Virus record (IMG/VR): IMGVR_UViG_3300022209_000004
Coordinates: 1-46,853 of that record
DNA: 46,853 bases
DNA from: a virus
Direction: 5' to 3' (one strand)
In this document: positions 1-46,853 of the stretch, piece by piece
Numbering within the stretch: position 1 is the first letter of the stretch
Layout: each line of letters begins with the position of its first letter
Translations under genes and position numbers: made by a program
The notes under the pieces: generated by a model
The model's database searches: none
What the model was told of the DNA's origin: nothing
The model's input: only the letters and a program-made list of their open reading frames with translations

Positions 1-140
1 TCATCATGTTGATAATCATTGGGTACATGTGGTCGTTGGGGTTCTACTTTCCCCAACTGTGGGTGGACGCAAGTGCCGATCTACGGTTCTTGAGCCGCGC
101 TTTCCATGGTATTCAGGTGGTGGCACTGGCAGTAGTAGTA
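1..140. repeat. Left copy of terminal overlap (contig circularity)
   Basis: These 140 bases recur at 46714-46853 with one difference: A at 14 versus G at 46727. Joining the ends makes a circle of about 46,713 bp and restores one continuous open reading frame across the junction. The repeat lies inside a gene, so it is more likely an assembly overlap than a true terminal repeat. Confidence 0.93.
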
Positions 141-224
141 GTGACCATTGGTCGTGTCGAAAAAATGGTCCGCCTAGAACAGGCAACACACGATACGGGG
201 GAGAAGGTGATCAGTGCACCATGA
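1..224 (+). CDS. Multi-pass membrane protein of lysis cassette (3' part, begins at 46569)
   Basis: This is the 3' portion of the junction-spanning membrane protein. The reading frame is open from base 3, and the first ATG at base 6 is internal to the full gene. It encodes the end of the second membrane segment, a short exposed loop, the last hydrophobic segment and a charged C-terminal tail. The stop overlaps the next gene's start as ATGA at 221-224, so the two are probably translationally coupled. Holin-like function is inferred from context. Confidence 0.8.
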   Translation, partial: IMLIIIGYMWSLGFYFPQLWVDASADLRFLSRAFHGIQVVALAVVVVTIGRVEKMVRLEQATHDTGEKVISAP

Positions 225-550
225 TCGACTGGGTAACACTCGGGGTCTCGGGAGAAACAATTCTCACCGTGGGTGGACTGGTGGTGGCAGCGGTGATCGG
301 TGCCGCCTTTGCCGGTTGGCAGCAGCCCAAGGTGGATGCCGACACCAAAGCTCAGGAGGCAGCTACTGCCAAGACCTTGTCCGATCTGGCCTTCTCGCTG
401 GTGGAGCCACTGCAGCAGCGAAACGCTGCGCTGCAAGCCAAGGTTGAGGACCAGAAGATCGAGATTGATGACTTGCGGACGGGAGTGTGGGAATTGAGTG
501 GACAAATCACACGGTTGGGGCATCGACCGGTATGGCCGCCGACGCCCTGA
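221..550 (+). CDS. Single-pass membrane protein with coiled coil, lysis cassette
   Basis: 109 residues from ATG 221, which overlaps the previous stop. The first 15 residues are followed by one hydrophobic segment (about residues 16-34, rich in Val/Ala/Gly). A charged heptad-like region follows (about residues 40-92, including LQQRNAALQAKVEDQ) that looks like a coiled coil. One membrane anchor plus an outer coiled coil between a multi-pass protein and an endolysin suggests a holin-type or lysis accessory protein. No sequence family is recognised. The end overlaps the next gene by 19 bases. Confidence 0.72.
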   Translation: MIDWVTLGVSGETILTVGGLVVAAVIGAAFAGWQQPKVDADTKAQEAATAKTLSDLAFSLVEPLQQRNAALQAKVEDQKIEIDDLRTGVWELSGQITRLGHRPVWPPTP

Positions 551-735
551 ATCCACAGTGGATGACTACCGGGTGTCATCAACTGTGCGGGCGCTGTGGG
601 GAACAAATCAGTGGCATTGCCCAGATTCCCCCGGGCGAAGCGGTGGCGGTCACGATTGCCGAAGCCATCGCCGACGCCAAGGACCGGTTCGCTACCCTTA
701 TGCGAGACCATATGGAGGAACATGAACAAAGCTGA
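532..735 (+). CDS. Small Cys-containing protein of unknown function
   Basis: About 67 residues from ATG 532; an in-frame upstream start at 487 is less likely because it would overlap the previous gene further. Cysteines in CHQLCGRCG near residues 15-22 could bind a metal but form only half a typical zinc finger. The C-terminal half is a predicted acidic helix. The stop lies 10 bases past the endolysin start, so the genes overlap slightly. The function is unknown. Its place between the membrane proteins and the endolysin suggests a role with lysis or late expression. Confidence 0.6.
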   Translation: MAADALNPQWMTTGCHQLCGRCGEQISGIAQIPPGEAVAVTIAEAIADAKDRFATLMRDHMEEHEQS

Positions 736-1369
736 GATCGAGCAACTGCAAACCACTCTGTCGGCGTATGGGTTCGATCCATATCTGGTGGTTGATGGGG
801 ACTATGGACCGCGGACCCGTCATGCGGTGCAGCAGTTCCAGATCGCCTGGGCAGGAGGCCGGTCGGGCCACTATAAGGCGTTGGAGCCCGATGGAGCGTA
901 TGGCCCCAAGTCGCGGGCAGCGCTGGAGGACTCGTTGGGCGACAGCGTGTTCTATTTGTCGCCGCATTTTGTCACCACCGAGTTCCGAGACCGTTCGACC
1001 GGCCATGTGTTTGTGCATCGGAGCCTGGTGCGTGCTCTCGAAACGCTGCGAGCATCCTATGGCAGTATTCCCATCCAATCAGGATCACGAACCTGGGAAA
1101 CTCATAAGTCCATTTACGCACGGCTGCGCCAGCGGGTGGTGTACGGGTCGTGGCATCTGGGCCACAGTGTTCCCGGAGAGCCGGGTCTGTATGCGTCGTA
1201 TGCGGCAGACATCTCTTCGATGCCGGTGAAGGCATTGTGGCGGGATGTGCGTAACATGAGATTGTTCACTGGGATCGGTTGGAATCGTTCCACAGCCTAT
1301 GTCTCGCACCTCGATACCCGATATAACCGTTCCGCATCCAGTCCGGCCATTTGGAGGTACAACCGATGA
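722..1369 (+). CDS. Endolysin: peptidoglycan-binding domain plus M15-type peptidase
   Basis: 215 residues from ATG 722, preceded by GGAGG. The N-terminal part (about 1-70) resembles PG_binding_1, with two copies of a DGxYGPxxR/S motif at residues 25-32 and 57-64. The C-terminal part (about 78-200) resembles the Peptidase_M15 / DUF882 zinc-peptidase fold. Visible candidate zinc ligands are H148 (in HLGHS), D163 (AADI) and H196 (SHLD). It would cleave peptide crosslinks of host peptidoglycan at lysis. There is no signal peptide, so release needs the neighbouring membrane proteins. The stop overlaps the next ATG (1366). Confidence 0.85.
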   Translation: MNKAEIEQLQTTLSAYGFDPYLVVDGDYGPRTRHAVQQFQIAWAGGRSGHYKALEPDGAYGPKSRAALEDSLGDSVFYLSPHFVTTEFRDRSTGHVFVHRSLVRALETLRASYGSIPIQSGSRTWETHKSIYARLRQRVVYGSWHLGHSVPGEPGLYASYAADISSMPVKALWRDVRNMRLFTGIGWNRSTAYVSHLDTRYNRSASSPAIWRYNR

Positions 1370-2043
1370 CAAACCAGGCTGTCAGATCAACGGAGACGGG
1401 TTCTAGGCTCGATCCTGGACCATTACCTTTGGCGTTTGTGCTGGTACTGGCGGCGGCGGTGTGGGTGGCGCTGATGGGAAATGCGGTGTCCACAGCCGAA
1501 GCACCGGACGAGTTCCAGGCTTTTAGCATCTCTTGTGCGGATCGAGTGGGATATGTGTGGGTTGGTGATCACGAATTGGGCATGGCGCACATCCGTTTGG
1601 ACCATCAGGATCCTTGGTTCGAGCCGGTGCCGCCGATCGTGGCCGGAGACAATGCCTTCCCGGTGGGCGATGCCGCCACGCTGGAGGTGTGGGTGACCTT
1701 GGATGGCGACGAGGTGGACCTGGAGACCCCATGCACTACTTCGAGTAGCTCTACATCCTCGTCGTCTACCTCATCGACGGTGCCGCCTTCGGTGACTACT
1801 CGCCCGCCACTACCTCCGATGTCGGTGCCTCCGGTGACCACCTCGGTGGTGACCACCACCAAGCCGTTGGTGACTTCGACCTCCACCACGGTGCCATCGG
1901 TGGTGGAATGTTGCATTTGTGAGTGTCCGACAGCGGTCCCGGCATCTCAGGATTGGGTGATGGCGATGTTGTGGGTGTTTGCTGGAGGGCTGGTGACTGC
2001 TGCGGCGATCGTACTCGGTTCGTATATGGCAAGGAGGCCATGA
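1366..2043 (+). CDS. Two-anchor membrane protein with Ser/Thr/Pro-rich stalk
   Basis: 225 residues from ATG 1366 (ATGA overlap with the endolysin; GGAGG upstream). A hydrophobic segment lies at about residues 23-43 (LPLAFVLVLAAAVWVALMG). A folded-looking domain follows, then a mucin-like stretch at about 120-180 almost entirely of Ser, Thr, Pro and Val. A Cys-rich patch (ECCICEC) and a second hydrophobic helix near the C-terminus with a positively charged end complete the protein. No family is recognised. Its place between endolysin and a holin-like gene suggests a spanin-like or envelope-spanning lysis factor, which is inference. Confidence 0.75.
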   Translation: MTNQAVRSTETGSRLDPGPLPLAFVLVLAAAVWVALMGNAVSTAEAPDEFQAFSISCADRVGYVWVGDHELGMAHIRLDHQDPWFEPVPPIVAGDNAFPVGDAATLEVWVTLDGDEVDLETPCTTSSSSTSSSSTSSTVPPSVTTRPPLPPMSVPPVTTSVVTTTKPLVTSTSTTVPSVVECCICECPTAVPASQDWVMAMLWVFAGGLVTAAAIVLGSYMARRP

Positions 2044-2354
2044 TGGAAGAAATCACGATCACCTCTCTGCTGTCGGTGTCGGGCTCGGTGGCAGCAGTGG
2101 GAGTGACCATTCAGTTCGTGAAGATCTTTGTGTCGATGTCGAACTCGACCACTCGTCAGTTGGCGGCAGCACTGGGGGCAGTGTTCATGGTGGGGGCGAC
2201 AGTATGGACCAGTGAGGTTACGGTCCCGCTGTTGGTGTCGGCCATTTTCACCGGCATGTTCGCGGGCATCGCGGCCAGCCAGTCCTACGAGATGCTCAAA
2301 GATGGAGTGAACCATGAGACATGGTCTCGTCCAGAGCTGACGCATCGAGCCTGA
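2040..2354 (+). CDS. Small multi-pass membrane protein, holin candidate
   Basis: 104 residues starting at ATG 2040 (or the adjacent ATG 2043). AAGGAGG sits immediately upstream and the start overlaps the previous stop as ATGA. There are two to three hydrophobic stretches: about residues 8-32, 42-58 and 62-82. The C-terminal tail is short and charged. Size, topology and location directly after the endolysin are typical of phage holins, but holins lack a diagnostic motif, so this is a positional call. Confidence 0.72.
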   Translation: MMEEITITSLLSVSGSVAAVGVTIQFVKIFVSMSNSTTRQLAAALGAVFMVGATVWTSEVTVPLLVSAIFTGMFAGIAASQSYEMLKDGVNHETWSRPELTHRA

Positions 2355-2395
2355 CCTTAGGTATCCTGATTCCTGGTTCTTGAAAGGAGCTGTTG

Positions 2396-2605
2396 ATGGC
2401 AACCAGAAAAGTCTTCACATCTGAAGGTGACGTAGAGGACGTAGGTGCTGATGGTTACGAGGTTCCGCTTGTGATGTATGTCAAGCCGGATACCGGCGAG
2501 TCGGCCAGTCCGGTGGAGGGCCAGATCGAGGCCAATGCCACCGATAAGACGATCAAGGTGTATGCAGGTGGGGCGTGGCGTACCCTCACGGACGACTGGG
2601 TCTGA
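2396..2605 (+). CDS. Small acidic protein, end of rightward arm
   Basis: 69 residues from ATG 2396, with GAAAGGAG eight bases upstream. It is a compact beta-rich sequence with a repeated Val/Tyr pattern (YEVPLVMYVK, IKVYAGGAWRTL). The second half resembles the short phage domain that ends GGxWRTL, often found in tail-fibre or minor virion proteins. It is the last gene of the rightward arm and overlaps the leftward gene at 2586-2846 tail to tail by 20 bases. Function unknown. Confidence 0.65.
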   Translation: MATRKVFTSEGDVEDVGADGYEVPLVMYVKPDTGESASPVEGQIEANATDKTIKVYAGGAWRTLTDDWV

Positions 2606-2846
2606 TTCCGCGGCGTTTGGCCTTTAGATCTGCCCAGAGGCACGACCGGCAGGTTGTGCGCTGGCGTCCCTGGTGGACCTCGAACATGCCTATGGGCTGA
2701 TCGCGTCCACACTTCTTGCATGTCTTGGTAGAGGTGTAGCTGGGATGCTTGTCACACTCTATGCGACCGCAGACTGTCACAGGATGGAACGGGCAGTCGA
2801 TGTCGGTGTGAATGCGGTCGATGTCAGTGCATTTGCACAAGCTCAT
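2586..2846 (-). CDS. Cys-rich zinc-ribbon protein
   Basis: 86 residues from ATG 2846, preceded by CACGAAAGGA at the usual distance. It carries at least two Cys pairs that look metal-binding: C-x2-C in CKKCGRDQ and C-x2-C in CRSCLWADLKAKRR, after an earlier C/H-rich segment. The C-terminus is strongly basic. The pattern resembles small phage zinc-ribbon proteins that sit beside HNH nucleases, but no HNH active site is visible. It is the last leftward gene and is separated from RusA by a strong inverted repeat. Confidence 0.68.
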   Translation of the reverse strand: MSLCKCTDIDRIHTDIDCPFHPVTVCGRIECDKHPSYTSTKTCKKCGRDQPIGMFEVHQGRQRTTCRSCLWADLKAKRRGIRPSRP

Positions 2847-2852
2847 TGTTGA

Positions 2853-2862
2853 TCCTTTCGTG
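2853..2862 (-). promoter_or_regulatory. CACGAAAGGA start-associated motif
   Basis: Exact CACGAAAGGA, 6 bases before the ATG at 2846. The AAAGGA part can pair with the 16S rRNA 3' end; the CACG part is the unusual conserved extension. Confidence 0.75.
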
Positions 2863-2864
2863 TG

Positions 2865-2931
2865 GCTAACGGCCCGTTACCTCGCAGTACAAATGGGTTG
2901 CGGTACATGTTTGGAGGTAACGAGCCGTAGC
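2865..2931. other. Long inverted repeat between rusA and the last leftward gene
   Basis: The arms at 2865-2883 and 2914-2931 pair over about 17 of 19 positions, with one bulged base, around a loop of about 30 bases. It lies in the 112-base gap between the RusA stop (2959) and the next start (2846). No U-tract follows in the leftward direction. It may be an attenuator, a processing site or a protein-binding site. No coding potential is seen in this gap. Confidence 0.65.
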
Positions 2932-2958
2932 AGTATGACCACACTCTGACCGGCAAAG

Positions 2959-3357
2959 TCATTGGGCATCGGTGACCTTCTGGGTCGAAGTATGGTCATA
3001 CTGCTTGACAATCACATGAGTGCCTGCCTGGTCGGCGGGCACTTGAACTTTGTATCCCATCACTCTCACGACTTGCTTGTCGTCATCCCAGGCGATGTCG
3101 TTCAGCCCGTCGAGCACGGTCTTGAGCATGTTGTCGATGTCCTTGTCACGCTTGGCGTATAAGAACACGGCCGCCAACTCGATCAGAGTGTCGCTGCGAG
3201 CGGCGATCCCATCGGCTTGAGCAGCGGCCTTGTAAGCCCAGGCGATGGTTTGCTCAGCCTGGCGGGTGCGATCGGGGGTGTAGGTGTTGTTGTTGCGTCC
3301 GAGCCGTGGCCGCTGCTTGGCAACGGGTTCACCGGGGACTGAGAACGCTATTTCCAC
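2959..3357 (-). CDS. rusA: RusA-family Holliday junction resolvase
   Basis: 132 residues from GTG 3357. The N-terminus has the GEPVAKQRPR motif typical of the family. The acidic active-site region is at residues 71-92: DKDIDN, a lysine at 79, D83, and the DDDKQV segment at 91-95. RusA enzymes are dimeric endonucleases that cut four-way DNA junctions; in a phage this would resolve recombination or replication intermediates before packaging. It overlaps the preceding gene by 10 bases and closes the recombination block that includes a RecB-like nuclease and a gp3-like protein. Confidence 0.88.
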   Translation of the reverse strand: MEIAFSVPGEPVAKQRPRLGRNNNTYTPDRTRQAEQTIAWAYKAAAQADGIAARSDTLIELAAVFLYAKRDKDIDNMLKTVLDGLNDIAWDDDKQVVRVMGYKVQVPADQAGTHVIVKQYDHTSTQKVTDAQ

Positions 3358-3578
3358 TTGTCGGTCCTCTCGTTTGCGCCCCAGGAAATATTTGCCATTA
3401 CGTCCGCCTCGTGGAACACCACATGCTGTCGGTGTTCGTCTTCCAGAGTTTCTTGGACCAGAGTGTGGGCCTCGCTTTGGCCGTACTTGATACCGGCGAA
3501 TCGGGCCTCTTGCTGAAGCATTGGCCGTTCAAAGAACATCTGCTTACATTGCCGACATTGGTACCAAGCCATGCTCAT
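3348..3578 (-). CDS. Small protein with a CxxC motif
   Basis: 76 residues if it starts at ATG 3578, which overlaps the transglycosylase stop as ATGA. An upstream in-frame ATG at 3623 would overlap that gene by about 49 bases and is less likely. One CxxC pair (YQCRQCKQMF) lies near the N-terminus and the rest is helical and charged. It may be half of a zinc ribbon or part of a dimeric metal site. No function is recognised. It is coupled to rusA by overlap. Confidence 0.6.
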   Translation of the reverse strand: MSMAWYQCRQCKQMFFERPMLQQEARFAGIKYGQSEAHTLVQETLEDEHRQHVVFHEADVMANISWGANERTDKWK

Positions 3579-4102
3579 CTGGGTAACCCCAGTTTGCGAC
3601 GGCAGTTCTCCCAATGAGTCCATCCACCGACTTGCTGGAGCCAGGCCGACACAGTCGAGTTGGCCCAGGGATCGGTGATGTGCGAGCCTCCGACGCCAGC
3701 CGCTTCGGCACGGTTGGGCCAGAACCTCACGCCTTGTTGGAACAGGCCGACCGAGCCGTTGTTGAGCCGGAGATCGAGGCCGGTGTAGTTGGCGGCATCT
3801 GGGCGTAGCCCTGACTCACATGTGGCCAGCGCAATGGCTGCGTCGGCCAGGTGATCGGGCCAGGTTCGGCGAATGATCCACGCCATGTGATCCTCATGGG
3901 ACCAGGCGTCAACGTCCACCAGGAATTGCCCGTACCAGGCCGGGTGACCGTACAGGCCCTCATAATCGGCGAGTGTCCAGCAGGACACACCATCGGCACC
4001 AATCACCCCAATCTCATCTACACACGGCACCCAATGATCATCGGCACTCGCTGGCGCCGCGAACGCCAATACAAACACAAGAACGACCGCTAGAAATCTC
4101 AT
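3575..4102 (-). CDS. Secreted lytic-transglycosylase-like (SLT/lysozyme fold) protein
   Basis: 175 residues from ATG 4102. Residues 1-20 form a signal peptide (hydrophobic core, then APASA/DD as a likely cleavage site). The mature part contains ALATCESG, with a glutamate placed like the catalytic Glu of SLT lysozyme-fold enzymes. It is followed by a SVGLFQQG segment matching the family's GLxQ motif, and DPWANSTVSAWL matches the later helix. The predicted role is cleavage of glycan strands outside the membrane. It is oddly placed within the leftward recombination operon rather than with the endolysin. Confidence 0.78.
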   Translation of the reverse strand: MRFLAVVLVFVLAFAAPASADDHWVPCVDEIGVIGADGVSCWTLADYEGLYGHPAWYGQFLVDVDAWSHEDHMAWIIRRTWPDHLADAAIALATCESGLRPDAANYTGLDLRLNNGSVGLFQQGVRFWPNRAEAAGVGGSHITDPWANSTVSAWLQQVGGWTHWENCRRKLGLPR

Positions 4103-4108
4103 TGGCTA

Positions 4109-4294
4109 TCACACCCTAGTCGCGAGTTCGGGACCGTCCCCGTCGGTCTCTTTCAACTGGTCAAGCGCATCGGCCGCTTCCCACAACACTATTTCGAGCC
4201 CAGGCCGATCTTGTACTTCCATTCTCAGGCGCTTCGGTGAAGCGAACACTCGCGTCCCGTCTCGCGATAGCACCAACCACTCCCGATCATCCAT
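4109..4294 (-). CDS. Small protein of unknown function
   Basis: 61 residues from ATG 4294, which overlaps the preceding stop as TAATG; the longer frame from 4363 is judged wrong for that reason. It has a mixed beta start (DREWLVLSRDGTRVFASPKR) followed by an acidic helical C-terminus. No family is recognised. The tight coupling with the helix-turn-helix gene upstream suggests a joint role. Confidence 0.6.
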   Translation of the reverse strand: MDDREWLVLSRDGTRVFASPKRLRMEVQDRPGLEIVLWEAADALDQLKETDGDGPELATRV

Positions 4295-4545
4295 TAGTCG
4301 TGTGTCTCCTTGTTCCATCGGCGGGTGGCCACGAACACACGCCAGTCGTCGAGCAACCACCATGGATTGCGCTTGTTGATCATTCCCCGGGGCCGCGGGG
4401 AGAGGGGATGTTCGCGCCAGGCATCCAGAGTGTCGGGCGCGATCTTGTAATGAGCAGCGATCTCGGCGCGTCCAGCGACCTGGTCGTTGGCGGTGCGAGG
4501 CTCGATGTAGCTCGGGGGGGCAAGATCTTTGATAGGCCGGGCCAT
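4294..4545 (-). CDS. Small helix-turn-helix DNA-binding protein
   Basis: 83 residues from ATG 4545, overlapping the stop of the gp3-like gene as TAATG. The segment from about residue 22 to 60 (GRAEIAAHYKIAPDTLDAW then WWLLDDWRVF) has the pattern of a MerR/excisionase-type winged helix. Small proteins of this type act as excisionases or transcription factors in phages. Next to a recombination-directionality-like gene, an architectural role in recombination is attractive, but no integrase was found in the window. Confidence 0.6.
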   Translation of the reverse strand: MARPIKDLAPPSYIEPRTANDQVAGRAEIAAHYKIAPDTLDAWREHPLSPRPRGMINKRNPWWLLDDWRVFVATRRWNKETHD

Positions 4546-5534
4546 TATGGCGTGCCTTGCAATAGGTTGAGGGCTTCGCCCAGCTTGGTTTTGGTCCAGC
4601 GCTCTGATGGCAGCTCTCCCCCGGTCCAGGTCATGAGCGCATCCTTGGTGGGCTCGTCGGCTCCTACCCAGGCGTGGCGTACCTTGTCGAGCAATGCCCT
4701 TTTGGTGTCGCTGATGGGCTGGGGTTCGGTGGGACCTGCCTCGATCTCGGTGATTTCTTCAGGAGGATTGGTGGTCAGAATGCTGGTGTAGTTGACATCG
4801 AGATAGTTGTCGCTGTCCGGTCCAGGCAGAGCGCGGGCGTCGGCCAGACCGGATGCGATGTTGGCGATGGCCTGGTTGGGGGTGATGTTGGTGCTGAGGG
4901 TGGGTACCACAAACCTGCGGGTGATTGGTTTGCCTGCCAGGATGCCTTTGGTGACGCGTTCCTCCATGCCGAGCACGGCCGGGACCAGACCGGAGCCGGT
5001 CATGCCTTTGATGATGAAGTCCTGTGAGGGCAGTTCATAGAAGGCGTTCCAGCCGGTACTGACCAGACGCCACGCTCCCTTGAATGGGATGTCGGCCAGG
5101 ATGACCGACAGCATGGTGGAAGGCTTGCACTCCAGTTCGTCTTGGGCCGAGCAGATGCACTCCTGGGAGATCAGCTCTTCGCCTTCAGGCCCTGAGGCAG
5201 CAATCTCGGCGGTCACACCGTCACAGCGGCGGATGATGGCCGATCCTTTGCGCAGGACGAACGACTGCTTGACCCCTACTGAACTCAGTAGCACGTTGAG
5301 CGAGGCGGTTTCGGTGATGACTTCCCACTCGTCCCGCTTGATGGCGTCGTTGTGCCATGGGACGGCGGTTCCGCCATAGACGTTGGCGGCTGATTCGATT
5401 TGTGCCTGGTTGGTGGAGGTGAGCCGCCAAGTGCTGAGCTTGATCGGAGCATCTTTGCCCTTCTTGCCCATGCGAATGCGTCCGGCCTCGGGTAGACGAC
5501 CTAGATGGTGTTCGATGTCGGGGATATCAGTCAT
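4545..5534 (-). CDS. phiC31 gp3-like recombination directionality factor / DNA metabolism protein
   Basis: 329 residues from ATG 5534 (ATGA overlap with the previous gene, AGGA upstream). The N-terminal half (about 10-175) has features I associate with the actinophage gp3/RDF family: GRIRMGKKGKDAPIKLSTWR, then ANVYGGTAVPW, a WEV segment, and two Cys-containing stretches (RRCDG; ECICS) that may bind metal. The C-terminal part is acidic and helical. In phiC31, gp3 switches the serine integrase to excision. No integrase is present here, so it may have a different DNA-related role, as many gp3 homologues in lytic phages probably do. Confidence 0.62.
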   Translation of the reverse strand: MTDIPDIEHHLGRLPEAGRIRMGKKGKDAPIKLSTWRLTSTNQAQIESAANVYGGTAVPWHNDAIKRDEWEVITETASLNVLLSSVGVKQSFVLRKGSAIIRRCDGVTAEIAASGPEGEELISQECICSAQDELECKPSTMLSVILADIPFKGAWRLVSTGWNAFYELPSQDFIIKGMTGSGLVPAVLGMEERVTKGILAGKPITRRFVVPTLSTNITPNQAIANIASGLADARALPGPDSDNYLDVNYTSILTTNPPEEITEIEAGPTEPQPISDTKRALLDKVRHAWVGADEPTKDALMTWTGGELPSERWTKTKLGEALNLLQGTP

Positions 5535-6265
5535 GTGTCCTGCCTTCGGCCATACAGCCATAGATCTTTGAGCAATGTTTTGGCTACGACGCGTAGACCA
5601 TCGCTGTGCTGGTGGCCTTTGCGCCATGGGGACCCGGTTGCGCCCCACTCAGGATGCGCAGTGGTGGCACATCCATTGGATCCGGCTGGTGCGTGTGCGC
5701 GAGGGACAATGGTATTGCGGCAGTTCGTGACATGGATACGTTCGATCGTGTGAGCGCGGCGCTTGTCGTAAACCTCCCGATATACGTTGTCGTAGCGAAT
5801 CACCACACTGGATATCACATAGAGCATGGCTCTAGCTTGTCGATTACCTCGGGCCCGGGCATCTTGTTGTGTCATGCCTCGCATTGCTGGTGGGGCAGTT
5901 GGATTCAATCCACAGTATGCCCACAGCTCGGATACGGTACGCGGGCGGTCGTGTTCAGGATGCCAGTACGGATCACCGACGATGCCTACCAAGCGGCCTA
6001 TGGTTTTGTAGCCCAGCCCCGGCACGTTGGCTACGAACGGGCCATAGGGGTGATCTTGCATAGCAGTCTCCAGCCGTTTGGTGGCACGCTTTTCCTCGGC
6101 CATCACCACATCCATGAAGGCTTGCTGGTCGATCAATTCCGGTAGCGGCAGTTCGCCGCCAGCGCGAATTGCCATGAGCCGGTTGTTGATGGCTATGCGA
6201 GTCTTTTCCAGATGACTTAGATGGTCTGTCAGCCATCTGAGTTGTAGGTCGCGTGCTTGTTTCAT
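5531..6265 (-). CDS. Stand-alone IS110-type Transposase_20 domain protein
   Basis: 244 residues from ATG 6265 (ATGA overlap with the previous stop). Residues 1-75 are a helical, coiled-coil-like region. Residues 79-175 match the C-terminal Transposase_20 domain of IS110/IS116 elements: VPGLGYKTIGRLVGIVGDP, then LWAYCGLNP, then ARGNRQARAMLY. A matching last helix follows near 223-236. The N-terminal RuvC-like DEDD domain of IS110 recombinases is absent, and I do not see a serine just before the RGN motif where the catalytic serine is usually found. It is therefore probably a DNA-binding relative, not a mobile element. No terminal repeats flank it. Confidence 0.7.
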   Translation of the reverse strand: MKQARDLQLRWLTDHLSHLEKTRIAINNRLMAIRAGGELPLPELIDQQAFMDVVMAEEKRATKRLETAMQDHPYGPFVANVPGLGYKTIGRLVGIVGDPYWHPEHDRPRTVSELWAYCGLNPTAPPAMRGMTQQDARARGNRQARAMLYVISSVVIRYDNVYREVYDKRRAHTIERIHVTNCRNTIVPRAHAPAGSNGCATTAHPEWGATGSPWRKGHQHSDGLRVVAKTLLKDLWLYGRRQDT

Positions 6266-6732
6266 TGGAACAGGATCCATTTGACGGTATCGACATCGAG
6301 ATCTCCGACAGTGCGAGCGCGTTTTTGTTTCATAACGCCAGCCAGCTCCTGGTACTGATTCCCTTTGTTGAGATACTCCTGGCCCGCTCGATAGAACCTT
6401 TCGGCAATCGCCAGTACGTCCGCTTGTGTGAGGTCGCGATAGGTCTTGTTGCCCACCACTTCGGGATAATGGGGCTTGAGATCCAATAGGTCAGGAAGGT
6501 CAGCCCTTTGCGGACCTCCCTGCGTGCTTGGCTCAACTGAACGCCTGAGAACGGTGCGTCGCATGATGTGATACAGGTAGTGATACAGGTCGATCAGGGC
6601 CAGTTGGAGCAGTTCGCGGATGGCGTCGTCATCAAGGTCGGCCATTATTTTGTCCGCCAGAACGCTGGCGTCCGCGTTGGGATTGGCCTTGATGGCTGTA
6701 GAGAAGATCTCTCTCAGGTAGTTGTTTGACAT
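6262..6732 (-). CDS. Helical protein of unknown function
   Basis: 156 residues from ATG 6732, chosen because CACGAAAGGA precedes it by 7 bases; the frame is open further upstream but would run into the nuclease gene. The N-terminal half is rich in Asp, Leu and Ile helices (ADKIMADLDDDAIRELLQLA). The C-terminal half is basic (MKQKRARTVGDL). No catalytic motif is seen. It sits between the RecB-like nuclease and the IS110-like protein, so a role in DNA processing is likely only by association. Confidence 0.62.
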   Translation of the reverse strand: MSNNYLREIFSTAIKANPNADASVLADKIMADLDDDAIRELLQLALIDLYHYLYHIMRRTVLRRSVEPSTQGGPQRADLPDLLDLKPHYPEVVGNKTYRDLTQADVLAIAERFYRAGQEYLNKGNQYQELAGVMKQKRARTVGDLDVDTVKWILFQ

Positions 6733-6734
6733 GG

Positions 6735-7556
6735 TTAGTTCCTTTCGTGCCATTCTGCTTGACAGATGTCTTGTATCGGGCAGTATTGGCAGACCCAGAG
6801 GCGGGGGTTGGTGACGCCACTGGAGCCCAGGGTGTGTTCTCCGGTGCGGGGATCGTGGATCTCGATCAGTTCACCGGTGTCGGGATGAGGCATGATGGCG
6901 CGCGGTGACGCCTCCAGCATCCGCTTGAGTTCCCATTGGCCCAGTTCCTCTAAATAGTCGATGTCGTCACAAACCCACTCGGTTCCCCAGCGCGCTATGT
7001 CGTCAATGTTGTAACGTTGCGCATAGGTGAGACTGATGGCTTCTTTGGATACCAGCACCAGGCGGACGTGGTCGAGTCCCAGGGCGTAGGTCGCCAAGGC
7101 AGCTTGGAGCAAATAACGAGGAGTGGGCAGTCGCGGCTCGTTCTCCCATGAGTTGAGTCCGAATAACGACTTGTGTCCGGTGCCTCCCATGGTCTTGATT
7201 TCGATCGCTCCGTTGTCGGCAACAGCATCGACATGGCCGGTTACCCTGCCATTGGCCAAACTGAACGGGACCTCGATTTGCGCCCCACCGGCTGCGAGCA
7301 TGGATTGGATGGCGTCGTGCATGAAGGTGCCGAAGGCAAAGTTGATGGTGGCGCTGGGTTCTTTGATGTCCTCCAATTCCATTACGTCGGCACGGTCTTG
7401 TGTGCGATACCACAGACGGCGGCTGCATACTCCGGCCAGGCTGGCGCGTAGTGGCCGCCATGTCTGGGGCGTGCTGGAAGTCGTGATCTGGTAGCCATCG
7501 TTGAGGTAGTCCACCAGGGCCTTGAGGATGGTGGGCTCGGTTCGTACGAGCTTCAT
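6735..7556 (-). CDS. Cas4/RecB-like PD-(D/E)XK exonuclease with Fe-S cysteines
   Basis: 273 residues from ATG 7556 (GAGGAGG upstream, ATGA overlap). Nuclease motifs are in order: H80 (FMHDAIQ), D110 (GHVDAV), E119-x-K121 (EIKT) and Q151 (QAALATYAL). Four cysteines, C44 near the N-terminus and C256, C259 and C265 at the C-terminus, match the 4Fe-4S ligand layout of Cas4/AddB-type nucleases. Such phage enzymes resect DNA ends for recombination or degrade host DNA. It lies upstream of gp3-like and RusA genes, so a recombination role is likely. There is no CRISPR array nearby. Confidence 0.87.
   Translation of the reverse strand: MKLVRTEPTILKALVDYLNDGYQITTSSTPQTWRPLRASLAGVCSRRLWYRTQDRADVMELEDIKEPSATINFAFGTFMHDAIQSMLAAGGAQIEVPFSLANGRVTGHVDAVADNGAIEIKTMGGTGHKSLFGLNSWENEPRLPTPRYLLQAALATYALGLDHVRLVLVSKEAISLTYAQRYNIDDIARWGTEWVCDDIDYLEELGQWELKRMLEASPRAIMPHPDTGELIEIHDPRTGEHTLGSSGVTNPRLWVCQYCPIQDICQAEWHERN
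6740..6749 (-). promoter_or_regulatory. CACGAAAGGA start-associated motif
   Basis: Exact CACGAAAGGA, 7 bases before the ATG at 6732. It lies inside the last codons of the nuclease gene (His-Glu-Arg), so the motif is kept despite also being coding. Confidence 0.75.
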
Positions 7557-7855
7557 TCGCCCTCCTCGTTGACGATGACCGGGCCGAAGTTCTCGTGGCC
7601 AAGGATGGCAAACAGCAACATATCAAGATTGTCGATCGCGATTGCCACGTCACGACCAAGGCTGAGGCGGTGTCGGGTGGGGCTAAGAAAATGCAGTTGT
7701 GCCGACTCCTGGAAGGTGTCGTCCATAGACTCGCGTGCGGCGCGTGCTGCCTCGTGTGAATGGAACATAATGGCTCTGTATGTGGGGGCCTCCTGCCACC
7801 ACTGAATCACGCTGGTGGTGGCGCCTGAGCCTCGGGGCCGAATGACAATTCTCAT
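7553..7855 (-). CDS. Small protein of unknown function
   Basis: 100 residues from ATG 7855, with GGAG about 10 bases upstream; the 7891 start lies inside the previous gene. It has an early beta segment (MRIVIRPRG), a central helix rich in Ala/Arg/Glu (HEAARAARESMDDTF) and a C-terminal Leu-rich helix. The stop overlaps the nuclease start as ATGA, implying co-translation with the exonuclease. No family is recognised. Confidence 0.62.
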   Translation of the reverse strand: MRIVIRPRGSGATTSVIQWWQEAPTYRAIMFHSHEAARAARESMDDTFQESAQLHFLSPTRHRLSLGRDVAIAIDNLDMLLFAILGHENFGPVIVNEEGE

Positions 7856-7862
7856 TGATTGT

Positions 7863-8267
7863 TCACTCCGCACCGTCTGCGTAGTATTCACCGAGCCAAC
7901 TCTCGGTTGGTTCTGATATCTTCAGACCTGTCCCCCAGCTTCCGATGACTCGGGCGTCGCCTGTGGCAGCATTCCACTCATACCAGATAGTGGGGCCACC
8001 CAGTCCGAAATAGACCTCGATGTGAGTCAGCTCCTTGTCGAAGCCTTTGTAGTAGGGGACCACTTCAAGCGGAGCCTCGGTGAGCCACTGGTCTAGCTGA
8101 CCCCACTGTGTTTCGTCCTCGTCGAGTCCCCAATGCTCGATTTCTGATGCGCGGTCCGCTTCGGGCAAGGTCTCGTCCTCCCACCGGCCCAACGTGATGA
8201 TGGCGGCGGCAAGGTGAGCGACAGAACTCGCCAACTGGTCTTGTAAGTCGTGTTGTGTGGTTGTCAT
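7863..8267 (-). CDS. Small protein of unknown function, Trp/Tyr-rich
   Basis: 134 residues from ATG 8267. This start is set by CACGAAAGGA 8 bases upstream and by the TAATG overlap with the previous stop; the longer frame to 8387 is not supported. The N-terminus is helical (DLQDQLASSVAHLAAAI). The middle is acidic. The C-terminal half is aromatic and beta-like (VPYYKGFDKELTHIEVYF, WYEWNAATGD). No motif is recognised. Confidence 0.62.
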   Translation of the reverse strand: MTTTQHDLQDQLASSVAHLAAAIITLGRWEDETLPEADRASEIEHWGLDEDETQWGQLDQWLTEAPLEVVPYYKGFDKELTHIEVYFGLGGPTIWYEWNAATGDARVIGSWGTGLKISEPTESWLGEYYADGAE

Positions 8268-8506
8268 TAGGCGTTTCCTTTCGTGGGCTGGTGGTGGAGT
8301 CGGGTTCGCTCGATCTCGGCGGCCAGCACTTGGGTGCGAGTGCCGACCACGGCATCGGATGGCAGGTCGGGGCAGTCTCCGCTGCATACGCTGTAGCGAA
8401 GGTGGCCGATGACGGCCAGCAGGCCGTTGTCACCAATGCGCTTATGGCACCAGTAGCAGCATCGGTCGTCGGGGTTGTAGCCCAACCTTTGGTGTAGGCG
8501 CTTCAT
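8267..8506 (-). CDS. Small Cys-rich zinc-finger-like protein
   Basis: 79 residues from ATG 8506 (ATGA overlap with the preceding gene). Cysteines in CCYWCHKR and CSGDC, with a spacing of about 22 residues between pairs, look like a treble-clef or zinc-ribbon site. The C-terminus is helical and basic. It may bind DNA, RNA or a host protein; nothing more specific is visible. Confidence 0.65.
   Translation of the reverse strand: MKRLHQRLGYNPDDRCCYWCHKRIGDNGLLAVIGHLRYSVCSGDCPDLPSDAVVGTRTQVLAAEIERTRLHHQPTKGNA
8276..8285 (-). promoter_or_regulatory. CACGAAAGGA start-associated motif
   Basis: Exact CACGAAAGGA, 8 bases before the ATG at 8267 and inside the end of the upstream gene. Confidence 0.75.
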
Positions 8507-9114
8507 ATCAGGTCTCCGTTGGCCTCTTCTCCGGTCCCGGCGTCTCCGGCGTCATGGGCGATGGCAACATCGACCAGACGATGCAGTTCGGCGGCGGTGA
8601 AGATGTCGGCGGACAATGCCACCATGGTCGATCCGATGAAGTCGATGGCGAATGACAGCAGTTGCTCAGCCATTGCGTCCATCTTGTCGCTGATATCGGC
8701 CGGGATAGTGGCAAAGAATCCTGGCAGGTGGTTCATGGTGGCTTTCAGTTGGTGTTCGGCGCGTCGCAGTTGCTGGCGGACGTGGTCGGGCGACTGTGAT
8801 GGCAGCGACTCCATCGACAGGGCGTCGGCTAGGTCTGCCGGGTCGGTTCCGGTGCTGCGCACTACCGCAATCTGGGTGTGGTAGCGCTCAAAGTTCTCGT
8901 CGATGTCGTCATCGGACAATGGCACGCACTCGGCCACCTTGTAGTCGGATTGAGGGGCCCAGTGCCCGGAGAACACCAGGGAGGCGGCTCCCAGGCGGGG
9001 TTGATAGGCGGTCTCAAGGGTCATGCCATCGGGATACCGGGTGTGGCAGATGATGGTCTCGTTGTCTCTGCCGTCGATCGCGGCTTGGAACTCAATTTCT
9101 GGGCTATCTGTCAC
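8503..9114 (-). CDS. Acidic helical protein of unknown function
   Basis: 203 residues if it starts at GTG 9114, which has GGAGG six bases upstream. The in-frame start at 9180 would overlap the upstream gene by more than 70 bases. The N-terminal half looks beta-rich (ETIICHTRYPDGMTLETAY). The second half is helical, including QQLRRAEHQLKATMNHL and a hydrophobic helix near residues 150-175. The acidic C-terminus ends in ANGDLI. No family is recognised. Confidence 0.65.
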   Translation of the reverse strand: MTDSPEIEFQAAIDGRDNETIICHTRYPDGMTLETAYQPRLGAASLVFSGHWAPQSDYKVAECVPLSDDDIDENFERYHTQIAVVRSTGTDPADLADALSMESLPSQSPDHVRQQLRRAEHQLKATMNHLPGFFATIPADISDKMDAMAEQLLSFAIDFIGSTMVALSADIFTAAELHRLVDVAIAHDAGDAGTGEEANGDLI

Positions 9115-9358
9115 TTGTGGCCTCCAGTGTGCGGGCGATGCTGAGTGCGTACTCAACCAGTTCGTTGATGTTGTCGTCACTGAGCTGGGCGACCGACAGG
9201 GCGGTGATCTGAGCCACGGTTTGAGCGATCAGAGTCGCCAGCCATGGGTGGGTGGTGGCGGCGTAGAAGTCAAGATCGGCGGGGGCTGGTGGATAGTCTT
9301 CGAGCTTCACATCTGACAGGGCGGCCAGCTTCTGAAGCCATAGTGGTGTGCTTGTCAT
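9104..9358 (-). CDS. Small helical protein of unknown function
   Basis: 84 residues from ATG 9358, preceded by CACGAAAGGA at 6 bases. Mostly helical, with a Leu/Val/Ala-rich segment (TLIAQTVAQITALSVAQL) and an acidic stretch DDNINELVEYAL. It overlaps the next gene by 11 bases. No function is recognised. Confidence 0.65.
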   Translation of the reverse strand: MTSTPLWLQKLAALSDVKLEDYPPAPADLDFYAATTHPWLATLIAQTVAQITALSVAQLSDDNINELVEYALSIARTLEATSDR

Positions 9359-9510
9359 GAGCGGTCCTTTCGTGAGTGTTTGTGGTGACGACGAATGTCG
9401 TGTGGATGTCGTCGCCGCATGGTGCCGGGACCAGGGCCTATGACACCAATCAGGGTGTGACCATTTATGGTTGGCACTTGACTGGTGTCGGCCTCGGTCT
9501 TGATTGTCAT
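9355..9510 (-). CDS. Small basic protein, first gene of the recombination operon
   Basis: 51 residues from ATG 9510, with AGGAGG six bases upstream. It lies about 28 bases downstream of the predicted transcription start of the promoter at 9545-9572. The N-terminal half contains a Gly/Pro-rich turn (VIGPGPGTM). The C-terminal half is a run of Arg and His (RRRHPHDIRRHHKHSRKDR) that looks like a nucleic-acid-binding tail. The stop overlaps the next ATG (ATGA). Strong ribosome site and coupling make it a credible gene despite its size. Confidence 0.68.
   Translation of the reverse strand: MTIKTEADTSQVPTINGHTLIGVIGPGPGTMRRRHPHDIRRHHKHSRKDRS
9365..9374 (-). promoter_or_regulatory. CACGAAAGGA start-associated motif
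   Basis: Exact CACGAAAGGA, 6 bases before the ATG at 9358 and inside the coding end of the small basic protein. Confidence 0.75.
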
Positions 9511-9544
9511 ATGGGACCTCCTGGGTGGTTGTCTATCTGAGTAC

Positions 9545-9572
9545 AGTATACACGAATGAGTCGTATTTGCAA
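9545..9572 (-). promoter_or_regulatory. Leftward sigma70-type promoter for the recombination block
   Basis: On the minus strand, TTGCAA (9572-9567), a 16-base spacer and TATACT (9550-9545). The predicted start is near 9538, shortly before the AGGAGG of the gene at 9510. The same TTGCAA -35 box occurs in the promoter at 20544-20572. Confidence 0.65.
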
Positions 9573-9714
9573 GTGATTTCTGTGTTTTGTCTGGGCTGCG
9601 GGAATTGCGTTGGCGTCAGTGTTCGTGGCATTGTTATAGGCGCGGTTTGGGTTGGTGTTCGCGTTGGGCTTGGGGTTGGTGGCGGGCCGGACCCCGGCGG
9701 GTCGTCACAACATC

Positions 9715-9758
9715 CACGGAACCCATTACCGGGAGTACTAACAGCAATGGGCTCCGTG
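9715..9758. terminator. Hairpin after the pentapeptide gene, possible terminator
   Basis: Arms of 15 bases (9715-9729 and 9744-9758) match at 13 positions, with the other two able to form G-U pairs, around a loop of 14 bases. It starts just after the leftward stop at 9763. No U-run follows, so termination by this structure alone is uncertain. The surrounding gap (9573-9762) shows no gene. Confidence 0.5.
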
Positions 9759-9762
9759 CATC

Positions 9763-10473
9763 TCATGACACCACCCCCTCCATATTCGCATCCCAGAAGT
9801 TCGCATCCCTCAAATTCGCACCCTTCAAATGCGCACCCGTCAAGTCCGCACTCCCCAAGTCCGCACTCCTCAAGTTCGCACCCCTCAAATTCGCAACCGT
9901 CAGGTTCGCAACCGTCAGGTTCGCACCCCCCAAGTCCGCACTCCACAAGTCCGCACCCTCCAAGTTCGCACCCCTCAAGTTCGCACGCTCCAAGTTCGCA
10001 CCCGTTAAGTCCGCACCCTTCAAGTTTGCACCCTCCAAGTTCGCACCCCACAAGTTCGCACCTCCCAAGTTCGCACCTCCCAACATCGCGCCTTCCATGT
10101 TCGCATTATGCCCGTTGTGTCGAATAGCCTCGATCAGATCCACAGGACCCGCCACCCACACTCGCTGTGCCTTCCGTTTCCCATCTTCCCACTCCGACGA
10201 TGCAGGCTCAATACCAACCAACAAACAATATGCTGCGCTGTGACCTCCGCTTTGAGCCGCCTTAATCGTGTTCGCTACATGCAACCCCCCCGGTTCGCAT
10301 ACGGCAGGATTAAATGGTTCATGGTCCGTAATCCAGCGGCGACCCGGTTGCCACCAACTAAACCCACCGTACGTGGTCCAGTCAGGATTTAGGAACTTGA
10401 TCGCCGGTTCCAAACCCTCAGGTAGCGTGTACGAGTGCCCCTCTAACACATCAATAATCGAACGGTTACTCAT
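9763..10473 (-). CDS. Pentapeptide-repeat protein with N-terminal domain
   Basis: 236 residues from ATG 10473, with GGAAGGAG upstream; the longer frame to 10719 overlaps another gene. Residues 1-120 form a separate domain with FNPAVCEPGGLHVANTIKAA and a Trp-rich stretch, reminiscent of the DUF7666-type domain. From about residue 125 there are about 22 tandem A(N/D)LxG pentapeptides. These build a right-handed square beta-helix; some family members mimic DNA and inhibit gyrase. A role in protecting or redirecting host gyrase or another DNA protein is possible but unproven. The 15-base coding period makes the DNA look repetitive. Confidence 0.85.
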   Translation of the reverse strand: MSNRSIIDVLEGHSYTLPEGLEPAIKFLNPDWTTYGGFSWWQPGRRWITDHEPFNPAVCEPGGLHVANTIKAAQSGGHSAAYCLLVGIEPASSEWEDGKRKAQRVWVAGPVDLIEAIRHNGHNANMEGAMLGGANLGGANLWGANLEGANLKGADLTGANLERANLRGANLEGADLWSADLGGANLTVANLTVANLRGANLRSADLGSADLTGAHLKGANLRDANFWDANMEGVVS

Positions 10474-10501
10474 GAAATTACTCCTTCCCAAGCAACATGA
10501 T

Positions 10502-10759
10502 TTAGTAGTTGTCCAGGATCTCGACCGCGAGACGGTGTCCCATTGTTGCGTAGCTGTCGAAAAACCTTTGACGATCAAAGTTCGGATTATTGGCCTGGCA
10601 TACGTCGGCCAGGCTGCGGATGATGTCGTGGGCGGCCTGGATGGTAAGCTCCGACAATTCCCAAGCGTTGATCGAATCGTCGGGTATCGTATGGAGGGTT
10701 TCGTGGCGGCCGTAAACAACGGCAGCGATAATCGCGAGGAAGTCTTTTCGGGTCATCAT
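10502..10759 (-). CDS. Small conserved phage-type protein of unknown function
   Basis: 85 residues from ATG 10759 (ATGATG; the second ATG overlaps the upstream stop). CACGAAAGGA precedes it by 9 bases. The segment near the C-terminus (ANNPNFDRQRFFDSY) resembles a motif common in small phage proteins of unknown function (NPxFDxxRF). The N-terminal helix starts TRKDFLAIIAAVVYG. It lies between a secreted protein and the pentapeptide gene. Confidence 0.68.
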   Translation of the reverse strand: MMTRKDFLAIIAAVVYGRHETLHTIPDDSINAWELSELTIQAAHDIIRSLADVCQANNPNFDRQRFFDSYATMGHRLAVEILDNY

Positions 10760-11199
10760 TGTCTTTTGTCCTTTCGTGTAAGTTGGATTTTGTCCGGCAG
10801 CCATAGGGCGGGGATGTCGATGTGGCTGATGATGGTCAAGCAATAGTCGTCGACAACAAAGCCGATGACTTGGTCCCAGGTGGTGCAGTTACCGGTGGGG
10901 TCGGTCTTTTGGAGATGTCTGAGTCGAAGTTCTGTGAGAGTGAGGACTTCTTCGTCGGTTAGTTGGGCTAGTCGTTCGCGCCAGACGGTGGCGGCCTCGA
11001 TGCCGTGTATCAACTCGATGTGAATCGGCGAGATACAGCGGTCCGCGCGCTGGAGCCCGGCGGATCCGAACTCGTCGATGCATATGGTTGGAGGTTGGTG
11101 GGCTGCTTCTGGCAGCAACGACGCCGTTAGGGCCGCTGCTGCCAGAAGTGCTATCGCCAGGCGTTTGACGTTTATCGGTCGCCTGCTTCGTGAAGGCAC
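10756..11199 (-). CDS. Secreted or membrane-anchored Cys-containing protein
   Basis: 147 residues from GTG 11199, the only plausible start seen; it overlaps the end of the AAA+ gene by 28 bases. Residues 1-12 are basic, followed by a hydrophobic core (LAIALLAAAALTASLL) typical of a signal peptide or anchor. The mature part has four spaced cysteines (near CIDE, RCIS, NCTT, YCLT) that could form disulphides outside the cell. It ends with a basic tail. Function unknown; superinfection exclusion or envelope modification are possibilities only. Confidence 0.66.
   Translation of the reverse strand: MPSRSRRPINVKRLAIALLAAAALTASLLPEAAHQPPTICIDEFGSAGLQRADRCISPIHIELIHGIEAATVWRERLAQLTDEEVLTLTELRLRHLQKTDPTGNCTTWDQVIGFVVDDYCLTIISHIDIPALWLPDKIQLTRKDKRQ
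10769..10778 (-). promoter_or_regulatory. CACGAAAGGA start-associated motif
   Basis: Exact CACGAAAGGA, 9 bases before the ATG at 10759 and inside the coding end of the secreted-protein gene. Confidence 0.72.
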
Positions 11200-12572
11200 T
11201 CGTTGACTACTTCGGCGAGTGCTGCGTCCAGTGCGGGCCGTGGTTTGGCTTCGACCTGATTCATGAGATTGAACTGGGGTCTTAGGCCCGCGGCCGCATC
11301 GGTGAGATGCTCAGTCGTGATCACCGTGTCGAGGCTTTCCGACGTGGCGATTGCATACCTGACGCTTCGGTCGATTGCCTCCTTGATGAAGGCGGGCAGG
11401 TAGTCCGACATTGCCTCAGCCACGTTGTCGTAGTTGACGGAGGGGTCGAGGCGATCGGGCGGTACGATCGTTTGCACGAATCGTGTAATTGCGGCCTTGT
11501 CGGGTTTGCCGATCTCGACCAGTGCGTCAAGGCGGCCGGGGCGGATCATTCCCTTCTCGATCCTTTCTGGGTAGTTGGTGGTGAGAATGATCTGTAGCTG
11601 ACTCGATTTGGAGCCGATGCCGTCGAACATGTCGAGCAACTTTGAGACTCCTCCTCGGCCGTCGGTTCGGGCGGCGATTTGGGCTGTTCTTTCGTCCGCG
11701 TCCTCGATGAACACCACCGCAGGCTCATACAGTCGGGCCGTGGTGAGGGTGTGGTCGATGTCGTCTTGGGGGCGGCAATACACGAACGTCCAGCCGTTCT
11801 GCTCGCAGATCTGAGCGGTCAGCATGGCGGCCAGGGTCTTGCCGGTGCCAAACGGGCCATGGAGCAATACCGCGCGTTTGAGCGGTAACCCGGCCTCGCG
11901 CAGGAGATGCGTGTGTTTGATCGGACTCCATATGTGCGTGTCGAGTTGGCGCTGGGTCTCGCCGGAGTAGATGACGTTGTCGGGATCGACTGCGTTGGTG
12001 TCGAGGAACTTCATCGCTCCGTCGAAGGCCTGGCCTCGGTAGATGCTGGTGGTCTGTAGGTGCGCTTCAATGGCGTTGAAGAGCCCGTAGATGGCATCGG
12101 CGTGTTGGGCTTGGGCTTCCACATAGATGAGGAAGAGTCCTCGGCGTGACTGCTGCATCTCAAAGGTGGCGTTCATCATTGGAACGTAGATGGAACCCCA
12201 AGGGACCGACACGGTGCGGCCGTGGCCGACCTCGACCTCGCGCATCTCGGGAGGCTGGCTTCCGAAGAATGTCTCGCGCGCTTGAGCGAGGCCAGGCGCA
12301 CCGGTGACCTTGAGCAGAACTTCAGAGAAGGCAACCGCCCCGTCGTCGGGCAGATACTGGAACTCTCTGGTGTAGCTGCGAACCTGTGTCATTTGCTCGT
12401 AGTAGTCGTTCACGAACGCGACTGCGCTGCGCAGAGTCATGGTGGCGGGGAGTACGAACTCCTTACCTTTTCGGGTAATGCGATCGTGATCGACCGTGTG
12501 ATCGCTCATAGTGGCGAGATGTTCCAAGATCTGTTTCGTCGACAGGGTGGTTGTTTTTGCCGTGGTGGCCAT
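11172..12572 (-). CDS. AAA+ ATPase, classic (FtsH/Cdc48-like) clade
   Basis: 466 residues from ATG 12572, with AAAGGAG about 11 bases upstream. The N-terminal 200 residues are a distinct domain without a recognised family. The AAA module has Walker A GPFGTGKT (239-246), Walker B VVFIEDAD (287-294), sensor 1 ILTTN (329-333) and the second region of homology GMIRPGRLD (341-349) with arginine fingers. A helical lid follows. Such proteins form hexamers that unfold or remodel protein substrates. In a phage it may act on replication or capsid proteins, or unfold host factors; the target is unknown. No protease domain is attached. Confidence 0.88.
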   Translation of the reverse strand: MATTAKTTTLSTKQILEHLATMSDHTVDHDRITRKGKEFVLPATMTLRSAVAFVNDYYEQMTQVRSYTREFQYLPDDGAVAFSEVLLKVTGAPGLAQARETFFGSQPPEMREVEVGHGRTVSVPWGSIYVPMMNATFEMQQSRRGLFLIYVEAQAQHADAIYGLFNAIEAHLQTTSIYRGQAFDGAMKFLDTNAVDPDNVIYSGETQRQLDTHIWSPIKHTHLLREAGLPLKRAVLLHGPFGTGKTLAAMLTAQICEQNGWTFVYCRPQDDIDHTLTTARLYEPAVVFIEDADERTAQIAARTDGRGGVSKLLDMFDGIGSKSSQLQIILTTNYPERIEKGMIRPGRLDALVEIGKPDKAAITRFVQTIVPPDRLDPSVNYDNVAEAMSDYLPAFIKEAIDRSVRYAIATSESLDTVITTEHLTDAAAGLRPQFNLMNQVEAKPRPALDAALAEVVNECLHEAGDR

Positions 12573-12623
12573 GGTTGCATGGCTCCTTTCTTGAGGTGTT
12601 GTGTCAATTGCCTGGGCTAACGG

Positions 12624-13016
12624 TTAAATGGGGTCGATTTGGTCTCCTTTCCGGAATTGGCTTCCGCCCCACGATGCGAGGCGGGCTACTACCTTGGCCG
12701 CGTCTGTGGGGACGGTGGCGTCCAGTTCTAGGTGGGCGATTGTGTGCCATAGATAGTCAATGTGCTCGGTGATGGATTCGAGGACGTTGAGGGCGTCGTG
12801 CTCCAGTAGAAACACGATCTTGGCAGGATCTCCTGATTCGAGGGTGTGGGCGAAGTCGTCCCACATTATCGACAGCGTTTGCTGGCATCGTTCGGCCAGG
12901 TCGTAAAGGTCGATCTGGTCATGGGTGGTAGGGCTGATGGTAAACCAGTGAGACGCGAAGGTCTCGTCGGTCCATTGGGCGGGTGTTGGAGGCAGCTCCT
13001 CCAGGTTGTATTTCAC
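12624..13016 (-). CDS. Helical protein of unknown function
   Basis: 130 residues from GTG 13016, with ACGAAAGGA 8 bases upstream and a promoter at 13060-13087. Largely helical and acidic in the middle (HDQIDLYDLAERCQQTLSIMWDDF), with a short basic C-terminal end. No motif is recognised. It directly precedes the AAA+ ATPase gene (51-base gap), so it may be an adaptor or partner. Confidence 0.68.
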   Translation of the reverse strand: MKYNLEELPPTPAQWTDETFASHWFTISPTTHDQIDLYDLAERCQQTLSIMWDDFAHTLESGDPAKIVFLLEHDALNVLESITEHIDYLWHTIAHLELDATVPTDAAKVVARLASWGGSQFRKGDQIDPI

Positions 13017-13024
13017 GGCACTTG

Positions 13025-13033
13025 TCCTTTCGT
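13025..13033 (-). promoter_or_regulatory. ACGAAAGGA start-associated motif
   Basis: Nine-base version of the recurring motif, 8 bases before the GTG at 13016. Confidence 0.7.
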
Positions 13034-13059
13034 TTCGTGCGGTTGCGTTTGTGGTTACA

Positions 13060-13087
13060 AATGTATCACAATGATGAGGAAAGTCAA
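13060..13087 (-). promoter_or_regulatory. Leftward sigma70-type promoter before the AAA+ block
   Basis: On the minus strand, TTGACT (13087-13082), a 16-base spacer and TACATT (13065-13060). The predicted start is near 13053, about 37 bases before the GTG at 13016. The -35 box differs from consensus by one base. A TGTGATACA segment across the -10 could bind a regulator. Confidence 0.55.
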
Positions 13088-13150
13088 CCGATTACTTTCG
13101 GCCGGCGTTTGTCCTCGCGGGTCCGAGGGTCTTGACTTGCAAGTAGCAAG

Positions 13151-13189
13151 GTCGGCCTCACCGGGCTGGGATTGCGATGAGGCCGACCC
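13151..13189. terminator. Perfect 11-bp hairpin downstream of the 13209 gene
   Basis: GGTCGGCCTCA at 13151-13161 pairs exactly with TGAGGCCGACC at 13179-13189 across a 17-base loop. Outer GTAGC/GCTAC pairs extend it after a small internal loop. It lies between the leftward stop at 13209 and the promoter at 13060-13087, so it probably ends or processes the upstream leftward transcript. No strong U-tract is seen. The rest of the 192-base gap has no gene. Confidence 0.6.
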
Positions 13190-13208
13190 GCTACGGAGGT
13201 GGGGAGGC

Positions 13209-13610
13209 TTACGCAACAGCCTCCTTCGGTGCGGTTTGAGCAGCTACTGCCGCCAGAACGTCTTCGTCCTCCACTAGCTCGTAGTGAGGATAGGCTTGAG
13301 CATCGGAGCTGATCTTCATCAGCCTGCCAACAGCGGCTTGGCGCTGTTCCCAAGCTTGGGCAACCTGGCTCTGGACATGTGTCCAAAAGATCAGGGTGTT
13401 ACCAGCGGGCTGGAAACTCTTGGTCTTGGGGTCGAAGAGTTCGACCTTGCAGTTGAGCGTCTCGCGAGGCCCAAAATCACGGTGATTGATCACCTTCACA
13501 TCCAGCCTTGCTCCAGGAGAGCTTAAAGCCACAATCTTTCCGAGAAGGTCAGCGGCACGCAGACCTTCGGTTCTTTCTTCTGGCCGTGGGGCCACACCAT
13601 ACGTTGTCAT
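13209..13610 (-). CDS. Putative OB-fold / single-strand DNA-binding-like protein
   Basis: 133 residues from ATG 13610, preceded by CACGAAAGGA at 8 bases. The middle (about residues 17-110) shows alternating beta strands, such as LLGKIVALS, ARLDVKVINHRDF, LNCKVELFD and TLIFWTHVQSQV. An acidic Ala-rich tail follows (VEDEDVLAAVAA). This strand pattern plus an acidic tail suggests an OB-fold ssDNA-binding protein, but the sequence lacks a decisive SSB signature. It may have its own transcript, ended by the hairpin at 13151-13189. Confidence 0.6.
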   Translation of the reverse strand: MTTYGVAPRPEERTEGLRAADLLGKIVALSSPGARLDVKVINHRDFGPRETLNCKVELFDPKTKSFQPAGNTLIFWTHVQSQVAQAWEQRQAAVGRLMKISSDAQAYPHYELVEDEDVLAAVAAQTAPKEAVA

Positions 13611-13618
13611 CTCAATAA

Positions 13619-13628
13619 TCCTTTCGTG
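13619..13628 (-). promoter_or_regulatory. CACGAAAGGA start-associated motif
   Basis: Exact CACGAAAGGA, 8 bases before the ATG at 13610. Just upstream (13637-13656) the sequence GAGTTAA occurs twice, separated by TAAA, which could be a regulator site. Confidence 0.72.
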
Positions 13629-13670
13629 TGAGATGCTTAACTCTTTATTAACTCAACCCTGGGCAGTGAA

Positions 13671-13937
13671 TCAAAACCAAGCCCTTATCTCACCTCTCTT
13701 TCCTTCCTCGTCATTCAAGTCATGGCGATAATCGGTCAACCAAAACTCTTCTTGTACAACCCCTTCAGGCACCTCCCAACGCTGCGTGTACTGCGTGTCT
13801 GCGTCTACATAGCCATAAGAGGACTCCGTGCTAACCAACCTATCAACCACCTCGCGATCCAACGGAGTGGAAGGAGGAGACGGCGGTGTAGCGGAGTGGC
13901 GGAGGGGCTGGGAGTCTGAAGTGAGTGTATGTTCCAT
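13671..13937 (-). CDS. Small acidic protein, probable
   Basis: 88 residues from ATG 13937. The first 30 residues are Ser/Pro/Thr-rich and probably disordered. The rest is a compact segment with Tyr, Trp and acidic residues (SSYGYVDADTQYTQRW, EEFWLTDYRHDL). No clear ribosome site is seen and it borders the non-coding region, so this is less certain than its neighbours. Function unknown. Confidence 0.45.
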   Translation of the reverse strand: MEHTLTSDSQPLRHSATPPSPPSTPLDREVVDRLVSTESSYGYVDADTQYTQRWEVPEGVVQEEFWLTDYRHDLNDEEGKRGEIRAWF

Positions 13938-13970
13938 GGAGCCGTGTTGCCACGGAGGAGGCGTGGCGTC

Positions 13971-14037
13971 AATAGGTCGGGCGACAAGGAGCCGCTAGCG
14001 GCGACTGCTATTTGCGAAGCAAATAGGTCGGGCGACA
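13971..14037. repeat. Iteron-like direct repeats with palindromes between them
   Basis: AATAGGTCGGGCGACA occurs exactly at 13971-13986 and 14022-14037. Between them are the palindrome GCCGCTAGCGGC (13991-14002) and the hairpin TATTTGC-GAA-GCAAATA (14009-14025). A related sequence AATAGGCTCCGACAC follows near 14162-14176 and leads into CCGACA-CA-TGTCGG (14170-14183). Confidence 0.6.
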
Positions 14038-14688
14038 CTATTGCGCCACATAAGCCGACGGAGTGGCATAAAGGGCGGAATGGAACAGGAACGAACGGAA
14101 GCGGACAGCACCGTAGCCACGCAGCGGAACCGACGGTGACGACTGAAACGGGTAGCCAGTCAATAGGCTCCGACACATGTCGGACGGGAGACCGGGCAGT
14201 TGCGTGTAGGTCGTGTGTATATACAAACGTACTCAACAGGAGAATGCAGCGACCTGCCCCGAATGTCCCCGAATGTCCCACCAGGGTGGATCACGGTGGT
14301 TTCTGGCTTTTGAGAGTGTGTGGGGTGTTTTCTGGCGCATTTTTGGGCTTTTATGGTGTTGAGAGGCGGTATCGGGTTTTGTTGAGTAGGAGGTGGTCAT
14401 GCGAGCGGGCAGCGAGCATGGCCGCCGATCGTTGTGGTGTGGTGATGGTTGCTGCGGCACGGATGTGGCAATGGATCTCTGTCGGCGAAGCAGGCAGATA
14501 TACATTGCCCGAGTTCAACGAACCGAGGGGCTTTAGCCCCGAGGTACCCCGAGAAAGGTTTCTGCAACTCTTTTTGACTGAATAAGGATTGTTGCAACTC
14601 GTTTGGGGTTGTTGTGTTTGGGGGTTTGTCTTTTGAGGTCTTTGATTTTTTGTTTTTTTGTTTTCATGAGCTTTTGGAACCATATGAT

Positions 14689-14744
14689 CCCCCCCCTGTG
14701 TCAGATGCAGGTCTGCGGGGGTTGTTGTCTGACACGGAGGGGGG
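14689..14744. other. Large inverted repeat next to a T-rich tract
   Basis: Arms of 17 bases (14689-14705 and 14728-14744) match at 15 positions, with the other two able to form G-U pairs, around a 22-base loop that itself contains GCAGGTCTGC. A T-rich tract (14641-14665) lies on its left. For rightward transcription the T-run is on the wrong side for a terminator, and for leftward transcription the RNA would be A-rich, so a terminator is unlikely. Confidence 0.6.
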
Positions 14745-15079
14745 AACTGTTACCGGGCTCAGGTGGGCGGGACCTGGTCCGGTTGTTCCACAGCGGGCTC
14801 GCTGTCGTGGCCGGGATGTTTCTTGGTCTCAATGACGGGTTGTTTGCTGCACTAGCGAGGTGAGCTGTCCATCCGGGCACGCCTTGACTGGACATGAGAT
14901 TACAAGAAGCGGAGTGCCCGATAGGTACGAATGGCTTTCGCCTCAGCTTGTTGGTGAGGTGTCTCTGAGGTTCACCCTGGGCCCTGATTGTCCTTGGTCG
15001 TTGGGCCAGTCCGGCAGCATTTCTACCCGATGTCCAGCAGGTGGGTTGCAATATGGTTGCGCTCCTGCTATGATTGCTG

Positions 15080-15319
15080 CTAGGTGTTTTTTGTCATGCC
15101 ACCAAAGTAGTGGATCAGCCCCCCACTTGTCAAGTCTTCCTTTCGGGATTTGGCTGGGGGGCTCACTACTGCCGTAGGTCGGTCAATCAACAATTCTGCG
15201 CTAAGGCGACCGATTGTCGCAGCAATCTCCGGTGTCCAAAACTGAATTGGACTTTTACTCATGGCGTGTTGAATCCACGTCAGCCACCCGTCCGACAACG
15301 TTTCATCCACCAGCTTCAT
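15080..15319 (-). CDS. MKLV-array ORF 8 (79 aa)
   Basis: Begins MKLVDETLSDGW at ATG 15319. It overlaps the end of ORF 7 by 17 bases in another frame and is the longest and last member of the array. The middle is Trp/Ile/Leu-rich (WLTWIQHAM, FWTPEIAATIGRLSAELL) and the C-terminus is basic and Gly-rich. Function unknown; the N-terminus is shared with ORFs 1-4 and 7. Confidence 0.6.
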   Translation of the reverse strand: MKLVDETLSDGWLTWIQHAMSKSPIQFWTPEIAATIGRLSAELLIDRPTAVVSPPAKSRKEDLTSGGLIHYFGGMTKNT

Positions 15320-15491
15320 CTTGCCTCGCTGTTGTGTCGGGCCACAAGAACCGCCATCTTGCTGCGCTGTCAACCCAGATGATCTCCGACAGCCTGGTAA
15401 AGGCCAATGAAGTTGGCTCAACGTAATAATGAGTCCAGTAGGTCCCGAAGTCCCAGAACCTTGCCCACAACTGTTCATCTATCAGTCTCAT
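15303..15491 (-). CDS. MKLV-array ORF 7 (62 aa)
   Basis: Begins MRLIDEQLWARFWDF at ATG 15491, overlapping the stop of ORF 6 as ATGA. It is unusually rich in Trp, Tyr and Phe (FWDFGTYWTHYYVEP; IIWVDSAARWRFLWP). Function unknown. The stop lies inside the start of ORF 8. Confidence 0.58.
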   Translation of the reverse strand: MRLIDEQLWARFWDFGTYWTHYYVEPTSLAFTRLSEIIWVDSAARWRFLWPDTTARQDEAGG

Positions 15492-15691
15492 AGCCTGGTC
15501 CGGGTTGGGCCAAGCCATTCGCTGTAGCTGACAACGCCAGCTCCGTGACCATCTGGTCTTGGTATCCAAGCCAGCGTGCCAGGACTGGGGTACAACTGCA
15601 TGCGGATGAAGTTGTTGTGCTTGAATGAGTGCCGCAACCGGTTCGTCATTGCCCAACTCTGTTGCACCAGATCCTCACCCACCGATCTCAT
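15488..15691 (-). CDS. MKLV-array ORF 6 (67 aa)
   Basis: Begins MRSVGEDLVQQSWAM at ATG 15691, overlapping ORF 5's stop as ATGA. It has a basic helical N-terminal half (TNRLRHSFKHNNFIRM) followed by a Pro/Gly-rich part. A DNA segment inside it (the complement of about 15549-15567) resembles one upstream of ORF 1 (about 16576-16594), hinting at shared ancestry. Function unknown. Confidence 0.55.
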   Translation of the reverse strand: MRSVGEDLVQQSWAMTNRLRHSFKHNNFIRMQLYPSPGTLAWIPRPDGHGAGVVSYSEWLGPTRTRL

Positions 15692-15867
15692 CTTGGGCTC
15701 GATGCGTCAGCTCTGGTGGCAGCACCAGGGCCCGGGTCAAGCAGTCGTAACTCCCATGTCAAGTCGCCGATCAGGTAGGTGTGCCGCTGCACAACCGACG
15801 GTGGTTTTAGTCTTTCAGCCCGCAACTTCCACAACTCTTGCACCAGCTTCCTACCCACCAGCGTCAT
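15688..15867 (-). CDS. MKLV-array ORF 5 (59 aa)
   Basis: Begins MTLVGRKLVQELWKLRAERL at ATG 15867, overlapping the stop of ORF 4 as TAATG. Basic helical N-terminus with the Leu-Trp pair also seen in ORF 1, then a Leu/Pro-rich half. The stop overlaps ORF 6 as ATGA. Function unknown. Confidence 0.55.
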   Translation of the reverse strand: MTLVGRKLVQELWKLRAERLKPPSVVQRHTYLIGDLTWELRLLDPGPGAATRADASSPR

Positions 15868-16046
15868 TATCTGTCCCACCGGACAGCCGGACCGAGCTGA
15901 AGGCAGTTGAGCAAGTTTTGGAACATCCAATATACGGGGTCGACCGCGCGCGCTATTCGGACAAAGTCGTTGTTTTTTCCCACCCCCGCGTGGGACGGTA
16001 CAACCCAACCCAAGCGGCTCGACAACGTGCCGGACACCAACTTCAT
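15867..16046 (-). CDS. MKLV-array ORF 4 (59 aa)
   Basis: Begins MKLVSGTLSSRLGWVV at ATG 16046, overlapping the stop of ORF 3 as ATGA. The DNA around its start matches that of ORF 3 almost exactly, including CGGTGACGAACCATGAAG. Ends with an aromatic/Leu-rich segment (VYWMFQNLLNCLQL). Function unknown. Confidence 0.57.
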   Translation of the reverse strand: MKLVSGTLSSRLGWVVPSHAGVGKNNDFVRIARAVDPVYWMFQNLLNCLQLGPAVRWDR

Positions 16047-16189
16047 GGTTCGTCACCGAGCGTCATCAAAACGTCTTGCAAGTCTTCCAGATTCCCATAG
16101 AGGATGCGAGACATCCACAAACCAAAGCCCTGCTGGTCGTCGATGAAGTTGGCAAGGCTCGCCGCCAACTCGTCATCCACCAGCTTCAT
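16043..16189 (-). CDS. MKLV-array ORF 3 (48 aa)
   Basis: Begins MKLVDDELAASLANF at ATG 16189, overlapping the stop of ORF 2 as ATGA. Predicted helix throughout (LWMSRILYGNLEDLQDVLM). It ends LGDEP, as does ORF 2, so the shared unit covers the end of one ORF and the start of the next. Function unknown. Confidence 0.6.
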   Translation of the reverse strand: MKLVDDELAASLANFIDDQQGFGLWMSRILYGNLEDLQDVLMTLGDEP

Positions 16190-16377
16190 GGTTCGTCACC
16201 GAGATATCCATGCAGCACGCGGGGATTCGCAAGCCAGGGTCGGTGCCGATGCAGAATCAGTGTCAAAACACCAATATCCATGCCATAGATCACGGGGACA
16301 TCCCACGGTGGGTCATGTCGTTTGTCAAACCGCATCTCCGAAAACCCCCGAAACACTGCATCGTCCACCAGCTTCAT
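16186..16377 (-). CDS. MKLV-array ORF 2 (63 aa)
   Basis: Begins MKLVDDAVFRGFSEM at ATG 16377; the frame is open to a GTG at 16407, but ATG is preferred because it aligns with the other members. It contains an aromatic/His-rich middle (IYGMDIGVLTLILHRHRPW) and ends YLGDEP. The 3' end overlaps ORF 3. Function unknown. Confidence 0.6.
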   Translation of the reverse strand: MKLVDDAVFRGFSEMRFDKRHDPPWDVPVIYGMDIGVLTLILHRHRPWLANPRVLHGYLGDEP

Positions 16378-16388
16378 GACCGCGGCCG

Positions 16389-16550
16389 TCACCAAAGCCT
16401 CCACCACTCCGCAAAATCTGCCACAAAAGTCCTTGTCAAGGGACCAAGGTTCGACCTAAGGGGGCTGTGCTGGTTGTCTAACTGTGCCGATCGTGTCTTC
16501 CAATGAAACTCCCACAACTTGGAACGTAGCTCACCGGACACCAGCTTCAT
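16389..16550 (-). CDS. MKLV-array ORF 1 (53 aa)
   Basis: Begins MKLVSGELRSKLWEFHW at ATG 16550 and is the first member in the direction of transcription, about 100 bases after the DUF6745-like gene. It has a basic middle and a Trp-rich end (FAEWWRLW). The frame is also open upstream for about 30 codons without a good start. An SD-like GGAGG lies about 65 bases upstream of the ATG (near 16617-16621). Function unknown. Confidence 0.55.
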   Translation of the reverse strand: MKLVSGELRSKLWEFHWKTRSAQLDNQHSPLRSNLGPLTRTFVADFAEWWRLW

Positions 16551-16650
16551 CACGGCCACCGCACTGTCGTTGAACCATCTGGTCTCGGTACCTGACTGAA
16601 CGGTACTCCAAGTGCCCTCCGATATTGCTTCGGCTTTTCGTATGGAAATA

Positions 16651-17544
16651 TCACGAAGCGGATCCGATTAACCCACCGTCACGATTCAAGGATTCACGCG
16701 CTGCCGCCACCGTCAGAGCTGCTCCGTCGGCCAGCAGGGCATATGTGCGATACGTCCCATCCAATGACGGAGAAGAGTTCCGGCACACCAGCAGTGTGGC
16801 CGACCAGTCTGGAGCGAGCAGAGTAGACGGTAGTGCATACAACGTGCCTATCTCCGGGTCCGGATGGTGGTCCAAGATCCTCAATTCCAAATCAGCCACT
16901 GCCCGGTCCCATCCGTAATACGTCAGGGCCACCCGCCGTTGCTCGGCGTTGGTCAGCTCTGCCATGATTCGTTGTGGGTCAGGATCAACCACGGCCCAGT
17001 CCGGTAGACGGATCCCATCCAGGGCGTAGATCGCATACCCATCTGCCCATAGCCAGGCCGGTCCGTCGGTGCGATGCAGCCGCATCCGGTCGTCTCGATG
17101 CAACTCCACATGATGACGGCTCAGCACCGCCAGCTCGTCAAAGGCCAGCCAGTACAGACACATCAACGCATCCCGGAACGCCTCGGCATGGGCTCGTGTC
17201 TCGGCGTCTACCGACTCGATCTCGTCCAGCTCGTCGATGGTGAGCCAGTGGTGGAGCCACGAAAGCGGCGATCCCCATGCCACCGCCGACGACCGCAGTT
17301 CCTCGATTACCTTCTGGCGATCACGATTGGGCGCATACTCGGCGGCTCCTACCTTCAGCACTGCTCCGGGGCTGTCAACCCAGATGAACCGGGGTGGCGC
17401 AAGGTCTAACACGAAGCCATAGACCTGGCCTATGGCACGTTCCACACGAGCCTCGTCGATCGGTTGTTCCAGGACCTCTGACAACAACCGATCCCGAGAC
17501 GCATGTACGTGTGCCCAAGACTTCTCTGAAAGCTCGGACACCAT
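16651..17544 (-). CDS. DUF6745-like protein
   Basis: 297 residues from ATG 17544, 2 bases after the previous stop. Residues 1-130 are helical. Residues 150-230 carry the pattern I associate with DUF6745 of actinobacteria: LHRTDGPAWLWADGYAIYAL, then GIRLPDWAVVDPDPQRI, then NAEQRRVALTYYGW. The C-terminal part is beta-rich. The family's biochemical function is unknown. In bacteria such proteins often accompany leucine-rich or variable surface genes. Here it precedes the MKLV array, which may matter for its function. Confidence 0.66.
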   Translation of the reverse strand: MVSELSEKSWAHVHASRDRLLSEVLEQPIDEARVERAIGQVYGFVLDLAPPRFIWVDSPGAVLKVGAAEYAPNRDRQKVIEELRSSAVAWGSPLSWLHHWLTIDELDEIESVDAETRAHAEAFRDALMCLYWLAFDELAVLSRHHVELHRDDRMRLHRTDGPAWLWADGYAIYALDGIRLPDWAVVDPDPQRIMAELTNAEQRRVALTYYGWDRAVADLELRILDHHPDPEIGTLYALPSTLLAPDWSATLLVCRNSSPSLDGTYRTYALLADGAALTVAAARESLNRDGGLIGSAS

Positions 17545-17546
17545 GG

Positions 17547-18020
17547 TCAGTCCGCCACTCGCGCCAGTTCGGCACCATAGGCGACCTGGCCATACACAAC
17601 CCAGTCACCCTCGGAGAATGCGACCGAGCCGTGTTCGCCGGTGTGGGTCAGCACCGCCAACCCGCCGCTGGGCACCGACAGCAGACCATAGTCAAACCGG
17701 CTGGTCACGTCGCCGGGGACAAATATCGCACCGGAATCGGACTGGAGGATGTGGGCGTTGCGTTCGGCATCGCCTTCCACCACCTTGTAGCCTCGCCCGC
17801 CCAGCGGCAGCCCCTTGCGCCTGATGGTGTTGGCAAGACCATCGGGGTCGGTCCAGCGACCAATTCGACGCAGGCCATCAACCGAGACCACGATCACGTC
17901 GCCCTGACGATGGCCGGGACGCTCGGCCGTAGCCGAAATCACCGGCACCTCGGCCTGGGCTTCCAAGTGGGGAGGAATCTGGACTCCTACCCGCTCTGCA
18001 GCTTCTGCAAATGTAAGCAT
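17547..18020 (-). CDS. Protein of unknown function, beta-rich
   Basis: 157 residues if it starts at ATG 18020, which has AGAAAGG upstream; an upstream ATG at 18062 overlaps the phosphatase gene by 19 bases. The N-terminus is helical (LTFAEAAERVGVQIPPHLEAQ). The rest alternates strands and turns (GDVIVVSVDGLRRIGRW, NAHILQSDSGAIFVPGDV, VVYGQVAYGAELARV), suggesting a compact beta fold. No family is recognised. Confidence 0.6.
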   Translation of the reverse strand: MLTFAEAAERVGVQIPPHLEAQAEVPVISATAERPGHRQGDVIVVSVDGLRRIGRWTDPDGLANTIRRKGLPLGGRGYKVVEGDAERNAHILQSDSGAIFVPGDVTSRFDYGLLSVPSGGLAVLTHTGEHGSVAFSEGDWVVYGQVAYGAELARVAD

Positions 18021-18043
18021 TGCTCTTCGTACCTTTCTATTTG

Positions 18044-19267
18044 TCAAGGACTGATTGTCCATGAATCCAAAACTCCATTGTGACCATTCGTTGTGATTTG
18101 CAGATGCCCCCCGGTTTCATTCCGGTGAACCTCGATTTCCAGCCAGTTGTATTGGCTAGTCGCCACCACTGTCTCTGGACCACTGCCAGTCGGCCGTAGC
18201 CGGGATGCCCCACCCGACACCACATACGTCACCCCACTTTGTGGCGTCATGCGTTGGTAGTCGTGATCATGTCCGGCCAGCACCAGATCTACGTCCCCAT
18301 AGGTCTCCAAGATTGGCCGCAAATCCTGCAACCAACTCGTGGAGCCGTGGTCTCCGTAGCTGAGCAGCGGATGATGCATCGTGACAATCACCCACTCTTC
18401 ACTGGCCCCCTGCAAGGTGGTGGTCAGCCAATTCCGTTGTGCCGTGTCCATCTGGTTGCTGTTGAGCACGACCAGTCGTACACCAGCATCGACCACCTTG
18501 GTGTAATACAAGGCTGGCATCCCAAGCGCTTGCGCTTGGGATGCACCGAAGCCACTGTCCCAATCGTGATTGCCCAGGGCGGCCCATAGGTCCGCGGTGG
18601 CCAGTACCGGTGCGAACGGGTTCCACAGCACGTTCGGCAGTTGGGCCGGGTCCCCATTCTCATACACATTGTCGCCCAGCAGAAGCAGCGCGTCGAACGG
18701 GTCCGCTCCATGGGCGGCGTTCATGTCGGAGGCGGTTTCGGCGAGCGCCGCATTATCATCACCCGAGTCTCCCATCACCGCAATTCGATACGGCGTGTCT
18801 TCCACCGTCACAGTCCACGCCGGAGCATTGCTGCGTTGGTTGGCGGTATCCCATGCCCAAGTTACAATCTTGTAGCGTCCGCCTCGTAGGTATATCGGAT
18901 CCGTCCAAAAGTGCCCATGCAGATCTCCCAAGCCATTTGCGGACACATGCTGTGGCACAAATCGAGTACCCGTTGGCTGCCACGTCGAACCGTTCCACCA
19001 CAAGCGTCGGTCAACATCGCGCAATGTAACCTTGAATCGGTCAATCCCGACATCGTCGAATGCGTCTCCGGAAATGGTGAACCAACCTGGCCATCGGTAG
19101 TCAGCACACATTTGTGTGCCGCACTCATACATCGGAGACCAGGTTGCCACATCATGCGGAGGATTGTCCACCTGAGCTTCTGATCGTTCCGACCACAACC
19201 CGATAGCCATCAGCACTATCACCACGATGGTTATCACTGTGGCCATTATCTTGTGTTCACGTCTCAT
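18044..19267 (-). CDS. Membrane-anchored purple-acid-phosphatase-like metallophosphoesterase
   Basis: 407 residues from ATG 19267 (AAGGAG upstream). An N-terminal anchor or signal lies at residues 8-26 (MATVITIVVIVLMAIGL). Residues 40-155 form a beta-rich domain. The calcineurin-like catalytic part shows all five motifs: GDSGDD (166-171), GDNVYENG (198-205), GNHDW (232-236), HHP (298-300) and GHDHDY (332-337). The tyrosine at 202 after GDN is typical of purple acid phosphatases. It would hydrolyse phosphate esters outside the membrane. This is an unusual accessory gene for a phage and may liberate phosphate during infection. Confidence 0.87.
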   Translation of the reverse strand: MRREHKIMATVITIVVIVLMAIGLWSERSEAQVDNPPHDVATWSPMYECGTQMCADYRWPGWFTISGDAFDDVGIDRFKVTLRDVDRRLWWNGSTWQPTGTRFVPQHVSANGLGDLHGHFWTDPIYLRGGRYKIVTWAWDTANQRSNAPAWTVTVEDTPYRIAVMGDSGDDNAALAETASDMNAAHGADPFDALLLLGDNVYENGDPAQLPNVLWNPFAPVLATADLWAALGNHDWDSGFGASQAQALGMPALYYTKVVDAGVRLVVLNSNQMDTAQRNWLTTTLQGASEEWVIVTMHHPLLSYGDHGSTSWLQDLRPILETYGDVDLVLAGHDHDYQRMTPQSGVTYVVSGGASRLRPTGSGPETVVATSQYNWLEIEVHRNETGGHLQITTNGHNGVLDSWTISP

Positions 19268-19475
19268 CTGTTGCTCCTTGCGTTGTTGCTGATGCAATCA
19301 CTTGCTGTTCAAATCGTCTCTTGGCCCCCAACCGAGAGCGCGTGCGAAACCGTTTGTCCAGCCCTGCCAACCTACACACATGACACACCCGGCATAGCGG
19401 CACGTCGCCCCCATCTGTCATAGGGAACCACAGGACATCATCGTGTCCATGGCAGTTCTGGCAAGGGGTGTTCAT
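19257..19475 (-). CDS. Small zinc-ribbon-like protein
   Basis: 72 residues from ATG 19475, overlapping the stop of the 49-residue gene as ATGA. Cysteine pairs C-x2-C near the start (PCQNCHGHD) and C-x2-C-x2-C (LCRVCHVCR) are about 25 residues apart and match a zinc ribbon. A basic Arg/Lys-rich helix follows. It overlaps the phosphatase gene by 11 bases. It could bind nucleic acid. Confidence 0.66.
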   Translation of the reverse strand: MNTPCQNCHGHDDVLWFPMTDGGDVPLCRVCHVCRLAGLDKRFRTRSRLGAKRRFEQQVIASATTQGATDET

Positions 19476-19621
19476 AACTCGCCCCCGTAATGATCCACAA
19501 TTTCCCAAAACCGCTGATCGGTCTGGGACCGATGGTCGATGCGGCCCTGGTAGGGCCAGAGCGCGTCGGTGATCAAATCAAAATTCCATTCTTCCCCCAC
19601 ACCAGCATCATCAATCATCAT
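19472..19621 (-). CDS. 49-residue acidic protein with duplicated start
   Basis: Begins MMIDDAGVGEEWNF at ATG 19621 (or 19618), overlapping the end of the upstream gene by 11 bases. It ends HYGGEL with an ATGA overlap with the zinc protein. The first 12 residues are nearly identical to those of the gene at 19611-19859, from a 27-base exact DNA repeat. The rest is unrelated. Function unknown. Confidence 0.62.
   Translation of the reverse strand: MMIDDAGVGEEWNFDLITDALWPYQGRIDHRSQTDQRFWEIVDHYGGEL
19586..19612. repeat. 27-bp exact direct repeat, copy A
   Basis: Identical to 19824-19850. On the leftward strand it encodes DDAGVGEEW at the start of the 49-residue gene. Confidence 0.9.
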
Positions 19622-19859
19622 CGGATACCCCCCGGCCGTATTTCTTTCCCATGCGCGCGAACCGATAAAACCCTGCAGGCAACCGGATCAACGCGTCCCC
19701 AATCATGACATGAGCCCCCTCATTTAACTGCACACCTGGACCTATCAACTCGACTCCGATAAAACCCTCATCTTCCGATACCCACACAAACGATGGCGAT
19801 ACCCTGTCTAGATCATCGTTGTCCCATTCTTCCCCCACACCAGCATCATCCATATCCAT
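19611..19859 (-). CDS. Small acidic protein with duplicated start
   Basis: 82 residues from ATG 19859 (or 19853). The N-terminus MDMDDAGVGEEWDNDDL is shared with the next gene. The body is beta-like (VSPSFVWVSEDEGFIGVELIG, LNEGAHVMIGDALIRLPAGFYRF). The end carries an Asp run (VSDDD). Function unknown; the shared start points to duplication and recombination. Confidence 0.62.
   Translation of the reverse strand: MDMDDAGVGEEWDNDDLDRVSPSFVWVSEDEGFIGVELIGPGVQLNEGAHVMIGDALIRLPAGFYRFARMGKKYGRGVSDDD
19824..19850. repeat. 27-bp exact direct repeat, copy B
   Basis: Identical to 19586-19612, at the start of the upstream (82-residue) gene. The repeats are 238 bp apart, so one exchange would delete or duplicate a whole small gene. 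Confidence 0.9.
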
Positions 19860-19912
19860 CGGATGCTATCTTCTCATGTACAAGGTCCACCGCATACACC
19901 CATTCACGACGC

Positions 19913-20302
19913 CTAACCATCAGAAACCGTCCTTTCCTTTCTGGGGCGCGCCATGTCCGTTAGCACTTCCCTTGTCATGGCGCGCCCCGTAGTTGGGTGA
20001 CCGGTGCCATAAGTTTGTTGAGCCTTGTTCAGCCACTCCCGACCAGCGTCAGTGATCTCCACCCACGGCTTGATTCGCACGAACCGGTCGTCGCTGTTCC
20101 AATCCCATTGGATCTCTCGGACCACCAGCCCACGCTGAGCCATGGTCGCAATAGCTCGCCAGTCCCGGTTGTCTGGCTCCCAGTCTGGATCCTGTTCCAA
20201 CTGGGACAAGATGGCCATCATGCGCGTCGGCGGACGCCCGCGGCCGCGCTGGCCAGATGTGCGACGGGGTGCTGAGCTAATCGTCGGTGTCCTTTCGTTC
20301 AA
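19913..20302 (-). CDS. Small basic helix-turn-helix-like protein, start uncertain
   Basis: 129 residues if TTG 20302 is used, but that start has no ribosome site. ATT 20281 has AACGAAAGGA 8 bases upstream and overlaps the repressor stop as ATTAG, so an ATT start (122 residues) fits the genome's pattern better. An ATG at 20221 is also possible but lacks a ribosome site. The N-terminal region is Arg/Gly-rich (GQRGRGRPPTR). The middle resembles a winged helix (DWRAIATMAQRGLVVREI, then WVEITDAGREWL). The C-terminus is basic. Likely DNA-binding. Confidence 0.6.
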   Translation of the reverse strand: MNERTPTISSAPRRTSGQRGRGRPPTRMMAILSQLEQDPDWEPDNRDWRAIATMAQRGLVVREIQWDWNSDDRFVRIKPWVEITDAGREWLNKAQQTYGTGHPTTGRAMTREVLTDMARPRKERTVSDG

Positions 20303-20516
20303 ACGAGAACTTCAGGTTCAGACCCAAAGCCTTCGCGTATCGGTGTATGTTGTCAAGCCGGGGGATGTGTTGTTCGGTCTCCCATTTGTAGATCTGGGTA
20401 TGTTGGGTCATGCCCATCTTGGCTGCCATTTGTCTGAGGCTTATTTTTTGCCTCTTGCGTTCCGCCACCAATGCTCGTATGAGCGATCGCCACGACTGTA
20501 TTCCCTGGTCCGGCAT
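20277..20516 (-). CDS. Cro/CI-type helix-turn-helix repressor
   Basis: 79 residues from ATG 20516 (AGGAA 7 bases upstream). Residues 13-70 form an HTH_3-like fold: LRQMAAKMGMTQHTQIYKWE is the helix-turn-helix, followed by HIPRLDNIHRYAKALGLNL. It is the first gene of the leftward arm and diverges from the terminase across only 38 bases. The palindrome TATCATGATA at 20528-20537 lies between its promoter and its start, so autorepression is likely. Such proteins can also govern a temperate or pseudolysogenic switch, but no integrase is present. Confidence 0.82.
   Translation of the reverse strand: MPDQGIQSWRSLIRALVAERKRQKISLRQMAAKMGMTQHTQIYKWETEQHIPRLDNIHRYAKALGLNLKFSFERKDTDD
20290..20298 (-). 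promoter_or_regulatory. ACGAAAGGA start-associated motif (before an ATT codon)
   Basis: Nine bases of the recurring motif at 20290-20298, with an A before it. At the usual 8-base distance stands ATT (20281), not ATG, in frame with the downstream gene. Confidence 0.55.
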
Positions 20517-20527
20517 TATTGTGTTCC

Positions 20528-20537
20528 TATCATGATA
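20528..20537. promoter_or_regulatory. Candidate repressor operator (palindrome TATCATGATA)
   Basis: A perfect 10-base palindrome in the 38-bp gap between divergent genes. It lies at the predicted start point of the leftward promoter and beside the ribosome site of the repressor gene. CCTAT (20526-20530) and ATAGG (20547-20551) form a wider inverted pair around it. No other copy was noticed. Confidence 0.6.
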
Positions 20538-20543
20538 ACAGAC

Positions 20544-20572
20544 GGTATAGGTTTATGGTAACAGATTTGCAA
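20544..20572 (-). promoter_or_regulatory. Leftward promoter of the repressor and accessory operon
   Basis: On the minus strand, TTGCAA (20572-20567), 17-base spacer, TATACC (20549-20544). The predicted start is near 20537. The promoter overlaps the first codons of the terminase gene. The same -35 sequence is used at 9567-9572. Confidence 0.62.
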
Positions 20573-22522
20573 CGCAAATGCGACCAATGTGGCGGCCCGC
20601 GCCCATCCGGGTCGCGGCGATTCTGCAGTCGTTCCTGTGGTCAGAAATACAATCGGACCGAGCGCGAAGAACTCACCCTCCTCAATACCATCGCCGGACC
20701 CATAGCCGACAGCCCGCTCGACTATCACCAGTACATAGCCACCAACTGGCCCGAGTTGATTGCTGATGGCAACAACACCCGCGCTCACGCTGCCCTGGCG
20801 TGCAAGGTTGACAAGTCCCAGATAACTCGCTGGCAGAAAACATGGGAACGTGAGGTGGTGGCCGCTCGCAACCTGATGCCGGTCGATACCGAGGATCCTG
20901 AGACTCTCGCACCCAAATGGTTTCAACGGCGCTTGTATGAGACTGAACCATTGACGGATACCGAACTGGATATCCTGGTCGATGCTTTCATCGGATTCCG
21001 GGATCTGTGTTTCCGAACCGACCGGGGGGCCAAGTTCATCACCAAGCCGTTCCATGCCCGCTGGATTCGCCAGTTGTTGATCACCATCTCCGAAGGATCC
21101 CGAGCGGTCATCCTGTCGCCTCCGCGTCACGGCAAGACCGAACTGCTGGTCCATTTCTGCGTGTGGTTGATCATCATGAACCCCAACATTCGCATCATGT
21201 GGATTGGAGGCAACAGCGATATCGCCAAATTGTCGTTGGGGGCAGTCAAAGAGCACCTGCAATTCAATCATGTGCTGCGGCGCAACTTCCTACCCGAAGG
21301 CCAGGACTGGGTACCGATGCGCAACACCGGCAAGAACTGGGCATCGGATACGTTCACAGTTGGCAATCGGACCATCACCGGCATTCGGTCCACCACCATG
21401 ACCGCACTCGGTCGCCGCGGCAAAGTGCTGAGCCGTGACGCCGACCTGATCATCGGCGACGACATCGAGGACCAGATGTCAACCCAATTGCCTCGCGAGC
21501 GCGAACAGACTCGCATGTGGGGCATCACCCAGTTGTCGTCGCGCAAAGAGCCTCACACCGGAGTGGTGTGGATCGGCTCTCGCCAGCATGAGGACGATTT
21601 GTATCACCATCTGCTGGGCATCGACACCTACACCCGCATTGTGGAAGAAGCTCATGATCAGATGTGCGAGCTGCCAGAGGATGCGGGCGACGATGTTCAC
21701 ACCGACTGCGTGCTGTTCCCGGAAAAGAACCCATATTCGTGGCTGATGGAAAAGCGCAACGAGGCCGAGGTGATGGGACAGCCGCATCTGTTCCAGATGG
21801 TGTATCTGAATCGAGTGATCGGCACCGGGGTGACGGTGTTCACCCGCCCCATCGTTGCTGCTTGCCACAACCCGGACCGTTCCATGCGCGATTACCCGCG
21901 TGACTACTCATTGATCGCAGGGTTGGACCCAGCCCACACCGGATACCAGGCGGCCTTTCTGTGGGCGGTCAAGTTCAACGAATCCGGTGAGCCGCATTTG
22001 GTGATGGTTGATATCGACAACAGCCCGGGTGGAGGGGCAGGCAAGGCCCTCAACCAGATTCGCAACTGGTATGACGAGTACAAATGCCATGAGTGGGTGA
22101 TCGAGGAGAACTTGCTGCATGGCGGCGTTCGCAAAGACCCTCTGATCATGGACTACTGCGCCCTCAAGGGAATTGCGCTGCACCGGCATCGCACCGGCCG
22201 TGAGAAGATGGACAACAAGTACGGGGTGACCTCGATGGTCAACATGATGATCGCAGGCCAGATCGAGCTTCCCACCGGGGATCCTGATTCACAGCACAAG
22301 GTGCGGGTCTATACGCGCCAGTTGCTGGACTTCGGTGCCAAGGCCAACACTGCGTATGGGCTCAAACATGTGACCTCTGACTTGGTGATGGCGTCCTGGT
22401 TCCCCATTCCACGCATCAAGGCGCTGGCTGATGAGATCTATGAGATGACTCACCAAGACCACAGTTCCATGTTCGATGACGTACAATGGACAGAAATGCC
22501 CGACTCCCCCTGGGGTAGCTAG
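20555..22522 (+). CDS. terL: Terminase large subunit with N-terminal zinc finger and HTH
   Basis: 655 residues from ATG 20555; the longer frame from 20519 is rejected because it crosses the divergent promoter. Residues 9-28 hold a C-x2-C...C-x3-C zinc finger. Residues 73-98 look like a helix-turn-helix (TRAHAALACKVDKSQITRW). The ATPase follows: Walker A SPPRHGKTE (188-196) and Walker B LIIGDDIED (298-306). The nuclease domain shows LDPAHTG (D458) and a distal HVTSDLVMASW. It packages DNA by ATP-driven translocation and cutting. No separate small terminase is visible, so the added N-terminal domains may take that role. Confidence 0.93.
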   Translation: MVTDLQRKCDQCGGPRPSGSRRFCSRSCGQKYNRTEREELTLLNTIAGPIADSPLDYHQYIATNWPELIADGNNTRAHAALACKVDKSQITRWQKTWEREVVAARNLMPVDTEDPETLAPKWFQRRLYETEPLTDTELDILVDAFIGFRDLCFRTDRGAKFITKPFHARWIRQLLITISEGSRAVILSPPRHGKTELLVHFCVWLIIMNPNIRIMWIGGNSDIAKLSLGAVKEHLQFNHVLRRNFLPEGQDWVPMRNTGKNWASDTFTVGNRTITGIRSTTMTALGRRGKVLSRDADLIIGDDIEDQMSTQLPREREQTRMWGITQLSSRKEPHTGVVWIGSRQHEDDLYHHLLGIDTYTRIVEEAHDQMCELPEDAGDDVHTDCVLFPEKNPYSWLMEKRNEAEVMGQPHLFQMVYLNRVIGTGVTVFTRPIVAACHNPDRSMRDYPRDYSLIAGLDPAHTGYQAAFLWAVKFNESGEPHLVMVDIDNSPGGGAGKALNQIRNWYDEYKCHEWVIEENLLHGGVRKDPLIMDYCALKGIALHRHRTGREKMDNKYGVTSMVNMMIAGQIELPTGDPDSQHKVRVYTRQLLDFGAKANTAYGLKHVTSDLVMASWFPIPRIKALADEIYEMTHQDHSSMFDDVQWTEMPDSPWGS

Positions 22523-22525
22523 CCC

Positions 22526-24205
22526 ATGCCATCCAAAACCAAAGCGTTGGAACGTGCAGGAGCGTTACGCACCAGTCCTAACCAGGAGAATCGTGAACGC
22601 ATTCGGCGCATCATTGCGGGCGGGCCCGATGCGCTCCGCGCCATATGGGGGGAGGATTCAGAGATTGGGATGATGCGGGATATTCCTGCGCCCAACCTGA
22701 TCATCTCATCACTGAAACGATTTGCTCAACGGGCGGCCACGGTACCCAAACCCAAAGCGGTGCCGCTCAAGGACACCCAAAAGAGTCGCGATGCCGCCGA
22801 GAAGAAGGCGCGCATCATTGCCGGGTACGACTTCGCGGCTCAGATGGAAGCCTTTGCCAAGATCTGGTTCCGCTGGTATCCGGTGTATGGGATCACCGGG
22901 GCAACCGTTCGCCACCGCGAACATGGCGGTCGTCCCTATCCGCAACTGGAGGTGTTCAATCCCTACGACACCTATGCCAGTTGGACCCAGCCACATGAAG
23001 ATCCCACCGAGATGGCGGTGTTTCGGCGGATCGCCACCAGAGACCTGCATGAACGATTCCCCCAAACGGTGCCGCGCAGCCAGGGTCGCCAGGGAGCGGT
23101 GCTGCTGGGCCAAGGCGCAGACCGTGGGGTATCAGAGATCTTGGAGTATCACGACCGATCCGGCTGGGTGCTGATTCATCCTGATTCCGAACAGCTCCTG
23201 GCCTCATGGGAGAACCCCTTCGATGTGCCAGCCTTCATCGTGTCCAAGGCTCCCAGTGTGGAAGATGTCCAATCCGAATATCATCATGCGATCGGCCTGC
23301 TGGGCCAGTTGGCCAAGTTCTATGTGCTGGGCGCTCAGGTGATGCAGGATGCCGCCCACGCCGAGACCAATGTGTTTGGAGAGATGGTGCGTGGCAAATA
23401 TGCCTTCGGCCGACGGGTGGTGAACTACATGGAACAGGGCACCAAAGTCGAGAAGCCCAATACCAATCTGCCGTATCAGTTCCTGCAGGAAACCGACCGG
23501 ATCGAGCGACAGTTCCGCAATATCGTTGGTTACAGCGTGCAGGAAGATGGCATCTCGCCCAACTCGTTCGTCACTGGACGCGGCCTTGACAGCCTGGGGG
23601 CAGCGGCAGGCAACACTGCGCTGGAAGCCCAGCAGGTGTTCGGTGAGTTCTTGCAGTCGGCCGACCGGCTGCGTCTCAAGTGGGATCAGCATTTCTATCC
23701 CAACATCACCAAGCAGATCCCCGGCCAAACCGAAACCTATCGCGCATCAGAAATCGACGATGTTGATAATTCTCGCCGCGAGTTCGCATTGCTGTCACTC
23801 TACGATGAGCCACAGAAGATCATCATGGGCCTGCAGTTGCTGCAAGCCGAAGCGCTCGATGTCGAGACCTTCCAGGAGAACCTGGCCAACCTGCCGGATT
23901 CGTCACTGATCAACAACCGCCGTACCCGCATTCGCGCCGAGGACGGAATGATGGCAACGGTAGAAGCCGCTGCTCAGGCGTTGGACCCCAGGGCCATGGA
24001 AGTATTGTCACAACTGATGACCGAACCGCAGAATCGAACCAATATTTTGCAAGAGTTCGTGGCACAGTTGGCCGAAACTGTCAATACCCAGATGGGAGCA
24101 CCGGTGGGCGAAAACCCGATAGCTAACGATGATTTCGGTACAGTTCTGTCACGGCTCACACCGACCGGAGTTGAATCCGGTTCCCAAGTAGTAGCCCCGT
24201 TCTAA
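22526..24205 (+). CDS. Portal protein
   Basis: 559 residues from ATG 22526, 3 bases after the terminase stop. The N-terminus is basic. The core has the mixed pattern of portal proteins: an APNLIISSLKRFAQRA helix, RHREHGGRPYPQLEVFNPYDTYASW, a wing-like region, and a later LGAAAGNTALEAQQVFGEFLQSADRL stem helix. Long C-terminal helices follow. Portals are dodecameric rings at the capsid vertex through which DNA enters and leaves. Position directly after terL supports the call; no single diagnostic motif is seen. Confidence 0.85.
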   Translation: MPSKTKALERAGALRTSPNQENRERIRRIIAGGPDALRAIWGEDSEIGMMRDIPAPNLIISSLKRFAQRAATVPKPKAVPLKDTQKSRDAAEKKARIIAGYDFAAQMEAFAKIWFRWYPVYGITGATVRHREHGGRPYPQLEVFNPYDTYASWTQPHEDPTEMAVFRRIATRDLHERFPQTVPRSQGRQGAVLLGQGADRGVSEILEYHDRSGWVLIHPDSEQLLASWENPFDVPAFIVSKAPSVEDVQSEYHHAIGLLGQLAKFYVLGAQVMQDAAHAETNVFGEMVRGKYAFGRRVVNYMEQGTKVEKPNTNLPYQFLQETDRIERQFRNIVGYSVQEDGISPNSFVTGRGLDSLGAAAGNTALEAQQVFGEFLQSADRLRLKWDQHFYPNITKQIPGQTETYRASEIDDVDNSRREFALLSLYDEPQKIIMGLQLLQAEALDVETFQENLANLPDSSLINNRRTRIRAEDGMMATVEAAAQALDPRAMEVLSQLMTEPQNRTNILQEFVAQLAETVNTQMGAPVGENPIANDDFGTVLSRLTPTGVESGSQVVAPF

Positions 24206-24216
24206 GGAGACACAAA

Positions 24217-24663
24217 ATGGCAACAGCCAAGAAACCGGCCCCCAAGAAGGCTGCGGCCAAGAAGGCCCCGGCCAAGAAGGCCGCCCCAGTCGAGAAAGAA
24301 GTAGAGACAATCGAGACGCGCGAAGTGGTGGTGGATGCCTATCGCGAATATGTGGCTATCGACGGGTCGCGCTTTGGAGCGCTGGCAGGCGATACGGTGA
24401 CGGTCGATGTGCGCGGCCGGGTGCTGGCGCACACTCCCGGCACCGGGACGACCCATGAGTTCAAGGACCAGGGTCTGCCGTTGCGGATCGAGCTTGATAA
24501 ACCAGGGGTCTACGGTGTGACTCGCTATGTCGAACTCGACCTGCCCAATGGATCCAAGCTTGGTGTCCCACCGTTCTGCCGCATCACGTTCAAGGACGGC
24601 GTGTGCGATTACGAGCAGTTGACCCACAAGCAGTACGCCGCGGCGAATCTCAAAGAGTTGTGA
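24217..24663 (+). CDS. Structural protein with histone-like Lys/Ala/Pro tail
   Basis: 148 residues from ATG 24217 with AAGGAG upstream. Residues 1-28 repeat AAKK/PAKK blocks like histone H1 or the tails of actinobacterial HU proteins. They are followed by an acidic linker and a beta-rich globular part (about 45-148: REYVAIDGSRFGALAGDTVTV...). The tail could bind DNA or RNA inside the capsid. Function is inferred; the globular part is not recognised. It lies between the portal and the internal protein genes. Confidence 0.72.
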   Translation: MATAKKPAPKKAAAKKAPAKKAAPVEKEVETIETREVVVDAYREYVAIDGSRFGALAGDTVTVDVRGRVLAHTPGTGTTHEFKDQGLPLRIELDKPGVYGVTRYVELDLPNGSKLGVPPFCRITFKDGVCDYEQLTHKQYAAANLKEL

Positions 24664-24675
24664 TAGCGAGGAATT

Positions 24676-25023
24676 GTGGCACGACGATCACGAAACGGAC
24701 CGCGGCTGCCAGATCGGCCCGTCTCCGACTTCCATGGCCAAACTCAACAGCTAGAACAGATAGCGGCTGCTGGTCGCGGCACTGTTGGGCCGGGGGCTGC
24801 TGCTCAGTTCGCATTGGCAGATCGGCCGCGTCCGGCTCCCGACCCGTTTGGACCTACCACTAGACCTCAGGAACCAGTCAGCTCTGGAATCAATATGGGA
24901 CCGGGGGCAATGGGCCCGGATCCGAGTGCTGACCTCGACCTCGCTATCGAGCTGGCCTATCAGAAGTTTGGGTCGCCCACTCTGCTGCGATTAATGAGAG
25001 CCCGACGCCGTGGCGGTCGTTAA
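24676..25023 (+). CDS. Pro/Gly-rich small virion-region protein
   Basis: 115 residues from GTG 24676 (GAGG four bases upstream). Low-complexity Pro, Gly, Ala and Gln make up most of the sequence, with a C-terminal helix and a strongly basic end (LRLMRARRRGGR). It may be a DNA-associated internal virion component or adaptor. It overlaps the large internal protein gene by 14 bases. Confidence 0.65.
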   Translation: MARRSRNGPRLPDRPVSDFHGQTQQLEQIAAAGRGTVGPGAAAQFALADRPRPAPDPFGPTTRPQEPVSSGINMGPGAMGPDPSADLDLAIELAYQKFGSPTLLRLMRARRRGGR

Positions 25024-28000
25024 TTTCAACAACATCGCCTGGGAAGAAGATTATGCGACCAATCAACGGCTGGACGTATTGCGACGGCGTGCCCTCAGTG
25101 GGCAGATAAGCCAGGACACTGCTGACCGCATCTCGCTGATGGTCGAGATGTATCCGCAGATCGAACCGGACGCCACCGTGGCGCTGGCCATGGCGGGAGT
25201 CGATCCCAAATCGCCGGAGATGATGTCGCTGGCTTACGAACATCTGGACATGATCGTCGGTGATCAGGTCGATTTGTATCAGCAACTGGAGGCAGAAGGC
25301 GGCGGGGGGGTGCTGAAGTCGGTTGTGCGCACCGCCTTTTTAGGGGCCAACGCGTTCTTTGACATGGTTTCTTCAGCGGGCCGCATCGGGGTGGGATTGG
25401 CCGACGAGCTGACCGACGACACGCCGGGAGTGAGGCTGCGCAAGATCATTTCCGAGGGATGGAATAGCCCGGCCCAGGATGCCCTGTTCCAGATGGGGCG
25501 TCAGTTGCGCGGCGGCGGCCGAGTCAATCTGGGGTCGGGCTTCATTGCTGAATCACAAGGCAGCGAGTTGTTCTCGCAATATTTAGCTCAACTGAACGTA
25601 GACGAACAGCGCGAGGGCGAGAGCTTTACCACAGCCCGCGACCTGGTGACCGCCTCGTTCGGTGAACCGATCACTGCACTCAATGCGTATCGCAACCAAC
25701 AAGTGCTGCTCAACGACCAGCCATATTCGCCAGGCCGACTGGTCGGGACGCTTGTGTCCGAGCCGATGAACCGCATGTCGGACTTGATGGAAGAACAACT
25801 CGGTTTCGGGATACCGGACCCGCTGGGCTTTCGCCGTGATCAAGTTGACAGCCCGCCATGGAAATGGGCCCCAGATTGGATGCCGATCAACAGCGGCTTT
25901 GATGTTTTGACCGGGCTCACGGACGCATGGTTGCGAATAAGGACTGATCCCGTTAATCAGGCGATGAAGGTGAGGGCTGCCACCAAACGGGCAGCGACCA
26001 GTGTGGCTCCTACCACCCGGTCGGTGAGAGTGCCGGGAGTGATCCCCGGTACCACCCGCAAGGTGCTGGAGATCCCAGGGGTGGATGACTTGCGACGGGC
26101 AGATCCCGGGGGCCGAGTCTCCGAATTTTTACATGTGCTCAAAAACGAGACTTCACAGCAGCGCATCATGCAGAACCCGTTCTTGCGCAACCTGCATCCC
26201 ACCTTGCAGCGACAAATCGCCAACACCAGCGATGAGGACGAGATCTGGCGGCTTCTCACCCGCAGTTTCCCTGACCAAGGCATTAGCAACCCGTTCTTGG
26301 GAGTGATGCAACCCAAGGTGCCGTGGGTACGCTCGGGTGGCATCAAGTCCAGGATCGCCCAACAGGTGGTGCGAGCCAGAGAAGGATCGCTCGACGATGC
26401 GGCCAATGCCGAGTTGTTTGGCGTGCGAACGGCGCTGCGCCGTACTGCCGAACCCAATTCACGGCTGTTGCGGGCCGCATCAGATGTGCCGCACGTTGAC
26501 GCACCTGCCAACGATATGGTGACCACCCTGCGCAACTTGTCGGACGCCGCTGGCTTCTATGGATTCGACGATGCCAATACCAACCGCATGTTGGGCTTCA
26601 TCGAGGACAACTTTCGTGATGGCCATATCAGCCCGGTGATCTTGCGGCATGTCATCAATGGATCGAAACGGGCGATTGATACCGGGCTGGAGATTCTGGA
26701 AAACGGCACCATGGACACAGCCCAGCGTCCGTTGATCATGACAGTGCTGGAGAGGCTTCGTACCTACATTGATCAGCAGAAGGCGCTGGACAAGGTATTT
26801 GAAGGACCTCTGAAAACTGATACCAGCCGAGTAGTCAGGATCATGGACGGCTGGGCGGTCCCAGACATCGAGGTGCCCCAACTGCTCGATGAGTTGAGGC
26901 GGCTGGTCAACGAGACTCCCATGGCTGAGAACTTCGTCCGGGAGATGGAAGACGCCTTCACCTTGATCGACCTCAGTTTGCGCACCGGCCGGACGCTCAA
27001 CGACACCCGCTGGGGCCATATTCCCAAGGTGTGGGATGAAATGGACCGCTGGCTTTCCAGCCAAGGGGTAAAGGCTCCTGAGTTCCGCGACGCCATCCGC
27101 AAGAGTTACTTCGATGACGATGCCGACGATCTGGTCAGGTCGCTGGGCCATAGCGCATTCGACCCGCTCAATCCCAACGCGGTAGCAGGTTCGGAGTTGG
27201 AGACACTCAACACTGCGGTGCGGGCGGCGGCGGCGCAAACTCCGAGTGCCCGGCTGCCCAACTTTGCCGAAATGAATCGGGCAGTGTCCAAGTTCACCAA
27301 GTTCGAGGATGAGCTGCGAGCCCTGGCAGCAATCAAAGGCAAGAAGAACCCGTTCACCAAGGGGCGGATGGAGGAAGTCTTTGATTTATATACCCAGACG
27401 GTGTTCAAGCCACTGACGTTGGGTCGCCTGGCGTGGACGGTGCGGGTGGTGGGTGATGAGCAACTGCGCATGGCAGTGGATGGCCGCTTGTCCATGTTCA
27501 ACCATCCGATCAAATATTTCTCGCTGGTGATGCATCCGGCCAACCGTACCAAGCGGATGCTGAGCCTGCTGGACGAGTCGCCGGTCAAGGCCGTGGATGA
27601 GTTCTTGGATACCATGTCCAATTCGGCCAACAACTTGTTGGGAACCAACCGCACGCAGCCCCGGATCTTCGAGTTCAGGACCCTCGACGACACCACTCCG
27701 GCCCGCTTTCATGGAGGCCGCGCCGCCATGATGGATGATCTCCATCGTGATGATTTGGTGCGTGTGTTGGCGGCGAATGGTGGCGACGAAGAGCTGGCAT
27801 ATGAGTGGCTGATGTATGACCCAGCGGGACGTAAATATCTGAACCAGGCAGCTCAGTCTCGATATGGCCGTGCTCTGGTGGATCCGGCTGTGGCACAACG
27901 GAATCTGGGGACCAATGTGCCGTATGCCGATGACATTGCCAAACGATTGCTGATCAACCAAAAGAATGGTGTATTGGCCCAATACACCGGAGGCCGGTTT

Positions 28001-30178
28001 TCTCATCGCGACGACGCCCTGAAGCTTGCCGAGAGACAACGACGGCCTCAGAACCCATTGGAGCCGCAGCCGCGGCTTCCGGCCGAGGCCCGGTTCGTCA
28101 GCGTAGAGCACAATCACGATATGGGTTCCGAGAAACTTCGGCAACTGGTGGCTACCGGAGAATTGGATGGGGTCAACATCAATCACCTGGATCGCATTCG
28201 ACATCCGATAATGACTCAGGAACGGCGTCTGGCCAAACTGCTCGAAACCGACTATCCGCAATACTCCCCCAACTCGGTCAGGGTGGCCACCTTGCCGGTT
28301 GGCCTCAAAGAACGTTGGGACCGTGGGGTCAATGGTATGTACCGCGCCTTGATGAGTTCGCCTACCAATACGTTGTCACGTTCGGTCATGTGGCGGGATG
28401 TGTATGAGGAGACCTACGCCTCACTCATCAACGATGTGGCCGACCTGTCTCTTGACGACTTCAATGCGATTCGCAACCGGATGACGATTCATCATGGCAA
28501 GATGGAATACGCCCCCACCGGATCTGGGGCGCTCAGCCTGGAAGGGCTGGAAGATGTGGCCCGCATCAAGGCCATGCTCCAGACCAAGGATCTGCTGTAC
28601 GACCTGTCCAAGCAGAATACGGCGATGAACGGACCGCTGATGCGGAACTTGATCGTGTTCGGAGATGCCTATCTGGAGGTATTCAAGGCGTGGGGCGCTA
28701 ATTTCGCCAGCAACCCTCAAGCGATTCGGACTGGGCAGATCCTGTATGAGGGAGCGCAGCGCAATGGCATCTTCCGCCCGGATCCGTTGACCGGAGAAGA
28801 GGTGTTTCTGTATCCGGGTGGCGAAGTGCTGGCCGAGTTGTTCGGCCTGCCGGACAACATCGACTTGCAGCTACAAGGCAAGGTCAAGAACCTGAACATG
28901 ATCGGTGGGATCTTGCCGCCGTTTGGCCCAGCGTTGCAGGTATCGGCCTCACTGGTGCTACCGGATGTCCCTGGTTTCAACTGGATCAGAGATGCGGTGC
29001 TGCCATTTGGCGCAGTGGGAATGGTCGAGGCGGCAGTCCCCCTGCCGTCATGGCTGGAAAAGCTGACAGCGCTGGTAGACGAAGATACGCCGTTGGCCAA
29101 TCAACAGTATGCGGCGATTAAGGTGGAAGTGTTGAGACATATGGCATTGGGGCAGGCACCGGGGGAGCCGCTCACCCAGGATTTGTTTGATGAAGCGGCT
29201 CATGCTGCCGAACAACTGTTCGTAATCATGGCGCTGTCACAATTCATGGCTCCGACCGGCCCCGATGCCCGGTTCCAAGTGTTGGTGCGCCGTGATCAAG
29301 AGACCGGCGAGCCCATTATTGCTGAACCAGAAGATGAACAGAAGCTGGCGATCGAAGAACACCTGTGGACAATCCAAGCGATGTCCTCATGGTATCGCAA
29401 AGCAGTGCAGAACACCGGCTCGTACACGGCGGCCACTCAGCAGTTCCTGAAGTATTTCAACCTCGATCCAATAGTTGCCAGTCTGGCTACCACTCGTGAA
29501 TCTCAGCGGGCTCATCGGACCCGTGCTGGGGTGGTATGGGAACAGAAGAACAAAGACATCGTGAATGATTATCCCCAGACTCAATCCTACATAGTGCCTG
29601 ACCGCCCAGGAGATCCATTCGATGCAGCCGCTTGGCAGCGGCAATCTGAGTCAGACAATGTTCAGCGACGCGATGTCGAGACGTGGTTTTATGTTGCCAA
29701 TGATTTTCTGGCGCGCCGAATGTATCACGAGGCAGAGCGACAGGCCAAGGCCATACGAGATAATGGAGCGATTGATACCGCCACCATGGACCGGGCGTTG
29801 ACGCAATACAAATGGCAACTGCAAGAAGCGTTCCCGGGTTATATGCGAGACAACGAACCGGCGGCCATACCATACGGATACAGCGAGCGCATTCGCGAAC
29901 TTTATGAGTGGGTGGCCGACCCGAGGCTGGAGAACTACGAATCAACTACAGGGTTGCGGCTGTACCTGCAAGCCCGAGACGCGGTGGTCAATGAGCTGGT
30001 GGCCAATCGCTCTTCCGGCAGCGGTCGGTTCGATTTACGCACTACCCTCAAAAGTGAAAAGAACCAGGACTTGCAGCAGTATCTTCGCATGGTCGGTGAA
30101 GCAGTGATTCAGCAGTATCCACAGTTCGAGTCTGTGTATCTAAACCTTCTACAACAGGAAGCTGACCCGTTACGATGA
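25010..30178 (+). CDS. Very large (1722 aa) putative internal virion / ejection protein
   Basis: Starts at GTG 25010, overlapping the previous gene. It is largely helical and charged, with no recognised catalytic motif and no signal peptide. A hydrophobic Gly/Pro/Val-rich segment lies around residues 1300-1350 (NMIGGILPPFGPALQVSASL; AVLPFGAVGMVEAAVPLP) and might insert in a membrane. Its size and position between portal and capsid, in a phage without a tape measure, suggest an internal core protein ejected with the DNA, as T7 gp15/gp16 are. This is an inference from genome context. Confidence 0.7.
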   Translation: MAVVNFNNIAWEEDYATNQRLDVLRRRALSGQISQDTADRISLMVEMYPQIEPDATVALAMAGVDPKSPEMMSLAYEHLDMIVGDQVDLYQQLEAEGGGGVLKSVVRTAFLGANAFFDMVSSAGRIGVGLADELTDDTPGVRLRKIISEGWNSPAQDALFQMGRQLRGGGRVNLGSGFIAESQGSELFSQYLAQLNVDEQREGESFTTARDLVTASFGEPITALNAYRNQQVLLNDQPYSPGRLVGTLVSEPMNRMSDLMEEQLGFGIPDPLGFRRDQVDSPPWKWAPDWMPINSGFDVLTGLTDAWLRIRTDPVNQAMKVRAATKRAATSVAPTTRSVRVPGVIPGTTRKVLEIPGVDDLRRADPGGRVSEFLHVLKNETSQQRIMQNPFLRNLHPTLQRQIANTSDEDEIWRLLTRSFPDQGISNPFLGVMQPKVPWVRSGGIKSRIAQQVVRAREGSLDDAANAELFGVRTALRRTAEPNSRLLRAASDVPHVDAPANDMVTTLRNLSDAAGFYGFDDANTNRMLGFIEDNFRDGHISPVILRHVINGSKRAIDTGLEILENGTMDTAQRPLIMTVLERLRTYIDQQKALDKVFEGPLKTDTSRVVRIMDGWAVPDIEVPQLLDELRRLVNETPMAENFVREMEDAFTLIDLSLRTGRTLNDTRWGHIPKVWDEMDRWLSSQGVKAPEFRDAIRKSYFDDDADDLVRSLGHSAFDPLNPNAVAGSELETLNTAVRAAAAQTPSARLPNFAEMNRAVSKFTKFEDELRALAAIKGKKNPFTKGRMEEVFDLYTQTVFKPLTLGRLAWTVRVVGDEQLRMAVDGRLSMFNHPIKYFSLVMHPANRTKRMLSLLDESPVKAVDEFLDTMSNSANNLLGTNRTQPRIFEFRTLDDTTPARFHGGRAAMMDDLHRDDLVRVLAANGGDEELAYEWLMYDPAGRKYLNQAAQSRYGRALVDPAVAQRNLGTNVPYADDIAKRLLINQKNGVLAQYTGGRFSHRDDALKLAERQRRPQNPLEPQPRLPAEARFVSVEHNHDMGSEKLRQLVATGELDGVNINHLDRIRHPIMTQERRLAKLLETDYPQYSPNSVRVATLPVGLKERWDRGVNGMYRALMSSPTNTLSRSVMWRDVYEETYASLINDVADLSLDDFNAIRNRMTIHHGKMEYAPTGSGALSLEGLEDVARIKAMLQTKDLLYDLSKQNTAMNGPLMRNLIVFGDAYLEVFKAWGANFASNPQAIRTGQILYEGAQRNGIFRPDPLTGEEVFLYPGGEVLAELFGLPDNIDLQLQGKVKNLNMIGGILPPFGPALQVSASLVLPDVPGFNWIRDAVLPFGAVGMVEAAVPLPSWLEKLTALVDEDTPLANQQYAAIKVEVLRHMALGQAPGEPLTQDLFDEAAHAAEQLFVIMALSQFMAPTGPDARFQVLVRRDQETGEPIIAEPEDEQKLAIEEHLWTIQAMSSWYRKAVQNTGSYTAATQQFLKYFNLDPIVASLATTRESQRAHRTRAGVVWEQKNKDIVNDYPQTQSYIVPDRPGDPFDAAAWQRQSESDNVQRRDVETWFYVANDFLARRMYHEAERQAKAIRDNGAIDTATMDRALTQYKWQLQEAFPGYMRDNEPAAIPYGYSERIRELYEWVADPRLENYESTTGLRLYLQARDAVVNELVANRSSGSGRFDLRTTLKSEKNQDLQQYLRMVGEAVIQQYPQFESVYLNLLQQEADPLR

Positions 30179-30185
30179 GGCAGAC

Positions 30186-31364
30186 ATGGCCAACGGCGAC
30201 GTAGAGTCTGAGCCCGCAGGTAATATCGCAGATCGACAGGCCCAAGTGGCTGGTGCTATCGGCGGCGAGCCCTTGGTTCCCAATTCGCCCATCGGCCCGC
30301 AAAATTTCAACCTCGACCTGGACGCACTCAATCAGCCGGTACCCCTGGGGCTGGAGGGCATGGTTGAGGGTTTTGACACTGAGGACCCGAACCGGGTATT
30401 GCGCCAAAGGGGTACCGACATCCCGGTGGATGCCTTCATGTTCTACGAGCAAGACGTGCTGGACCTGCTGCGCGGCCTCAATGGCCAGCAGATGTGGGAT
30501 CTGCAGCGTCAGTTGGTCGGCCAGGGCCTGCTCGACCCCGAAGAGGCGCTGACCGAACGCGGCCATTGGACGCTGGGCGGCCCCACCATGGTTGGCCTGG
30601 TGCGGATGATGGAATGGGCCAACCAACAGATCCGAGAGGTGTCGCCGTTCGAGGTACAACAACGGCAACGCGTCCCCAACCCTGATTGGCCACATCCGAT
30701 GGATGTGGTAGACAAGAAGTGGACTCCGGTGTTCAATCCGAACACAATGGACCCGGTGCCCCCTGAGCCCCGGATAGGCCGATCATTGGGTCACGGCGTC
30801 AAACTGGCCGCCTTGCAAGAGGCCATGAATATGCGCTATGACATGGTGCGATCCAACCGTGAGCAACTGCTGAAGCTGGCAGAGGCTCCCGGCCCTGAGG
30901 ACATAACACCCATTCCCAACAAGCGACAGATGGTCGAGACCGCCAAGGAGCTGTTCAGCCGACGATTGGGACGAGCGCCGCGGCCGGATGAACTCCAGGA
31001 CATCGCCAAGGTGTTGTCGGCTGCATATGAGAAGCAGTGGCACGCCGAGTTGGCAGAACAAACCCGGTTGTTCCAAGAGGATCAAGAGCGGATCATGGGC
31101 GGACCCGAGGCGCTGCTGATGCAAACCGACGATGTGCCTGGACCCTGGGACGAGGCGGACGAGCCCGTTGCTGCTGGGGCGCAGTGGCTGACCCCACCTG
31201 ACAGGGTCACTCCCACCGTGGCCCCGCAAGCACCCGAGGACCGCCTGGACCAGTACATCGCCAATATTCGGGCAGGCGAGCTGCGTTTCAATGATTATGT
31301 TGCTGCCAATGAAAGCCGTCGAGGCACCATGTTGGGCCTTCTTACACGATCAATGAGGCCATGA
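30186..31364 (+). CDS. Putative internal virion protein
   Basis: 392 residues from ATG 30186. It has a disordered Pro/Asn-rich N-terminus, then helical segments including DLLRGLNGQQMWDLQRQLVGQGLL, a Pro-rich linker, and a charged helical region (QMVETAKELFSRRLGRAPRPDELQDIA). No catalytic site is seen. It is translationally coupled (ATGA) to the VanY-type peptidase gene. Likely part of the ejection machinery, by context. Confidence 0.62.
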   Translation: MANGDVESEPAGNIADRQAQVAGAIGGEPLVPNSPIGPQNFNLDLDALNQPVPLGLEGMVEGFDTEDPNRVLRQRGTDIPVDAFMFYEQDVLDLLRGLNGQQMWDLQRQLVGQGLLDPEEALTERGHWTLGGPTMVGLVRMMEWANQQIREVSPFEVQQRQRVPNPDWPHPMDVVDKKWTPVFNPNTMDPVPPEPRIGRSLGHGVKLAALQEAMNMRYDMVRSNREQLLKLAEAPGPEDITPIPNKRQMVETAKELFSRRLGRAPRPDELQDIAKVLSAAYEKQWHAELAEQTRLFQEDQERIMGGPEALLMQTDDVPGPWDEADEPVAAGAQWLTPPDRVTPTVAPQAPEDRLDQYIANIRAGELRFNDYVAANESRRGTMLGLLTRSMRP

Positions 31365-32254
31365 TGACTACTGACACTGCATCCAAACTGTCGGCGGTGT
31401 TTGATGAGATGTCACGCAAGATCGCCGGGGGTGAACGAATGCCACTGGGAGAACGTGCCCAGTCCTATACCTTTGGGCTCCCAGAGGTATCAGAGGGACT
31501 GAACGCCAAGGAGCGCCAACTGTTCGAGGGCCTGCCTGACCAGGCGGGCATGGCAGCGGACCTGGATGAGTCCCAGCAGACCTCGCTGGGCTTTACATTG
31601 ACCGAAAATCGTCGTGGCAGTTTGGCCTGGGGCGGATACGCCAACGGACGAATCCCAGAAGAGGCACTGGAGCCGCTGACAATCGGTGGGCACATGTTGG
31701 AACGCAAGGCCGCCTTTGCCTTTCATGCCATGATGGCTGCCGCGGCAGCCGATGGGGTGAAGATCAAACTGTCCTCATCGTATCGGGACTATGACGCCCA
31801 GGTCTCCATCCGCAAGCGCAAGGGCCATAAGGTGGCAACCGCCAAACCGGGTACCAGCACCCATGGTTGGGGCCGGGCCATTGATGTATCGGGAGCAGCC
31901 GCCCAACGGTGGATACAACTCAACGGCAGCCGCTTTGGCTGGGTATGGCCGGATTGGGCTCAACGAAAAGGCACCAAACAGTATGAGCCGTGGCACTTCG
32001 AGTTCCGCGGGTCCGTCAGTGGTGCCCCGTTGCCGGTCGGCCGCGACGTTATGCAACCGCAGCGGCAACAGGGGCCGCGATCGGACTTTCAAGAGGGCGG
32101 AGCGCGACAACGATTGGGCCTTGCCGGGGGAGCATATGGTCAGGGAGTCGGCACGGTACCACTGCCGGTGGGATCGTCAAACCCTGATGAGTCCGATTGG
32201 CTGGGGCTGGAGTCGCGCCATGGAGTCGGCCGGGGAGAGAGGGAGAACCTCTGA
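31361..32254 (+). CDS. VanY/M15-type D,D-carboxypeptidase, virion-associated
   Basis: 297 residues from ATG 31361. The N-terminal 100 residues are unrecognised. The peptidase domain spans about 105-217: SSSYRDYDAQ (substrate-binding SxxR), PGTSTHGWGRAIDV with zinc ligands H168 and D175, and EPWHFEF with H212. Such enzymes trim peptidoglycan peptides. Its place among structural genes suggests a virion enzyme that opens the cell wall at entry. It is distinct from the endolysin at 722-1369, which is another M15-like enzyme. The C-terminal tail is Gly/Arg-rich and disordered. Confidence 0.82.
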   Translation: MMTTDTASKLSAVFDEMSRKIAGGERMPLGERAQSYTFGLPEVSEGLNAKERQLFEGLPDQAGMAADLDESQQTSLGFTLTENRRGSLAWGGYANGRIPEEALEPLTIGGHMLERKAAFAFHAMMAAAAADGVKIKLSSSYRDYDAQVSIRKRKGHKVATAKPGTSTHGWGRAIDVSGAAAQRWIQLNGSRFGWVWPDWAQRKGTKQYEPWHFEFRGSVSGAPLPVGRDVMQPQRQQGPRSDFQEGGARQRLGLAGGAYGQGVGTVPLPVGSSNPDESDWLGLESRHGVGRGERENL

Positions 32255-33543
32255 TGGCTATCGAAGAAGATATCGGCCCGGTGCCGGAGCGGCCACGACC
32301 GCGTGTACCAAATCCGGCCGAGGAGCGCAGCGTAGGGACAGGAGTCAATGAACCAGGATCACCAGCCAATGTCGAACCCGTTTATACCGCTCCCAACACC
32401 AACGTGCCCAACATACCAGGCGAACATGAGGTGTGGCGCAACACCGATACCGGCCAGGTACTGGTCGTCATCTATATCCCCGATACCGATATTCCCCTGG
32501 TGTGGGATGTTCCCGAGCATCTGTGGCGCGACGTATTCCAGGATGCAGGCGGTGTGGAAGCAGTGGTGGGAAGCAACAATTACACCACGCAGCAAATCCT
32601 GGCAGCGGGAGCCATTGACGGCGGCTCCATTGCGGACTTTCCGATCGGTTCCGGGGCAGTGGAGCATCCATGGGACACCTTCATATCGAATTACGAGCTG
32701 GCGCGCAGGGTCAACCCGGCCCTGGATGACCCCGAAGTCCTGGCGATTCACTACATCGCCCACTTGGAAGGGCGCAATTACTTCCTGCCGGGGGAATACG
32801 AGAGCACCAATTACTACAAGACGCACACGATCGCAGAACAGGAATGGGCGCGTTTCTCGCTGACCAACCCGGCTGATGCTGCCCAGCAGTACAACGACGC
32901 CGTGCTGGAGACCGAACGCAGCCTCCGCCAGTTGGGCATCAGGGGAGTGTCGGCCGATGCCATCGAATACATTGCCAGCCGGGCGGTGTCGGGGCGCTGG
33001 TCCGAAGCGCTCATCGGCAACCAGCTTTACCTGTTGTCGGTGGGAGAGATGGACGGACTCGATGACGGTCTCAAAGCGTTGGTGGAGGGCACACTGCAGG
33101 CGTCCTCACAACTGGAGACCCAGCGCGGGGAGGTGCGGGCCATGGTCAATCAATGGCTGGGTCCGGCCGTGGCCGAACACTGGTCCGCCACCGAAGTGGA
33201 TCGCTGGGCGCAGAACTTCATCAGTTCGGATGCGACCAAGGACGAGCTGACCGAGATCTTGCAGGACCAGCGACTGGCCCTGTTCCCCGACCAGACCAAC
33301 CGAGAGGTCTCTTATGAGATGATGGCGCGCCCATGGCGCAGCGTGTGGGTCAATACGCTGGGAGAGCAACCAGACGAAACCGACCCGCTGTTCTACCAGT
33401 TGATCAAACAGAACGACATTGGCCAAGCCGAAACCTTGCTGCGAAAACGCGGCCTGGCTACCGGCAACACTGCGGTCACGACCGCGGCGCTGCGTGGCTT
33501 GCAGGCAGCGGCAGGGTCCGGCGTTAGACAGGCGGTCTCCTGA
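32254..33543 (+). CDS. Putative internal virion protein
   Basis: 429 residues from ATG 32254 (TGATG overlap; GGGAGA upstream). A disordered Pro-rich N-terminus (about 1-50) is followed by a beta-like segment (GEHEVWRNTDTGQVLVVIYIP) and then mostly helices with acidic and aromatic residues. No catalytic motif is seen. The end overlaps the next gene as TGATG. Placed between the peptidase and the scaffold, it is most likely structural or an ejection protein. Confidence 0.6.
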   Translation: MAIEEDIGPVPERPRPRVPNPAEERSVGTGVNEPGSPANVEPVYTAPNTNVPNIPGEHEVWRNTDTGQVLVVIYIPDTDIPLVWDVPEHLWRDVFQDAGGVEAVVGSNNYTTQQILAAGAIDGGSIADFPIGSGAVEHPWDTFISNYELARRVNPALDDPEVLAIHYIAHLEGRNYFLPGEYESTNYYKTHTIAEQEWARFSLTNPADAAQQYNDAVLETERSLRQLGIRGVSADAIEYIASRAVSGRWSEALIGNQLYLLSVGEMDGLDDGLKALVEGTLQASSQLETQRGEVRAMVNQWLGPAVAEHWSATEVDRWAQNFISSDATKDELTEILQDQRLALFPDQTNREVSYEMMARPWRSVWVNTLGEQPDETDPLFYQLIKQNDIGQAETLLRKRGLATGNTAVTTAALRGLQAAAGSGVRQAVS

Positions 33544-34691
33544 TGGCACCGCGCGACACGCTGGCTGCTCATTTGGTTGAGATCTTCGGCTCTGAGATTC
33601 CGCTGAGTCCGGGCAACATAGATGCGCTGATCAATACGTTCTATGGGCGCGGAGCAGTCAACACCACCGGTCGCTTCACGCCGATGGAGATCACGATGAT
33701 GAAGATGCACTTCAATGTGTACCGCGGCTCGGATGGGACCATTGACCCGCAAGCGGCCACCGACATCAATCGCTACCTACGCGGCCTGGGGCGAAGCGAG
33801 ACATTCGACTTGGGAGCAGAGTTGACCGGGGGTCCGACCGACCCCAAGTTCGCCGTGCCCATCCCAGAACCGATCGCAGACCTGCCGAGCGAGCCAGTGG
33901 ACTTCTACTCCGAGGCCATCAGGCTCTTCCCCGAGATCCCCGGCCCGCTGATCGACACCTTTGTTGACGAATGGTCGCGATGGGGTCCGGGCGGAGAGGG
34001 TCTGGCCTGGCGCGCAGTGCGCGACGATCCCCTCTATGAGCAGTATTTCCCCGGCAACCTGCGGCCCGATGGCACACCGCGGATGTCAGAGGCGCAGTAT
34101 GCAGCCACCATGGAGGGCTACAAGGAGGTGTTGAGGGGCGTCGACATCAACCCCAGTGATCCGATTATCCCGCGTGACCGACTGGTGCAACTGATACAGG
34201 GCGATGTGTCGGTGGATGAGTTCTACGACCGAGTGGCTCTGATGCATCGGCGGGTAGTGATGCGCGCTCCTGAGGTGCAGCGGTTGTTCGCTGAGCATCG
34301 AGGCATCGGAGTCTCGCCCCATGCTCTGTTGGCGGTCAGTCTCAACCCGGACCTGAATGATGCTTTGCTCAACGAGGAGATAGACATCGCCCAGATCCGG
34401 GCATCGGCCGAACGCCACGGATTCAATCTCGGGTTCTCCGGGGTGCAGGGATTCGTCCGCCGCGGCCTGGATGTGCAGACCGCTTCCAGACAGTTGGCGG
34501 CTGCTGCTGGGGTGATGCCTGCCCTGTCCGGTGCGGCCCGACGCCAGGGAGTCGACGTGGGGGTCACAGATTTCCTCAACGCCGGGCTGGGGGATGCAGA
34601 TCCCATTCGTACCATCAACCGGGTGACGGCCACCGAGCTGGCCTCCAACATCCGTGGCGTTCGTTTCGGCGCTCATCAGCGAGTGCGATAA
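33543..34691 (+). CDS. Putative internal virion protein
   Basis: 382 residues from ATG 33543. It begins with helices (DTLAAHLVEIFGSEIPL), followed by Pro/Asp-rich linkers and a helical C-terminal half with VALMHRRVVMRAPEVQRLFAEH. No family is recognised. It is the last gene before the long leader of the scaffold-capsid unit. Confidence 0.6.
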   Translation: MAPRDTLAAHLVEIFGSEIPLSPGNIDALINTFYGRGAVNTTGRFTPMEITMMKMHFNVYRGSDGTIDPQAATDINRYLRGLGRSETFDLGAELTGGPTDPKFAVPIPEPIADLPSEPVDFYSEAIRLFPEIPGPLIDTFVDEWSRWGPGGEGLAWRAVRDDPLYEQYFPGNLRPDGTPRMSEAQYAATMEGYKEVLRGVDINPSDPIIPRDRLVQLIQGDVSVDEFYDRVALMHRRVVMRAPEVQRLFAEHRGIGVSPHALLAVSLNPDLNDALLNEEIDIAQIRASAERHGFNLGFSGVQGFVRRGLDVQTASRQLAAAAGVMPALSGAARRQGVDVGVTDFLNAGLGDADPIRTINRVTATELASNIRGVRFGAHQRVR

Positions 34692-34954
34692 ATCACACGC
34701 TTGTCATTTGGCCACTGTATAATCCGACTCGGTGAAAGCGCCTGGTCGTCTCGGCCATCACCCTAGAACCAATAGAGACGACGGGAAGCAAGGTCTGAAC
34801 TTGCAGCTCTTTCCCTTCAGGCACAGAGCACACGGCCAGGAAGCCCCGCTTCGCTGACTGGTTCGTGCTGTTGTCCCAGAGGCGGCGATTCCACAGATCG
34901 CCCCCAATCGCGTGGGTAATCGTTAATCCATGGGGAGAGAGAAAGAGGCATTTC
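34692..34954 (+). promoter_or_regulatory. Structured leader upstream of the scaffold-capsid genes
   Basis: This 263-base gap has no gene. It holds a perfect -10 hexamer TATAAT at 34718-34723 and, after the predicted start, an 8-bp hairpin (GTCGTCTC at 34745-34752 with GAGACGAC at 34775-34782). A long untranslated leader of about 220 bases runs up to the ribosome site GAAAGAGG before the ATG at 34955. A transcription unit for capsid genes with regulated translation is suggested. Confidence 0.6.
34718..34723 (+). promoter_or_regulatory. Perfect TATAAT -10 box
   Basis: TATAAT preceded directly by TG. No convincing -35 stands at 17 bases upstream; TTGTCA is only 11 bases away. An extended -10 or a phage-specific activator would be needed. 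Confidence 0.5.
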
Positions 34955-35434
34955 ATGTCTGATGATGACACAATCACTGATTCTGACGAAGCGGAAGATT
35001 CGACCAACGAGGATTCCGAGTTCGTCAAGCTGCGCAGGCACGCCAAGAATCAACAGAAGTTGATTGACGAGCAGGCAGCAGCGCTGAGAGCGTATCGCAA
35101 AGCAGAGACCGAACATCTGTTCGCAAACCTTCTCGGGTTAGCGCCAGGCCAAGCCATAACGGGACCAAATCGGTTCATGGTTGATGCCTACGATGGTGAA
35201 CCCACCACCGAGGCCATCAGCCAGTTCATGCTTGATCATGGAGTAGCTCCGGCAACCAAGGAGCTGCAAGACACGATTGCGGCGCAGCAGACCATTGATA
35301 CTGCCACTTCTCTTTCGATTGAACAGCCACCCGGTCAGCCCACTTGGGAGGAGCGAGAAAAGGCTGCGAGAGAGTCCGGTGACATCGAAGCCGAGATTGC
35401 ATTGCAGTTCGAGAAGCTCTCCAAGAAGGGTTGA
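34955..35434 (+). CDS. Scaffolding protein, probable
   Basis: 159 residues from ATG 34955 (MSDDDTITDSDEAEDS start; the longer frame to 34865 is rejected). The N-terminus is very acidic and disordered. A helix/coiled coil follows (about 28-60, KLRRHAKNQQKLIDEQAAALRA), and the C-terminal end is a charged helix (EAEIALQFEKLSKKG). An acidic, helical small protein immediately before the capsid gene is typical of scaffolds. The coiled coil and order support the call; there is no sequence signature. Confidence 0.75.
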   Translation: MSDDDTITDSDEAEDSTNEDSEFVKLRRHAKNQQKLIDEQAAALRAYRKAETEHLFANLLGLAPGQAITGPNRFMVDAYDGEPTTEAISQFMLDHGVAPATKELQDTIAAQQTIDTATSLSIEQPPGQPTWEEREKAARESGDIEAEIALQFEKLSKKG

Positions 35435-35457
35435 TCACAACCTAGAAGGAGAAAACG

Positions 35458-36405
35458 ATGGCCAAGGTAGCGGCCATTGAGCTGACGTTCAATGGACCGA
35501 ACTTCGTTGGTCCTCTGTTCAACATCACACCGACCGAGACCAAAACACTCTCGATGATCGGTGGATTGACGGGTGGAACTCCAACCTATGGCACTGAGTT
35601 CTCATGGCAGACGGAAGTGTTGGCAGCCGCCGCACAGCCGTCCATCATTGAGAATGCCGCCTTGGTCAATGAGTTCTACGACCGAGCAGAGGTATTCAAC
35701 ACCACACAGCCGTTCGTGTACGCCGTCGAGGTGTCGTATGAGAAGATGGCTGCCACCCAGGCGCTGGGTATTCCTGGCACTGATGCGGTATCCAGAACTC
35801 AGGGCACTCAGCCGGTCACGAACGAATTGCAGCATCAGACGATGCTCAAGCTCAAGCAGATGGCTCTCGATGTCAACTACACGTTGATCAACGGGACATA
35901 TGCCAACCCCACGTCGAACACGGCCCGCAAAACGCGTGGTCTGCTGGTGGCAATCACCAGCAATACCACGGCGGCGGCCGGTGCGACGTTGGACAAGGCG
36001 CTGGTTGATGGCATGTTGCTAGAGGCATGGACCAATGGTGCTCCACTCCCGGAGGACCGGACCGTCATCCTCGTCAATGGCTTTCAGAAGCAGAAGATTT
36101 CTGAGGTCTATGGCATCGCTCCTCGGGATCGCAATATCGGCGGTCTCGACATCGACACCATCGAAACCGACTTCGGTCGATTCGGTGTGGCGCTGGAGCG
36201 GCACATGCCGACTGATACCGTGTTGCTTGCCGACTTCTCGGTGCTGGACACACGTCACCTTGTCGTTCCTGACAAGGGCGTGGTGTTCTACGAGTCGGTC
36301 GCCACGGCGACGCCGTCGGAGCAGGGAATGCTGTGGGGTCACATCGGGCTCGAATATGGTCCCGAAGTGAATCACGCCAAAATCACCGGTCTGGCTACCA
36401 GCTAA
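35458..36405 (+). CDS. Major capsid protein, SU10-like HK97 fold
   Basis: 315 residues from ATG 35458 (AGAAGGAG upstream). Features match the SU10/DUF5309 capsid family: TPTYGTEFSWQTEVLAAA near residues 41-58, a long helical spine (ELQHQTMLKLKQMALDVNYTLINGT), and the end VVPDKGVVFYESVATATP followed by a conserved GLEYGPE. It assembles the icosahedral shell. The gene order scaffold-capsid and its length (about 300-330 in the family) agree. No delta domain or extra protease is fused. Confidence 0.88.
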   Translation: MAKVAAIELTFNGPNFVGPLFNITPTETKTLSMIGGLTGGTPTYGTEFSWQTEVLAAAAQPSIIENAALVNEFYDRAEVFNTTQPFVYAVEVSYEKMAATQALGIPGTDAVSRTQGTQPVTNELQHQTMLKLKQMALDVNYTLINGTYANPTSNTARKTRGLLVAITSNTTAAAGATLDKALVDGMLLEAWTNGAPLPEDRTVILVNGFQKQKISEVYGIAPRDRNIGGLDIDTIETDFGRFGVALERHMPTDTVLLADFSVLDTRHLVVPDKGVVFYESVATATPSEQGMLWGHIGLEYGPEVNHAKITGLATS

Positions 36406-36426
36406 GCCGGTTGACATAACACGCAG

Positions 36427-36452
36427 CCCCCTGGGCCTTCGGGCCTGGGGGG
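36427..36452 (+). terminator. UUCG-capped GC hairpin after the capsid gene
   Basis: CCCCCTGGGCC (36427-36437), tetraloop TTCG, GGCCTGGGGGG (36442-36452): 11 pairs including two G-U. No U-tract follows, so it may act as a partial terminator or a stabiliser of the capsid mRNA end. The GGAAAGGA ribosome site of the next gene lies just after it. Confidence 0.72.
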
Positions 36453-36471
36453 TTACGGAAAGGACACAACG

Positions 36472-36939
36472 ATGGCTCTAGCCAGCGGGATCTTCCCCGA
36501 CACACTGGAGCAGATTCTTGATCCCACTCAGGCGGCCGTGAACCTGGAAACGGCTGGGGTCAAAGTTGCCATGTTCAACGACACGCCTACACCAGATTTC
36601 GCGGCTCCCAATGCGTATGGATCGGGGATTTGGGCAACCAACGAACTGATATCTGGTGGGGTGTGGCCAACGGGAGGAGTGGCAGCCACCACTCCTGACG
36701 TGGACGTGGTGACGGTGGGCGGCACTCCCGCTTTGGCGTTCACGATGGCCAACATCGTGGCCGACCCGGTCACGTTCGTGAACGCAGCCGGGTATCTGAT
36801 CTACTTTGACACCACCAGTCCCAAGTATGCGATTGCGTGCGTCCGGTTTCAGACTCTGCTCAACATCACGGCGGGTGCCCTGACCATTCCGATGCCTGCC
36901 CTGGGGGTCGGAGGAATCTTCCGAATCAACGCTTACTGA
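36472..36939 (+). CDS. Small beta-rich virion protein
   Basis: 155 residues from ATG 36472. The N-terminus has a helix (ALASGIFPDTLEQILD), then TAGVKVAMFNDTPTPDFAAPNAYGSG and alternating strands with hydrophobic patterns. This resembles small phage head or tail decoration/fibre domains. It lies directly after the capsid hairpin and before a tailspike. Could be a head decoration or tail-fibre adaptor. Confidence 0.66.
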   Translation: MALASGIFPDTLEQILDPTQAAVNLETAGVKVAMFNDTPTPDFAAPNAYGSGIWATNELISGGVWPTGGVAATTPDVDVVTVGGTPALAFTMANIVADPVTFVNAAGYLIYFDTTSPKYAIACVRFQTLLNITAGALTIPMPALGVGGIFRINAY

Positions 36940-36947
36940 GGTAACAA

Positions 36948-38906
36948 ATGGCTGAGCAGCATACCGCCTTTGGTGATGATGGCCAGGTCCACTATTTTGG
37001 GAAGGAGCCTGATTATTGGACCTCTCCGTTTTCCTCGCCGATTCTGGCTGGGGAGGGATCCCCTGACGGTGTAATCCAGGCCAAGGCCGGAACCATCTAT
37101 ATGCAGACAAATGGCTCCGTGCCAATCTGGTGGGCCAAAATCGGTGCGGATCCCTACAATCCCAACGGGTGGTTCATCGCCAACATTGGGGATGTCGACA
37201 CCGACTCATGGGGTGAGGTGGTTGACAATGGTGATGGCACCTTCCAATTCGTCCCTCCACTGGGCACTCCGATCGTCACATGGGTGGGGACAGACACCGA
37301 AACGTTCAAGCCTGACGCCAACGGCGTAGTGCCTCTGCCGGACGCTTCCACTCCGCCAGTGGCGGCTCCTGCCGATGCGGCTGCGCTTTATGTCGAAGGG
37401 GGTACTTTCAAGATCTTTGACAATTTGACTCCCGATCCGTTGGTGGTAGGAGCGATTCGCACCGACACTTCTTTGCCTGCTGCGTCGGCGGCGCTTCGAG
37501 GCCAGCTCCGCGTCATCAAGGGCGCAGCGACGGTAGCCGATCAGGTGTATGCATGCTACAAGTTGGCTGATGACACATATGGCTGGCAGCAAATTGCGGG
37601 TCCGGGCACTGATGGGGTATATCACGTCGACGACTTCGGGGCCAAAGGCGACAACGCGACCGATAACACAGCCGCAATCGACGCGTGCATTACTGCTGCC
37701 GAGACTGCGGGCGATTTCAATATCGTCCAATTCGGTGTGGGGACGTATAAAACCGCTGGCAATGCGTACACCAATGTGATTCCTCGCGGCTTGGGCAGTT
37801 CTATTACTCGTATCAAAGGCACCTCCGGCCATAGCACCCTGGTGGATCTGGCCTTCTCAACGCCTTACGGCAACCAGACTCAAACCGGGCACACCAACGG
37901 GTGGACGTTTGCAATGACTGGTGGCGGGTTCATGATCGAGGGCGACGGGACTGCGGGGGCCACCAAGCACGGCATGAAGCTGTCGAACTGTACCAACCTG
38001 ACGCTGAATGATGTGCAGGTGTTCGCAACCGGTGGCAAATGCTTGTGGCTGGATGGTCCCACCGGCCAATGCCACGCCAACACGTTCAACCATTTCGTCC
38101 TCAATCAGCCGGTGAGCGCATCCGCCAATGATGTTCCGTTCGTGCACGTTCAAGGGGTTTGCAACGGCAACACCTTCTCCGATATGGTGCTTCGGACTCC
38201 AACGAGCGGTGCGGGATCCGGTGACATAGGAGTATCAGGGGCGTTCTTAATCGAACGCGACAACACGTCGGGAACCGTTAATCCCAATCAAAACACAGTT
38301 GAACGGCTCAAGGTGGAAAACTTGAACATCCCGGCGGGAGTGGGGAGTTTTGTGGGGGTTGTGGTAATTGATGGAGGCGGCTCCAATGTGTTGCGAGACA
38401 TATTTACATGGGATTTAAATAACAGTGGCGGCCGGTCTAACAACTGCATCGTGTTACTCAAGGACTCAAACGCATTGACCTATGACGATGGCAATAGTGT
38501 GGTGGGACAACTTCCAAGCTCTACTACCGCCGGGGTGGAGTACGGTATTCAAGTCGAAACGAACGGGAATTACATTTGGGGTCACCCCGGCACAAATGGG
38601 CGCACAGTACATATTGCTTCAGGGGCGGTAAAAAATGCTGTCGGCGTATTGGGCCGGGCGGAAACCACTGGTGGCGGTTTTCAAAATCCGGTGGTGGATG
38701 ACGCTGCTGCCAACACGAATCTGATATTCAACCACCCAAACCAAGAATTTACGTTCGGTGGATTTGCAGACACGCAACTCACACTGATTACTAACTCGCC
38801 GGTCACCATTGCCGATCCGACCGGTGGGGCAACGATCGACGCTGAAGCGCGCACAGCAATCAACGCGCTGATTGATGCGCTTGAGGACAGGAACATCCTA
38901 CGATGA
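36948..38906 (+). CDS. Tailspike-like protein with pectate-lyase-type beta-helix
   Basis: 652 residues from ATG 36948. The N-terminal 200 residues are beta-rich attachment modules (IYMQTNGSVPIWWAKIG and later repeats). From about residue 224, the sequence VYHVDDFGAKGDNATDNTAAIDA matches the start of a Pectate_lyase_3 right-handed beta-helix, and Asn/Gly-rich strand repeats continue to about 560. The C-terminal part is a short helical or trimerisation region (AEARTAINALIDALEDRN). It likely binds or degrades surface polysaccharide. The gene overlaps the next by ATGA. Confidence 0.82.
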   Translation: MAEQHTAFGDDGQVHYFGKEPDYWTSPFSSPILAGEGSPDGVIQAKAGTIYMQTNGSVPIWWAKIGADPYNPNGWFIANIGDVDTDSWGEVVDNGDGTFQFVPPLGTPIVTWVGTDTETFKPDANGVVPLPDASTPPVAAPADAAALYVEGGTFKIFDNLTPDPLVVGAIRTDTSLPAASAALRGQLRVIKGAATVADQVYACYKLADDTYGWQQIAGPGTDGVYHVDDFGAKGDNATDNTAAIDACITAAETAGDFNIVQFGVGTYKTAGNAYTNVIPRGLGSSITRIKGTSGHSTLVDLAFSTPYGNQTQTGHTNGWTFAMTGGGFMIEGDGTAGATKHGMKLSNCTNLTLNDVQVFATGGKCLWLDGPTGQCHANTFNHFVLNQPVSASANDVPFVHVQGVCNGNTFSDMVLRTPTSGAGSGDIGVSGAFLIERDNTSGTVNPNQNTVERLKVENLNIPAGVGSFVGVVVIDGGGSNVLRDIFTWDLNNSGGRSNNCIVLLKDSNALTYDDGNSVVGQLPSSTTAGVEYGIQVETNGNYIWGHPGTNGRTVHIASGAVKNAVGVLGRAETTGGGFQNPVVDDAAANTNLIFNHPNQEFTFGGFADTQLTLITNSPVTIADPTGGATIDAEARTAINALIDALEDRNILR

Positions 38907-39637
38907 GGCATGGGGCGCTGACGTTCGATGGGACCGCTGGAAACTATGCGAGCTATGCCAATACTGCTCCGGCAGGAGCGGACGTTATTGATCTGCGAGT
39001 CTTAGCGTCACTTGATGACTGGACACCTACAAGTGATAACGGAGTTTTAGGTGCAGTACAGAACAGATGTTACCTACGTATCAATGCGACAACTGGTATC
39101 CCTCAGATGGGGGTACAGCGCACCACGCTGATTACCGCCGCAGCGACCGTAGCTCCAACCGTCACTAACGGCAGTCGAATTTGGTTACGGTCACACCTAG
39201 TCATATCCACCGGCCTGTGTACGTTCTACACGTCAGACGAAATCGACCTGACCGGCCACCAAGCCGTGACGTGGAGCCAGCTTGGGGACGTGGTGGATAC
39301 CGGTAGCACCGTCGCGCATCATGCCACCATCACTCCCATCGGGGTGGGACAACAGAACACAGCCACCAACCGTCCTATGACGGGGAAGGTGTATGCGGGA
39401 GCCTTCATCTTTGATGCTGCGGTCCATGAGTTCGACTTCACAACGTTGGATGGTTTGGTGTCTGCGCCCACTGATTATTCAGATTGGGGCAACTGGACTC
39501 TGACTGGTGCAGCGTGGGCGTACTCGTTGCCGCAACTGTATCCCCAAATGGGGTCGCGACGGTACCGGCTAGAACAGGCACATAAGGCTGAGGGCAACTG
39601 GTATCCGAACATTGGTTCCAAGGCTTGGAGTCTATGA
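38903..39637 (+). CDS. Lectin-like (concanavalin/LamG fold) tail protein
   Basis: 244 residues from ATG 38903 (ATGA overlap). Beta-sandwich pattern: ALTFDGTAGNYASYANT, LRVLASLDDWTPTSDNGVLG, later IWLRSHLVISTGLCTFYTSD, KVYAGAFIFDAAVHEFDF. This resembles LamG/ConA-type carbohydrate-binding domains used in phage tail proteins. No catalytic residues are seen. It is located between two beta-helix proteins, suggesting a shared receptor-binding assembly. Confidence 0.68.
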   Translation: MRHGALTFDGTAGNYASYANTAPAGADVIDLRVLASLDDWTPTSDNGVLGAVQNRCYLRINATTGIPQMGVQRTTLITAAATVAPTVTNGSRIWLRSHLVISTGLCTFYTSDEIDLTGHQAVTWSQLGDVVDTGSTVAHHATITPIGVGQQNTATNRPMTGKVYAGAFIFDAAVHEFDFTTLDGLVSAPTDYSDWGNWTLTGAAWAYSLPQLYPQMGSRRYRLEQAHKAEGNWYPNIGSKAWSL

Positions 39638-41215
39638 ATGGCAATCTCTCGCTTCGATGGGTTTTACCCGGTAGCCACACCTGACCCATACGGATATCCA
39701 CTGGTGCCGGTGCCGGGTGGGGCGGTGACGATCAATCCTGGCGACAACGTGGCCACCGTCATGGCAGCCAACCCTCCTGGTACCGATTACTTTTTCGCTG
39801 ACGGCACCTTCTCCACCGGTCTGTCGGGAATTGTGATCCAGGACGGGGACCGCTGGTTCGCCAATCCGCAGGCAGTCACCTTGGACGGCACTGCCTATTC
39901 GGGAGTCAAGGTGATAGACCTGCCTGCCAGTGTCAATCTGGAGGTGTACTACCTGCGGTTCGCCAACTGGACAGTGACCTCGGACCATTCGTCCAACATT
40001 GATGCGCGCGACGATGGGTGGGACGACGACCCGGAGGTGGGTGGCAATCATCCACGGTGGAACACCACTCCAGGCAGTCTGCTGTTGTACGGATGCGAAG
40101 CATCCAATCACACCGACTCGTCGCCTGGTGGGCTGGGTCATCTGATTCAACTGGGACAAAATGGGACGATGGTAGGAGGGAGTTACACCGGTGGTGCTAG
40201 TAGCGGCCTGTGTCTGAATGGCCATGGACCCGGGATTGTGCTCGATGGTGTTGTGTTCACCGATTGGCGGGGCAATGCCAGTGGCCACCATGGCATTTGC
40301 AAACTCGTGAAAGTCCACGGTACAACGATACGCCGCTGCAAGTTCGACAACAGTGCCAATACCGTGGGCAACACCTTGCTGTGGCTCGATGTGGACGCCT
40401 ATGACATCCTGATTGAATACAACGAGTTCGTCAACCAGCGTGGTTATGCGATTCACATGGAGTTGGGCAGCGTGGCCAAGATTCGATGCAACCAGTTCAC
40501 CGATACCGGCAACACGACCAACTCGTACTGGGGGTGGAACGGCTCGATTCTGGTGGCGTGCTATGAGGATCTGGTGATCGAGTCGAACGTGTACGACAAC
40601 TGCTATGGCGCAGTGTTGCTCATCGACCAGTCGGCGGAGCGCAACTGGGGCGACGAGTATTGCAACGGGACCAAGAACTGGACATGGGACACTCGGGAGA
40701 ACGGGCTGAGTCCGGCTCCGCTGAACGTGGTAGGAGGCGATGGCAAGTGGGGGCCGAGCACCGGCACCGGGCCGGGTCCGGGTGGCACCAACTACCGAAC
40801 GGCCGACTGGGTGCCGATTTGGGGTCGGCGTCCCACCTCGGCTGATGGATCTCCGACCGCCGACTTCATCGACGAATATGCCACCGGAGGAGCGACGATT
40901 CGCAACAACACCATGAATAACTGTGCGCGCACCTCTGCCGGTAACCATGCGGTGCCGACCATTGGGGCACGCGCCGACAACATCGGCTTTCATGGGTCAA
41001 CTGACAGCCGGGCCTACAAACTGGGGGCGGGCCAGAACAATGTGTACGGCAATGCATATACGGGCACCAACAATGTGCGCTGGTACACCGGCTGGGCATC
41101 GAATCCGAACTATGACAATGTGGGGGATGCGTCCATGACATTGGCAACCGCCCAGTCGTCGTTGGGCTTTGACCCGGTGGGGTCCCGGACCGTGCAAACG
41201 GCGGTGGCGATCTGA
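39638..41215 (+). CDS. Right-handed parallel beta-helix tail protein
   Basis: 525 residues from ATG 39638, directly after the preceding stop. Successive strands carry the N/G-rich signature of parallel beta-helices, such as GLCLNGHGPGIVLDGVVFTDWRG, HGTTIRRCKFDNSANTVGNT, DILIEYNEFVNQRGYAIHME and ATIRNNTMNNC. It resembles polysaccharide-lyase/hydrolase scaffolds. The active site cannot be identified without structure. Probably part of the host-adsorption apparatus. Confidence 0.78.
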   Translation: MAISRFDGFYPVATPDPYGYPLVPVPGGAVTINPGDNVATVMAANPPGTDYFFADGTFSTGLSGIVIQDGDRWFANPQAVTLDGTAYSGVKVIDLPASVNLEVYYLRFANWTVTSDHSSNIDARDDGWDDDPEVGGNHPRWNTTPGSLLLYGCEASNHTDSSPGGLGHLIQLGQNGTMVGGSYTGGASSGLCLNGHGPGIVLDGVVFTDWRGNASGHHGICKLVKVHGTTIRRCKFDNSANTVGNTLLWLDVDAYDILIEYNEFVNQRGYAIHMELGSVAKIRCNQFTDTGNTTNSYWGWNGSILVACYEDLVIESNVYDNCYGAVLLIDQSAERNWGDEYCNGTKNWTWDTRENGLSPAPLNVVGGDGKWGPSTGTGPGPGGTNYRTADWVPIWGRRPTSADGSPTADFIDEYATGGATIRNNTMNNCARTSAGNHAVPTIGARADNIGFHGSTDSRAYKLGAGQNNVYGNAYTGTNNVRWYTGWASNPNYDNVGDASMTLATAQSSLGFDPVGSRTVQTAVAI

Positions 41216-43275
41216 TGGCCATCGCCAAGCTGATTGCGACCCCGTGGGAGATCCCTCATCTGATGAGTATCTCTGAGTTCAACACGTTCGCCGCCAAGCT
41301 GGGTGAGTGGGGGTTCTCGGGAGTGGTGTTGAACTACCTGCCACATGTGGTGAGCTTTGGCACTCCCAACCGGCAGGGCAACGTGGCAGCTACCGGTGGG
41401 TACGCGAGCAACTTCGTGATGGGCACCGGGTTTGCCAATGACATGGAGGCCATGCTGACCATCTGTCAACAGAACAACTTGGAAGGGATCATCACTCCGG
41501 CATGGGAGCAGGGGTATATGGGCACCGGCACCGGCCAGCTTCGTGCCTCCAATGCGTATCAGTGGGGGTTTGATCTCGATCAACGATTTGGTGATCATCC
41601 GGCCATGCGCGGCTGGAACTACGGCGGTGACAACTTTGGCGGCAACTTCGATGAGAACGTGTGGATCCAAATGCGTGCTGGAATGGATCAGTCGGCTGCC
41701 AACCGGGGCGGCACGGTCGCCACCGTGTACTACCACTACCTGACCACTTCTGCCAATGCGGCCTATGCGGGTACCAACCCAGGGTGGATGGATGTGGCGG
41801 CTCCTGAGACCGGGCATTGTGACACGTCCAGCCAAGCTCAGGCCAAACTGGCAACGGTGGTGGGGGCTACCGCCAAGCCGGTTCATGCCGGGGAGATGCG
41901 CTATGAACAGATCGCCCCATCATGGTGCGGTGACACCTCTCCACGGACCCCGCAGAACATGCGGGACGATGCCAATGCGGCGGCGGCGGCCGGGTGTGTC
42001 GGATACTGGTATGCCCACAACGAATGGTGGCAGGTCGGCGGCGGCAGCAACGGTGGGTCTGGCCAAGGATGGACGGGGGTACTGGCTACCCTCAACGAGA
42101 ACGGGGGCGCGGGCCCGCAGGGCTTGCAGTGGGTGATCGCTGACCATGGGCCCTTTACCATTCCTGACTATTCCGGTGGTGGTGGTCCCGGGCCTGGGAC
42201 GCTCACCGAGGTACGGGTCAACCTGGGAGCGTTGGCGACCGGGCTGTGGGCGGCCGGTTCGGGGTTCGTGACCGGTGGCGTAGCCGCCGACCGGCCTACC
42301 CACACCATTGATTTGTCCCATGCCGGGCTGGCAACCATGCCCGCCGAGCTGTCTGCCGAGCCTCTGCCGCCAGCGGCCATCGGTCAGTCCGAGATGTGGG
42401 ACGGGACCAGCCCGTCAGATATGGTGGTACGGGTCCAGGTGCTACCCACCGACACCTACAACGTCGAGCTGTTCTTTTGTGAAACATGGTTTGGTCCTAC
42501 CGGCCAATCAGCCGCAGGGGGCGCGGGCAGCCGGATGTTCAACTGGCAACTATGGGGATCGCAATTGTGGGCATCGCGGGCCAACTGGGATACGTTTGTC
42601 GAAGCCAATGGTGAGAACCGGCTGGTGAAGTTCGCCATTGCCAATGTCACTCCCGACGTGGATGGCTGGTTCGAGGTGCGGTTCACCCGCAACCTGGACA
42701 ATCCTCACATTTCGGGGATGCGGGTGCTGTCGATGACCCCTGTTGTCTCGGGAGAGAACACAGTGACGTGGTTTTCGGCCGACCCGTCGCATGACCGGTG
42801 GGAGGTGTATCACCGGGCCGGAGACTTCGGACCCTTCACCTTGATGGCCACACTGGTGAATCGGACCTACACGTTTTCGGGACTCGATCCGAACGTCAAC
42901 AACTACTGGAAGGTTCGCGGTGGTGACAGCAACGGGTGGGCACTGTTCAGTAATGAGAAGTTGATCACGCCGGAAGTGGATGTGACCATTGCGTCGGAGA
43001 CCATCACACCACTGACGGTGATCGAGGACTCGTTGTGGGAGATCTTTGAGGCTCCTGACGTGACGGTATCGCCTGAGTCGATTCGCCCACTGACAGTGCT
43101 GGCTACGTCGTCTCCTACCTGGGCTTCGGCTCCGGCTCCTGTAGGATTTCCCCGAGGAGCAACCATCATGGCCCAGATAACTCCACTGATAGACGCTGTT
43201 CCGCAGATCGGCATCCAACAAGTGGCACACGCACGTTTCACAAAGATAGGTCACTCACAAGCGAGGTTCCAATGA
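41215..43275 (+). CDS. Tail glycosidase-like protein with malectin-like and FN3-like domains
   Basis: 686 residues from ATG 41215 (TGATG overlap). Residues 1-320 resemble a TIM-barrel glycoside hydrolase of the apiosidase-like DUF4038 group: MRGWNYGGDNFGGNF (a GGDN motif), YYHYLTT, then HAGEMRYEQIAPSW, with E/D candidates for catalysis. Residues 328-505 look like a malectin-type carbohydrate-binding domain (VNLGALATGLWAAGSGF...NPHISGMRVL). Residues 508-590 resemble an FN3 domain. It likely degrades or binds host surface glycans. The catalytic assignment is an inference. Confidence 0.75.
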   Translation: MAIAKLIATPWEIPHLMSISEFNTFAAKLGEWGFSGVVLNYLPHVVSFGTPNRQGNVAATGGYASNFVMGTGFANDMEAMLTICQQNNLEGIITPAWEQGYMGTGTGQLRASNAYQWGFDLDQRFGDHPAMRGWNYGGDNFGGNFDENVWIQMRAGMDQSAANRGGTVATVYYHYLTTSANAAYAGTNPGWMDVAAPETGHCDTSSQAQAKLATVVGATAKPVHAGEMRYEQIAPSWCGDTSPRTPQNMRDDANAAAAAGCVGYWYAHNEWWQVGGGSNGGSGQGWTGVLATLNENGGAGPQGLQWVIADHGPFTIPDYSGGGGPGPGTLTEVRVNLGALATGLWAAGSGFVTGGVAADRPTHTIDLSHAGLATMPAELSAEPLPPAAIGQSEMWDGTSPSDMVVRVQVLPTDTYNVELFFCETWFGPTGQSAAGGAGSRMFNWQLWGSQLWASRANWDTFVEANGENRLVKFAIANVTPDVDGWFEVRFTRNLDNPHISGMRVLSMTPVVSGENTVTWFSADPSHDRWEVYHRAGDFGPFTLMATLVNRTYTFSGLDPNVNNYWKVRGGDSNGWALFSNEKLITPEVDVTIASETITPLTVIEDSLWEIFEAPDVTVSPESIRPLTVLATSSPTWASAPAPVGFPRGATIMAQITPLIDAVPQIGIQQVAHARFTKIGHSQARFQ

Positions 43276-43631
43276 GCAGTGGTGGACATTACCGGTCGAT
43301 CCGGCAACATGATCTTGAGCCGCCTGTTATCGCAGTGCTGAGCGAGACGCTGGTCGATGGAAGTGAGCAGATTATTGATTTGACCGGTGCCATTTCAGTC
43401 AAGTTTCAAATGCGCAAGCCGAATGAATTGCCCAAGGTTGATCGAACGGCGTCGGTGACCAATCCCAGCGGGGGGACTGTCCAATACAACTGGTCGCCCG
43501 GGGACACCGACACTCTGGGCAAATATGAGCAGGTGTGGAAGATCGAGGTGACGGCTGGGCGCTGGCGCTCAGTACCGCAGCCCCATTTCAACACCATCGA
43601 GGTTCTCGACGACGTGGAAGATGTGTCATGA
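43272..43631 (+). CDS. BppU-N-like beta-sandwich protein
   Basis: 119 residues from ATG 43272 (ATGA overlap). The pattern LEPPVIAVLSE...IIDLTGAISVKFQMRK...GGTVQYNWSPGDTDTLGKYEQVWKIEVTAGRWRSVPQPHFNTIEV resembles the immunoglobulin-like N-terminal domain of baseplate upper proteins (BppU/DUF2479). Such domains link receptor-binding proteins to the tail. It is coupled to the adaptor gene. Confidence 0.72.
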   Translation: MSSGGHYRSIRQHDLEPPVIAVLSETLVDGSEQIIDLTGAISVKFQMRKPNELPKVDRTASVTNPSGGTVQYNWSPGDTDTLGKYEQVWKIEVTAGRWRSVPQPHFNTIEVLDDVEDVS

Positions 43632-44497
43632 GCACAGTAGGTGACGTTATCAATCGTGTGTTCCGGGACTCTCTCACGTCACCAGATCGAGCCCCGGCAG
43701 TCAGCGTATTGGAGTCGCAGTTTCCAACCACTACTCATATCACCGTCAAGATTGCCCCGCTGCCCCCAGGCGAACAGGGGTTGCTTACATCCGGCATCAT
43801 CATTGAAGTGGGGCGGGAGTTGATGAGGATAACGTCAGTCACCTATCAGCCCCCCGATGATTGGTTTGTGCAGGTAGAGCGTGGCTATGGAGGTACTACC
43901 GCAACGACCCATGTGGTTGGTGCGCGAGTCCTCTTCAGCCCCATCGTGGCCCGCCAAAAGCTGTTCGAGGCGGTGGCGGATGCGGTGGTGCGGTTGTATC
44001 CGTACCTGTACTCGGTAGGAGATGTGTCGGTGGGCTCAGCCGGGTTCGCAGTGCTGCCTCCAGATGCAGTGGGGATCCTGAATGCCTACACGGCCGATGG
44101 CAAACGAGCCCCGGCGCGGTTCGTGCCTGCACGCCAAGGCCGCAACCCCGAGGTGTATTCAACCGGCGAAGTGGTCATTTACCAGGCGCGGTTCCCGCGC
44201 CCGACCGATGAAACTGATGACCTGTCAGCGCCTCCGTTTGGTATTGAGCCACAATGGGAAGAGATCATTGACGTGACAGCCACCTCCACCATGCTGGCAG
44301 TGATGGATTGGCAGAAGCTGCGGGCGAACACTTACGTTGCTCGGGCAGAGGCCGAGGTCGGTCCGTTGACCGGCGCATCTCAGATCCAGCGCAGCCTGGA
44401 TGCCCGCCGACAGGCTCTGTTGACTGAAGCCCGACAAGCACTCAATGAAAGGTACGGGATTCCAGTGCTCCAAGCAGGCGTGACCTACGGTCAATAA
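43628..44497 (+). CDS. Head-tail adaptor-like protein
   Basis: 289 residues from ATG 43628 (ATGA overlap with the BppU-like gene; the frame extending to 43535 is not used). The N-terminal third has strands (THITVKIAPLPPGEQGLL; IIIEVGRELMRITSVTY). The middle has a helical segment (RQKLFEAVADAVVRLYPYLY), as in phage tail-adaptor proteins such as T7 gp11. The C-terminus is helical. It precedes the nozzle-like gene, matching the gp11-gp12 order of podoviruses. Functional call by order and pattern only. Confidence 0.6.
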   Translation: MSTVGDVINRVFRDSLTSPDRAPAVSVLESQFPTTTHITVKIAPLPPGEQGLLTSGIIIEVGRELMRITSVTYQPPDDWFVQVERGYGGTTATTHVVGARVLFSPIVARQKLFEAVADAVVRLYPYLYSVGDVSVGSAGFAVLPPDAVGILNAYTADGKRAPARFVPARQGRNPEVYSTGEVVIYQARFPRPTDETDDLSAPPFGIEPQWEEIIDVTATSTMLAVMDWQKLRANTYVARAEAEVGPLTGASQIQRSLDARRQALLTEARQALNERYGIPVLQAGVTYGQ

Positions 44498-46572
44498 TGG
44501 TACTGACACACCGTCTTGATTTAGACGCCTCTGACCCGGTAGCTCTCGGGTTCGGGTTGGAGCTGGCCACTTCCCTTGAGGGAGGCGAGTTGTTTCGCCT
44601 GGGTCCTCGATCTGGCGAGGAGTATGTGTATGGGCTGCGGGGCTTTGCCGACTCTCAACTGCAGGTGGTGGAGTCCGCCAATGATGTGTCAGCCTCTGAT
44701 GGCCTGAGTTTCACTCGTCGGGATTTTCGGGGCGGCGCAGGGTTGTCACGTTCGGGCGAGGACAAGGAGGAGCGTGCCACCCGGTACCTGGGTGGGACCA
44801 ATCTGTATGTGGACTTCGATACGGGTCGGGTGCGACCCATCGCTCGACCATATACGCTGACCACCGGACCGAGCACCTACTACCTGCCGGGAGCCCTTGT
44901 AGGGTTCGGTGGGTTTCCTCGATTTGCTCATGGTGGCGTGTGTGGCGGCACCGGCATGATGTCACTCTATGCCAGTGGTGCGCAGGTGTGGTTCCGTAAC
45001 TTCCGACTGGATACCAACACTCAGGTGGGGGGCGCAATCGTACAAGCCTATGACGTGGCCTATGACTCTGATGTGTTCGGCACCGGCGCATCGGGTCCGA
45101 GTGCGTGGGCGGGGGGGATCAACGGCATGTATGTGTATGACGATTCCACTGCTGCCTGGACCCAACGACTCCCTACCACCGACTTCTATCGGGTGTGGTT
45201 CATCCGGGGCCGGTTGTGGACGATCCAGCCGAATGTGGGTGCCACCAACTGGGAGCTGTGTGTCTACAACGACCTGACCACTCTGGCGGATGCGACACCG
45301 ATCGTGACCGAGGTGGGGCGCATGGCCAACTACCAGGGGCCGATTGATTTGGTGGACGTGGGCTCGGGGTTGATTCTGACCATGGCCAAGGAGGCGTTCT
45401 ATGTTACTCAGCAGCCGGATCTCACCTTCGAGCTGACCAGCACCATATCGTTTCCTCATGGTCAGCTCACCTATGTGTTGCCGTGGGGAGACAAATTGTT
45501 CATGCAAGTATTCACCGATGACGGCCGGGTGCAGACGTGGGAAGGGGTGCTGTCTGAAGGGGGCGACTTGTCGAACCTGAAGCTGTTGCACACCACACCA
45601 CCGGCAGCGCTGGGGGATACGGCGGCTCAGCCAATGGGAGCGGTGTCGCTGTCAGACGGCTTGTACTTCGGGTATTACAACGGCTCTCATTCCCCCGGGT
45701 TCTTTCACATGGAGATCATCCGCATCGACCCGTCCAATGGGGCGTGGCATCCGTATCTGAACACTCAGGAATCGACGGCGTCGAGTGCGCGCATGGTGCC
45801 GGTGGAAGTACTGTCGGAGTACGGGACCGAAACCCGACCGTTGATATTCGTACGTCGCATGACGGTCAGCAATGTGGATGTCACCATACCCGACATCGGC
45901 CCTGACACCGAAGAGGCGACTCTGTTGCTCCCATTGGTGGACATGAATACGTTCAGCCCCAAGGTGTTTGGTGATGTAGAGATAGAGATCGGTAATTTCG
46001 TGACTGGTGGCACAGTGGCAAATACGACGGTGCGCGTGGAGTGGCGCACAGCGGACTACCAACCCAGCAAATCCGCCCCGCCATGGGATGTGCTGATCAA
46101 TTTGGCTGGCTCAACCCCTGAGCGAGTAGTGGTACCGGCGTCAGCCATTGGGGCGCGGGCAGTCGAGGCGCGAGATTTGGAACTACGTGTGGCCTTTGGT
46201 TTTGGCATGGTCGGTGAGTTGTGGGTGGATCGCATACGAGTGGGGGCTGATGTGGTCATGGAGGAGCGTGTATGGGATGTGCCGGTGCTGATCTCAGATC
46301 GAGTGGAGCGGCTGGGCCGTGCCCCGGTAGACATTCCCGGATTGGGCAAGGCCACTCGCAACCGGCTGCGCGAGCTGGAAGGCCAGCGGCTGCTGGTGAC
46401 GTTGCTGGGTCTGGACGAGCCCACCTTCGTGGGCATAATCGAGCTGGCGGCATCTGCCACCGATGAATGGTTCTTTCGTGACGGGACTCCGTTCCAGGTA
46501 CAGATGATTCGCATCACTGGCGGCAAGGCGGGCTCCACCCCGGCGTCGCTGGCCCAGGCATTGAGGGCATGA
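44497..46572 (+). CDS. Tail nozzle-like protein (T7 gp12-type), probable
   Basis: 691 residues from ATG 44497. The sequence is beta-propeller-like with repeated WG/FG and D-rich turns (FRLGPRSGEEYVYGLRGF, YLGGTNLYVDFDTGRV, GDKLFMQVFTDDGRVQTWEG). A beta-rich C-terminal region includes RAVEARDLELRVAFGFGM. Its length and location after an adaptor-like gene fit the short-tail nozzle of podoviruses. Alternative: a different beta-propeller tail protein. It is the last structural gene before the lysis cassette. Confidence 0.65.
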   Translation: MVLTHRLDLDASDPVALGFGLELATSLEGGELFRLGPRSGEEYVYGLRGFADSQLQVVESANDVSASDGLSFTRRDFRGGAGLSRSGEDKEERATRYLGGTNLYVDFDTGRVRPIARPYTLTTGPSTYYLPGALVGFGGFPRFAHGGVCGGTGMMSLYASGAQVWFRNFRLDTNTQVGGAIVQAYDVAYDSDVFGTGASGPSAWAGGINGMYVYDDSTAAWTQRLPTTDFYRVWFIRGRLWTIQPNVGATNWELCVYNDLTTLADATPIVTEVGRMANYQGPIDLVDVGSGLILTMAKEAFYVTQQPDLTFELTSTISFPHGQLTYVLPWGDKLFMQVFTDDGRVQTWEGVLSEGGDLSNLKLLHTTPPAALGDTAAQPMGAVSLSDGLYFGYYNGSHSPGFFHMEIIRIDPSNGAWHPYLNTQESTASSARMVPVEVLSEYGTETRPLIFVRRMTVSNVDVTIPDIGPDTEEATLLLPLVDMNTFSPKVFGDVEIEIGNFVTGGTVANTTVRVEWRTADYQPSKSAPPWDVLINLAGSTPERVVVPASAIGARAVEARDLELRVAFGFGMVGELWVDRIRVGADVVMEERVWDVPVLISDRVERLGRAPVDIPGLGKATRNRLRELEGQRLLVTLLGLDEPTFVGIIELAASATDEWFFRDGTPFQVQMIRITGGKAGSTPASLAQALRA

Positions 46573-46853
46573 TGATGGTGGCACAGGCCGGAGCGGTGAT
46601 CGACTCGAACTCGGTGACGATTGTGCTGGCGGCCGTGACGTATCTGGCGGTGGCGCTGTCCGCAACTTGGGTGCTGGTACAGGGCACCAGTCATGTGGGG
46701 CGGCGCAACGTGGTCATCATGTTGATGATCATTGGGTACATGTGGTCGTTGGGGTTCTACTTTCCCCAACTGTGGGTGGACGCAAGTGCCGATCTACGGT
46801 TCTTGAGCCGCGCTTTCCATGGTATTCAGGTGGTGGCACTGGCAGTAGTAGTA
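46569..46853 (+). CDS. Multi-pass membrane protein of lysis cassette (5' part, continues at 1-224)
   Basis: The gene starts at ATG 46569 and overlaps the stop of the nozzle-like gene as ATGA. It continues across the contig join to the stop at 222-224, giving about 122 residues in the circular genome. Three hydrophobic stretches are visible: VTIVLAAVTYLAVALSATWV, a second around VIMLMIIGYMWSLGFYF, and VVALAVVVVTI near the C-terminus. Its position just before the endolysin group, its size and its membrane segments fit a holin or holin partner, but no family motif is recognised. It is split only because of where the contig was opened. Confidence 0.8.
   Translation, partial: MMMVAQAGAVIDSNSVTIVLAAVTYLAVALSATWVLVQGTSHVGRRNVVIMLMIIGYMWSLGFYFPQLWVDASADLRFLSRAFHGIQVVALAVVV
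46714..46853. repeat. Right copy of terminal overlap (contig circularity)
   Basis: Second copy of bases 1-140. The last 126 bases match exactly and the only mismatch is 14 bases from the left edge. The mismatch changes an ATA codon (left end) to ATG (right end) inside the junction-spanning membrane protein, an Ile/Met difference in a predicted membrane helix. This suggests strain variation in the sampled population or an assembly edge error. Confidence 0.93.

Follow-up and report, generated by a model that had tools for sequence, protein, structure and literature searches.

A tandem array of eight small, coupled open reading frames with a shared N-terminal start block in a phage genome

The stretch of DNA analysed here, hereafter the window, corresponds to one complete IMG/VR virus record (46,853 bases), in which eight consecutive small ORFs, all read leftward, tile 1.47 kb. 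A preliminary description had listed their starts, their lengths of 48-79 aa and their N-termini, all of which were confirmed in the sequence. In the direction of reading, all on the minus strand, these are ORF1 (16389..16550; 53 aa; MKLVSGELRSKLWEF...; an alternative upstream GTG start is possible at 16559), ORF2 (16186..16377; 63 aa; MKLVDDAVFRGF...LGDEP), ORF3 (16043..16189; 48 aa; MKLVDDELAASL...LGDEP; the strongest coding signal in the array), ORF4 (15867..16046; 59 aa; MKLVSGTLSSRL...; an antisense frame outscores the annotated one), ORF5 (15688..15867; 59 aa; MTLVGRKLVQELW...; closest to ORF6), ORF6 (15488..15691; 67 aa; MRSVGEDLVQQSW...), ORF7 (15303..15491; 62 aa; MRLIDEQLWARFW...) and ORF8, the last array member (15080..15319; 79 aa; MKLVDETLSDGWL...). 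The LGDEP ends common to ORFs 2 and 3 had also been pointed out before, and our reading agrees.

The members are tightly packed. As previously described, ATGA overlaps occur at the ORF2|3, ORF3|4, ORF5|6 and ORF6|7 junctions, TAATG is found at ORF4|5 and ORF7 overlaps ORF8 by 17 bases. The 11 bases before the ORF2 ATG, the sole gap in the tiling, had been reported as such and stand if both genes begin with ATG; an in-frame GTG for ORF2 at 16392, giving a 68 aa version, overlaps the ORF1 stop as GTGA, so that there may be no gap at all. Further upstream, the neighbouring DUF6745 gene is separated from ORF1 by 100 bases, which are filled by an ORF that the first reading did not list, ORF0 (16550..16654, minus strand, 34 codons from GTG, VIFPYEKPKQYRRALGVPFSQVPRPDGSTTVRWP; putatively coding). 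It is coupled at both ends, through GTGA on the DUF6745 stop and TGATG on the ORF1 ATG, and lacks the MKLV block with which the array members begin; ORF0 and the ORF6 tail have 16 of 17 bases in common (VPRPDG/IPRPDG), their similarity as proteins being modest (P 0.018). From DUF6745 through ORF8, an overlap of 1, 4 or 17 bases is possible at every junction.

The DUF6745 protein gene (16651..17544, minus strand, 297 aa; Pfam PF20530, E 5.6e-24) overlaps ORF0 by 4 bases and likely lies on the same transcript as the array. Next upstream comes the gene of a 171-aa protein (17547..18062, minus strand), and the genes upstream of the array also include one for a calcineurin-like phosphoesterase. The order of the 171-aa and DUF6745 gene pair (16651-18062) is kept in the Mycobacterium abscessus prophage prophiGD102-1 (MW584211; L222:4692-6525), where, as in the window, the pair is followed by coupled small ORFs, some of which start alike (MSELL...); unlike the array members, these are less alike mutually, and they have no match to the array ORFs. 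The DUF6745 protein of this prophage carries a long QLRDQLWGQL repeat that is absent from its counterpart in the window. No mention of DUF6745 was found in the literature searched.

The first and last 140 bases of the record (1-140 and 46714-46853) are identical bar one visible mismatch, so that it probably represents an entire genome with terminal overlap, circularly permuted or terminally redundant, which IMG/VR classes as linear. Its capsid protein is 44% identical to that of Mycobacterium phage Bernal13 and up to 49% identical to those of IMG/VR contigs, and its TerL is 43-47% identical to five IMG/VR records among those searched. Because of the relatives of the capsid protein and of the AAA ATPase, the host is probably an actinobacterium. 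In the loci compared, these capsid and TerL relatives have the structural genes in common with the window and lack the leftward accessory genes; no close relative emerged when DUF6745, the AAA ATPase and TerL were each used singly as queries. Elsewhere in the genome, a Gp3-like recombination directionality factor (PF18897) adjoins an IS110-type transposase-like gene (PF02371, barely above the cut-off) at 4545-6280, and a minus-strand ORF at 9763-10719 contains ANLxGA repeats that resemble pentapeptide repeats. The array is immediately followed downstream by about 1.1 kb (13938-15079) that hold no convincing gene; the cumulative GC skew over the first 20 kb has its maximum within this gene-poor stretch, at 14.5-15 kb, which makes a replication switch point possible there. 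Rfam gave no match in 13-17 kb.

The feature that sets the eight ORFs apart is the similarity of their first residues. In a BLOSUM sum-of-pairs comparison of the eight ORFs, residues 2-8 are similar with Z 17.4 and residues 9-16 with Z 5.4 (0 of 5000 shuffles in either case), and the signal falls to Z 1.6 (P 0.065) at residues 17-24; the divergence after the N-terminal block noted in the preliminary description is thus borne out, similarity fading beyond residue 16. Adjacent members are significantly similar to one another over these N-terminal 16 residues. The consensus of the block is M-K-L-V-x-x-x-L-x-x-x-[LF]-W-x-[FLM], positions 12, 13 and 15 being hydrophobic or aromatic in most members. 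A position weight matrix built from the eight starts places these in the top eight ranks of the window and retrieves nothing else, the next-best site scoring less than half of the weakest array start; the matrix was trained on these same sites, and in leave-one-out scoring they reach 13.9-34.0, still above the 12.4 of the next site. Over the whole genome, the same matrix found the start block in no other gene of the phage. Identity in bases -30 to -1 upstream of the eight starts is 0.27, the background value, and the conserved block therefore begins at the ATG.

A constraint on this block at the protein level is likely but not proven. Codon usage varies at several conserved residues: L8 is encoded by CTA, CTG or TTG (with GTG, hence V, in ORF2), D5 by GAC or GAT, G6 likewise varies synonymously, and ORF7 retains MRLIDEQL with different codons (ATGAGACTGATAGATGAACAGTTG). 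Over codons 2-8, pN/pS is 0.66 and identity at the first, second and third codon positions is 0.61, 0.62 and 0.60; with the three positions about equal, protein selection is not cleanly separated from DNA conservation, and in codons 2-4 the third positions are conserved as strongly as the first and second.

Beyond the start block, the tails of ORF2-3, ORF4-6 and ORF4-7 are similar above shuffles, and ORF5 and ORF6 are similar over their full length, mostly in the first half; summed over all pairs, tail similarity is not significant (P 0.12). AlphaFold models of ORF8 and ORF3, run with the eight paralogues as alignment input, predict helices at 6-22 and 30-42 in the former (mean pLDDT 63, pTM 0.40) and a helix at 6-21 plus two strands in the latter (mean pLDDT 68, pTM 0.32). 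The two models agree in the N-terminal helix only, their second halves differ and confidence is low in both, which points weakly to an N-terminal helix common to the members. A hydrophobic-moment test for an amphipathic helix gave a coherent signal at 100 degrees (P 0.007); as there is a signal at 160 degrees (P 0.0003) too, it gives no proof of a helix. A fold search with the ORF8 model returned no match at E < 1.

Relatives of the array were sought in several collections. A tblastn search of phages and plasmids with the eight concatenated queries, run without a positive control, returned nothing up to E 10, and ORF2 alone gave matches at chance level only (E 6-10). Paired-start pattern scans hit only unrelated loci, both among the matches listed for IMG/VR and in GTDB genomes. 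Profile searches yielded two weak matches, both within longer frames, in 396 genomes of one bacterial phylum, and no array match in 50 phages that share MCP or TerL with the window, a search in which the window itself scored 1e-13 to 1e-26. Beside DUF6745 in 10 bacterial genomes (2.5-3.6 kb per locus) there was no array either. Against Pfam, PHROGs and NCBIfam, defence and anti-defence families included, the array had no confident match, and scans of ORF2 and ORF8 against PADLOC returned no defence or anti-defence match. A decayed phage tail terminator (PF23841) was considered and rejected: ORF6 alone aligned to it, at 19.3 bits, below the cut-off of 27, over profile positions 73-125 of 161, and the record held no further match to this family. 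A detector of chains of tiled ORFs (35-130 aa each, alike in their first nine residues) found a chain of 8 in the window, whereas none of 300 Markov shuffles of the region exceeded 3. Across the 5.3 Mb of 541 other loci, the next values were 7 (locus L122), 5 (prophiGD102-1) and 4, a background to be read as rough and not as a census, since the window was known when the threshold was set and many of the loci had been fetched by patterns resembling it; no comparable array was found among these loci. Narrow-term searches of open-access papers retrieved no account of such an array. Since the phage itself has no close relative found, and since the collections may lack records that are very close to it, missing relatives of the array are weak evidence of its novelty.

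Phages commonly carry runs of small accessory genes. That the array is a tandem family is well supported. The preliminary description had explained it by tandem duplication, after which the sequences diverged while an N-terminal module was conserved, and this is still the best fit, the N-terminal module being significant, although homology between tails is visible in some pairs only. The explanation that we find best, and hold with middling confidence, is a translation-coupled accessory family with a shared N-terminal docking or assembly helix and diverging tails. Tandem expansion would have generated a set of related accessory microproteins of the phage, encoded at the 3' end of a putative leftward operon comprising the phosphoesterase, the 171-aa protein, DUF6745, ORF0 and ORFs 1-8. 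The ORFs, presumably translated, would be expressed by termination-reinitiation coupling, by which one transcript would supply the entire set at once. In each member, roughly the first 15 residues would form a short conserved helix, a candidate docking or assembly element through which the members may bind one common partner or associate mutually, and the divergent tails may provide each member with a contact of its own. A bolder version, which we regard as quite unlikely, is that of eight interchangeable subunits whose common helix lets them assemble into mixed oligomers or attach to a single host protein while the tails address different targets, the whole being a multi-specific counter-defence or takeover set; a role in anti-defence or host takeover, as suggested initially, is only a guess, and the swappable specificity peptides suggested alongside are likewise no more than a candidate reading.

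Another reading, to us rather unlikely, takes the array as a series of cassettes in which homology at the junctions lets whole small ORFs recombine, the shared N-terminus being a by-product and the tails unrelated genes. In lambdoid phages, conserved gene boundaries have been proposed as recombination sites for gene exchange, and the nin region contains small accessory ORFs with overlapping stop and start codons and similar junction sequence. As in the nin region, the small ORFs of the array are coupled and some of their junctions are alike: at ORF2|3 and ORF3|4, 14 identical bases directly precede the ATG and a 41-nt stretch, 80% identical between the two, spans both junctions, the ORF bodies there being unrelated at the DNA level. 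The conserved third positions in codons 2-4 and the lack of similarity in most tail pairs would also suit such exchange. However, junction-centred similarity of the nin type is clear only at these two of the boundaries, upstream conservation extending otherwise only in part to ORF1/ORF2 and lying at background over all eight. Unlike in the nin region, the similarity in the array is mostly downstream of the start, as an amino-acid pattern; this hydrophobic pattern, written in varied codons, extends to residue 15-16, and some tail pairs are related, all of which speaks against cassettes.

The coding signal bears on a further alternative, namely that the ORFs are decaying paralogues, duplicates of one small gene in which most tails are free of selection and the starts are still recognisable. 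The array scores 0.086 bits per codon, the training genes having a mean of 0.296 and a minimum of 0.114; the score is slightly negative in ORFs 1 and 6 and near zero in ORFs 4, 5 and 7. Such weak scores would be expected from decay, as would the missing start block in ORF0 and the differences in tail length and sequence. Of the six frames, the annotated one scores highest in ORFs 1, 2, 3, 5, 6 and 8 (in ORF6 even with its slightly negative score), and in ORF7 it is nearly tied with the best. Against decay stands that tight coupling is kept over nine ORFs, where decay would probably have produced gaps or broken frames; moreover, phages seldom retain 1.5 kb of junk. We consider decay an unlikely account of the locus.

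The block could instead be a signal in RNA or DNA at the start codon, either a (re)initiation element or a protein-binding site, for which the start-associated sequence (SAS) of cluster K mycobacteriophages offers a comparison. The SAS is a 13-bp nucleotide element located 3-7 bp upstream of the ATG and containing a Shine-Dalgarno core (PMC3203893). Like the SAS, the array block is a short repeated sequence that accompanies several non-structural genes of a phage at their starts. In favour of a signal, conservation of the block begins exactly at the ATG and peaks in the first 12 bases (ATGAAGCTGGTG), third positions included. Unlike the SAS, which lies upstream of many unrelated genes (PMC3203893), the block lies within the coding region and belongs to adjacent small ORFs only; no GGGATAGGAGCCC-like element was found 3-7 bp upstream of the array starts, where identity is at background. 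The retention of residues and not of bases in ORF7, and the absence of the block from other genes of the phage, count against a nucleotide signal, which we hold to be very unlikely.

Finally, that the array is a tandem-repeat protein read out of frame is extremely improbable: the seven small ORFs with similar starts in locus L122 are a warning precedent, having turned out to stem from a repeat protein (EVGILTGTYASDSNDxFG...SADGKTIVVGA; minus strand, about 1700-3200 from the 3' end) translated in the wrong frame, but the single long gene in another frame that the preliminary description had named as the refuting case was looked for in the window and no alternative frame stays open along the array, whose starts rotate through all three frames and whose other frames mostly score worse.

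Eight neighbouring ORFs that have one 15-residue N-terminal module in common and diverge thereafter were not found in the collections and papers searched. If translated, this duplicated family would represent a natural experiment in the diversification of microproteins around one kept interaction element, and its conserved helix would offer a way to the common partner.
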